Positions 1 through 39,600 of a DNA stretch of 39,600 nucleotides are shown one piece after another (positions within the stretch are counted from its first letter, which is position 1; every line of letters starts with the position of its first letter). Origin of the DNA: Candidatus Desulfobia pelagia (lineage in GTDB: Bacteria > Desulfobacterota > Desulfobulbia > Desulfobulbales > SURF-16). Under the pieces are notes generated by a model. That model was not told where the DNA came from. It was given only the letters and a program-made list of their open reading frames with translations, and searched no databases. Made by a program: the position numbers and the translations under genes. The stretch lies in assembly GCA_014382295.1 (NCBI GenBank), contig JACNJZ010000084.1, forward strand, positions 1 through 39,600, in the 5' to 3' direction.

Positions 1-55
1 TTGTATATCAAACTTTTTACTTAGCCATCCCGAGACTTTTTACGAGATTGTCAAA
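1..55. repeat. Copy 1 of dispersed palindromic repeat (cut by window start)
   Basis: These 55 bases recur at 26244-26298 with a single mismatch (A at 35, G at 26278). The segment contains two ACTTTTTAC/CTTTTTACGA-type arms. In the second copy it forms the right half of a palindromic element whose left arm (GATGGC..GTAAAAAGTC) would lie before base 1 here. It is non-coding. Its function is unknown; a REP- or MITE-like element is the simplest reading. Confidence 0.75.
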
Positions 56-360
56 GGTAGACTGAATTATATTTGTTTGTCTGGGGTGGATTCCTGCCAA
101 ATCCTTGGGTGATATGGCGCCGTTATGCTGAAAAGGGGATTCTCACCCAGTATTTTAGAAGCAGACTCTTTGCTGAAAAGTCACTATCTGGCTCGATAAC
201 TTGCTGTAATTAATTATTAAATTAAATAATGTGATGTTTTGACCTTGTATGGCGCACTGCTTGCAATACAGCTATTCAAGAATAAAAAACGACGACGGGT
301 TAACCTATAACTAATAATACGTAACGTAAGAACCTTATCCATTGTTTTTTATTCTTTTAT
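56..360. other. Intergenic stretch without a recognisable gene
   Basis: No ORF with a ribosome-binding site and plausible codon use was found on either strand. The stretch is AT-rich, especially around 205-235. A TTGACC hexamer occurs at 239-244, but no convincing -10 box follows at the right distance, so no promoter is called. Confidence 0.5.
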
Positions 361-397
361 AAAAAAGGCAGGGTCTTTAAAAAGCTTTGCCTTTTTT
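361..397. terminator. Probable bidirectional intrinsic terminator
   Basis: AAAAAAGGCA at 361-370 pairs with TGCCTTTTTT at 388-397, and G-U/G-C pairs extend the stem inward. The A-run on one side and T-run on the other would let it terminate transcription in either direction. It lies just downstream of the penicillin-binding protein gene, which is read on the minus strand and ends at 428. Confidence 0.7.
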
Positions 398-427
398 ATT
401 TGAATACACACATCTTTAAACCCCTGG

Positions 428-2443
428 TCATCCTCCATTCTGAGAGGTGAGTTCTTTCAGGGGAAGCCTGTTTTTGTGAAAAGGCATCCAGGTTGACCTG
501 TCTCTATTGGTTGGATCATATTGTCCTGTGCTCTCGTTTATTGGAGCGAATACAATTCCATCCGGAACAGGAAAATTTCCTCCAGCCTGAGAGAATTTGC
601 TGTTTTTCATGAAATCAAGCCATATTGGTGCGCAGGCCTTGCCGCCTGTTTCATTTTTACCAAGTGAAAGTTTCCTGTCGAAACCAAGCCAGACTCCGGT
701 TACCAATTGTTGTGTATACCCGACAAACCATGCATCCATATAACTGTCTGTTGTGCCGGTTTTTCCGGCGGCAGCTTCATTTAAGCCCCAGGCCCTTTTG
801 CCGGTACCTTCTGTAATCGCTTTTTGAAGAATACTGTTTACCTGGTATGCCGATTCAGGGCTGATAACCTGATGTGATATGGTGGAATTCTTTTCAAGAA
901 TTCTGTTATTGCGATCGGTAATCTTGGTAATAAAGAGAGGTTCAGCAACTTTCCCCTGATTGGGAAATGTTGTATAAGCTGATGTCAGTTCAAGAAGTGA
1001 TACCTCTGAGGATCCTAAGGCCAGGGATAGATCATTTCGTAGCGAAGATGTAATACCCATTCTCCTTGCCAGATCAGAGACAGGGGGAATGCCTACTTGT
1101 TGCAGCAGCTTAATGGCGACAATATTCCGGGAATGAATAAGGCCGGTTTGCAGTGTTGTATTGCCATAATGCTCTCCACTGAAGTTTCTTGGCTTCCATT
1201 TTGTTCCAGCCGTGGCTCCTGGCAGGAGTAGCGGGGAATCGTTAATGATAGAGGCAGGGGTAAAACCTTTTTCAAAGGCTGCGGCAAAGACAATGGGTTT
1301 AAATGCCGACCCCGGCTGTCTTTTTGCCTGGGTAGCCCTGTTGAACTGGCTTCGGTTGAAATCTGTTCCTCCGACAAGGGCACGTACTTTTCCGGTATCA
1401 CTTTCAATGGCAATAAGTGCTGCCTGGGGTAGTTTTTTGGTTTTTGATGTGCTGCGGACAGCCCATCGGGCAGCGCCTTTGCTGATGGCGGCAGTTGCAG
1501 TCTCCTGAAGCTCAAGGTCCAGTGTCGTGTGAATTGTCAAACCACCGGATTTGAGCATTTCGCTGCCATATTTCTGGGTAATATAGTTCCGGATTTGCTG
1601 AACAAAGTATCTTGAATTATTATGCGCTTCTGGAGTGCTTCCCCATAATAACGCCTTCTGATAGGCTTTTCTGGCAAGGGTCGGGGTAATAAATCCTTCC
1701 TCCGACATTCTGTTTAAAACATATGCCTGGCGTTTTTTAGTGAGTGAATAGTGTTTGAATGGAGAATAGCGACTTGGTGCCTGTGGCAGTCCTGCAAGAA
1801 TAGATATTTCCGCGAGGCTCAGTGCCTTGCAGTGTTTTCCGAAATAGGTGAGCGAGGCGGCCTCGACACCGTAGGCGCCTTCACCGAGATAAATCTGGTT
1901 GAGATAGATGTGCAGTATCTCTTCCTTGCTTAGAACCTTATCAATTCTATAGGCAAGTATCGCTTCTTTAATTTTCCGGGTGTATGTTTTTTCAGGGCTT
2001 AGTAAAAGTCCGCGTGCTACCTGCTGGGTGATGGTGCTTCCTCCCTGGCCTCTTCCGCCTTTGCGAAGATTATGGATAAGTGCTCTGGTTATAGACCAGG
2101 CGTCCACCCCGCCATGATCAAAAAATCTGGCGTCCTCTGCAGCTATAAAGGCCTTCGGAAGAAGGTCAGGCATCTGATTAAGTTCTATAACGTGCCTGTT
2201 CTCAGTATATATACGGTCTATTATTGTGTTGTCTCTGGCCAGTATGACTGTTGTTGCAGGGGGCTGATAGCTTTCAATGGAACTTATGGCAGGAATATTA
2301 AGGGTTATGAAGAGGTAGAGAAGGATGGCAATAAAAAGGGTGAGAGCAAAACCGATTGACAGGAAAAAAATTGAGACATGAACATGATTCCATGTCCAGT
2401 GAAAGAGAGCATGTTTTTTCTTTTTGGATGGCCGTGGAGGCAT
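428..2443 (-). CDS. mrcA: Class A penicillin-binding protein (PBP1A family)
   Basis: Bifunctional peptidoglycan synthase: a glycosyltransferase polymerises lipid II and a transpeptidase cross-links the stem peptides, both on the outer face of the inner membrane. The 671-residue protein has a basic cytoplasmic tail (residues 1-20) and one membrane anchor (about 22-50). A GT51 domain follows with the catalytic-Glu motif AAEDARFFDH (Glu103) and GGSTITQQ. The transpeptidase domain carries SxxK (Ser379-Lys382), SRN (438-440) and KTGT (561-564). All catalytic motifs are intact. The length is somewhat short for PBP1A, and no extra C-terminal domain is seen. It is read toward the terminator at 361-397 and is separated from the cytochrome gene upstream by a terminator, so it is probably transcribed alone. 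Confidence 0.93.
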   Translation of the reverse strand: MPPRPSKKKKHALFHWTWNHVHVSIFFLSIGFALTLFIAILLYLFITLNIPAISSIESYQPPATTVILARDNTIIDRIYTENRHVIELNQMPDLLPKAFIAAEDARFFDHGGVDAWSITRALIHNLRKGGRGQGGSTITQQVARGLLLSPEKTYTRKIKEAILAYRIDKVLSKEEILHIYLNQIYLGEGAYGVEAASLTYFGKHCKALSLAEISILAGLPQAPSRYSPFKHYSLTKKRQAYVLNRMSEEGFITPTLARKAYQKALLWGSTPEAHNNSRYFVQQIRNYITQKYGSEMLKSGGLTIHTTLDLELQETATAAISKGAARWAVRSTSKTKKLPQAALIAIESDTGKVRALVGGTDFNRSQFNRATQAKRQPGSAFKPIVFAAAFEKGFTPASIINDSPLLLPGATAGTKWKPRNFSGEHYGNTTLQTGLIHSRNIVAIKLLQQVGIPPVSDLARRMGITSSLRNDLSLALGSSEVSLLELTSAYTTFPNQGKVAEPLFITKITDRNNRILEKNSTISHQVISPESAYQVNSILQKAITEGTGKRAWGLNEAAAGKTGTTDSYMDAWFVGYTQQLVTGVWLGFDRKLSLGKNETGGKACAPIWLDFMKNSKFSQAGGNFPVPDGIVFAPINESTGQYDPTNRDRSTWMPFHKNRLPLKELTSQNGG

Positions 2444-2455
2444 AATGTCAGGAGA

Positions 2456-2496
2456 CTAAAAAAACAAAAGGGCTGCCAAGAGGCAACCCTTTTGTA
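2456..2496 (-). terminator. Intrinsic terminator of the cytochrome c3 gene
   Basis: On the minus strand an AAAAGGGTTGCC arm pairs with GGCAGCCCTTTT across a short loop, followed by a T-rich tract (the complement of the A-run at 2456-2469). It lies between the cytochrome gene and the penicillin-binding protein gene, so it should end the cytochrome transcript. Confidence 0.75.
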
Positions 2497-2532
2497 AACA
2501 GATTCTAAAAGAAATCGGTTTATAACGATCGA

Positions 2533-2928
2533 TTATTTATGACAGGCTTTACAACTGGTTAATTCTTTTTTGCCGGTCGCTTTATGACATCCTTTACAAT
2601 TGGCATGGGCAACCGCTTTAAATGTGTCAAGCTTTGCTGGCATGCCTGCTGCTTTGTTGTGACAGCTTTCACATTTCTCTACTTTCATACCTTCAGTATA
2701 TGCGGCTTGTTTTCCGTCTGCATCTTTTCCGTGATGACATTCAGCGCATTCTAGTGTTTCCTGATGTTTGGCATGAGGAAATACAGCTGGTTTTGGCTTG
2801 GAGGCTGCATCAATTGTTGACTCAAGCGTCATGTCAGCAGGACCTTTGTCGGACGCAATTGCTGAAGCTGTGAAAGCGGCACATGCCAGGAATGAAAGTG
2901 CTGTTGCGAAAATAAGTGTTTTTTTCAT
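2533..2928 (-). CDS. Periplasmic tetraheme cytochrome c3 (class III)
   Basis: Small periplasmic electron carrier, in sulfate reducers typically linking hydrogenases or formate dehydrogenases to membrane redox complexes. The 131-residue precursor has a Sec signal peptide (about 1-25, ASAIAS region). Four CxxCH heme sites follow, at Cys61-His65, Cys86-His90, Cys111-His115 and Cys126-His130. The PHAKH segment at 51-55 and CHH at 64-66 supply candidate distal His ligands, as in the cytochrome c3 fold. A GGGAG ribosome-binding site precedes the ATG. The resB-ccsB heme-attachment genes lie just upstream on the same strand, behind their own terminator. The physiological partner cannot be told from this window. 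Confidence 0.93.
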   Translation of the reverse strand: MKKTLIFATALSFLACAAFTASAIASDKGPADMTLESTIDAASKPKPAVFPHAKHQETLECAECHHGKDADGKQAAYTEGMKVEKCESCHNKAAGMPAKLDTFKAVAHANCKGCHKATGKKELTSCKACHK

Positions 2929-3091
2929 TGTTGTCTCCCTTCTTGTATTGATTCAAAAGACTTGTTGATTACCATACCGTAATCGTTTGTACGTTTTCTT
3001 TTTTAATTTGTCAAGCAATAACCGTTAAAAAATGATTGGCAATTCATTTCTATAGGTTCACCTCCTTGTCCCAGGTTTACTCTGAAATGTG

Positions 3092-3244
3092 GTAACTGTT
3101 CAGCAGCACCCCATCTACACACGATCAGGCCTTCTCACATATAGTTATATAGTTCGGCGGCCTGCTTGTGCGTAACTGGAGCACTGCAGAACAGTTACAG
3201 TTTGGTGGTTTTCGAAACTATAAACTTTTTCGCTGAATGGTTAC
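3092..3244. repeat. Cluster of three GTAACnnTTCAGC repeats
   Basis: GTAACTGTTCAGCAG at 3092-3106 is matched in inverted orientation at 3184-3198 (CTGCAGAACAGTTAC, one mismatch). A third, inverted and more diverged copy, GCTGAATGGTTAC, sits at 3232-3244. The first two could form a 15-bp stem around a 77-base loop. The surrounding 2929-3363 interval holds no gene that I can support. Confidence 0.6.
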
Positions 3245-3278
3245 GGGATGTTTATAACAAGGTAGTCTGGACGGGGTG

Positions 3279-3328
3279 AAAAAAGAAGAGGACATCAGGC
3301 GATATCTGTTTATATACCGCCCGATGTC
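3279..3328 (-). terminator. Intrinsic terminator of the resB-ccsB operon
   Basis: On the minus strand, GACATCGGGCG pairs with CGCCTGATGTC (bases 3291-3300 and 3318-3328) with one mismatched pair and an AT-rich loop. A pyrimidine/T-rich tail follows (complement of 3277-3290). It lies 35 bases beyond the ccsB stop codon. Confidence 0.6.
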
Positions 3329-3363
3329 GGGTCGAGATTGCTATTGCGGGAAGGGTTTGAAGC

Positions 3364-4209
3364 TTAACTGCTGCCGTAGCTGTGAAGGCCGGACAGGAGG
3401 AAGTTGACTCCAAAGTAGGTAAACATTACTGCAAAAAAACCGATTATTGCCAGCCAGGCAATTCGCTTTCCTTGCCATCCACGGGTAAATCGGGCATGAA
3501 GTGTTGCGGCATAAATAAACCAGGTGATAAGGGACCAGGTTTCTTTAGGATCCCAGCTCCAATAGGTTCCCCAGGCTGAATTTGCCCAGACGGCACCGGT
3601 GATAATTCCGCCGGTAAGCCATAGGAAGCCGAAGATAATAGTTTTGTGAGTAATGTCGTCAATAACCTTGAGGTCGGGCAGAGTGCTCATCAGGCTCTCT
3701 GTTGACTTGTTATCAGACGTTGCTTTCATCAGATACATAATGCCAAGGCCGCAGGCGACGGCGAATGCTGCATATCCGATAAAGCATGTTACAACGTGAG
3801 CAATGAGCCAATTGCTCTGTAAGGCAGGTATTAAAGGATTGATTTCCTGGTTTATGCCCTTGCCAAAAGAAGCATAGGCCATACTAACAAAGGCAAAAGG
3901 AACGGCAAAAGCCCCGAGCAGCCTGTTTTTAAATTTCATTTCCAACAGGATGTAAAAAATGATAATGGACCAGGAAAAAAAGACCAGGGATTCATACATG
4001 TTTGACATCGGTGCATGGCCATATCCCATTTCGTAGGATTCATACCAGCGCAGACCAATACCGACTGTCTGAATGACAAAAGTAAGGAGAATGATAAAGG
4101 TGCCGATTATTCCGCTTTTTTTGGTCTTAAATATAAATGTGGCAATATATACAGCAGAAGCCAAAAGGTATCCAAGTGTAGAAATTCCTAAAAGTTGTGA
4201 ACTTGTCAT
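3364..4209 (-). CDS. ccsB: Cytochrome c biogenesis protein CcsB (CcsA/ResC type, System II)
   Basis: Integral membrane heme-handling subunit of the System II cytochrome c synthase; with ResB it exports heme and attaches it to CxxCH motifs outside the membrane. The 281-residue protein is almost entirely hydrophobic, with about eight membrane segments. It carries the WWD signature WANSAWGTYWSWDPKETW at 208-225. Candidate heme-ligand histidines are His65 (GYGHAPMSN), His138 (WLIAHVV), His188 and His276 (LHSYG). The start lies 36 bases after resB on the same strand, so the two form an operon. The neighbouring cytochrome c3 is an obvious client. Family nomenclature is inconsistent: this is the protein called CcsA in plastids and ResC in Bacillus. 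Confidence 0.95.
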   Translation of the reverse strand: MTSSQLLGISTLGYLLASAVYIATFIFKTKKSGIIGTFIILLTFVIQTVGIGLRWYESYEMGYGHAPMSNMYESLVFFSWSIIIFYILLEMKFKNRLLGAFAVPFAFVSMAYASFGKGINQEINPLIPALQSNWLIAHVVTCFIGYAAFAVACGLGIMYLMKATSDNKSTESLMSTLPDLKVIDDITHKTIIFGFLWLTGGIITGAVWANSAWGTYWSWDPKETWSLITWFIYAATLHARFTRGWQGKRIAWLAIIGFFAVMFTYFGVNFLLSGLHSYGSS

Positions 4210-4245
4210 GCCTGTTCCTTATTTGTTTTGTTCCAGAAAGTATTG

Positions 4246-5583
4246 TTATGCAGAGAGATCGCTGTCTATTTTGTTTGTCAGTTTTTCAAAGGTCTTTTCA
4301 AAAGCGAGGCTGTTTTTGTTACTGGTGCCGCTGACCAATACCTGACTTTTTCCATCTTCATTGGAAATAAAAACCCAGATGCGTCGATGCGATACGAAAA
4401 AGGCAGCGGTCAGGCCAAGCAGCATTAAGATGCATCCAATATATACGTACCAGACACCCGGGTCTTTTGTCACCTGTAAACCTGTGGCAAAGAATTCTTT
4501 CAGGGTGAAAGTGTAGTCAGTATCTCCCCGTGGCACGCTAACAGATCCGCCGTCCAGTATCCAGAAGGTAGATGGCTCGCCACTCTCATCATCAAACCAT
4601 ATTTTGTAATTCAAAACGCCGGGTTCATTGGTCGCCTGTCTGTTAATTATTCCATATGTGATATCAGATTGCCCCATTTTCCATTTTACTTCTTTACCGG
4701 GTTCAGCAAGGAAGCGTTCACTCTGGGCTGTGTTATTGTTGGTTAACGTGACAAGGAATTTATTATAGGGCTCATAGCTGGATTGATAGAAGGTATGACC
4801 TTTATAGTGAAGCGGGTCATTTACTTCGATGGAACGCCTGAGGACTTCTTTGCCCTGCTCAAGAACGACCAGGTCCGAGAGGAATTCCTTGGGGGCGCCG
4901 GTATCATATCGGGTGAGGATGAATCGTTCACACAGTATGGAGAAATCGAGCTTTAGAGGTTTACCTGTCCCGAATTCAAAAATAGTATCCTTGGATGTTG
5001 TCTCGGGGATCATCATACTGCCCTTATATCCAAAATAAGAGCCAATCATGGCCCCTATGAAAATAACAATGATGGATGCGTGAACAACATAGACTCCAAG
5101 TCTGCTCCAGGGGCCTGTCTGGGCAAAAAGAAGAATACCGCCTTCTCTTTCGGTCTCACTGGATTTCCATCCACATGATGTCATGCTGTTCTTGACCTGA
5201 GAGGCAGCTTCATTAATGGAGCCTGAAGGATGGTATGTTTTTCTCTCCTTCATTTTTCCGAGTCGGGAAAGGTCTGTTGTCAGGTTGTCCAGTGTCACCA
5301 TTCTCCAGACATTGGGGAGTCTTTTAATGGTACAGACAATAAGATTCAGGCAGAGCAGGCCGAGAAGAAGGATAAACCACCAGGAATTATACATGTCTGG
5401 TATGTCAAGGACTTGGAACAATTTAGCCATATTGTCGCCATACAATTCAATGTAGGCTTCAGGCGGTTTTTTCTGGGGGATAACGGTACCAATGATCGAT
5501 GAAACCGCGAGGAAGAAGAGGACAAATAGCGCCAGTTTGACAGATGCAAAGAAATCAATAAAACTGTTTTTATTTTTACTCAT
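4246..5583 (-). CDS. resB: ResB-like cytochrome c biogenesis protein
   Basis: Partner of CcsB in the System II cytochrome c synthase. The 445-residue protein has two N-terminal membrane helices (about 12-35 and 68-86) and a third around 162-185 that includes His168 (VVHAS). A large extracytoplasmic domain (about 190-372) contains the family motif NDPLHYKGHTFYQSSY (255-270). A last helix (about 375-398) ends at His399. It is the promoter-proximal gene of resB-ccsB. No good Shine-Dalgarno sequence precedes the ATG, so the start rests on the conserved N-terminus. Confidence 0.93.
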   Translation of the reverse strand: MSKNKNSFIDFFASVKLALFVLFFLAVSSIIGTVIPQKKPPEAYIELYGDNMAKLFQVLDIPDMYNSWWFILLLGLLCLNLIVCTIKRLPNVWRMVTLDNLTTDLSRLGKMKERKTYHPSGSINEAASQVKNSMTSCGWKSSETEREGGILLFAQTGPWSRLGVYVVHASIIVIFIGAMIGSYFGYKGSMMIPETTSKDTIFEFGTGKPLKLDFSILCERFILTRYDTGAPKEFLSDLVVLEQGKEVLRRSIEVNDPLHYKGHTFYQSSYEPYNKFLVTLTNNNTAQSERFLAEPGKEVKWKMGQSDITYGIINRQATNEPGVLNYKIWFDDESGEPSTFWILDGGSVSVPRGDTDYTFTLKEFFATGLQVTKDPGVWYVYIGCILMLLGLTAAFFVSHRRIWVFISNEDGKSQVLVSGTSNKNSLAFEKTFEKLTNKIDSDLSA

Positions 5584-5882
5584 AGCGAATCTAGTATATG
5601 GTTGAGGTTAAAGTACGAAATCCTTTTCAGGGAATAATGGCTTGTATTGTTACATGGACGGGAAAAAATCAGTTACCATGAAGGGTTACAATGTGTCAAT
5701 TAAAATGAAAACTGCCAATAAAGCTATTTGCCGGCCATTTGGTGTTAGATGAAAGACAGTAGCGCCTGGAAAAGGTTCTCTGTTTTATAGTTTTTATGAT
5801 TTTTTTTGAAAGAAAAAAATATTGCTAATCCATGCTGGAAGGTGTATGTATCACTGTTGTTAATTATAAAAGATAACATTCT
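5584..5882. other. Intergenic region between divergent resB and rpmB
   Basis: No coding sequence is supported here. The stretch should hold the promoters of both resB (minus) and rpmB (plus). AT-rich candidate -10 boxes occur around 5864-5878, just ahead of the rpmB leader hairpin, but no -35/-10 pair with good spacing could be fixed by eye. Confidence 0.4.
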
Positions 5883-5914
5883 CGAGGCTGATTTTCCTGT
5901 AAAAATCAGCCTCG
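5883..5914 (+). promoter_or_regulatory. Perfect 13-bp hairpin in the rpmB leader
   Basis: CGAGGCTGATTTT (5883-5895) pairs without mismatch with AAAATCAGCCTCG (5902-5914) around the loop CCTGTA. The stem ends only 8 bases before the AGGAGA ribosome-binding site (5923-5928) of rpmB. No gene lies upstream on this strand for it to terminate, and no T-run follows. A leader structure that tunes translation or mRNA stability of L28 is therefore the likelier role. Confidence 0.7.
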
Positions 5915-5937
5915 GATTCGATAAGGAGAATTAAAAA

Positions 5938-6144
5938 ATGGCTAAAGTATGCAGAATATGCGGTAAAGGACCTCTTACTGGTAATAATGTCAGTCATGCA
6001 CATAATAAAAACAGACGCCGCTGGCTCCCGAACCTGCAAAATGTGAGAGTGGCAACTGCCGGCGGCAACGCGAAACAAGTAAGGGTCTGTACCCGATGTA
6101 TTCGATCCGGTGCAGTTGTAAAACCCGCTGTTAAGTCAGTATAA
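5938..6144 (+). CDS. rpmB: 50S ribosomal protein L28 (zinc-binding form)
   Basis: Small ribosomal protein of the large subunit. The 68-residue basic protein has the bacterial L28 pattern [20 protein letters not shown], and a later [10 protein letters not shown] segment. Cysteine pairs Cys5/Cys8 and Cys51/Cys54 mark the C+ form, which holds a zinc ion. A strong AGGAGA ribosome-binding site is spaced nine bases from the ATG. The gene converges on rel, with only nine bases between the two stop codons and no separate terminator. Confidence 0.96.
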
Positions 6145-6153
6145 ATATAAGAA

Positions 6154-8343
6154 TTATATCCTTTTAGCGTCCAATACCCCCTCCACACTACGGAGGTGTT
6201 TAAGCAGAATGGCCAGGTGATCAAGGCTGGATACTTCCACTTTGATATTTAACCTGGCCAGATTGTTTTTATCCGTATGTGTGTCAACATGAAGGATGTT
6301 GGCATCATCTGTGGTAATTGAATTACACAGAGTTACCAGCAATCCTTTCTTGTCCTGAGCAAAAATCTGAAGATGTGCCTGGTGGGTTCCATGAGCGCCT
6401 GATGACCAGTTTACTTCTATAAGGCGTGCTGGGTCTGCATGATGAAGATTCGGGCATGTTGTCTTATGCACCGATATTCCTCTGCCGGTGGTGATAAAGC
6501 CTATGACCTCATCTCCGGGCATAGGCATGCAGCACTGACTGATTTTTACCAGCATATCGTCAATACCATCAATTACAATAGCATCCCCTGATCTCGGTTT
6601 CCTGGTAGCATGTTTTTCGGTGAGAAACGTTTCTGCAATGGATTCTTCAGCTTTTTTCTCTTCCTTGATTTCAGGAGGGGTCAGAAGCTCTTCAAGTCTT
6701 CTGGTTGTTATCTTTCCGGCTCCTACTCTGCATAACAGATCTTCCAGGCCATTACTCCCTGCCTTTTTGAGAATCTCTTTCAGGTGGCCTGTTTTAATGA
6801 TCTTTTTCAAACTTAGGCTGTGTTTGCGTAATTCTTTTTCGCATATTTCCTGACCAAGTTTCAGGCTCTTGGCCATTTCGTCCTGACGAAGCCAGTTTCT
6901 GATCCTGTTTTTTGCCCTGCTGGTTTGAACGAAAGTGAGCCATCCCCTGTTTGGTACCTGGTTGGTCGATGTGAGGATTTCTACGATATCGCCATTGTGT
7001 AAAGGGGTTTTCAGGGGCAACAGCTTGCCGTTAATTTTTGCACCCATGCAGTGATTCCCTACCTCGGTGTGAATTGCGTAGGCAAAATCAAGGGAAACGC
7101 TGTTCTGGGGAAGTTCTTTCACTTCACCATTGGGAGTCAATACATAAATATCCTGGCGCTGAAGCTCTCCTTTGACGGCATCCATGAAGTCTGATGGATC
7201 TTTCAATTCCTGCATCCAGTGAACAAGCTGTTTCATCCACTGGAACATTTCAGTTTCTTTCTGGGAGACACTTTTCCCTTCTTTATATGCCCAGTGAGCT
7301 GCAACTCCCTCCTGGGCAATAGTATCCATTTCTTCTGTTCGAATCTGTATTTCGATGAAATTGCCGGCAGGACCAACCACTGAAGTATGAAGAGATTGAT
7401 ACATATTGCTTTTGGGTGAGCTGATAAAGTCCTTAAAACGGCCGTCAATGGGTTTCCAGAGACCATGGACATGTCCAAGAACCTTGTAGCACTCGCTTAC
7501 ATCATGGACAATGATGCGAAAAGCAACCTTGTCGTAGACTTTATCCAGCGGGATATTCTGGGCAATGAGCTTTCTGAAAATAGAGTAGAGGTGTTTCGGT
7601 CGGCCGAGAATGCGAAAATTTGTTATTTTATCTTCAGTTAAAATGTCAGTAAGAATCTTTTTTACTTCCTCTACATAGATACTTCTGTCGTGCAGAGAGG
7701 ATTCCTCCCTGGAGGCAAGAGCTTCGTATTCTTCTGGATAAATATATGAAAAGGATAGGTCCTCCAGCTCTCTTTTCATCCAGTCAATACCAAGGCGGCT
7801 TGATAATGGCGCATAAAGATCCAGTGTTTCCCAGGCAAAACCTCTTTTCTGTTTCAGAGGCATGTCCATAATACGCATTTCGTGAAGACGGTCGGCCAGG
7901 ATGATAAGAAGCACGCGAATGTCATTTGACATGGCGAGAAACATTTTCCGAACTTTTTCTGCCTGAAAATCAAGATCGGGGTTAAATCGAATGGCTCCAA
8001 TTCTGCTGAGACTTTCAACGATTGCACTGACGCTTTTCCCGAATTTCTTTTCTATTGAATTGATTGTGCTGTCAGAACTATTTGTTTCGATTGTTCGGCC
8101 AAGGAGGGCAGCCTGAAGTGATTCTATATCCAGGCGCATAGAGGCGATTATGCTTGCAACCTCAAGCTGGTGGTCGATGAGTAATTCATTTTCACTATAC
8201 TTACGGGAACCATAGATATCTTCGGCAAAAAGATAGGCTTCCTTCAGGGAGGGAAGGATATTGTCAGAAAGATATTCAGAAGCCTGACAGCTTAAGCCCT
8301 CGAATTCTGCCTTGTTATTTTGAATGGATTGAGATGTGGCCAT
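6154..8343 (-). CDS. relA: RelA/SpoT-family (p)ppGpp synthetase with degenerate HD hydrolase site
   Basis: Stringent-response enzyme that makes (p)ppGpp from ATP and GDP/GTP. The 729-residue protein has the long RSH order: HD domain (about 35-185), synthetase (about 240-360, with GRPKHLYSIFRK, GRFKDFISSPKSNMYQSLHT and EIQIRT), TGS (about 400-460), a linker region, and a C-terminal ACT domain (about 655-729). The synthetase carries the RxKD motif (RFKD) usual in bifunctional Rel. In the HD domain the hydrolase HDxxED motif reads GRTIET (82-87), so two metal/catalytic positions (His and Asp) are lost. His58 and Asp151 remain. The gene starts 10 bases after proS and is probably in an ispG-proS-rel transcript. 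I infer a synthetase with weak or no hydrolase activity. Confidence 0.92.
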   Translation of the reverse strand: MATSQSIQNNKAEFEGLSCQASEYLSDNILPSLKEAYLFAEDIYGSRKYSENELLIDHQLEVASIIASMRLDIESLQAALLGRTIETNSSDSTINSIEKKFGKSVSAIVESLSRIGAIRFNPDLDFQAEKVRKMFLAMSNDIRVLLIILADRLHEMRIMDMPLKQKRGFAWETLDLYAPLSSRLGIDWMKRELEDLSFSYIYPEEYEALASREESSLHDRSIYVEEVKKILTDILTEDKITNFRILGRPKHLYSIFRKLIAQNIPLDKVYDKVAFRIIVHDVSECYKVLGHVHGLWKPIDGRFKDFISSPKSNMYQSLHTSVVGPAGNFIEIQIRTEEMDTIAQEGVAAHWAYKEGKSVSQKETEMFQWMKQLVHWMQELKDPSDFMDAVKGELQRQDIYVLTPNGEVKELPQNSVSLDFAYAIHTEVGNHCMGAKINGKLLPLKTPLHNGDIVEILTSTNQVPNRGWLTFVQTSRAKNRIRNWLRQDEMAKSLKLGQEICEKELRKHSLSLKKIIKTGHLKEILKKAGSNGLEDLLCRVGAGKITTRRLEELLTPPEIKEEKKAEESIAETFLTEKHATRKPRSGDAIVIDGIDDMLVKISQCCMPMPGDEVIGFITTGRGISVHKTTCPNLHHADPARLIEVNWSSGAHGTHQAHLQIFAQDKKGLLVTLCNSITTDDANILHVDTHTDKNNLARLNIKVEVSSLDHLAILLKHLRSVEGVLDAKRI

Positions 8344-8353
8344 TGTTGCAGAT

Positions 8354-10069
8354 CTATATTGTTGTGTTCATAGCTTTTGAAACGAAAGTCCTTATTGTTT
8401 CGAAGGCCTCGTCAGCAGGAACAGATAAAGTTTCTCCGGTAGATCGTATCTTAATTTCAATATGCCTGTCCTTGGAGAAATTTTTTCCGATATTTACGCG
8501 TAGAGGTATGCCGATGAGGTCGGCATCTTTAAATTTAATTCCGGGTCTTTCATCGCGATCATCTATAAGGGCTTCAATCTTGTTGTCCAGGCAAGATTGA
8601 TAAAGAGATTCGGCAGCTCCTGTAATTTCTTCATCCTGGGTGGAGAGGTTGAGTATGATGACTTGGCAGGGGGCAATGGGCATGGGGAAAATCATCCCGT
8701 CTTTGTCATGGTTCTGTTCGATGGCAGCCGCTACCGTTCTGCTGACACCAATACCGTAGCACCCCATGATAAAGGGTTTTTCATCGCCCTGGTTATCAAG
8801 GAACGTGGCTTTCAGTGCGATGCTATAAGTGGTGCCAAGTTTGAAAATATGTCCGACTTCAATTCCTCTGGTTAATTCCAGAGAACCGTTGCATTTGGGA
8901 CAGTTGTCATGTTCTGTAACCATCCTGATGTCGCCCGTGGATTCAACCTTGAAATCCCGATGCAAATTGGCATTGAGCAGATGAAAGTTTTTCTCGTTGG
9001 CGCCAATTGCAAAATTAATCATCCTTGTTACTTCAAGGTCAGCGACTTTTCTTATTTGCGAGCCAACCGGTCCGAGATAGCCGGAGGGAACACCTGTTGC
9101 ATCAAACACCTCTTTGTCATCAGCCAGGCGAATTTCATCTGCCCCGAGGAGATTCTGGAGTTTTACCTCCTGTACCTCATGATCCCCCCTGAGGAGGACG
9201 GCAACAGGTGCACCATCTGCCATATATATCAAGGTTTTAACGAGGTCTTGCGGATTGATGTTCAGGAAGTCACAGACGGCAGCAACCTTTCGTTTACCAG
9301 GTGTTTCAACTTTCTGCAGGTCCAGCATATCCTGTTGCTCTTGTGGAGATACAGCAGCCTGGGCCTTTTCCATATTGGCGGCATAGGAACAGTTTTTACA
9401 GGCAACAACCGTATCTTCTCCGGTGTCAGCAAGGACCATGAATTCATGTGAAAAACTGCCGCCAATACTTCCAGAGTCGGCTTCGACAGCACGAAATTTA
9501 AGGCCGCAGCGTTCAAAAATTCGGTGGTAGGCAGTATTCATTTTGGCATATGTTTCTTCAGCGCCTTTTTCCGAGGCATCAAAACTGTAGCCATCCTTCA
9601 TTATAAATTCCCTGCCACGCATGAGTCCAAAACGCGGTCTTATCTCATCACGGAATTTAGTCTGAATCTGATAGAGATTGAGGGGGAGTTCCCTGTAGGA
9701 ATGGATGTTTTTTCTCACTAGGTCAGTAATGACTTCTTCATGGGTTGGCCCAAGACAGCTCTCCCTGTTATGCCTGTCGGTAAAACGTAGAAGTTCAGCA
9801 CCGTATTTTTGCCAGCGACCGGATTCCTGCCATAAATCAGAGGGCTGTACCATTGGCAGTAGGAGTTCCTGGGCACCGGCACGGGTCATTTCTTCCTGAA
9901 TGATTCTTTCTACTTTACGGATAGAAGCAAGGCCGAGAGGAAGATATGAATAAATTCCGGAGGAAAGTTTGCGAATATAACCACCGCGAAGCATCAGTTT
10001 ATGGCTGACAACTTCAGCATCTGAAGGTGATTCTTTCATGGTAGGTATAAGCATTTTGGAAAATCGCAT
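8354..10069 (-). CDS. proS: Prolyl-tRNA synthetase (bacterial type, with editing insertion)
   Basis: Class II aminoacyl-tRNA synthetase charging tRNA-Pro. The 571 residues match the full bacterial form. Motif 1 lies near the N-terminus (YSYLPLGLASIRKVE). Motif 2 has the GPTHEEV signature and FRDEIRPRFGLMRGREFIMKD. A YbaK-like editing insertion occupies about 225-390 (with KTLIYMADG and GPVG). Motif 3 reads GCYGIGVSRTVAAAIEQ, and an anticodon-binding domain ends the protein. An AAGGA ribosome-binding site precedes the ATG. It lies between ispG (122 bases upstream) and rel (10 bases downstream). Confidence 0.97.
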   Translation of the reverse strand: MRFSKMLIPTMKESPSDAEVVSHKLMLRGGYIRKLSSGIYSYLPLGLASIRKVERIIQEEMTRAGAQELLLPMVQPSDLWQESGRWQKYGAELLRFTDRHNRESCLGPTHEEVITDLVRKNIHSYRELPLNLYQIQTKFRDEIRPRFGLMRGREFIMKDGYSFDASEKGAEETYAKMNTAYHRIFERCGLKFRAVEADSGSIGGSFSHEFMVLADTGEDTVVACKNCSYAANMEKAQAAVSPQEQQDMLDLQKVETPGKRKVAAVCDFLNINPQDLVKTLIYMADGAPVAVLLRGDHEVQEVKLQNLLGADEIRLADDKEVFDATGVPSGYLGPVGSQIRKVADLEVTRMINFAIGANEKNFHLLNANLHRDFKVESTGDIRMVTEHDNCPKCNGSLELTRGIEVGHIFKLGTTYSIALKATFLDNQGDEKPFIMGCYGIGVSRTVAAAIEQNHDKDGMIFPMPIAPCQVIILNLSTQDEEITGAAESLYQSCLDNKIEALIDDRDERPGIKFKDADLIGIPLRVNIGKNFSKDRHIEIKIRSTGETLSVPADEAFETIRTFVSKAMNTTI

Positions 10070-10191
10070 AATATGGTCCTTCTGTGGAAAAGTATGGGCT
10101 TTAATGTGAGATTACGTAAGAAAAAAGTGAAACAGGAGTCACCTATTACTAGGTATTGCATTGCAAAAACATGAATATAGTTTTTTCCTGT

Positions 10192-11271
10192 TCAGGTTGA
10201 GATCTTGTCTGATGTTTTGCTCATTTTTTCGATTTCATTGATAAAGACATCATAGAGTTCCTCTTCTGCAACTTTTTTGTAAAGTTTTCCTTTTTTGAAA
10301 ATTATTCCAACCCCATTGCCGCCGGCAAGACCAATATCGGCTTCTTTGGCTTCGCCGGGGCCATTGACGACACAGCCCATGACAGCAATCTTTAAAGGGG
10401 TTTGTATTGTCTGGATATAGCGTTCGACTTTTTCTGCCAGCCCAAAAAGGTTGATCTGGCAACGGCCGCATGTTGGGCATGAGATAAGTTCAGGGCCCCG
10501 TTCCCGGATTCGCAGGGAGCGAAGCAGTTCATATCCTACACGTATTTCCTCAACAGGATCTCTGGTTAATGAAATCCTGAAGGTGTCGCCAATTCCATCA
10601 TAAAGTAGAAGACCGAGGGCTACACTTGATTTTACTGTGCCGCCAATGAGTCCGCCTGCTTCAGTGACGCCTAGATGGAGCGGGTAATCAGTCTGCTTGG
10701 AGAGAAGGCGATAGGCATCAACAGTATTTAAAACATCCGAGGATTTGATGGAAATTTTCATTTCGTAAAAATGAAGATCTTCGAGAAGTTTAACGTTTTT
10801 CAGGGCACTTGCAACGAGGGCTTCAGGGCAGGGACTGCCATATTGTTTGAGGATATCTTTTTCAACGGAGCCGGAGTTTACCCCGACACGTATGGGAACC
10901 TGGTGCATTTTGGCAGCAGCAACAACCTTGGCAAGTTTTGCTGGTCCGCCAATATTGCCGGGATTGATACGTATTCCCTGGGCGCCATGTTCCATGCTGG
11001 CAACAGCAAGACGATGATCGAAATGAATATCGGCAATCAGGGGAATGGTAATCTGCTCCCTGATTTCCCGGATAGCTGACGCTGCTTCCAGATCAAGGAC
11101 TGCCACCCGTATAATTTCACATCCGGCAGCTTCAAGCGCCTTTACCTGATTCACAGTAGCGGCCACATCTCGGGTGTCGGTGTTGGTCATTGACTGAACG
11201 ATGATAGGGGCGTTTCCACCAATGGCTACATCGCCGATTTTAATCTGTTTTGTCTGTTTTCTTGATATCAT
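10192..11271 (-). CDS. ispG: 4-hydroxy-3-methylbut-2-en-1-yl diphosphate synthase (IspG/GcpE)
   Basis: Iron-sulfur enzyme of the non-mevalonate (MEP) isoprenoid pathway, converting MEcPP to HMBPP. The 359-residue protein is the compact two-domain bacterial type: a TIM barrel (about 1-250) with VQSMTNTDT and IADIHFDHRLA, then the 4Fe-4S domain with CPTCGRCQ (Cys265, Cys268) and GCVVNGPGE (Cys300, Glu307). All cluster ligands are present. It is the first gene of the probable ispG-proS-rel run and diverges from the DUF2065 gene. Confidence 0.97.
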   Translation of the reverse strand: MISRKQTKQIKIGDVAIGGNAPIIVQSMTNTDTRDVAATVNQVKALEAAGCEIIRVAVLDLEAASAIREIREQITIPLIADIHFDHRLAVASMEHGAQGIRINPGNIGGPAKLAKVVAAAKMHQVPIRVGVNSGSVEKDILKQYGSPCPEALVASALKNVKLLEDLHFYEMKISIKSSDVLNTVDAYRLLSKQTDYPLHLGVTEAGGLIGGTVKSSVALGLLLYDGIGDTFRISLTRDPVEEIRVGYELLRSLRIRERGPELISCPTCGRCQINLFGLAEKVERYIQTIQTPLKIAVMGCVVNGPGEAKEADIGLAGGNGVGIIFKKGKLYKKVAEEELYDVFINEIEKMSKTSDKIST

Positions 11272-11374
11272 GGCGGCGGAATTATACCCCTTTTCTGAAG
11301 TTGTGTTAAGGCCTTTCTCCGTTGGGGTTTGACTTATAGTTTCAAGTTTGAGGTTTCAGGTTGATAGATATTGC

Positions 11375-11380
11375 TATAAT
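11375..11380 (+). promoter_or_regulatory. Possible -10 box ahead of DUF2065-queA
   Basis: A consensus TATAAT lies 51 bases upstream of the DUF2065 start codon in the ispG/DUF2065 divergent interval. No good -35 hexamer is found 16-18 bases further upstream; a TTGACT at about 11328 is too far. The call rests on the -10 match alone. Confidence 0.3.
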
Positions 11381-11431
11381 GCTGCAAGATGAAGATTGAA
11401 TTAACTATATTGTCCTGATACTATAGCTGTT

Positions 11432-11629
11432 ATGAAATTTCTTATATCATTAGTGGGTGTAGTGCTGATACTGGAAGCACTGCCGTATGTTGCCTGCCCT
11501 GAGGCCATGCAGAAATGGCTGAAACAGCTTTCGGAAATGAACCCTGGTATCCTGCGTGTTCTTGGGCTGATTGCCATGGGGATGGGCCTTCTTCTCTGCT
11601 ACATCACCCAGCAAACCGACCTAATCTAG
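11432..11629 (+). CDS. DUF2065 (YjeT-like) small membrane protein
   Basis: The 65-residue protein has two membrane helices (about 1-20 and 42-60) separated by a short polar loop with PEAMQKWLKQL. This is the layout and motif of the DUF2065/YjeT family, whose function is unknown and which often sits near hflC or purA in other proteobacteria. Here it directly precedes queA, with six bases between its stop codon and the queA ATG, so the two are probably co-transcribed. The ribosome-binding site is weak. Confidence 0.8.
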   Translation: MKFLISLVGVVLILEALPYVACPEAMQKWLKQLSEMNPGILRVLGLIAMGMGLLLCYITQQTDLI

Positions 11630-11635
11630 GTGTTC

Positions 11636-12763
11636 ATGGATATCCCTTCTCAATATAATCTCGACTCATATCATTACGATCTTCCCGAACAAAGTATAGC
11701 CCAGCAGCCGGCTGATTGCCGGGACAGTTCGCGCCTCCTGGTTTATGAAGACGATAATGACCAGATGAGTGATCATGTGTTCTCTGAAATAGTGGATTAT
11801 TTCAAGGCTGGAGATCTGCTGGTGGTTAATGACACAAAGGTTTTTCCAGCAAGGCTGATCGGCAGGAAAGAAACCGGAGGGCGTGCTGAACTGCTTGTTC
11901 TTGAATATCCTAATACCGTGACTCATACCGCTGATGATGCGAACGGAAAAGTGTCTCAGGCTGAAGTCATTGGTCTTACGAAAAGTTCCAAGCGGCTCAA
12001 GGTTGGCCAGAAAATTATCTTTTCATCTTCTTTTTCTGCAGAAATCGCTGAAGAATTGCCAGGCAATAAAATGAAAGTCAGGCTTACCTTTCCAGGAGAC
12101 ATTGAACAGGCCTTTGATACCTATGGTCAGATGCCACTACCTCCTTACATAAAAAGAGATAATGGCGAAAATTCTCAGGATAGAAAACGTTACCAGACAG
12201 TTTTTGCATCTGAAACCGGGGCTGTTGCCGCTCCCACAGCAGGCTTACACTTTACTGACGATCTTCTCCTGAAAATCAGGAAAAAAGGCGTGAAAGTTGC
12301 CAGACTCACTCTGCATGTAGGATATGGAACCTTTGCGCCGGTGAGAGAGCAGGATATACGCAAACATAATATTCACTCAGAATATGTCACTGTCCCAAAG
12401 GAAACTGCAGAGGAAATTAACAGGACGAACCGTGATGGCGGAAGAGTATGGGCGGTAGGAACAACATCAGTCCGTTCGCTTGAGTTTGCTGCGGATAGCG
12501 GAGGTGTTGTCCACGAGGTCAGTGACTGGTGCAAGCTCTACATTTATCCGGGGTATGAGTTCAAGGTGGTAAGAAACGTTATTACCAATTTTCATCTGCC
12601 CGGGTCATCTCTGCTGTTTCTTGTCAGTGCCCTGATAGGTAGGGAGAATCTGTTGCGCTGTTACAAACACGCCGTAGCTGATGATTATCGTTTTTTCAGC
12701 TACGGCGATGCAATGCTTATTCTTGGAAACAGAGAAAAATTGACAGCTCAGAGTTCAAGCTGA
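11636..12763 (+). CDS. queA: S-adenosylmethionine:tRNA ribosyltransferase-isomerase (QueA)
   Basis: Transfers and isomerises the ribosyl group of SAM onto preQ1 in tRNA, giving epoxyqueuosine in the wobble-modification pathway. The 375 residues show YDLPEQSIAQQP at the N-terminus, DLLVVNDTKVFPARL, the central GAVAAPTAGLHFT motif, THHVGYGTF-like LHVGYGTFAPVR, and FHLPGSSLLFLVSA near the C-terminus. I take the ATG at 11636; a GTG two codons earlier abuts the upstream stop codon and is less likely. No partner tgt gene lies in the window. Confidence 0.96.
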   Translation: MDIPSQYNLDSYHYDLPEQSIAQQPADCRDSSRLLVYEDDNDQMSDHVFSEIVDYFKAGDLLVVNDTKVFPARLIGRKETGGRAELLVLEYPNTVTHTADDANGKVSQAEVIGLTKSSKRLKVGQKIIFSSSFSAEIAEELPGNKMKVRLTFPGDIEQAFDTYGQMPLPPYIKRDNGENSQDRKRYQTVFASETGAVAAPTAGLHFTDDLLLKIRKKGVKVARLTLHVGYGTFAPVREQDIRKHNIHSEYVTVPKETAEEINRTNRDGGRVWAVGTTSVRSLEFAADSGGVVHEVSDWCKLYIYPGYEFKVVRNVITNFHLPGSSLLFLVSALIGRENLLRCYKHAVADDYRFFSYGDAMLILGNREKLTAQSSS

Positions 12764-12785
12764 TAGAGCAATGAGAGATGGGATT

Positions 12786-13109
12786 TTATGAAGCGCAGGG
12801 ACAGGCCTGGGCGCTGCTTTTTTTGCATCCTTCAGATGAACTGGTAGCTGCTGGTGCAGGTGTACTTTTAGAGGAATCAGCTACTGCGGGCGTACTTGGA
12901 CTTCCAGATGATTTGCACTCTGTGGGTTTCGTGTTTCCATACCCATCAGCATACCAGCCACCTCCCTTCAAACGGAAGGAGCTTGATGAAATAATCTTTT
13001 TTAATGATCCGTCACAGTGAGGGCAGGCTGTCAGCGGGGCATCAGAGATGCTTTGCCACTCTTCTGTTATTGTGGTGCAGGTGTTGCATTCGTACTCGTA
13101 AATAGGCAT
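12786..13109 (-). CDS. FmdB-family zinc ribbon protein
   Basis: The 107-residue protein starts MPIYEYEC, the hallmark of the FmdB family, with CxxC pairs Cys8/Cys11 and Cys29/Cys32 forming a zinc ribbon. GGGWYADGYG follows, then a low-complexity Ser/Ala/Pro/Lys tail ending with ACPCAS. The family was named after a putative regulator of formamidase/acetamidase genes, but the role here is unknown. It converges on queA with 22 bases between the two genes. Confidence 0.88.
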   Translation of the reverse strand: MPIYEYECNTCTTITEEWQSISDAPLTACPHCDGSLKKIISSSSFRLKGGGWYADGYGNTKPTECKSSGSPSTPAVADSSKSTPAPAATSSSEGCKKSSAQACPCAS

Positions 13110-13269
13110 TAAAATACTCCAAAAAACTGGTAATGTAAGTCATGATAGACTGTACGGTGATTTGTTAATATGTGTTATTATGTAATTCCATAGTTCCAAT
13201 CTGTCAACGGCTGTTGAAATATTCTTTCAAGGTGGCCTTATTTCATTCCGTTATGCAAGAGGATGATAC

Positions 13270-13578
13270 GTGCAGGAAATACTCAGTTTACAGGCTCAGG
13301 AAGAAATGGTTTTAGCCAGAGATGTTATGACCCCCGATGGTCGTGTTCTCTGCGGCAAGGGAACCCCCCTGACCACGTCCATTATAAATCGCATTTTGAA
13401 AATGGAGATTAGTCATATTGCCGTTGAGGGGCATCCAATTGAGATTGAAGGTGAGAAAAGCATAGAAGAGGAGCTTGCTGATATTCAAAAACGTTTTTCC
13501 CGGGTAACTCATATTAAGCCGCTTCAATACATTAAACAGAGACTTATGCATCGTTTAGTGAATGCACGGAAAGAGTGA
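13270..13578 (+). CDS. Small protein paired with the HDOD gene (DUF3391-like segment)
   Basis: The 102-residue protein starts at GTG 13270 behind an AAGAGGATG ribosome-binding site. Residues 8-52 (roughly MVLARDVMTPDGRVLCGKGT then ..ISHIAVEG) resemble the short N-terminal domain often fused to HD-GYP or HDOD signalling proteins. The C-terminal half is charged and helical. Its stop codon overlaps the next gene's ATG by one base (TGATG), so the two are translationally coupled and probably act together. The biochemical function is unknown. Confidence 0.8.
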   Translation: MQEILSLQAQEEMVLARDVMTPDGRVLCGKGTPLTTSIINRILKMEISHIAVEGHPIEIEGEKSIEEELADIQKRFSRVTHIKPLQYIKQRLMHRLVNARKE

Positions 13579-14462
13579 TGGACGAAAAACAGATAGCTGA
13601 ATTACGCAGGGCATTACGTGAAGCCAAAAGTCTGCCAACACTGCCTGCGATTATTTCCAAACTGACCCGCATGGCAGAAGATCCGGAGACTACAAGCGAG
13701 CAGATGGGGAAGGTGATCAGCAAGGATCACATACTGGCGTTAAAACTTCTTAAACTTGTTAATTCTGCATTTTATGGTTTTCCCCAGAAAATAAGCTCAC
13801 TCAGTAATGCCATTATACTTCTCGGCTTTAACGTCATAAAAAGCCTGATAATAAGTTCTTCGATATTTGAAATGATGGAAGAGCAGGATCTTGAACTCTG
13901 GGAACATTCTCTCGGCTGTGCAGTGGCCTGCAGTGTGCTTGCCAAGCGCCTTGAGGTTAAGGATCCGGAAGAAATCAGTACGGCCGGTCTGGTTCATGAC
14001 ATTGGTAAGGTCGCTATTAAAATGGAACTACCCAAGGTATATAAGCAAATACTTGAGACATCTAATGACGAAGATATTTCCATACTGAATGCCGAAGAGA
14101 AGATTTTGTCCTTTTCACATGCTCAGGTTGGGAGCTGGCTCAGTAAGAGCTGGAATCTTCCGGCAAAACTGGTGGAACCGATAACCTGTCATCACCATCC
14201 GGCAAAGGCCATCGAAGAAAAACTCGCCACGGCTATTGTCCATTTCTCCGATATTCTAGTCCGCGGGATGGGGTATGGCCATGGTCCAGATATATGGGTT
14301 CCGCCATTGAGCAAAAAAGCCTGGGAAATGCTGAATTTTACCCCCAGAGACCTCGATGAAATTATTGAAGAGGTTGAAGAAAAACTCTGGGATGTTAAAG
14401 GCTTCAGTATGGAAATCAGTCAGGAGGATTTAAACAAGGCCGATTTGAGTAAGGAAGAATAA
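13578..14462 (+). CDS. HDOD domain signalling protein
   Basis: HDOD (HD-related output domain) proteins act in bacterial signalling, often with two-component or cyclic nucleotide pathways; most have no known enzyme activity. The 294-residue protein has the HDOD core at about 18-210 (SLPTLPAIISKLT, LLKLVNSAFYGFP, ISSLSNAIILLG). It retains an HD pair in LVHDIGKVAI (His140-Asp141) and a later CHHHP, so metal binding is possible. The ATG shares one base with the preceding stop codon. A GTG one codon earlier is an alternative start. Confidence 0.88.
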   Translation: MDEKQIAELRRALREAKSLPTLPAIISKLTRMAEDPETTSEQMGKVISKDHILALKLLKLVNSAFYGFPQKISSLSNAIILLGFNVIKSLIISSSIFEMMEEQDLELWEHSLGCAVACSVLAKRLEVKDPEEISTAGLVHDIGKVAIKMELPKVYKQILETSNDEDISILNAEEKILSFSHAQVGSWLSKSWNLPAKLVEPITCHHHPAKAIEEKLATAIVHFSDILVRGMGYGHGPDIWVPPLSKKAWEMLNFTPRDLDEIIEEVEEKLWDVKGFSMEISQEDLNKADLSKEE

Positions 14463-14566
14463 GCCGAGGCTATGTTCTTTGAGGGAGATCTTTATATATC
14501 TTGCAATAATTACCGCATTGATTAATTGTCAGCTGAAATTTGAATTTTTATTTTAAGGATGAACGC

Positions 14567-14695
14567 ATGAGAAAAATAGTAGTTGAAATGGCTGCTGATA
14601 GTATACAACTGCCATGTGCTGCACAATCACTGTCTGCTGACGATATTGCTGATTCTTTGAAAGTTGACGTATATATTTCCTGTATAGTTTTATGA
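14567..14695 (+). CDS. Possible 42-residue small protein overlapping murI
   Basis: A short ORF, too short for routine gene calling, starts at ATG 14567 behind TAAGGATG (14553-14560). It runs 42 codons without interruption to a TGA that overlaps the murI ATG by ATGA. The product (begins MRKIVVEMAADSIQL) has two Cys and an acidic middle. It has no signal peptide or membrane segment and belongs to no family I recognise. The ribosome-binding site and the translational-coupling geometry support it. It could instead be a leader whose only role is to deliver ribosomes to murI, which has no clear ribosome-binding site of its own. Confidence 0.5.
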   Translation: MRKIVVEMAADSIQLPCAAQSLSADDIADSLKVDVYISCIVL

Positions 14696-15471
14696 TCGGT
14701 GTATTTGATTCTGGCGTTGGAGGGATGACCGTTGCAAGCGCAATTGAACAGGTCCTCCCCGATAAACAACTTATCTATTTCGGCGACCTTGCCAGGGCTC
14801 CATATGGTTCGAAAAGCCCTGAAACTATTCGTCGGTATGCCATAGAAAACACAGAATTTCTCATTAGTAAGGGGGCTACTCTTATTATTGTGGCCTGTAA
14901 CTCTGCTGCCAGTGTTGCTTCTGATATCCTGCAATCGACTTTTGATCAGCCTGTTTTTGAAGTTATAACCCCAGCTATTGATCGGGCAATTGCCGTGAGC
15001 CGAACAGGACGCATTGGTGTTATTGGAACCAGGGCAACCATCAAAAGCGGTGTTTATGAGCAGGAAATAAAGAGGAAAAGAACCGAGTGTAAAATCTTCT
15101 CAGAGCCATGCCCCATGCTTGTTCCTCTGGTTGAGGAAGGGTGGTTAAACAAGCGTGAAACCAAAATGATCACAAGAAGATATCTTCATCCCCTCAAGAT
15201 GAAAAACGTTGATACCCTGTTGCTCGGATGCACCCATTATCCGCTTCTCAAACATCTTATCCAGCCGAGAATTGGTAAAAGAGTGAAGGTAATAGATTCG
15301 TCACATGAGGTTGCCAAACGACTACATGATTTTTTAGAGTCCCGCCCTGAACTTTCACGTTCCCTGGAAAAGAAGACAGAAAACACCTATTATGTTTCCG
15401 ATGTAACAGATGCCGCCAGTATGACTGCCCAGCGAATATTTGGCAGAAAGATTAAACTTAATAAGATATAA
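14692..15471 (+). CDS. murI: Glutamate racemase
   Basis: Cofactor-independent racemase making D-glutamate for peptidoglycan. The 259-residue protein begins IGVFDSGVGGMTV (Asp6), followed by GDLARAPYGSKS. The two catalytic cysteines sit in VACNSA (Cys69) and LLGCTHYPLL (Cys180, followed by His182). All active-site residues are intact and the length is typical. The start overlaps the small upstream ORF by ATGA. Confidence 0.97.
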   Translation: MIGVFDSGVGGMTVASAIEQVLPDKQLIYFGDLARAPYGSKSPETIRRYAIENTEFLISKGATLIIVACNSAASVASDILQSTFDQPVFEVITPAIDRAIAVSRTGRIGVIGTRATIKSGVYEQEIKRKRTECKIFSEPCPMLVPLVEEGWLNKRETKMITRRYLHPLKMKNVDTLLLGCTHYPLLKHLIQPRIGKRVKVIDSSHEVAKRLHDFLESRPELSRSLEKKTENTYYVSDVTDAASMTAQRIFGRKIKLNKI

Positions 15472-15520
15472 AATCTCAGATACTATGAACTCTTTATTAG
15501 ATTATTTTCGTTCCTGCTGT

Positions 15521-16195
15521 ATGAAATTCAGAAACGGTTTGTCCTTCCCTGGAATCGCAGTTGTCTGCGTTACTTTATTTTCTTCTTCCATCTGTATAGC
15601 CGGAGAAATCGCGCCCTCTGTTGTAGCTATTGAACTGCAAAAGGCCTATGAACGGGCTACGACATTCAAGGCTTCTTTTGACCAGTCATCTTCCCTGAGC
15701 GGAATGCGGCACAGGGAGCGCAAGGGGAGCGGTACTGTTGTTATAAAGAAACCGGGTTTTATGCGCTGGGATTATGTCACTCCTTCGCCGCAGGTTCTGG
15801 TAAATGACGGGGAAAAGTTTTCTCTCTACTTTGCGGCTGAAAATCAGCTTATTATAACTTCTGCCCGTGAATACCTTAAAGAAGATCTCACCTATGCCTT
15901 TTTTACCGGTAGTGGAAACGTCCTTCGTGATTTTGAAGTGAAGACTGCTCCCGGAATAATGCAGAAAAAGAATCTTCACTGCATTCAGCTTCTTCCCAAA
16001 AAACAGCACGCCCAGGTCGAGTCCCTTTACGTCTGGGTAGACAAGGATACATTCTTTATTACCCAGCTCCAGATGCATGATCACCTCGGTACTGTTACCG
16101 ATCTTATTCTTAGTGATGTTGTTGTCAATGCAGATGTATCCGACGATATTTTCACCTTTGAGCCTCCTGCAGATACTGAAATCATAATTCAGTAA
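15521..16195 (+). CDS. lolA: Outer-membrane lipoprotein carrier protein LolA
   Basis: Periplasmic chaperone that takes lipoproteins from LolCDE to the outer membrane. From ATG 15521 the product is 224 residues with a Sec signal (MKFRNG, then a hydrophobic run to about residue 28). The LolA fold follows: AYERATTFKASFDQSS, GSGTVVIKKPGFMRWDY, LYFAAENQL, then strands to the C-terminus. An earlier in-frame ATG at 15485 would add 12 residues ahead of the signal. Neither start has a good ribosome-binding site, so the start is uncertain. It fits the Gram-negative envelope genes elsewhere in the window, and its clients would include lipoproteins such as the Sec-rhodanese. Confidence 0.88.
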   Translation: MKFRNGLSFPGIAVVCVTLFSSSICIAGEIAPSVVAIELQKAYERATTFKASFDQSSSLSGMRHRERKGSGTVVIKKPGFMRWDYVTPSPQVLVNDGEKFSLYFAAENQLIITSAREYLKEDLTYAFFTGSGNVLRDFEVKTAPGIMQKKNLHCIQLLPKKQHAQVESLYVWVDKDTFFITQLQMHDHLGTVTDLILSDVVVNADVSDDIFTFEPPADTEIIIQ

Positions 16196-16376
16196 ATGAA
16201 CCACATCCAGAAAGAGATTGAGTCTTTTTTTCAAAATTATGGTATCCCGGGGCTTCATTTCAGTTTTTTTGTATTCCCGGTAAAAATACAAGGTTACCTA
16301 CAGTCAGGTTTTGTAACCATCCAAAAACATGGATTATTATCTCCTCTCTTTACGGGAGATTTACGGAATATATTAA

Positions 16377-16892
16377 ATGCGAATTGCTATACTTTCAGAT
16401 ACCCATGATCAGATAGCCAATCTTCAGGCTGCCGTTCGATACTGTAATGCATACAATGTTCAATTGCTGATTCATTGCGGTGATCTCATTTCACCTTTCA
16501 TGCTTGACAGGCTTGCTGCATTTGGTGGAGCCGTTCATCTGATCTATGGAAACAATATGGGTGATCAACACCTCATTTCAAGCTGGTGCGGAGTACGTTA
16601 TCCGTCCATTACCCATCATGGTATTCTGGGTGCTGTTGAAGCCGGCGGGTTGAAGTTCGCTTTTCATCATTACCCTGAAGTTGCAAGAGGTATAGCAAGT
16701 TTAGGAAATTTTGATGTCGTCTGCTGTGGACATAACCACCGCTATAATGTAGAGAAGATGGGACAGACACTCTTCATTAATCCTGGTGAAATGCTCGGAA
16801 AGGATTGCCGCCCCTGTTTTGCGATTCTTGATACGGCATCCATGGATGTTGAAAAAGTTGAAGTTGGTGAACAGATTAAGGAAATTGAATAA
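16377..16892 (+). CDS. YfcE/MJ0936-type metallophosphoesterase
   Basis: The 171-residue protein has the full calcineurin-like two-metal phosphoesterase motif set: SDTHD at the N-terminus (Asp8, His10), HCGD, GNNMGD, a later HHYP, and GHNHR. Members of this family hydrolyse phosphodiesters in vitro; the physiological substrate is usually unknown. The 181-base gap after lolA shows no convincing gene. The ribosome-binding site is weak. A repeat hairpin downstream may terminate transcription. Confidence 0.88.
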   Translation: MRIAILSDTHDQIANLQAAVRYCNAYNVQLLIHCGDLISPFMLDRLAAFGGAVHLIYGNNMGDQHLISSWCGVRYPSITHHGILGAVEAGGLKFAFHHYPEVARGIASLGNFDVVCCGHNHRYNVEKMGQTLFINPGEMLGKDCRPCFAILDTASMDVEKVEVGEQIKEIE

Positions 16893-16933
16893 CGGTCATG
16901 ACAGGTACTCGTAATTGGGCATGAGAGTTGATA

Positions 16934-16999
16934 TCTCACAGAGTCTCAGAGGTCGCAGAGCTTTTTGCAGGAATTTCCTGCGTGCTCTGTGAGAGATTT
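16934..16999. repeat. CACAGAG-type repeat forming a terminator-like hairpin
   Basis: TCTCACAGAG at 16934-16943 pairs with CTCTGTGAGA at 16985-16994, and a nested palindrome GCAGGAATTTCCTGC lies at 16967-16981. A T-run follows at 16996-17001, so it could terminate the phosphoesterase transcript. The CTCAGAGGTCGCAGAG spacing resembles the segment at 37834-37879. From memory, similar CACAGAG/CGCAGAG arrays are scattered through many environmental bacterial genomes. Confidence 0.6.
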
Positions 17000-17049
17000 T
17001 TGAATAAATCCATAAAAAAGATAAATAGACCTACAGGTAGGAGTTGATA

Positions 17050-18267
17050 ATGAGTGAAAATGGTGCGAGCTTTGCTGATCTTCTGGAGGAAAGTCTTACT
17101 GATTCCAAACAACTGGAACCCGGTCAGAAGATTCAGACTGAAATTGTACGTATTTCAGGAAGCTGGATTTTTATAGATTTAGGTGGGAAAAGTGAAGGAA
17201 GTCTTTCTGCAGAGGAACTCCGTGATAAAGAGGGTAATCTTTCTGTAAAGGAAGGGGACAGCATAGAAGTCTATTTTCTCGGCGTTGAACGCAATGAGAA
17301 AATATTCACCACCAAGATTGGCGGTGCCGCTTCTAAAGCCCATCTTGAAGAAGCGTATCGCAGCGGTGTTCCTGTTGAAGGAACAATCAAAAAAGAAGTG
17401 AAAGGCGGTTATGAAGTAAATATAGCCGGCAATGTTCGGGCGTTTTGTCCATATTCCCAGCTTGATATCAAAAGAGCCGAGGAGCCGGAGCAGTATCTTG
17501 ACCAGTCCTTTTCTTTTCAGATTATAGAATATAAGGAAAACGGCAGGAATATTATTGTTTCCCGGCGTGCCATTCTCGAAGAAGAGAGGCAGGAACTTAA
17601 AGAAAAAATGCGGGAAACATTAGAAGTGGGGCAGGTAGTAAAAGGTACTATCACTTCTCTTCGTGATTTTGGCGCGTTTGTTGATATCGGCGGTCTGGAA
17701 GGATTGATCCCCATCTCCGAGATCAGCTATGGAAGAATTTCAGATATCCATTCTGCCCTGGAAGAAGGACAACAGGTTGAAGTTTCGATTATGAAGCTTG
17801 ATTGGGACAATGATCGTTTTTCTTTCAGCCTGAAAGAAACACTGCCAGATCCATGGGATACCAGTGAGTTGAAGGAAGGCACAGTCTTAACGGGTACTGT
17901 AGCCCGCCTCATGAATTTCGGTGCTTTTGTCACTCTTTCTCCAGGCATTGATGGTCTGGTTCATATATCCAACCTCGGCGCCGGAAGAAGGATTAATCAT
18001 CCACGTGAGGTTGTCAAGGAAGGTGATATTCTTGAGGTTCGTATTACCTCGATTGATCTTGACAATAAACGTATATCCCTTTCCCTCCCTGAGCAGGAAA
18101 CCGAAGATGATCCCGCTGAAAAAAGAAAATCAACGAAGAAAGGCAAATATCCTCAGGATGATAATCGCAATGAATTTAAGAAATTCCAGAAACAGGAGGC
18201 AGGCAAGGAAGGCAGTTCCATGGGAACCCTGGGCGATCTGCTGAAAGCGAAAATGTCTAAGAAGTAG
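17050..18267 (+). CDS. Four-S1-domain RNA-binding protein (RpsA-related)
   Basis: The 405-residue protein consists of four S1 (OB-fold) RNA-binding repeats: about 23-88 (divergent), 103-170 (divergent), 190-258 (VVKGTITSLRDFGAFVDIGG) and 274-345 (LTGTVARLMNFGAFVTLSPG). A charged Lys/Gln-rich tail of about 60 residues ends the protein. Ribosomal protein S1 in proteobacteria usually has six repeats, so this is more likely a separate S1-type translation or RNA-decay factor. I choose ATG 17050: it has an AGGAG sequence six bases upstream, whereas the TTG at 17044 overlaps that site. Confidence 0.87.
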   Translation: MSENGASFADLLEESLTDSKQLEPGQKIQTEIVRISGSWIFIDLGGKSEGSLSAEELRDKEGNLSVKEGDSIEVYFLGVERNEKIFTTKIGGAASKAHLEEAYRSGVPVEGTIKKEVKGGYEVNIAGNVRAFCPYSQLDIKRAEEPEQYLDQSFSFQIIEYKENGRNIIVSRRAILEEERQELKEKMRETLEVGQVVKGTITSLRDFGAFVDIGGLEGLIPISEISYGRISDIHSALEEGQQVEVSIMKLDWDNDRFSFSLKETLPDPWDTSELKEGTVLTGTVARLMNFGAFVTLSPGIDGLVHISNLGAGRRINHPREVVKEGDILEVRITSIDLDNKRISLSLPEQETEDDPAEKRKSTKKGKYPQDDNRNEFKKFQKQEAGKEGSSMGTLGDLLKAKMSKK

Positions 18268-18402
18268 AGGTGAATTTACATTCGATTGTATTGTTCAGCT
18301 CTCTATAGGAGTTGCAATGTACAGTAGACACATCAACTTTTGCTCGGCAGATTTTATAAATAGATTCGACCTGGCAATCCCAATCCCAAAGGTAAGCAGA
18401 TT

Positions 18403-18442
18403 TACCATTAAAAAAGTCAGGGCATGCATTTGGCCCTGACTT
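18403..18442 (-). terminator. Intrinsic terminator of the zinc-ribbon/CcsA-like cassette
   Basis: On the minus strand AAGTCAGGGC pairs with GCCCTGACTT around a short loop, followed by a T-run (complement of the A-run at 18409-18415). It lies 47 bases past the stop codon of the mini-CcsA gene. On the plus strand the same stem has only a weak T-tail after the S1 gene. Confidence 0.8.
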
Positions 18443-18488
18443 GAACTTCATTAATATAATCCTGACTCTAAATAAACTTCTTCACATA

Positions 18489-19091
18489 TCACCTGGAAAA
18501 GATTCCATAACTGTGCATGCTAGGTAAAATTCCTGAGTCAAGAAAAAACAACCAGACTATAGCAATAAAACTAACAGCAATAGGTATTAGCCTCTTCAAA
18601 TCTTTAATGTTTCTATTGTGAGACCGAAAAAAGGAAAAACAGAGTAATGCTAAAACAATTAAAGACCATGTTTCCTTTGGATCCCAATGCCAGTATGATC
18701 CCCAAGCATCTTTAGCCCACATAGAACCTGTTACTAAACAGAGAGAGAGAGAAAGAACAGCGATTAATTGAAGGATTGAACTTCCGTTAGGAAATTTTTT
18801 ATCTTCTATCATCCCCAATAGAGCAATAAAAAATGAGAAACTCACAAATGATAAGCTAATAAATCCTAAAGCAGGATGTATGTTGATAAAATCATTCTGT
18901 AAACCGGGTGGTAAATGTATCTTTGATAGTAGATGATAAAAATACAATAACCCGATAAGAGCACAAGTTGACGAAAGGATTATACCAATTAAGCTGTAAT
19001 TTCCGATATTGTCCTCTAACTCGATACCACAATGTTCGCAAAAATTTATATTTTCTTCATAATTTTTTGTGCATTGAACACAATGCTTCAT
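18489..19091 (-). CDS. Zinc-ribbon-fused miniature CcsA/ResC-like membrane protein
   Basis: The 200-residue protein begins with a zinc ribbon (Cys4/Cys7 and Cys18/Cys21). A hydrophobic part with about five membrane segments follows. It contains the heme-handling WWD signature MWAKDAWGSYWHWDPKETW (124-142), nearly identical to that of CcsB at 3364-4209. His72 (in LQNDFINIH) and His193 (MHSYG) align with CcsB His138 and His276, the outward-facing pair. The first membrane segments of normal CcsA, with their His, are replaced by the ribbon. A GGGAG ribbon-binding-site sequence precedes the ATG. It is the last gene of a three-gene cassette. Possible roles are heme binding, sensing or assembly; a stand-alone synthase seems unlikely without a ResB partner. 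Confidence 0.82.
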   Translation of the reverse strand: MKHCVQCTKNYEENINFCEHCGIELEDNIGNYSLIGIILSSTCALIGLLYFYHLLSKIHLPPGLQNDFINIHPALGFISLSFVSFSFFIALLGMIEDKKFPNGSSILQLIAVLSLSLCLVTGSMWAKDAWGSYWHWDPKETWSLIVLALLCFSFFRSHNRNIKDLKRLIPIAVSFIAIVWLFFLDSGILPSMHSYGIFSR

Positions 19092-19111
19092 ATCGAACTC
19101 CCAAATGAAAT

Positions 19112-19420
19112 TTATAATAATTTAGCGCCACAATTGCCACAATACGGGGAAGAAGAATCATCGGTTACTGATGCTCCACATTTCTGGCATTCATTAATAT
19201 CTCCACTCATTATTGAAATGTCATTATTGTTCTGCGGGTTCCCCCCCCCTCGAATGTCTTTTAACAGCTTAATCATCATATCTTGCCTAGTGACCATTTT
19301 TTTGTATAAATTAGTCGCTTGAATAACAAACTGTAGAATTTTTAAAATAAAATATATGACAAAAACCATGAAACCAAGAACCATGAGGCCAAAAATAGCT
19401 ATAATTGCTTGTGCATCCAT
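19112..19420 (-). CDS. Membrane-anchored zinc ribbon protein with a G9 tract
   Basis: The 102-residue protein has one N-terminal membrane helix (about 5-36), a basic helical linker, the Gly-rich RGGGNPQNNN (57-66), and a C-terminal zinc ribbon with Cys78/Cys81 and Cys94/Cys97. A run of nine G (C on the plus strand, 19241-19249) encodes the three glycines. Loss or gain of one base there would remove the zinc ribbon. An AGGAG ribosome-binding site precedes the ATG. It lies 20 bases upstream of the mini-CcsA gene, and the arrangement implies one transcript. No function is known to me. Confidence 0.72.
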   Translation of the reverse strand: MDAQAIIAIFGLMVLGFMVFVIYFILKILQFVIQATNLYKKMVTRQDMMIKLLKDIRGGGNPQNNNDISIMSGDINECQKCGASVTDDSSSPYCGNCGAKLL

Positions 19421-19450
19421 AGAATTCTCCTAACTCATTAATGTTAATCT

Positions 19451-19684
19451 TTAAAGATCTTCCAATTTAATTTTGCTCTTAGCTTTTAACCGAAAATCAT
19501 ACCAATCGCCTCGCCCTCTTGCTCCGCAATATATCCAAACAAAAGGAGCAGCTAGAAAACCAGTTACAACAGTGAAAAGAAGTAGCCAAAAACCTTTTGT
19601 ATACATTTTTTTTGAAAAATACCAAAAAGGACCAAGGACAAAAGCCATCCAATCCCAACCAGCTGTTTTTGATTTTACTCCCAT
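19451..19684 (-). CDS. DUF2628-like small membrane protein
   Basis: The 77-residue protein contains WDWMAFVLGPFWYFSKKMYTKG followed by a hydrophobic stretch (about 33-54). This is the signature of DUF2628-type proteins, in which an aromatic N-terminal segment precedes membrane helices. A GAGGAA ribosome-binding site lies upstream. It is the first gene of the cassette (30 bases before the zinc-ribbon gene), and the stretch is visibly more AT-rich than the flanking housekeeping genes. Function is unknown; similar proteins often travel with zinc-ribbon domains. Confidence 0.7.
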   Translation of the reverse strand: MGVKSKTAGWDWMAFVLGPFWYFSKKMYTKGFWLLLFTVVTGFLAAPFVWIYCGARGRGDWYDFRLKAKSKIKLEDL

Positions 19685-19965
19685 TTTTGTTCCTCATTTA
19701 ATTGAATATCTTGCCGACAACTTGATGCTTTCCTGCATTAAGGCAAACCATATCTTTAATTACCTTCCATTTCCTTACTACTTTTAGGTGTGTCTTGGCA
19801 AGATCAAGTTGAGGGGATTTTGCAGTTGTGAAGATGTTTCCTGACCAGCTACTAAATTCAAAAATAGAAATCTTCATCTCTTAAAACGATGTGAAAACAA
19901 CAACTTAACAGTAATAGCCTTCACTTTAACCAAATCGATTTTGTATAGAGATTTGATCTGTTAAT

Positions 19966-22278
19966 CTAACTATTTTCATCAAGCACTTCCCGGACGGCAA
20001 CAAGAAGCTCATCATCTTTTATCGGCTTATACACATACCTTTTGATTCCCATAGAAAAGGCTTTTTCTTCAGAAACGGTTTCGCTATGCCCGGTACACAT
20101 AATAATCGGCATAGAGGGTTTGATTTTTAAAACAGCATTGGCCAGGTCTGCCCCTGTTAGCCCGGGCATTGTCTGATCAGTGATGAGCAGGTCAAAATTG
20201 TTCGGATTACCATGAAATTCTTCTAATGCTTCCTGGCTGTCCGTAAAGCATGTCACAATATATCCATTGTTGGTTAATCTTCTCTCACAAATCTTAGTGA
20301 GAAGAGGATCATCATCAACAACCATAATTCTTTCACTCCTGCCAGCTGCAGTAAGAATATCTTCTTCATCCAGCTGAGGTGATTCCTCAACGGGTTTTTC
20401 TGAGAAAGGTATAAAGACTCGAAAAGTGGTTCCTTTTCCTACAGCACTTTCAACATCGATAAAGCCTTTACAATCATGGGTGATTCCATGGACGACAGCT
20501 AGTCCCAGTCCTGTTCCTGAACCCATCTCCTTTGTTGTGAAATACGGTTCAAAAATCCGTTTTTTATTTTCCCCATCAATACCACATCCTGTATCAGACA
20601 CTGAAAGGACAATAAAAGGACCTGCTGGAATGTCTAATTCGACAGGGATTTTCTCTGGGTTAATCTCTTGGCGATCCAAATTTATTCTTATAAGCCCCTT
20701 TCTGTCAGGCATTGCTTGGGCTGCATTATTGCAGAGATTGATTATAATCTGATGAAGATTGGTGGGGTTCATCAGAACAGTACCGCAATGTGAATCAATC
20801 TCTTCTTCAATAACAATGCTTGTCGGTAGGGTAGCTCGTAGCATCTTCAAGGCTTCTTTAATAGTCAAATGTGGATAGATGTGTTGTTTGATCATCCCTG
20901 TTTTTCTGCTGTAAGCAAGAAGGTGTTTTACCAGATCCGCCGCTCGTCTTCCGGAAGTGATAATTCCTTTAATGTCCTGTCCTATTTGACTTTCTGGAGA
21001 AACATCTTTCTCAATAAGTTCAGCATACCCTAATATAGCTGCAAGGATATTATTAAAGTCATGGGCAATGCCTCCGGTCAAGGTGCCTACTGCCTCCATT
21101 TTCTGGGACTGTCGAATTCTCTCTTCAAGGGCCTTCTGTTCGGTAATATCTTTTGCTGTATGGACGAAATACTCTAGATCTCCATTAGAATTTGTAATTG
21201 CTGAAGAAGATACAAGAAATATTTTGCCAAGGGTTTCATGCTCCACTATCTCCGAATGGTTTCCTGTATCCTTGACAGTCTGCACCATAGGACAATCCTG
21301 GCATGGTTCTGATTTACCTGTAAATAATTCATAACAGTACATGCCGTTTAATTGGCTGTATTCTGCTTTGAAAAATGTATACGCAGCTTTATTGGCCCGA
21401 ACAATACGCATCTCTTTGTCCTGAATGGTGACAATATCCGCCATGGCATCAAAGGTTTTCTCCCATTGTTTTTTGGCCTCAACAATTGCACGTTCCGCCT
21501 CTTTCCTTTTGGAAATATCAAAAGCCGTGAATGTCACACCAGCAGACAAATCAGGCGGATAAAGAGGTGTTGAACTCAACAGGACATTGATGATCGTGCC
21601 ATCTTTTCTAAGCCATCGTGTTTCCACAGTCCCGGTTCCATGTTCAGATATTTGTCGATATTTTTCTTCGCCAACCCAATTGAACTCTTCTTCAGTGGGG
21701 TAAAGCATTCTGGCATTTTTATTAATAAGTTCATCTCGCTCATAGCCAACAATTTCACACAACCGATCATTTGCTTTGATTATAATTCGATCCTTAACCA
21801 AACCAATTCCAATTGGAGCGGCACGAAAAATACTTTCTTGGTTATTCAGGCTTACCCTTAAAGCCTCCTCAGCTTCCAACTTCTCTGTTACATCTTCAAC
21901 CATTTCAATAGCACCTACCACCTTGCCCTCTTTATCTTTGACTGGGGTGGCAATAATACGATAGTTTATAAAACTATCACCTGAGGGCGTGCTTGTAACA
22001 GACTCGTGGGGTACACCATCATTGAGCGTTTTAATAGTTGGACAATAGGAACAGATTTCTTGGCGTGGTGGGTTATTAAAAGCCTTGTAGCAGATCGGTT
22101 TCTTGGAAAGATCAATTTGGGGGAACCAATCCATCATTTGTTTATTAAGGGAAAGAATTTCCATCTGAGGACTAATTGCTGAAATTCCGATTCCGATATT
22201 ATCAACTACACTCCGGTAACGTTCTTCACTTTCACGCAGTGCGTTTTCTAGTTCTTCGTAAGACGGCTTCTTTTCCAT
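19966..22278 (-). CDS. PAS-domain hybrid sensor histidine kinase with Cys-cluster PAS domains
   Basis: Cytoplasmic two-component sensor with no membrane segment. The 770 residues show PAS1 (about 15-135), PAS2 (about 143-262), PAS3 (about 268-382), a HisKA dimerisation domain with phospho-His406 in GGIAHDFNN, a HATPase domain (N box IIINLCNNAAQA, G boxes SDTGCGID and GSGTGLGLAVV), and a C-terminal receiver (VVDDDP; phospho-Asp701 in LLITDQTMPG). PAS1 (Cys63, Cys76, Cys79) and PAS3 (Cys315, Cys326, Cys329) both carry a C-x10-12-C-x2-C-P pattern; PAS2 lacks it. That pattern suggests a metal or redox centre. No cognate response regulator is adjacent, and the ribosome-binding site is weak. Confidence 0.92.
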   Translation of the reverse strand: MEKKPSYEELENALRESEERYRSVVDNIGIGISAISPQMEILSLNKQMMDWFPQIDLSKKPICYKAFNNPPRQEICSYCPTIKTLNDGVPHESVTSTPSGDSFINYRIIATPVKDKEGKVVGAIEMVEDVTEKLEAEEALRVSLNNQESIFRAAPIGIGLVKDRIIIKANDRLCEIVGYERDELINKNARMLYPTEEEFNWVGEEKYRQISEHGTGTVETRWLRKDGTIINVLLSSTPLYPPDLSAGVTFTAFDISKRKEAERAIVEAKKQWEKTFDAMADIVTIQDKEMRIVRANKAAYTFFKAEYSQLNGMYCYELFTGKSEPCQDCPMVQTVKDTGNHSEIVEHETLGKIFLVSSSAITNSNGDLEYFVHTAKDITEQKALEERIRQSQKMEAVGTLTGGIAHDFNNILAAILGYAELIEKDVSPESQIGQDIKGIITSGRRAADLVKHLLAYSRKTGMIKQHIYPHLTIKEALKMLRATLPTSIVIEEEIDSHCGTVLMNPTNLHQIIINLCNNAAQAMPDRKGLIRINLDRQEINPEKIPVELDIPAGPFIVLSVSDTGCGIDGENKKRIFEPYFTTKEMGSGTGLGLAVVHGITHDCKGFIDVESAVGKGTTFRVFIPFSEKPVEESPQLDEEDILTAAGRSERIMVVDDDPLLTKICERRLTNNGYIVTCFTDSQEALEEFHGNPNNFDLLITDQTMPGLTGADLANAVLKIKPSMPIIMCTGHSETVSEEKAFSMGIKRYVYKPIKDDELLVAVREVLDENS

Positions 22279-22513
22279 AACGTTATATAAAGTTTAATAT
22301 TTAATAAGGTGCGGAAGTTCTTCATTACACCTCCATTAAAGTTAATTTACTTAATAATGCAACGTTTCACTCTAATATATCTTTCAAACACAATATTTTC
22401 AGATATGGCATGAGGTGTAAAATCAGATCAAGAAATAGTTGAGATTGATATGGATAAATTTGTGACTTGATCTGGCAAGGTCATAAATTGTAATCCAATG
22501 CCTGGTTTATATT

Positions 22514-22534
22514 CTTCCTGAGTATTTCAGGAAG
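22514..22534 (-). terminator. Hairpin downstream of rlmB
   Basis: CTTCCTGA (22514-22521) pairs perfectly with TCAGGAAG (22527-22534) around a five-base loop, 47 bases past the rlmB stop codon. It lacks a good T-run on the minus strand, so it may be an mRNA 3'-end structure rather than a true intrinsic terminator. The rest of the 22279-22580 interval holds no gene that I can support. Confidence 0.35.
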
Positions 22535-22580
22535 GACTGGTCAGTGAGGCAGGTATGTTCTGATAGTCTTTGGGAGGGTT

Positions 22581-23360
22581 TTAGCTTTGGGTACGTTGTC
22601 TCTGGATCTCAAAAAGAACAACAGCTGCTGCAACTGAGGCGTTCAGGGAATCCATAATACCGGTCATCGGAATGGAAACTTCAAGATCGGACTGCTTTCT
22701 TACCAGTGGCCTTATTCCCTTTTCTTCACTGCCGATAACCAGGCATAGCGGTAAGGTAAGATCAGTTGAGTATATAGTCTGCCCTGAACCCTTGAGGGTT
22801 GAACAGATCCATATGTTTTTTTCTTTCAGCTTCTGCAGCATCCTGACCAGGTTGGTGGTCAGGCATACAGGCAGATGGGGCAGGGCGCCTGCCGATATTT
22901 TCAAGACAGTGCCGCTCAATGGCGCTGATCTGTCTTTAGGAAGAATGAGTCCGTCTGCACCTGCGGCAACAGCTGTTCTTATGATGGCCCCGAGATTATG
23001 AGGATCCTGGATTGAGTCAAGGGCAAGAATAAGAGGGGTGTCTTTTTCTGCCAGCATTTCCATGAATTCCTCATCGGTGAGGGTTGCGTGTGGCATGACC
23101 TGGGCAATAACGCCCTGATGGTTCATGTGCATGTCTTCAGGCTGCCGGATCTTTGACACAAATTTCACTTTGACGTCATGGCTTCTGGCCAGATCGATTA
23201 TTGCCTGTAACTTAGTGCTTCCTTTCCCCTGAAGAATTGATATGCTCTGAATTGTCCGAGGTTGAGAGCGCAACAGTTCAAGTATAGGATGTATCCCCCA
23301 CATTATAGATTGGGAAGATTCCTGTGGGGGCTGTTGATCTTTTTGAGAATGATTGGTCAT
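22581..23360 (-). CDS. rlmB: TrmH/SpoU-family rRNA 2'-O-methyltransferase (RlmB type)
   Basis: SAM-dependent SPOUT enzyme, by similarity methylating 23S rRNA G2251. From ATG 23360 the 259-residue protein has a substrate-binding N-terminal domain (MWGIHPILELLRS..) and the knotted catalytic domain. Motif 1 is LDSIQDPHNLGAIIRTA, motif 2 LVIGSEEKGIRPLV, and motif 3 IPMTGIMDSLNASVAAAV. I prefer this start because it follows the gmk stop codon by one base (TGACATG). The longer reading from 23429 would overlap gmk. It is the last gene of the hldA-yicC-remA-gmk-rlmB run. Confidence 0.9.
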   Translation of the reverse strand: MTNHSQKDQQPPQESSQSIMWGIHPILELLRSQPRTIQSISILQGKGSTKLQAIIDLARSHDVKVKFVSKIRQPEDMHMNHQGVIAQVMPHATLTDEEFMEMLAEKDTPLILALDSIQDPHNLGAIIRTAVAAGADGLILPKDRSAPLSGTVLKISAGALPHLPVCLTTNLVRMLQKLKEKNIWICSTLKGSGQTIYSTDLTLPLCLVIGSEEKGIRPLVRKQSDLEVSIPMTGIMDSLNASVAAAVVLFEIQRQRTQS

Positions 23361-23361
23361 G

Positions 23362-23973
23362 TCAGGACATTGGGGGCATTGAGAGAGGCTTACCTTCTGG
23401 CCCTCTTCTTTGGCGGCTGCGTTCAGCAATTATTATCGATTTTAGGGCCTCGACAGCTTTATCAAGACTGTCATTGACTACCAGGTAGTCATATGATGGT
23501 GCATCTGACATTTCTTTTCTTGCATTTGCAAGCCGTAATTCAATGATTTCTTTGCTGTCAGTCCCTCTCTTAAGAAGCCTGTTTTCCTGCTCCTGCCATG
23601 ATGGCGGGATGATAAAAACAGAGGTAGACTGCAAATCTTCTGAACTTCGAACCTGTCTTGCTCCCTGAACATCTATGTCGAGAAAGACATCCAGCCCATC
23701 GTTGAGTTGGCGTGTTATTTCCGTTTTGCTCGTCCCGTAAAAGTTGCCATGGACTTCAGCCCATTCCAGGAATTCATCGTCGGCACACATTTTCTGGAAG
23801 ATATCTCTCTCTACAAAATGATAATCTATTCCATTCTGTTCACCGGAACGCGGCGATCGGGTCGTGTGGGAAACAGAAAAAACGGTACCCTCAATATCTG
23901 ACATCAGCTTTTTTAATATGGTTGTTTTGCCGGTTCCTGAAGGTGCTGATATGATGAGTAAACTACCTTTCAT
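23362..23973 (-). CDS. gmk: Guanylate kinase
   Basis: Phosphorylates GMP to GDP, feeding GTP and (p)ppGpp pools. The 203 residues have the P-loop SAPSGTGKTT (about 9-18), the GMP-binding SVSHTTRSPRSGEQNGIDYHFV segment and the lid region. DIDVQGARQVR follows, and the later part is normal in length. Its ATG overlaps the remA stop codon by one base (TAATG). The remA-gmk pairing is seen across many bacteria. Confidence 0.97.
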   Translation of the reverse strand: MKGSLLIISAPSGTGKTTILKKLMSDIEGTVFSVSHTTRSPRSGEQNGIDYHFVERDIFQKMCADDEFLEWAEVHGNFYGTSKTEITRQLNDGLDVFLDIDVQGARQVRSSEDLQSTSVFIIPPSWQEQENRLLKRGTDSKEIIELRLANARKEMSDAPSYDYLVVNDSLDKAVEALKSIIIAERSRQRRGPEGKPLSMPPMS

Positions 23974-24242
23974 TACACATCCTCCAGGGAGCCTCCGGAC
24001 GCGGCTGGGGAAAAGCGTTGGGTGACAGTTTCAGGCTGTACAGCGGAAAGAACGACATGGCTGCTGTCAAGGATGATTATCGAGCGGGTTTTTCTCCCTT
24101 CTGTCACGTCAATGAGTTTTTTCTGAGCCTTTGCCTCATCTTTGAGCTTTTTGATGGGTGACGATTTGGGATTGACGACAGCGAGGACACGGCCAGCCAC
24201 AACAGCGTTGCCGAATCCTATATTTATCATTCGATTGTCCAT
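23973..24242 (-). CDS. remA: RemA-like protein (DUF370)
   Basis: The 89-residue protein has the RemA core: [31 protein letters not shown], and [20 protein letters not shown] followed by QPETVTQRF. In Bacillus RemA is a DNA-binding regulator of biofilm matrix genes. In Gram-negative anaerobes its target is not established. The first four residues (MDNR) may not be translated, since a second ATG at codon 5 starts the conserved part. Its stop codon overlaps the gmk ATG. yicC lies 63 bases upstream, an order (yicC-remA-gmk) kept in distant phyla. Confidence 0.9.
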
Positions 24243-24305
24243 GGTGAAAACAGGTTTGAGGTTAAGGGTGTAGGGTTTAAGGGTGATTTACAGCGAAAAT
24301 ATTTT

Positions 24306-25193
24306 CTATTCGATATTCTGGACCTGTTCTCTCATTTTTTCGACTTCATTTTTGAGTTCAACGGTGAGATGTGCAATAGAAGCATCGGATATTTTCGAGG
24401 CGGTTGTGTTTATTTCCCTTAAAAATTCCTGGAGAAGAAAGTCGAGTCTCCTGCCAACGGGTTCCTGTATATCGAGAAAATGGCGGAATTGATCTATATG
24501 GCTGTAAAGCCTCACAATTTCTTCTGTTACATCTGCTTTGTCAGCGAGAAGAGCAATTTCCTGATCAAGTCTTTCGGGGGTGATTTCAGAATTTTCAAGA
24601 AGTTTACTTACTCTTTCCTTGAGGGCTTGTTTTTTCTGATCTACAAGATCAGGGATTTTTTCTCCTATCTTTTTTACAGTATCATAAACAAATTGCAGCC
24701 GTTGCATGAGATCGTTTTTCAGGCTGGCGCCTTCACGCTCTCTCATATCCTGGCATTTGGCTAAAGCGTCAAGAACAGTATTGCGAAGGGCAGGCCATAT
24801 TTGTTCAATGTCAGTTTCCTTGTTTGTTGCTTTGATGACATCTGGAAAGTTTGCCAGGAGAGACAGATCATCATTTGTTGCAGGCTGGTTTGTTTCTTTT
24901 TTTAATTCAAGGAGGCATTTGTAATATTGCTGGGCAAGATCATGATTGACGTGAAGTTCCTTCACTTCAGCGCTCTGGCCGGAAGGAGTTATCATGACAT
25001 CGATGTGTCCTCTTGTGATATGCCCTGATACTTCTTTTTTTATCTGTTCTTCAAGGCCGGCATATTGCCGTGGAATTTTAAGCCGGATGTCGCAGAATTT
25101 ATGGTTTACCGAGCGGATTTCAACGGTCCATCCCATCAGGCCATCTGCTGCATCGCCACGGCCAAAAGATGTCATACTTGCAGGATAATTCAT
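24306..25193 (-). CDS. yicC: YicC-family protein (putative endoribonuclease)
   Basis: The 295-residue protein shows YicC_N features (MTSFGRGDA, WTVEIRSVNHKFCDIRLKIPRQYAGLE, GHIDVMI), a coiled helical middle, and the C-terminal DUF1732 segment (GRRLDFLLQEFLREINTTASK). The family is conserved, and the E. coli member has been reported as an RNase acting on sRNA/mRNA. Its ATG overlaps the hldA stop codon by four bases (ATGA). Confidence 0.93.
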   Translation of the reverse strand: MNYPASMTSFGRGDAADGLMGWTVEIRSVNHKFCDIRLKIPRQYAGLEEQIKKEVSGHITRGHIDVMITPSGQSAEVKELHVNHDLAQQYYKCLLELKKETNQPATNDDLSLLANFPDVIKATNKETDIEQIWPALRNTVLDALAKCQDMREREGASLKNDLMQRLQFVYDTVKKIGEKIPDLVDQKKQALKERVSKLLENSEITPERLDQEIALLADKADVTEEIVRLYSHIDQFRHFLDIQEPVGRRLDFLLQEFLREINTTASKISDASIAHLTVELKNEVEKMREQVQNIE

Positions 25194-26179
25194 GAAACAG
25201 CCTCCAGAAGATCTTTTTGTGAAACAGTGGCTGTCCCGACTTTGCCGACAACGATTCCGGCAGCATAATTTGCAAGGACAGAAGCCTCGGCATATCCAAG
25301 GCCGCTCGCTAATGAAAGGGCCAGGCTTGCGATAACAGTGTCACCGGCACCAGTAACGTCATATACCTCCTTGGCCTTTGTGGGGATCTTAAATACAGGC
25401 GCCCCTTTTTCAAGGAGAGCCATTCCTGATTCGCCGCGTGTGATGAGGACGGCTTTGCAGTCCAATGTCTTCTGGAGGTTTACGGCGGCGAGGTTCAAAG
25501 ACGTATCGTCATGAATTTTAATCCCTGACATTTTTTCAGCTTCATGATTGTTGGGGGTAATAATGGTGGCGCCATGAAAAAGAGAGATATGATCAGGTTT
25601 AGGATCGACTATGACTGGAATATGTGGGTGAGAGGCAATTTTGGTGCGGAGATGGTCCATAACCGTTTTATTGATTACCCCTTTTGCATAGTCAGATATG
25701 ATTACTGCATCAAAAAGGTGCAGTGATTTTTCCAGGAAGGTGCAGAGTTCCGATATGATTTCATTTGACAGCGGTCTGGAATCTTCCCTGTCAAATCGGA
25801 CAACCTGCTGGTTTTGGGCAACAACCCTGGTTTTCTTAGTCGTGGGCCTGCTTTGATCTTTAATGATGCCGTCTGTTGAAGAGTCAATGTCGCCAAGAAG
25901 ATCAAGCAGTTTTCCGCCCATCCAGTCTGAACCGATAACACCGCAAAGAGAAGCTGTCCCACCCATGGCGGAGATATTGTGCAGGACATTTGCAGAGCCT
26001 CCAAGCAGGAGGTCCTCTTTGGTGACGTTGACAACGGGAACAGGGGCTTCAGGGGAAATACGGTTTACAGAACCCCAGATGAAATGATCGACTATGATAT
26101 CGCCGATCACCAGTATGTTTGCTTTCGAAAAACGGCTGATGGCCTTTTTGAGGTTTTCTTTATCTATATCCGAGTACAC
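25190..26179 (-). CDS. hldA: D-glycero-beta-D-manno-heptose-7-phosphate kinase
   Basis: First kinase of ADP-heptose synthesis for LPS core. The 329-residue PfkB/ribokinase-type protein has GDIIVDHFIWGSVNRISPEAP, the LGGSANV motif and the catalytic DVTGAGDTVIASLALS near 275-290. It matches only the N-terminal kinase half of E. coli HldE; the nucleotidyltransferase half must be encoded elsewhere. The GTG start has an AGGA ribosome-binding site seven bases away. It leads the operon to rlmB and fits with the waaF and waaC-like genes at the right end of the window. Confidence 0.93.
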   Translation of the reverse strand: MYSDIDKENLKKAISRFSKANILVIGDIIVDHFIWGSVNRISPEAPVPVVNVTKEDLLLGGSANVLHNISAMGGTASLCGVIGSDWMGGKLLDLLGDIDSSTDGIIKDQSRPTTKKTRVVAQNQQVVRFDREDSRPLSNEIISELCTFLEKSLHLFDAVIISDYAKGVINKTVMDHLRTKIASHPHIPVIVDPKPDHISLFHGATIITPNNHEAEKMSGIKIHDDTSLNLAAVNLQKTLDCKAVLITRGESGMALLEKGAPVFKIPTKAKEVYDVTGAGDTVIASLALSLASGLGYAEASVLANYAAGIVVGKVGTATVSQKDLLEAVS

Positions 26180-26203
26180 TTGGAATTCCTGCTAAATGAA
26201 ATA

Positions 26204-26298
26204 AGATGGCGTCGTAAAAAGTCCGATCTACTGCGTTGTAGCCTTGTATATCAAACTTTTTACTTAGCCATCCCGAGGCTTTTTACGAGATTGTCAAA
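26204..26298. repeat. Copy 2 of dispersed palindromic repeat
   Basis: The left arm GATGGCGTCGTAAAAAGT (26204-26221) is matched in inverse by ACTTTTTACTTAGCCATC. An extra CTTTTTACGAGATTGTC arm follows. The right 55 bases equal window bases 1-55 with one mismatch. It sits directly upstream of hldA in the gap to the chemoreceptor. No ORF spans it. It is probably a non-autonomous palindromic element. Confidence 0.75.
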
Positions 26299-26324
26299 TA
26301 AGGTTGCGCTATTTTAAACGCTAC

Positions 26325-26373
26325 TATGCACAATCCTAGGGTCCTCTGTCTGAGGCCTTTTGAATTGTGCATA
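26325..26373. repeat. Hairpin with 10-bp perfect outer stem
   Basis: TATGCACAAT (26325-26334) pairs with ATTGTGCATA (26364-26373). An inner stem (CCTC with GAGG, plus flanking GG/CC) closes around TGTCT. A second small hairpin, GTTGACC..GATCAAC with one mismatch, lies at 26382-26400 just past the chemoreceptor stop codon. Together they may shape the 3' end of the chemoreceptor transcript, but no T-run follows either one. Confidence 0.5.
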
Positions 26374-26411
26374 CGTTTCGCGTTGACCAAAAAGATCAAC
26401 TATAACAGAAA

Positions 26412-28214
26412 TTAAGCGGATTCGGGTAGGAAAACCTGTCTCTGGCGTGTAGGATTGTATTTTTGTTCCGGCAAAGATTCTTCCTTGCCTGCTGAGCCTC
26501 CAACAATATTTATAAGATTCTCAACAATAGTATTCATTTGGTCGGCTTCTTCTGTCAATGTATGAGCAACATTGGATGAGTCGTCAGCAACTGCGGCAAT
26601 CTGTTGAACTGATTTATCCATTTCATTGACTGCAATATTGACCTGGCTAATTGCTGAGGCTTGTTCTTTGGAAGCGGTTGATGTCTCATCGGTCAGTGTT
26701 GCAGATTTAAGGGAACTTGCCTGTATTTCTTTAAGAATAACTTCCACTTCTTTAGCGGCCGATACCATTGAGGCCACATTTTTTTGTGATGATTCAATCA
26801 GGACAGCGGTATTTTTGGCCGCTTCAGCACTTCGCTGGGCAAGATTTCTCACCTCTTCAGCCACCACTGCAAAGCCTGCTCCTGCTTCACCGGCCCTGGC
26901 TGCTTCAACAGCTGCATTCAAAGCAAGAAGATTTGTCTGAAAAGCAATATCGTCAATTGTTTTAATGATATTGACCGTCTTATTGGAAGATTTTTGAATT
27001 TTATCGATAGAATCAGCCATACTCTCCATGGACAAAACACCTTTTTTTACTGAATTTACAGTTTCACTCATCAGTATATCTGTCTCACGGGATCGATCTG
27101 CATTCTGATTCGCTGTTGATGAAATTTCTTCCAGTGCCGCAGCAGTTTCCTCCAAACTTGCCGCTTGTTGGCTTGAGCCTTCAGCAAGCTGGTCACTGGA
27201 TTCCGTAACCCTGTGTGAAATAGTAAACAGGTTGTTGAAGTTAAGTCTCAATTTAGAGATGATATTGGTTAAGGGAACAATAATAGCTCTTCGTAATATC
27301 AAGATAGTGCCACATATGGCAACAGAACAAACTACAAACACAAGTATAGTCGTATATATTAGATTTTTTCTTTCTTCAGCAATCTGCTTTGTATAGTCTT
27401 TGGTGAGCCAGAGCCAGGATACAATCTGTCCTGCAGAGTTTATCAATGGTAAACGGTCTGAGTGATAGTGTTTTTTGTTGACCTGGTAAATTTGAGCATT
27501 GTTGTTCACTTGAGCTGCACCTGTTTTCCCCAAAAGGCTTCCATACAGGTCTTTTTCCGTAGAAATGGTGAAACGGCTATCATTAATGGAAATGGCTGCA
27601 GAGCAGCTTGTTGCTTCTGCAATAGCTTTGATCCAGGTTTTTGCTGCCAAAGCGACCTCAACAAAACCTATGACATTATCGTCGTCATCAGTCACTACAG
27701 CAATGCCACAGTATTCGACAGGTATTTCGCCGGGGTTGTTTTCACTTCCTCTAAAAAAATAATGGTTGAGGTAGTCTTCGGAAGCTTTTGTGAACACTGG
27801 TAGCAGATAATTTGGAAGAGGTGATGTTTTTGCCGCATGCTCTTCATTTACTGACTGCAGGATAGCGTTATGATCTTCGTCGTAAATGCTTAGGCGGCTG
27901 AATCCAGCTCCCTCCAGGGAAAGATATAGCCCGGAAAGAATCATTTTTGCATCTTTATTATTAGTGTTCAGTAAAAAGTCCTGTAATTCAAAAGTGTTCA
28001 GAAGCGTTGTGAGCGCTTTGTCAAGTTTCATGTCCTGACGATGCAGAACTCCTGATAATGCAATTTCATAGCCCTGGCGCAGACTGGTATTATTTTCCTG
28101 ATCCAGTCTTTGGACATCACGAAAGTGCATCATCGACATTACAATCAAAATTGCTGCCAGAGATAGAAAAAAAATACCGAGTATCTTTATATTTAAAGAA
28201 ATATTACGCTGCAC
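26412..28214 (-). CDS. Methyl-accepting chemotaxis protein
   Basis: Transmembrane chemoreceptor feeding CheA/CheW. The 600-residue protein has a membrane helix at about 8-28, a periplasmic sensor region of about 250 residues (Cache-like in size), and a second helix at about 287-306. Almost no HAMP domain follows: the [13 protein letters not shown] remnant is short. The signalling hairpin has the nearly invariant tip [20 protein letters not shown] and [19 protein letters not shown]. There is no CheR-binding pentapeptide at the C-terminus. It starts at GTG behind GAGGG. The ligand cannot be inferred. It is flanked by palindromic repeats on both sides. Confidence 0.93.
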
Positions 28215-28262
28215 TGGATACCCTCTTTTGGTTTAGGTATTAGACGTTACCTTCACAGCAAT

Positions 28263-28394
28263 GATGGCTGTGAAAAGTCGATTTTAGGGTATTGCAGTCA
28301 TTTCCACTTTCGCATAAATGACTGCAATTTTAAAGAGTTAACATTGTTATGGGTCCCCGTTTTTACGGAGAGGGCGACTTTTTACGAAGCCATC
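28263..28394. repeat. Copy 3 of dispersed palindromic repeat, with internal 13-bp hairpin
   Basis: GATGGCTGTGAAAAGTCG (28263-28280) and CGACTTTTTACGAAGCCATC (28375-28394) are inverted arms of the same type as in the 26204-26298 element. Between them ATTGCAGTCATTT (28291-28303) and AAATGACTGCAAT (28316-28328) form a perfect 13-bp stem with a 12-base loop. It fills the gap between the chemoreceptor and the rhodanese gene, both on the minus strand. Only the arms, not the interior, are shared with copy 2. Confidence 0.7.
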
Positions 28395-28479
28395 AATAAT
28401 ACAAGTTAATCTCATGTGAGATGAGCATCTTTTTATGCACTGATACGATACTTCAAAGTCTGCGTTAATAGCAGGTTTG

Positions 28480-29058
28480 CTATAACTGCTTCATGCCGTT
28501 ATCACAGATGTATTTTTTTGCTTTACGTTTTAATTTAGGGTTGTTTTGAATTTCGGTGATGAGGTGGGGGTAGCCTGCGCGAAACCATACAATATTGTCT
28601 GCGCTGTAGCCCCATTCAGTTATGGCTTTAAATGATGCATTGTAGCTTCTATGGCATTTTGGTCCTTGACAGAATAAAACAATTTTCGCATTGTTTTTAT
28701 CGAGACCTGCATCACTGATCGCAGCGGCAAGTGTCTCTTCTGTCATATCATTGCCCTGCTTTCCTGTCTTGTTGAATGGAAGCAGGATAGCATTCCGAAC
28801 AGTTCCCGTTGTGAAGAAACTTTCAGGCCGTGTATCTATCCATAATACCTTCTCATCTGAATTAAGCTGATTGATGGCCTCCTGGGCATCCCAGATCGGA
28901 GCACCCCATGGAAGTTTTTTGAGTGATTTGGAAAGATGCTCACCAGGAATCTGACCTTTTTCTACTTCATTGGCATAAACGCTTCCAGCCATACACGTCA
29001 AAGTAAAGAGTAATGTAAAAAGGAAATAGCCTGACAATTTGATGTTTCGTGGTCTCAT
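28480..29058 (-). CDS. Periplasmic single-domain rhodanese-like protein with C-x4-C loop
   Basis: Sulfur- or thiol-transfer protein outside the cytoplasm. The 192-residue precursor has a signal peptide (about 1-29, ending VYAN). One rhodanese domain (about 52-170) follows, with WIDTRPESFF and the active loop LFCQGPKCHRSYNAS (Cys130 and Cys135). The loop has a second Cys five residues after the usual catalytic one, the same spacing as Cys192/Sec197 in the divergent selenoprotein gene. The C-terminal tail is basic, with one more Cys. A GGGAG ribosome-binding site precedes the ATG. Substrate and redox partner are unknown. Confidence 0.85.
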   Translation of the reverse strand: MRPRNIKLSGYFLFTLLFTLTCMAGSVYANEVEKGQIPGEHLSKSLKKLPWGAPIWDAQEAINQLNSDEKVLWIDTRPESFFTTGTVRNAILLPFNKTGKQGNDMTEETLAAAISDAGLDKNNAKIVLFCQGPKCHRSYNASFKAITEWGYSADNIVWFRAGYPHLITEIQNNPKLKRKAKKYICDNGMKQL

Positions 29059-29553
29059 TTTATTTCTCCCTTAAGATAGATTTACTTCGTTTTTGTTTCG
29101 GTATTATTACCCAACACTTTTAGTATATGGAAAAAAAAGAGAAAGTCAAAAAAAGTTTTAAATATTTTCAGGTTAACTTATTGTAGTAACGGTTAAAAAA
29201 AACGTCTAGGGTGAAAAATACATAAATATGTCAAGATAATTGTTTTCCGAAAAATATTGTGATAAAATTATTTTTTGGGTAAATGCACGGTATAGTATTT
29301 ATCGTACTGCACATATTGGCCCTTAAAAAATTGATGGTCTCGATAAAAGTCATCACCCCTACAAAAACTGGTATCCAGGTTGGTGCGAACTTATTGAAAT
29401 TACTTGATTCCAGTCTTCGCGGGTATGACTCTAAGACACAATATTCGTCTTTCGCGAGGTCATCGAAATTAAGGAATACAACATTATTATTAAGTAACTT
29501 GTGAAAGTATTTCACGCTTACAGTACGTTTTAATTTTTCAAGGAGGATTGTAG
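29059..29553. other. Divergent intergenic region between the two rhodanese genes
   Basis: This 495-base AT-rich gap should hold both promoters. The short ORFs in it lack ribosome-binding sites. Around 29340-29470 there is degenerate palindromic sequence (CTGGTATCCAG, then TGATTCCAGTCTTCGCGGGTATGAC) resembling the common repeat type built on GGATTCC..GCGGGAATGAC. This suggests an old repeat insertion. No structured RNA or -35/-10 pair could be fixed by eye. Confidence 0.45.
29501..29515. promoter_or_regulatory. GTGAAAGTATTTCAC palindrome upstream of the selenoprotein gene
   Basis: A six-base perfect inverted repeat (GTGAAA/TTTCAC) with a three-base centre lies 39 bases before the start codon. 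It is the size of a dimeric regulator's operator. It is only a candidate; no cognate regulator is in the window. Confidence 0.3.
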
Positions 29554-30888
29554 ATGAAGAAGAAAATGTTGAAGAAGTTCATTCCATTCATGGTTTGCGC
29601 TTCATTTTTTGTCAGTGGTTGTCAACAGACTGGTCAGAATGCAGCTGCAGATCAGGCCATGAAAGTTGAGTCGGTAGTTAAGGCCCAGGGAAATGTTTAC
29701 AAAGGCAAAGTAGCTGGCGTATCCAATAAGGCCAAAACTATTTCTATTACAGTTGGTAAAGGTGATGCTGCCAAGACCATGATGGTCAAATTCAATGACC
29801 AGACAAAAGGTATGGAGCATGCTGCTAAAGGTGAAGCGGCAATAATCAAATATGAGGTTATCGGCACAGATAAGATTGCTGTCGAAGTAAAACCTAAGCT
29901 TGCTAAGCTTCCAGAAGGTACGACAGAGGTTGATACTGAGTATTTAGCAAACCTTGTATCCCAGGGAACTGAAAAAGGGAATTATTTCCTGGTTGACTCC
30001 AGGCCTGGTAGTCGCTTTCATGAAGGCACAATTCCAACATCTGTCTCTATTCCGGTTCCTAAAATTAAAGGTGAAGGCGCACTTGCCGTTTTGCCTAAAG
30101 ACAAAAATATCCAACTTGTATTTTACTGCGGAGGCCCTACCTGAGGCATGAGTCCAGAGTCCGCAGGTCTTGCGGTCAAAGCCGGCTACACAAACGTTAA
30201 AGTATACCTGAAAGGTGTTCCTGCCTGGAAAAAATCAGGTCGTAACGTTGTTGCAAGTACAAAGCATGTAAAAGATGGTAATATTGTTCTGGTGGATTTA
30301 CGTCCTACTTCTGAATACAAACAGGGCCATATCCCAAGAGCATACAGTGTGCCTCTTGAAGATATGGAAGACCTTGAAGATGATCTTCCTGCAAGCATGG
30401 CTGCCCCGGTTGTTCTCTATGGAACTGGTGATGACAAAGCGTATAAATTCGTAAAGAAGCTTGGTTATAAAACCACCTCTATTTACCAGGGTGGAGTTGA
30501 CGCCTGGGTTGCTTCTGGGAATCAGCTTTCTACAGATGCAGCTCCGGAAGAAATCACCTGGAAACGTATTCTTGGCAAAGGTGAGGTTACAGTTGCCGCA
30601 TTTAACAAGGTCGCAGATGGTGAAGCGCCTGGTGGAGTCATCCTGGATGTAAGAACAAAAGATGAGGCTGCAGAAGGTATGTTTGACAACGCCATTCATG
30701 TGCCCCTTGATGAACTCCAGGCTAAAATGAACGAGATTCCAAAAGACAAAGAGGTTATGATTCATTGTTCTACTGGCGCACGCGCAGAAATGGCCTATAA
30801 AGAGCTGAAGGCTGCCGGTTTTAACGCCTATTACCTTGTCGCTGATGTAGAGTGTGATGAAGATGGATGTGAAACAGCAGAAGAGTAG
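29554..30888 (+). CDS. Triple-rhodanese selenoprotein lipoprotein (in-frame TGA read as Sec197)
   Basis: One 444-residue reading frame is interrupted only by TGA at 30142-30144. The N-terminus is a lipoprotein signal (lipobox VSGC, Cys23). A small beta-rich region (about 40-118) follows, then three rhodanese-like domains. Domain 1 (about 122-232) has the loop FYCGGPT-Sec-GMSPESA, with Cys192 and Sec197. Domain 2 (about 235-328) has lost its Cys (LYGTGDDKAYKF). Domain 3 (about 336-432) has an intact CSTGAR loop (Cys405). The Cys paralogue at 28480-29058 has Cys at the position of Sec197. A SECIS-like hairpin follows the TGA. An AAGGAGG ribosome-binding site precedes the ATG and a strong terminator ends the unit. 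Its likely role is sulfur, polysulfide or selenium handling in the periplasm or outer membrane. Ordinary annotation would split it at 30144 and start a false gene at 30148. Confidence 0.9.
30142..30184 (+). promoter_or_regulatory. Bacterial SECIS element with its UGA codon
   Basis: After the TGA (30142-30144), CCGCA (30161-30165) pairs perfectly with TGCGG (30171-30175) around the apical loop GGTCT. An unpaired T at 30160 lies just 5' of the stem. The first loop base is 22 nucleotides past the TGA, within the usual bacterial range. From memory, the E. coli fdhF SECIS also has a GGUCU loop on a GC-rich stem with a bulged U that SelB contacts. The outer GGC (30145-30147) and GCC (30181-30183) could form a lower stem. 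Confidence 0.85.
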
Positions 30889-30917
30889 TCATTGCTCTCT
30901 TGAAGTAAGTGATTAAT

Positions 30918-30951
30918 AAAAAAAGGCGGTAGATGTTTACCGCCTTTTTTT
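30918..30951 (+). terminator. Intrinsic terminator of the selenoprotein gene
   Basis: AAAAAAAGGCGGTA (30918-30931) pairs with TACCGCCTTTTTTT (30938-30951) around a six-base loop. The stem is GC-rich and ends in a seven-base T-run, 29 bases past the stop codon at 30888. It is symmetric enough to act in both directions. Confidence 0.92.
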
Positions 30952-30981
30952 GTTTCTTTCCGAAGGGAAGGATTATTACAT

Positions 30982-31242
30982 ATGCAGGCAGTAGATATTC
31001 GGATAAGCGGTATTGAAATAGATTTTGAACTGGCAGGGAACCTTGCAGAAGACCTGGTTCGTCGAGATATAGAATCTCCAATGCTTCTATGCTGGAGTGA
31101 CAGTGTAAAAGGTCTCCATTCTCCTTCGGGTGTCCAGTGTGAAATTAAAGGCGAACCGGGATGGGAAGTATATGGCAGAAGTCATGGAGGTCAGTACAGA
31201 ATAAGCGTCAATAACGATGAATACGTTTTTATTTTTTGTTAG
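30982..31242 (+). CDS. Small DUF5619/AF1514-like protein
   Basis: The 86-residue acidic protein starts at ATG behind GGAAGGAT. It contains AEDLVRRDIESPMLLCWSD, SPSGVQCEIKG and PGWEVYGRSHGG, and a C-terminal strand ending in Cys. The pattern recalls the AF1514/DUF5619 family of anaerobes, of unknown function; I am only moderately sure of the match. It has no signal or membrane segment. It is separated from the selenoprotein gene by the terminator and overlaps the tail of the convergent glycosidase-like gene by 14 bases. Confidence 0.65.
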   Translation: MQAVDIRISGIEIDFELAGNLAEDLVRRDIESPMLLCWSDSVKGLHSPSGVQCEIKGEPGWEVYGRSHGGQYRISVNNDEYVFIFC

Positions 31243-33052
31243 TAAGTGTCCTGGCGAGTTCAAGCCTCAACAATAGTCGACGGCCCGGCCAGGGAATAGC
31301 AGAAAAAGAGCTTGGTTTATTTATTCCTTTTTCCATTAGCTGATAGGCCCAGAAGCCATCGTCCTGTTTTATAACCTCACTTATTTCTCCCACCTTGAGT
31401 TTGCCAAGTATATTGTCCAGGTTTTTATCTGGAGAAAGATAATGGCGTGGAAGTTGAGCCCCAAATTGCCGCGATCCTGTCTGTGAATGTTGTTTGGCTA
31501 CTGTGACTGGATTTTTTCCTTTAACTATCATCTCTCTTGCTTTCTCACAGTTTTCCCTTTGTGTTACTGATTTTTCCAGTGAATCGTAAATGTGCACGAA
31601 GCGGAAAATTCCACGTAGATCAACCCATGGCAGAGATATAGAATTATTTCCTTTGATGATTTGTATGCTTTTAGGAATAAATGTCCTGCTGGCTTCAATA
31701 AATTCCTTTTTTCTTGTCCAGATGATGTGCTGGTATTTCTCATCTGAATTATTGCTGCTTCCATTAAGTGACCGAAGGGCAGAAATAATTTCAGTCTCCT
31801 CGGTTTGATCTCTTGAAATGTTGGAGGAGGGACTCGAAAATGAAATAGCTTGTGCAGGTTGTTTGAATTCAGAGAGAGCTTGAATGTATGGCTTGCTTCG
31901 GTCCTTTTTATTGAGAAGGTGTCCCAGGCTGAATAGTGATATTCCATCGAAGGGAAGTCCGGAAATAGAATGGCTCTCCTCTTTAATATCTTCAGAGGTT
32001 TTTATATATGCCCCGAGGCCGGCATGAATTGATATGCCTGTTTTATCAATTACTGAAGCCACATTCCATAACTGCCTGCTGACCCTCTCTTTTTCACCAA
32101 AATAGGCCATGGGGTAAAGCTGGTCGACAAGACCTTCGCCGGACCATCCATGCCAGTCTTGGCCTTTTGTAATAAATGCTGAAAGCATATCCGGGAAAAT
32201 TGCGGCGGATAAAATGATATTCCGATCTTTCTTGTTAAGAGTATTGCGCATACCTCTTACCATTTCCGTTACTTCAGCGGCACGCATTGCAGCCCAGATC
32301 ATTGTTCCGGTGGTAAGTATCTGATCTTCTTTTTTCATGGTGCCGTCGATCCATGACATAATATCATTGTGAGAGAGAGTGTCAGGAAGCCAGCCCGGGT
32401 CGAAACCCCATTGTTCCATGTATCTTTGAGATAAATCGGTGCCGTAACCATACGAGAGGCCAGGATATCGAATGAAATCCAGGTGAATTCCCATGATATT
32501 ATATTTCTCGATCAACTCCTGAACAATTGTGAGGAAATAGCTGCGATAGGCAGGAGAAGAAGGATCGGCATAAATACCTTCTATCCAGCCCTGAGCGAGC
32601 TCAAGCGGGGAATATTCAGAGACGGATCTGTCATTATTGTCCTGAAGTATCCAGTTGTTTTCCTGTTGTGCTGGATGCAGGGGGTCTTCCGGCAGGGTTT
32701 CCCCTGTCCACAGGTAAAAGACATTGAGCCAGGCTTGGATTGAATGAGAACTGCACTGGTCAAGAACTGTTGCCAGTGGGTCAAAATCAGCAGGTTGGTT
32801 TTTCAGATCTTCTGATCTGGGGGCAATGTCACTTTCATAATAGGAATCGGCTCTTCCTCTCACCTGTACAAGGAGATGATCAAAATTATTCTTTGCTTCC
32901 CTGCAGATATCTTTTATTTCCGACGGGGAATCAATATCCCATCGTATAACCCATGCTGTAGTGTCAAGATGCGAAGCAGCATGGCTTAGACCCTGGAAAT
33001 TAAAGATAAGAATACATAGTGTATACAATGCGATATGGATGATAAATGTCAT
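31229..33052 (-). CDS. Secreted GHL10 (DUF187) glycosidase-like protein fused to a parvulin-like domain
   Basis: The 607-residue precursor has a signal peptide (about 1-26, ending SHA). A TIM-barrel GHL10/DUF187 domain follows (about 28-380) with WVIRWDIDS, LLVQVRGRAD, AWLNVFYLW and the active-site strand GIHLDFIRYPG (188-198). A linker of about 90 residues leads to a C-terminal region (about 483-577) that reads like a PpiC-type peptidyl-prolyl isomerase: FVHIYDSLEK, AREMIVKGKNP, AKQHSQTGSRQFGAQLP and LKVGEISEVIKQDDGFWAYQL. GHL10 proteins are thought to act on cell-wall or exopolysaccharide; no product is proven here. No strong ribosome-binding site is seen. The domain fusion is unusual. Confidence 0.83.
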   Translation of the reverse strand: MTFIIHIALYTLCILIFNFQGLSHAASHLDTTAWVIRWDIDSPSEIKDICREAKNNFDHLLVQVRGRADSYYESDIAPRSEDLKNQPADFDPLATVLDQCSSHSIQAWLNVFYLWTGETLPEDPLHPAQQENNWILQDNNDRSVSEYSPLELAQGWIEGIYADPSSPAYRSYFLTIVQELIEKYNIMGIHLDFIRYPGLSYGYGTDLSQRYMEQWGFDPGWLPDTLSHNDIMSWIDGTMKKEDQILTTGTMIWAAMRAAEVTEMVRGMRNTLNKKDRNIILSAAIFPDMLSAFITKGQDWHGWSGEGLVDQLYPMAYFGEKERVSRQLWNVASVIDKTGISIHAGLGAYIKTSEDIKEESHSISGLPFDGISLFSLGHLLNKKDRSKPYIQALSEFKQPAQAISFSSPSSNISRDQTEETEIISALRSLNGSSNNSDEKYQHIIWTRKKEFIEASRTFIPKSIQIIKGNNSISLPWVDLRGIFRFVHIYDSLEKSVTQRENCEKAREMIVKGKNPVTVAKQHSQTGSRQFGAQLPRHYLSPDKNLDNILGKLKVGEISEVIKQDDGFWAYQLMEKGINKPSSFSAIPWPGRRLLLRLELARTLTNKK

Positions 33053-33134
33053 CTACTTGATTAATTTGTAACCAGATGGTATTGGATTTCGTTGCATATC
33101 CTCTAAAATCGTCAATTTAAAACGTAATAGACAC

Positions 33135-33896
33135 ATGACAACTGAAAAAAAATTCCCTGAAGGAATGGTGCCTCTGGGAAGTTCAAAATTTACATTCGAG
33201 TGCCACGCAGGTTTACCCTGTTATATGACCTGTTGCCGTAATGTTGATATGCTTCTGTATCCATACGATATTCTCCAGTTGAAAAATAAGCTTCAGGTCA
33301 GGTCAGACGAATTTCTTGGAAAATATTGCCGGGTAGTAAAAGGTGATAATCCTTACTTTCCGTCAGTAATGATGAAAATGAATGCAGAAAACGCCTGTCC
33401 CTTTCTTTGTGAGCAGGGGTGTTCTGTATATGAAAACAGGCCCTCGGCATGCCGGATGTATCCACTTGAGAGAGCAGTAGACCGTTCTCCGGAAAGGGGA
33501 AGGGCTGAAGAGTTTTATTTCCTGACCAGTCATGACTATTGTAAGGGCCATGGCGAAACCAGAGAGTTGTCGGTCAAAGAATGGTTAAGGGATCAAAAAC
33601 TCCTTTTTCACAATTCCATGGCTGAACAGTGGACAGAAATGGATACATTGTTTGCTGCAAATCCATGGTCCGGGGAAGGGGCTGCCGGCCCCATGCAGAA
33701 GCTCGCTTTTATGATCTGTTATAATATCGACGGCTTCAGGGATTACGTCAATCATCACAACCTTCTGGCTCAGTTCAAAATGGCCAAATCACGGATTCGG
33801 TCAATAGAGACAGACGATGAGGCCCTGCTTGCCTTCGGATTCGACTGGCTAAAGCTTATCCTGGCTAATCGACCGACTCTGAAAAGAAGGGGATGA
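33135..33896 (+). CDS. YkgJ-family cysteine cluster protein
   Basis: The 253-residue cytoplasmic protein has the YkgJ/CxxCxxCC-type cluster: FECHAGLPCYMTCCRN (Cys23, 29, 33, 34), Cys65, then ACPFLCEQGCSVYENRPSACRMYPLE (Cys88, 92, 96, 106) and Cys136. The family is proposed to bind zinc or iron-sulfur and is common in anaerobes; no reaction is established. The C-terminal part is helical. It converges on dnaE across an inverted repeat that may serve both as terminator. Confidence 0.85.
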   Translation: MTTEKKFPEGMVPLGSSKFTFECHAGLPCYMTCCRNVDMLLYPYDILQLKNKLQVRSDEFLGKYCRVVKGDNPYFPSVMMKMNAENACPFLCEQGCSVYENRPSACRMYPLERAVDRSPERGRAEEFYFLTSHDYCKGHGETRELSVKEWLRDQKLLFHNSMAEQWTEMDTLFAANPWSGEGAAGPMQKLAFMICYNIDGFRDYVNHHNLLAQFKMAKSRIRSIETDDEALLAFGFDWLKLILANRPTLKRRG

Positions 33897-33900
33897 GATT

Positions 33901-33967
33901 AATTAGAAATTACGAATTATGAATTAGGAATTGTTGGTTTTTTTCTATTTATTCGTAATTTCTAATT
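33901..33967. repeat. 17-bp inverted repeat between ykgJ-like gene and dnaE
   Basis: AATTAGAAATTACGAAT (33901-33917) is matched perfectly in inverse by ATTCGTAATTTCTAATT (33951-33967). The inner arm continues with near-repeats of GAATTAGGAATT and a T-run at 33938-33944. It lies between two convergent genes, ending one base before the dnaE stop codon, so it is a plausible bidirectional terminator. The AT-rich GAATTACGAATT motif is also a common dispersed repeat in many genomes. Confidence 0.6.
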
Positions 33968-33968
33968 T

Positions 33969-36900
33969 TTAATTCCTCATTGGTTTTCGACTCTGTCTGC
34001 TTTCTATTTCTGGCTTCTGCATGTTATAGCTCACCGCTCCATACCCCATCGTTGTTTCAATATAATCCGAGAACTCCTTGCACGGGTTAATCGTTAAATC
34101 TTCCGGAATATCAATGTCGGCTTCCCCCCTCTGGTCAAAATGGAGTGTGAAAGATATTGGGCAGGGGCCATGGTTCTGGTGGAGGATTTTTTTAACAGCT
34201 TCAAGCTTGGGGCGGCTTACCTGGTCTGACATGAGTTGAATCCTGGCACTTGTTGTGTACTTTACCCAGGCATCTTTCAGGGAATCAATCTGGTCTGCAA
34301 GAATTTTTATGTTTCCTTCTTCCTCTTTCTGCATGACCCCCTGGATGATAAGAGGGTTATCTTCCTGTAGAAGATGTGAGCAGATGGCAAAAATTGTGGG
34401 GAATGCTATTACTTCCACAGTTCCTGTAGTGTCCTCCAGGGTTAAAAACGCCATGGAGTCACCTTTTTTGCTTTTAAGATGTTTTATGGTCTTGATAAGG
34501 CCGCCAATTCTTACTGCTGTACTATCCGAACATTCATTCAATTCCATTATTGGAGAATGTACCACCTGTTCAAGTTCTTCGCGGTACTCATCAAGAGGAT
34601 GTCCTGTGATATAAAAGCCAACAGTTTCTTTTTCGTAGAGCAGTCTTTCTTTTTTGCTCCACTCTGGAATATCTGGCATCGGAATGGTCGTGGATTTTGC
34701 TCTTGTTTCTTCAGGCATAAGAGAGAACAGCGACAACTGACCGCTCTCTTTGTCTCGCTGGGATGCCTGGGCCTGTTCCATTGCCTGGTCAAGAATGGCA
34801 ATCAGCTGAGATCTTTTTGTTTTGAACGAATCAAAGGCTCCTGCTTTGATCAGGCTTTCAATGACCCTGCGGTTGACTTTGCGGGAATCAACCCGGTTGC
34901 AGAAGTCACCCAGGGATTTATATGGACCATCTTTGGCCTGTTCCTCCAGAATTGAATCAAGAGCTGCGCCGCCAACATTTTTTACAGCAGCTAATCCAAA
35001 CCTGATTCGATCATTAATAACGGTAAAGTCACGATCGCTTTCATTGATGTCCGGCGGAAGGACATCAATTTCATGATCTTTGCATTCACTGATATACAGG
35101 ACAACCTTATCTGTATTATTCATATCGCATGACAAGAGAGCAGCCATGAACTGGGCAGGGTAGTGTGCTTTGAGGTATGCAGTTTGATACGCGATAAGGG
35201 CATAGGCGGCGCTATGGGATTTGTTGAAACCATACCCTGCAAACATTGCCATCAGATCAAAGATTTTTTTTGCTTTGTCTGCAGGAAAATCCTTTTCAGC
35301 AGCTCCTTTCATGAATTTTTCACGCTGTTCTTCCATGACTTCAGGGATCTTCTTGCCCATAGCCCGGCGCAGGTTGTCAGCATCGCCAAGTGAATAGCCT
35401 GCGAGGACATTGGCAATTTTCATAACCTGTTCCTGGTAGACAATGACGCCATAGGTCTCTTTTAAGATAGGCTCAAGTTGTGGCAACAGGTATTTGGCTA
35501 CTTTTCGTCCATGCTTTGTGTCGACGAAATCATCAACCATGCCGCTGTCAAGAGGTCCAGGCCGGTATAAGGCAACAAGGGCGATGAGGTCTGAAAATAC
35601 CTCGGGTCTCATTTTCATGAGCAAACCACGCATGCCTGAACTTTCAAGCTGAAAGACCCCAAGGGCATCGCCTTTACAGAGCATGTCATAGGTTTTGGGG
35701 TCGTTCAGTGGTATGGTGTCTATATCAAGCGGTTGATTGAGCTCTCTGTTTATGAGCTTCAATGCCCTGTCAATAACAGTAAGGGTTTTGAGGCCAAGGA
35801 AATCAAATTTGATAAGCCCTGTCTTCTCGGTATGTTTCATGTCGTACTGGGTCAGGACTTCACCTTTTGGCCCTTTACAGACAGGGAGATATTCAACCAT
35901 TGGTTCCGGGGAAATAACGACACCGGCGGCGTGGATGGAGGTATGGCGCTGAAGCCCTTCAAGAACCATAGCGATCCCGAGGAGTTCTTTGACTGTTCCA
36001 TCCCGTTGCTGGAGATCTTTAAGCCGAGGCTCCTGATCGATGGCTTTTTTTATGGTCATTTTAAGTTCATCAGGAATAAGCTTGGCAATTCTGTCCACAT
36101 CGCCAAAGGGCATGGCCAGAGCTCTGCCCACATCGCGGATAACGCCTTTAGCCTTCATTGAGCCATAGGTGATAATCTGGGCGACGTGGCTGTCTCCGCC
36201 ATATTTGTCGTGTACATACTTGATAACTTCGCCGCGTCTTTCCTGACAGAAATCTACGTCAAAGTCCGGCATTGACATTCTTTCGACATTAAGAAAACGT
36301 TCAAAGATAAGACCGTATGGAATCGGGTCGATATCTGTTATTTTCATAGAATAGGCAACAAGGCTGCCTGCACCTGATCCACGCCCTGGTCCTACAGGGA
36401 TTGAATGATCTTTGGCCCATGTGATAAAGTCTGCAACGATAAGAAAGTAACCCGGAAAGCCCATGGTTTTTATGACCTCAATTTCCATGTCCAGTCTGGC
36501 TTTGTAGACTTTCTCCTGGTCCGGGGTAAATGGGTCTTTTTCTCTGATCTTTTGAATGCGTTCCTTAAAGCCCTGACGTGCAGTTTTCTCAAAAAGAGAG
36601 TCCAGGTTTTCTCCATCTGGAACTGGGAAAATAGGGAAATAATTATTGCCAAATTCTAGTTTCAGGTCACATCGGTCTGCAATTTTCAGTGATGTTTCAA
36701 GAGCCTCGGGGCAATCAGAAAAATCTGAGGACATCTGGGCAGGGGATTTGAAGTACAGTTGATCTGTGCTGAATCGGAATCTTTTAGGATCTGTTATGGT
36801 TTTCCCTGTTTGTATACAGAGAAGAAGTTCGTGGGCCTGGGATTCTTCCTGGTTGAGGTAATGGCAGTCATTGGTCGCAACCAGAGGGATATCGAGTTCT

Positions 36901-37508
36901 TTGGAGAGCTCTTTTAATCCTTTGTTGGCAATGGCCTGCTCAGGGATACCGTTTTCCTGAATTTCAAGGTATAACCTGCCTGGGAAAATATCATGAAGCT
37001 CCCGGGCCTTTTTGATAGCGAGTTCTTTGTTGTTTGCTTTGGCCAGGAGATATGGTATTTCGCCATGGAGGCAGGCGGTCATCGCGATAAGGCCATCGCT
37101 GTGAGCCTTGAGGACCTCCATGTCAATTCTCGGTTTGTAATGAAACCCCTGCAGCTGGGCAATGGACGCTAATTTCAACAGGTTTTTATAGCCATCATAA
37201 TTCATAGCCAGCAGTACGATATGATAAGCTGCTTTACCTGAACTTTTAGCGCTTTTGTCGGATCGGGAATGTGGGGCAATGTAGAATTCGCAGCCTATTA
37301 TAGGTTTGATGCCAGCCTTTTTGGCTTTCAGGTAAAATTCAAGGGCACCATACATGGCGCCATGGTCAGTGATAGCGACGCTGGTCATGCCAAATTCTTT
37401 ACATTTTGAGAGCAGGTCATCAATCCGGATAGCACCGTCAAGGAGACTGTACTGGGTGTGGACGTGAAGATGGACAAAGTTCGCTGGTGAAGTAGATTGT
37501 TCTGTCAT
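33969..37508 (-). CDS. dnaE: DNA polymerase III alpha subunit
   Basis: Replicative polymerase catalytic subunit. The 1179 residues show, in order, a PHP domain (HLHVHTQYSLLDGAIR at the N-terminus, ITDHGAMYG), the polymerase core with VGPGRGSGAGSLVAY and the catalytic strand PDFDVDFCQERR (about 395-410), palm and fingers (FQLESSGMRGLL, LYRPGPLDSGM, YQEQVMKIA, GYGFNKSHSAAYA), a helix-hairpin-helix region, and an OB fold near 990-1070 (GGLIKTIKHLKSKKGDSMAF). The length is typical of DnaE1, with no intein or exonuclease insertion. The short C-terminal tail may replace the tau-binding domain in part. Confidence 0.97.
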   Translation of the reverse strand: MTEQSTSPANFVHLHVHTQYSLLDGAIRIDDLLSKCKEFGMTSVAITDHGAMYGALEFYLKAKKAGIKPIIGCEFYIAPHSRSDKSAKSSGKAAYHIVLLAMNYDGYKNLLKLASIAQLQGFHYKPRIDMEVLKAHSDGLIAMTACLHGEIPYLLAKANNKELAIKKARELHDIFPGRLYLEIQENGIPEQAIANKGLKELSKELDIPLVATNDCHYLNQEESQAHELLLCIQTGKTITDPKRFRFSTDQLYFKSPAQMSSDFSDCPEALETSLKIADRCDLKLEFGNNYFPIFPVPDGENLDSLFEKTARQGFKERIQKIREKDPFTPDQEKVYKARLDMEIEVIKTMGFPGYFLIVADFITWAKDHSIPVGPGRGSGAGSLVAYSMKITDIDPIPYGLIFERFLNVERMSMPDFDVDFCQERRGEVIKYVHDKYGGDSHVAQIITYGSMKAKGVIRDVGRALAMPFGDVDRIAKLIPDELKMTIKKAIDQEPRLKDLQQRDGTVKELLGIAMVLEGLQRHTSIHAAGVVISPEPMVEYLPVCKGPKGEVLTQYDMKHTEKTGLIKFDFLGLKTLTVIDRALKLINRELNQPLDIDTIPLNDPKTYDMLCKGDALGVFQLESSGMRGLLMKMRPEVFSDLIALVALYRPGPLDSGMVDDFVDTKHGRKVAKYLLPQLEPILKETYGVIVYQEQVMKIANVLAGYSLGDADNLRRAMGKKIPEVMEEQREKFMKGAAEKDFPADKAKKIFDLMAMFAGYGFNKSHSAAYALIAYQTAYLKAHYPAQFMAALLSCDMNNTDKVVLYISECKDHEIDVLPPDINESDRDFTVINDRIRFGLAAVKNVGGAALDSILEEQAKDGPYKSLGDFCNRVDSRKVNRRVIESLIKAGAFDSFKTKRSQLIAILDQAMEQAQASQRDKESGQLSLFSLMPEETRAKSTTIPMPDIPEWSKKERLLYEKETVGFYITGHPLDEYREELEQVVHSPIMELNECSDSTAVRIGGLIKTIKHLKSKKGDSMAFLTLEDTTGTVEVIAFPTIFAICSHLLQEDNPLIIQGVMQKEEEGNIKILADQIDSLKDAWVKYTTSARIQLMSDQVSRPKLEAVKKILHQNHGPCPISFTLHFDQRGEADIDIPEDLTINPCKEFSDYIETTMGYGAVSYNMQKPEIESRQSRKPMRN

Positions 37509-37908
37509 GTTTTTTAATGAAATCTCATAAGAATTTATGTTGATGTCTTGCGTGAAGTTTTCTTGCTATCTCTTTGTTTTATCGTTTTAATAGCGTTCTC
37601 TTTTTGTCTGGATCGTATTGCTTCACGGTTGTTATAAATGTGAGAGTAGTGTAAAGAAGGTAACTCAAATAGGAGCTTACGAAAAGGTAAAAAAAATTGT
37701 TTGTTGAGCTGTTTTTCAAGTCATAATATTCAAGTGGCGTCATTTCAAACAGTTAACAATGACAATCAAATAAACCACTATGCCAAGAAGTCATAATAAA
37801 TTATGAAAAGAAACTTCTTACAGATATTATATAGACACAGAAAAAAAACTCTGTGAACTCTGCGCCTCTGTGAGAGGCCATCGAATAAAGTTTTTATTGC
37901 CGGTAAAA
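37509..37908. other. Divergent intergenic region between dnaE and waaF
   Basis: This AT-rich 400-base gap should hold both promoters, but none could be placed with confidence. No ORF with a ribosome-binding site was found. The stretch next to waaF carries a CACAGAG-type repeat (37834-37879). Confidence 0.4.
37834..37879. repeat. Second CACAGAG/CTCTGTGA-type repeat
   Basis: GACACAG (37834-37840), an A-run, CTCTGTGAACTCTGCGCCTC (37849-37868) and TGTGAGAGGC (37869-37878) repeat the CTCTGTGA/CTCTGCG unit. It resembles the inverted element at 16934-16999. It lies just upstream of waaF, and a GTG inside it (37870) is in frame with waaF but is unlikely to be the real start. Confidence 0.55.
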
Positions 37909-38955
37909 ATGTCAAAAAACCTGAAAAAACTCCCATTAAAGAAAATTTTAATCCGTTCTACCAATTGGATTGGTGATGCTATCATGACCACTCCTGCCGT
38001 AAGGACTATTAAGGAAAATTTTCCGGATGCGGAGATAACCATGCTCGCTTTACCCTGGATGACAGATGTTTTTTCAGCAAGTCCTTATGTGGATAAGATA
38101 TTTTCTTATGACAGGGCCAAAAAACATCACGGCATAAAGGGCATGCTCCGATTGAGCCAAGAACTGCGAGAATGTTCTTTTGATGCTGCCATTCTATTGC
38201 AAAATGCTTTTGAGGCTGCATTTATTGCGTTTCTTGCAGGGATACCTGTCAGGGCAGGATATAGAAGGGACGGCAGATCTCTGTTTTTAAACCATGGCAT
38301 TACAATCAGGGATGAGACCAGAAAGCTTCATCAGGTATATTATTACCAGAAGATGCTAGAGGATCTGGGTCTTACATGCGGATCCAATGATCTTTTCCTG
38401 CAGCTTCCTGAAAATGAGAAAGAGTGGGCCATTGAATATAAGAAGAAAAAGGATTCAGGCCTGGTCATTGGAATAAATCCAGGTGCAGCATATGGCCCTG
38501 CTAAATGCTGGCCAGCTGAAAGATATGGTGAGCTTGCAGCTCTTCTTCATAAAAAGACAGGTGCCCATTTTGTTGTTTTCGGCACTGAGGCTGACACTGA
38601 GACAGGTAATATCATTGCCGGCCATGATAAAGATATCATTGATAATATGGCTGGAAAAACAACTCTTGCCCGGGCCATGTCGCTCATTGACATCTGTGAT
38701 GTTTTTGTAACCAATGATTCTGGCCTTATGCACGTCGCGGCTGCGCTGCAACGGCCTTTAGTGGCAATATTCGGGTCCACCGATGCGGTGGCAACCGGAC
38801 CATTTTCTGAAAATGCTCTGGTATTACAGAAAAAAATGTCATGTCAGCCCTGTTTGAAAAAGGAATGCTCGAAGGGCCATTTCCGCTGTATGCTCGACAT
38901 CTCAGTGGAAGAAGTAGCCGAGGAAGTTATAAGGCATATCGATATTACCCGCTGA
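37909..38955 (+). CDS. waaF: ADP-heptose:LPS heptosyltransferase II
   Basis: GT-B glycosyltransferase (family 9) adding the second heptose to the LPS inner core. From ATG 37909 the protein is 348 residues. The N-terminal ILIRSTNWIGDAIMTTPAVR is diagnostic. The C-terminal domain has GINPGAAYGPAKCWPAERYG and TNDSGLMHVAAALQRPLVAIFGSTD. A Cys-rich stretch near the C-terminus (SCQPCLKKECSKGHFRC) is typical of this subfamily. I reject the in-frame GTG at 37870 because it lies in the repeat and the conserved part starts later. It pairs with the next gene and with hldA. Confidence 0.92.
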   Translation: MSKNLKKLPLKKILIRSTNWIGDAIMTTPAVRTIKENFPDAEITMLALPWMTDVFSASPYVDKIFSYDRAKKHHGIKGMLRLSQELRECSFDAAILLQNAFEAAFIAFLAGIPVRAGYRRDGRSLFLNHGITIRDETRKLHQVYYYQKMLEDLGLTCGSNDLFLQLPENEKEWAIEYKKKKDSGLVIGINPGAAYGPAKCWPAERYGELAALLHKKTGAHFVVFGTEADTETGNIIAGHDKDIIDNMAGKTTLARAMSLIDICDVFVTNDSGLMHVAAALQRPLVAIFGSTDAVATGPFSENALVLQKKMSCQPCLKKECSKGHFRCMLDISVEEVAEEVIRHIDITR

Positions 38956-39004
38956 AAGTACTTCGATTCCAATAGTGTTCATTTAAATTACGAGTTCATC
39001 AACT

Positions 39005-39600
39005 GTGGATATTTCCAATAAACGGATACTCATCATTAAGCAAAGCTCCCTTGGTGATGTGATTCATACCCTGCCGGTTGCCCATGCAATCAAGCGCTGC
39101 AATCCTGAATGCACCATAGGCTGGATTGTTCAGAAACCCTTTGCGGGTCTTCTTGAGCGTGATCCTGCTGTTGATGAAGTTATTCCAATTGCAGTCCCTT
39201 CAACAAGTGATCCCCATGCCGGCAGGTTGGCATTCCTGCACGCAGCCAAGGCGTCTTTCACCTATCTGAGAAAACTCAGGAGGCAGTTTCGGTTAAATTC
39301 TTATGATGTAATTCTTGATTTGCATGCTTCAATTCGATCGGCAATGCTCGCACTGACAAATCCCGGTGGAATCAGAGTCGGTTTTGGTGATGCAAAGGAG
39401 CTGAATCCTTTATTTCAGCATCACAAAATTACTGTACCAGAGTCAGTTGAACATGCTGTAGACAAGAACCTCCTGTTTTGTGATTTTTTAAAGTGCCCAG
39501 CGATCCAGAGCGATTTTACTCTTTATACTGACAAGAAAGACGAAGACAATGTTGCTATTTTCCTGGAAAAATCAGGATGGGACACTGCCAAACCCATAAT
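39005..39600 (+). CDS. waaC: LPS heptosyltransferase I-like protein (3' end beyond window)
   Basis: A partial frame with no stop codon before the window end. From GTG 39005 it reads ILIIKQSSLGDVIHTLPVAH near the N-terminus, the family 9 heptosyltransferase signature closer to WaaC than to WaaF. DVILDLHASIRSAMLAL and GFGDAKELN follow. About 198 codons are visible. The start is uncertain: GTG 39005 is the first usual start after an in-frame stop (TAA at 38984). Its position 49 bases after waaF implies co-transcription for LPS core assembly. Confidence 0.85.
   Translation, partial: MDISNKRILIIKQSSLGDVIHTLPVAHAIKRCNPECTIGWIVQKPFAGLLERDPAVDEVIPIAVPSTSDPHAGRLAFLHAAKASFTYLRKLRRQFRLNSYDVILDLHASIRSAMLALTNPGGIRVGFGDAKELNPLFQHHKITVPESVEHAVDKNLLFCDFLKCPAIQSDFTLYTDKKDEDNVAIFLEKSGWDTAKPI

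Follow-up and report, generated by a model that had tools for sequence, protein, structure and literature searches.

An exported triple-rhodanese gene interrupted by one in-frame TGA

The window analysed here is a 39,600-nucleotide stretch of contig JACNJZ010000084.1 from Candidatus Desulfobia pelagia. Positions 29554-30888 of its forward strand translate as a single frame of 444 codons, in which the sole in-frame TGA is codon 197 (30142-30144). Standard ORF calling splits the gene into ORFs of 196 amino acids (29554-30144) and 246 amino acids (30148-30888), while the read-through protein contains three Pfam rhodanese stretches (PF00581, E = 3.5e-43), the first of which has the TGA inside it. 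The features of the locus are:

28480-29058 (-): divergent single-domain exported rhodanese with a C-x4-C loop (FCQGPKC), from the ORF list and Pfam; a neighbour that our interpretation does not require
29540-29546 (+): strong Shine-Dalgarno sequence AAGGAGG ahead of the ATG at 29554, read directly
29554-30888 (+): predicted selenoprotein coding sequence, exported triple-rhodanese protein of 444 amino acids with Sec197, stop codon TAG (translation, Pfam, homologues)
29554-29622 (+): signal peptide with lipobox VSGC and predicted lipidated Cys23, read directly
29695-29895 (+): N-terminal beta domain, residues 48-114, five strands (AlphaFold2 model; weak, sub-threshold Pfam BipA_C match)
29920-30252 (+): rhodanese domain 1 (Rhd1), loop C192-G-G-P-T-U197-G-M-S (Pfam, alignment, AlphaFold2 model)
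30127-30129 (+): Cys192 codon TGC, canonical rhodanese catalytic position, invariant in a 44-row alignment
30142-30144 (+): TGA codon 197, predicted to be read as selenocysteine (82 TGA and 28 Cys in 110 homologues)
30161-30175 (+): bSECIS hairpin, arms CCGCA/TGCGG, apical loop GGTCT (homologue comparison, tree, covariation)
30259-30531 (+): rhodanese domain 2 (Rhd2), without a catalytic Cys (LYGTGDD), probably inactive (Pfam, alignment)
30580-30843 (+): rhodanese domain 3 (Rhd3), canonical loop C405-S-T-G-A-R-A, Cys codon 30766-30768 (C405, G408 and R410 invariant)
30853-30870 (+): C-terminal Cys pair C434-x4-C439, C439 kept in at least 90% of the 44-row alignment
30920-30952 (+): terminator-like hairpin GGCGGTA...TACCGCC followed by a T run, after the stop codon, read directly

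A consensus scan did not report the terminator-like hairpin at 30920-30952. The selenoprotein gene appears to be a single-gene transcript. In genome G227, a related rhodanese frame with stops, likewise divergent, adjoins the triple-rhodanese gene, as 28480-29058 does in the window.

A confident AlphaFold2 model (pLDDT 88.9) comprises the N-terminal beta domain (48-114) and three rhodanese folds; searched as a whole against the PDB with Foldseek, it matched generic rhodaneses only, with low whole-chain TM-scores. Five positions do not vary in the 44-row alignment, namely C192, C405, G408, R410 and, if Cys and Sec are taken together, residue 197; the Rhd2 loop has no Cys, and the C-terminal pair C434/C439 is largely conserved. 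The Rhd3 loop fits the sulfurtransferase pattern CxxGxR around the invariant C405, and the domain is predicted to be active. One homologue outside this alignment (L128) retains the TGA with Gly in place of C192 (YGQGPTUGN); hence, the Cys-Sec pair is not strictly required.

A sequence-only reading of this DNA had described a frame open except for a TGA at codon 197, divided in two by normal annotation, with rhodanese sequence running across the TGA and a Cys at the matching place in the C-x4-C loop of the divergent neighbour. Each of these points is borne out by the translation, the ORF calls, the Pfam domains and the FCQGPKC loop given above. Its description of a three-domain lipoprotein holds for the domains and for the lipobox of the window's own protein, but a lipobox-like motif occurs in only 34 of 92 homologues, so that "exported" is a better general label than "lipoprotein".

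Codon 197 is TGA or a Cys codon across homologues

The window's genome (3.0 Mb in 224 contigs, 97% complete) encodes the selenocysteine machinery that the sequence-only reading had proposed to look for: selA (625 bits), selB (367 bits), selD (366 bits, and carrying an in-frame TGA of its own) and selC, the tRNA-Sec gene (73 bits; gathering score 47). We searched 258 genomes of the order, of which 240 had some rhodanese match; scanning contigs with a single protein as the query found nothing, and an alignment as the query gave matches. A long homologue is present in a large share of the 258 genomes, and in most cases its frame contains exactly one TGA. Among 110 aligned loci of the order, 82 have TGA at codon 197 and 28 have Cys, with no other residue and no TAA or TAG, in agreement with the earlier expectation that homologues would have Cys or TGA at this site. 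The loops read at other loci of the phylum likewise carry either TGA or Cys at this position. Sequence conservation continues past the TGA: identity to the nearest relative (L021) is 60% before it and 66% after it.

The two states interchange repeatedly. A quick tree of the 110 proteins, built with the trait residue masked and including some long branches, gives 13 Sec/Cys changes, 12 of them forced by supported branches. In one Geobacterales genome (G452), loci L243 and L244 represent the two states, one copy having Cys (FWCGGPTCPFS) and the other TGA (FWCGGPT-TGA-PFS), and they form a natural pair for comparison.

A downstream hairpin is specific to TGA-containing genes

A GC-rich hairpin with a GGTCT loop had been noted 17 bases past the TGA, and we located it there, at 30161-30175 (CCGCA-GGTCT-TGCGG). 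Folding of the region, also suggested in the sequence-only reading, was uninformative: by itself, the hairpin has an unremarkable folding energy (z = +1.2), and Rfam gave no match above gathering scores. Since stability alone says little, support for the hairpin is comparative. A GGTC loop on a stem with at least four of five pairs is found in 79 of the 82 TGA genes versus none of the 28 Cys genes; in the three remaining TGA genes, the stem is intact and the loop is GGTTC or AGTTT. If GGT or AGT loops are allowed, the hairpin occurs in all 82 TGA genes versus one of the 28 Cys genes. Of 12 independent pairs on the quick tree, 11-12 show the hairpin changing along with the Sec/Cys state (sign test, p ~0.0005). 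The stem also covaries: in a selection of 43 distinct sequences, some of them from relatives beyond the order, 94.9% of cells are paired and there are 20 two-sided changes versus 3.1 in shuffles, a signal that is lost when the pairing partner is slid. The window itself shows a two-sided change, from CCGCC/GGCGG to CCGCA/TGCGG.

These comparisons bear directly on whether the TGA is a real stop, yielding a truncated protein of 196 residues and a second protein restarted at the ATG at 30148. That ATG lies two codons past the TGA, has GGAGG 12 bases upstream and is kept in 81 of the 82 Desulfobulbales TGA genes. However, 28 homologues continue through the site with Cys, and many of those retain the Met; several TGA homologues of other lineages lack a Met after the TGA (U-VLSP, U-PFS, U-ALTP), which disfavours a restart. 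A split would, moreover, sever a rhodanese domain within its active loop, and the hairpin is kept in TGA genes only. We consider termination at codon 197 very improbable. A pseudogene, frameshift or assembly error might be suspected in a window taken from a 224-contig assembly, but is refuted by the recurrence of TGA at the same codon in 82 loci, with no TAA or TAG and with identity as high downstream as upstream, and we give it practically no weight. Equally negligible is a genome-wide reassignment of TGA to another amino acid: the frame would be open under such a code, but several other long ORFs of the window use TGA as their stop, which argues that it is not generally reassigned, the aligned residue is only ever Cys, and SelA, SelB, SelD and tRNA-Sec are all present.

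Given the selenocysteine machinery, the exclusivity of TGA and Cys at the site, the hairpin that tracks the Sec/Cys state and the covariation of its stem, we regard the predicted reading of TGA197 as selenocysteine as all but certain on sequence evidence. The earlier suggestion of a probable selenoprotein is thus supported.

Relationship to known rhodaneses and selenoproteins

Rhodanese-related proteins had been placed among the reported bacterial selenoproteins, which is correct: reviews list rhodanese selenoprotein forms 1-5, of which form 1 (UxxS, PF00581, WP_010941598.1) is attributed to Zhang and Gladyshev 2005 (PMC13188914, PMC9312934). Form 1 is a predicted bacterial selenoprotein in which PF00581 carries U-x-x-S, and the window protein has U197-G-M-S200; the two are likely the same family, as compared by motif description only. 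In four Geobacter-like genomes, the TGA-containing rhodaneses are one three-domain UxxS protein and short C-A-U proteins. Form 3 (NF041203, CxU) was rejected, with 46 bits against the 115 required and a CxxxxU motif in the window protein.

Among exported proteins, RS06465 of Desulfurivibrio dismutans, described in 2025, has a signal peptide, a predicted lipoprotein character, three PF00581 domains and a place in a Psr operon, and has been proposed to hand sulfur to polysulfide reductase (PMC12142623). Compared by description only, it resembles the window protein as an exported three-rhodanese Desulfobulbales lipoprotein, but no selenocysteine is reported in it. TsoB (NF045694), described by NCBIfam as a rhodanese/DsbD fusion-like selenoprotein, has a rhodanese domain related to Rhd1 (E = 3e-17), and both have a paired x4 redox loop; however, the loop is UxxxxU in TsoB and CxxxxU in the window protein, which also lacks a DsbD part. 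The window protein is not TsoB: it scores 62 bits against a cut-off of 805, with the match confined to the rhodanese parts. ExtH, from Geobacter extHIJKL, is an exported rhodanese lipoprotein of similar size, and a homologue of the window family adjoins extH in one genome, but the window protein has no match to the ExtH model (NF040901; cut-off 200 bits) at E values up to 0.1. Finally, Rhd3 has a profile match (6.9e-6) to Sud, the Wolinella polysulfide-sulfur transferase (PDB 1qxn). Sud is an exported rhodanese-type carrier that serves polysulfide reductase; it has a single domain and is not known to contain selenocysteine or a Cys-x4-Cys loop.

Selenocysteine-containing rhodaneses and exported three-rhodanese lipoproteins are thus each known, and we found no description of their combination. 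The protein had been called little described. This holds insofar as we found no paper on selenocysteine in a three-domain exported rhodanese in the literature searched, a set outside which most subscription papers fall; it does not hold for the components, since both UxxS rhodanese selenoproteins (PMC13188914, PMC9312934) and a three-rhodanese lipoprotein (PMC12142623) have been described.

Other candidate rhodanese selenoproteins were seen during the searches. Two are in the window's own genome: an exported protein of 276 amino acids with two in-frame TGA codons in one rhodanese loop, TY-U-MGYR-U-VFAY, that is, UxxxxU, although with only 51 bits to TsoB (L312:1572-2399, minus strand, contig C32), and a protein that combines rhodanese and ferritin-like parts and has TGA in place of the canonical catalytic Cys, VY-U-AIGGRSR (L311:1977-2804, minus strand, contig C47). 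Five loci (L289, L290, L295, L302 and L303) encode short exported single-domain Geobacterales proteins with a Cys-x4-TGA-x-x-S loop.

Genomic context

Homologues in Geobacterales adjoin genes for a molybdopterin oxidoreductase, a 4Fe-4S protein and NrfD. In Desulfobulbales, one Sec-containing homologue (L147) is preceded on its own strand by a molybdopterin oxidoreductase gene and a 4Fe-4S gene. The gene stands alone in most Desulfobulbales, and when the neighbourhoods of 80 loci from this order were clustered, no partner was conserved across the flanks examined. In the genome taken as Geotalea daltonii, a homologue is directly upstream of extH (404 bits to NF040901) and a porin gene. An N-terminal CXXCH motif occurs at 14 of 33 listed loci that have the loop; some genes are entered more than once among the 33, and the window gene three times. 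All 14 are from Geobacterales, and the motif is in none of 101 Desulfobulbales proteins. Separately, a relative adjoining a molybdopterin oxidoreductase gene (L257) apparently has two Cys-x4-TGA loops.

Two studies of sulfur disproportionation are relevant. The Psr operon of Desulfurivibrio dismutans, which includes the secreted three-rhodanese lipoprotein, is upregulated in sulfur disproportionation (PMC12142623). In the proteome of Desulfolithobacter dissulfuricans GF1, the rhodanese protein GF1_13980 was detected in thiosulfate disproportionation only (PMC9751629). The only dsrC in the genome that we take as GF1 (G071), at 2.720 Mb, is GF1_24490; scaling of the locus tags therefore places GF1_13980 near 1.553 Mb. 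The Sec homologue of this genome occupies 1.5597-1.5610 Mb, and ~85 kb separate it from the next rhodanese gene, at 1.646 Mb. GF1_13980 is probably the Sec homologue, an assignment made by position only.

Proposed function

The best explanation of these observations, and in our view a probable one, is an exported selenoprotein with a sulfur-relay mechanism. We lean slightly towards a function as a periplasmic sulfane-sulfur carrier or reductase, for which we infer the substrate, redox cycle and partners. The hairpin that begins 17 bases past UGA197 would direct SelB and Sec-tRNA to decode this codon. Rhd3, through C405, may take up sulfane sulfur from polysulfide or thiosulfate, with Rhd2 acting as a structural spacer. 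The Cys192-Sec197 pair of Rhd1 (Cys-x4-Sec) could accept or reduce the persulfide, a selenenylsulfide forming as sulfide leaves; periplasmic electron carriers would then restore the reduced pair, or the sulfur would be passed to a Psr/Phs-type molybdoenzyme. The haem motif (CXXCH) of the Geobacterales proteins and the rhodanese/DsbD description of TsoB suggest a redox loop rather than purely a transferase loop. Weighing on the other side are the isolation of the gene in most Desulfobulbales and the loss of the first Cys in L128.

The selenoprotein might instead serve mainly in selenite/tellurite or redox-stress handling, in the manner of ExtHIJKL, and not in sulfur energy metabolism. The homologue directly upstream of extH and a porin gene in the genome taken as Geotalea daltonii points this way, as do the impaired selenite and tellurite reduction of G. 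sulfurreducens on loss of extI (PMC5877670) and the fact that most known selenoproteins are redox enzymes. We consider such a role unlikely, if far from negligible, given that the ExtH model NF040901 finds no match in the window protein, that Psr-like neighbours are found elsewhere, and that the probable orthologue in a sulfur disproportionator was detected on thiosulfate only.

Returning to the sulfur-relay mechanism, a broader proposal, which we offer tentatively and would not expect to hold in full, is that the family is a selenium-dependent periplasmic sulfane-sulfur reductase or carrier, spread through Desulfobulbales and other Desulfobacterota, and is a missing link to Psr/Phs in disproportionation. 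If true, it would connect extracellular sulfur, polysulfide or thiosulfate with Psr/Phs enzymes, and would have escaped notice because of the split that annotation makes at UGA. Dozens of sulfur-cycling genomes carry the protein as two broken ORFs; hence, work on sulfur disproportionation by proteomics or genomics may overlook the protein or register only its halves. A link to Psr-type operons would place selenium in anaerobic sulfur energy metabolism, the first steps of which are still unclear, and the at least 12 Sec/Cys switches within one order constitute a natural test of the benefit of selenium to a rhodanese.
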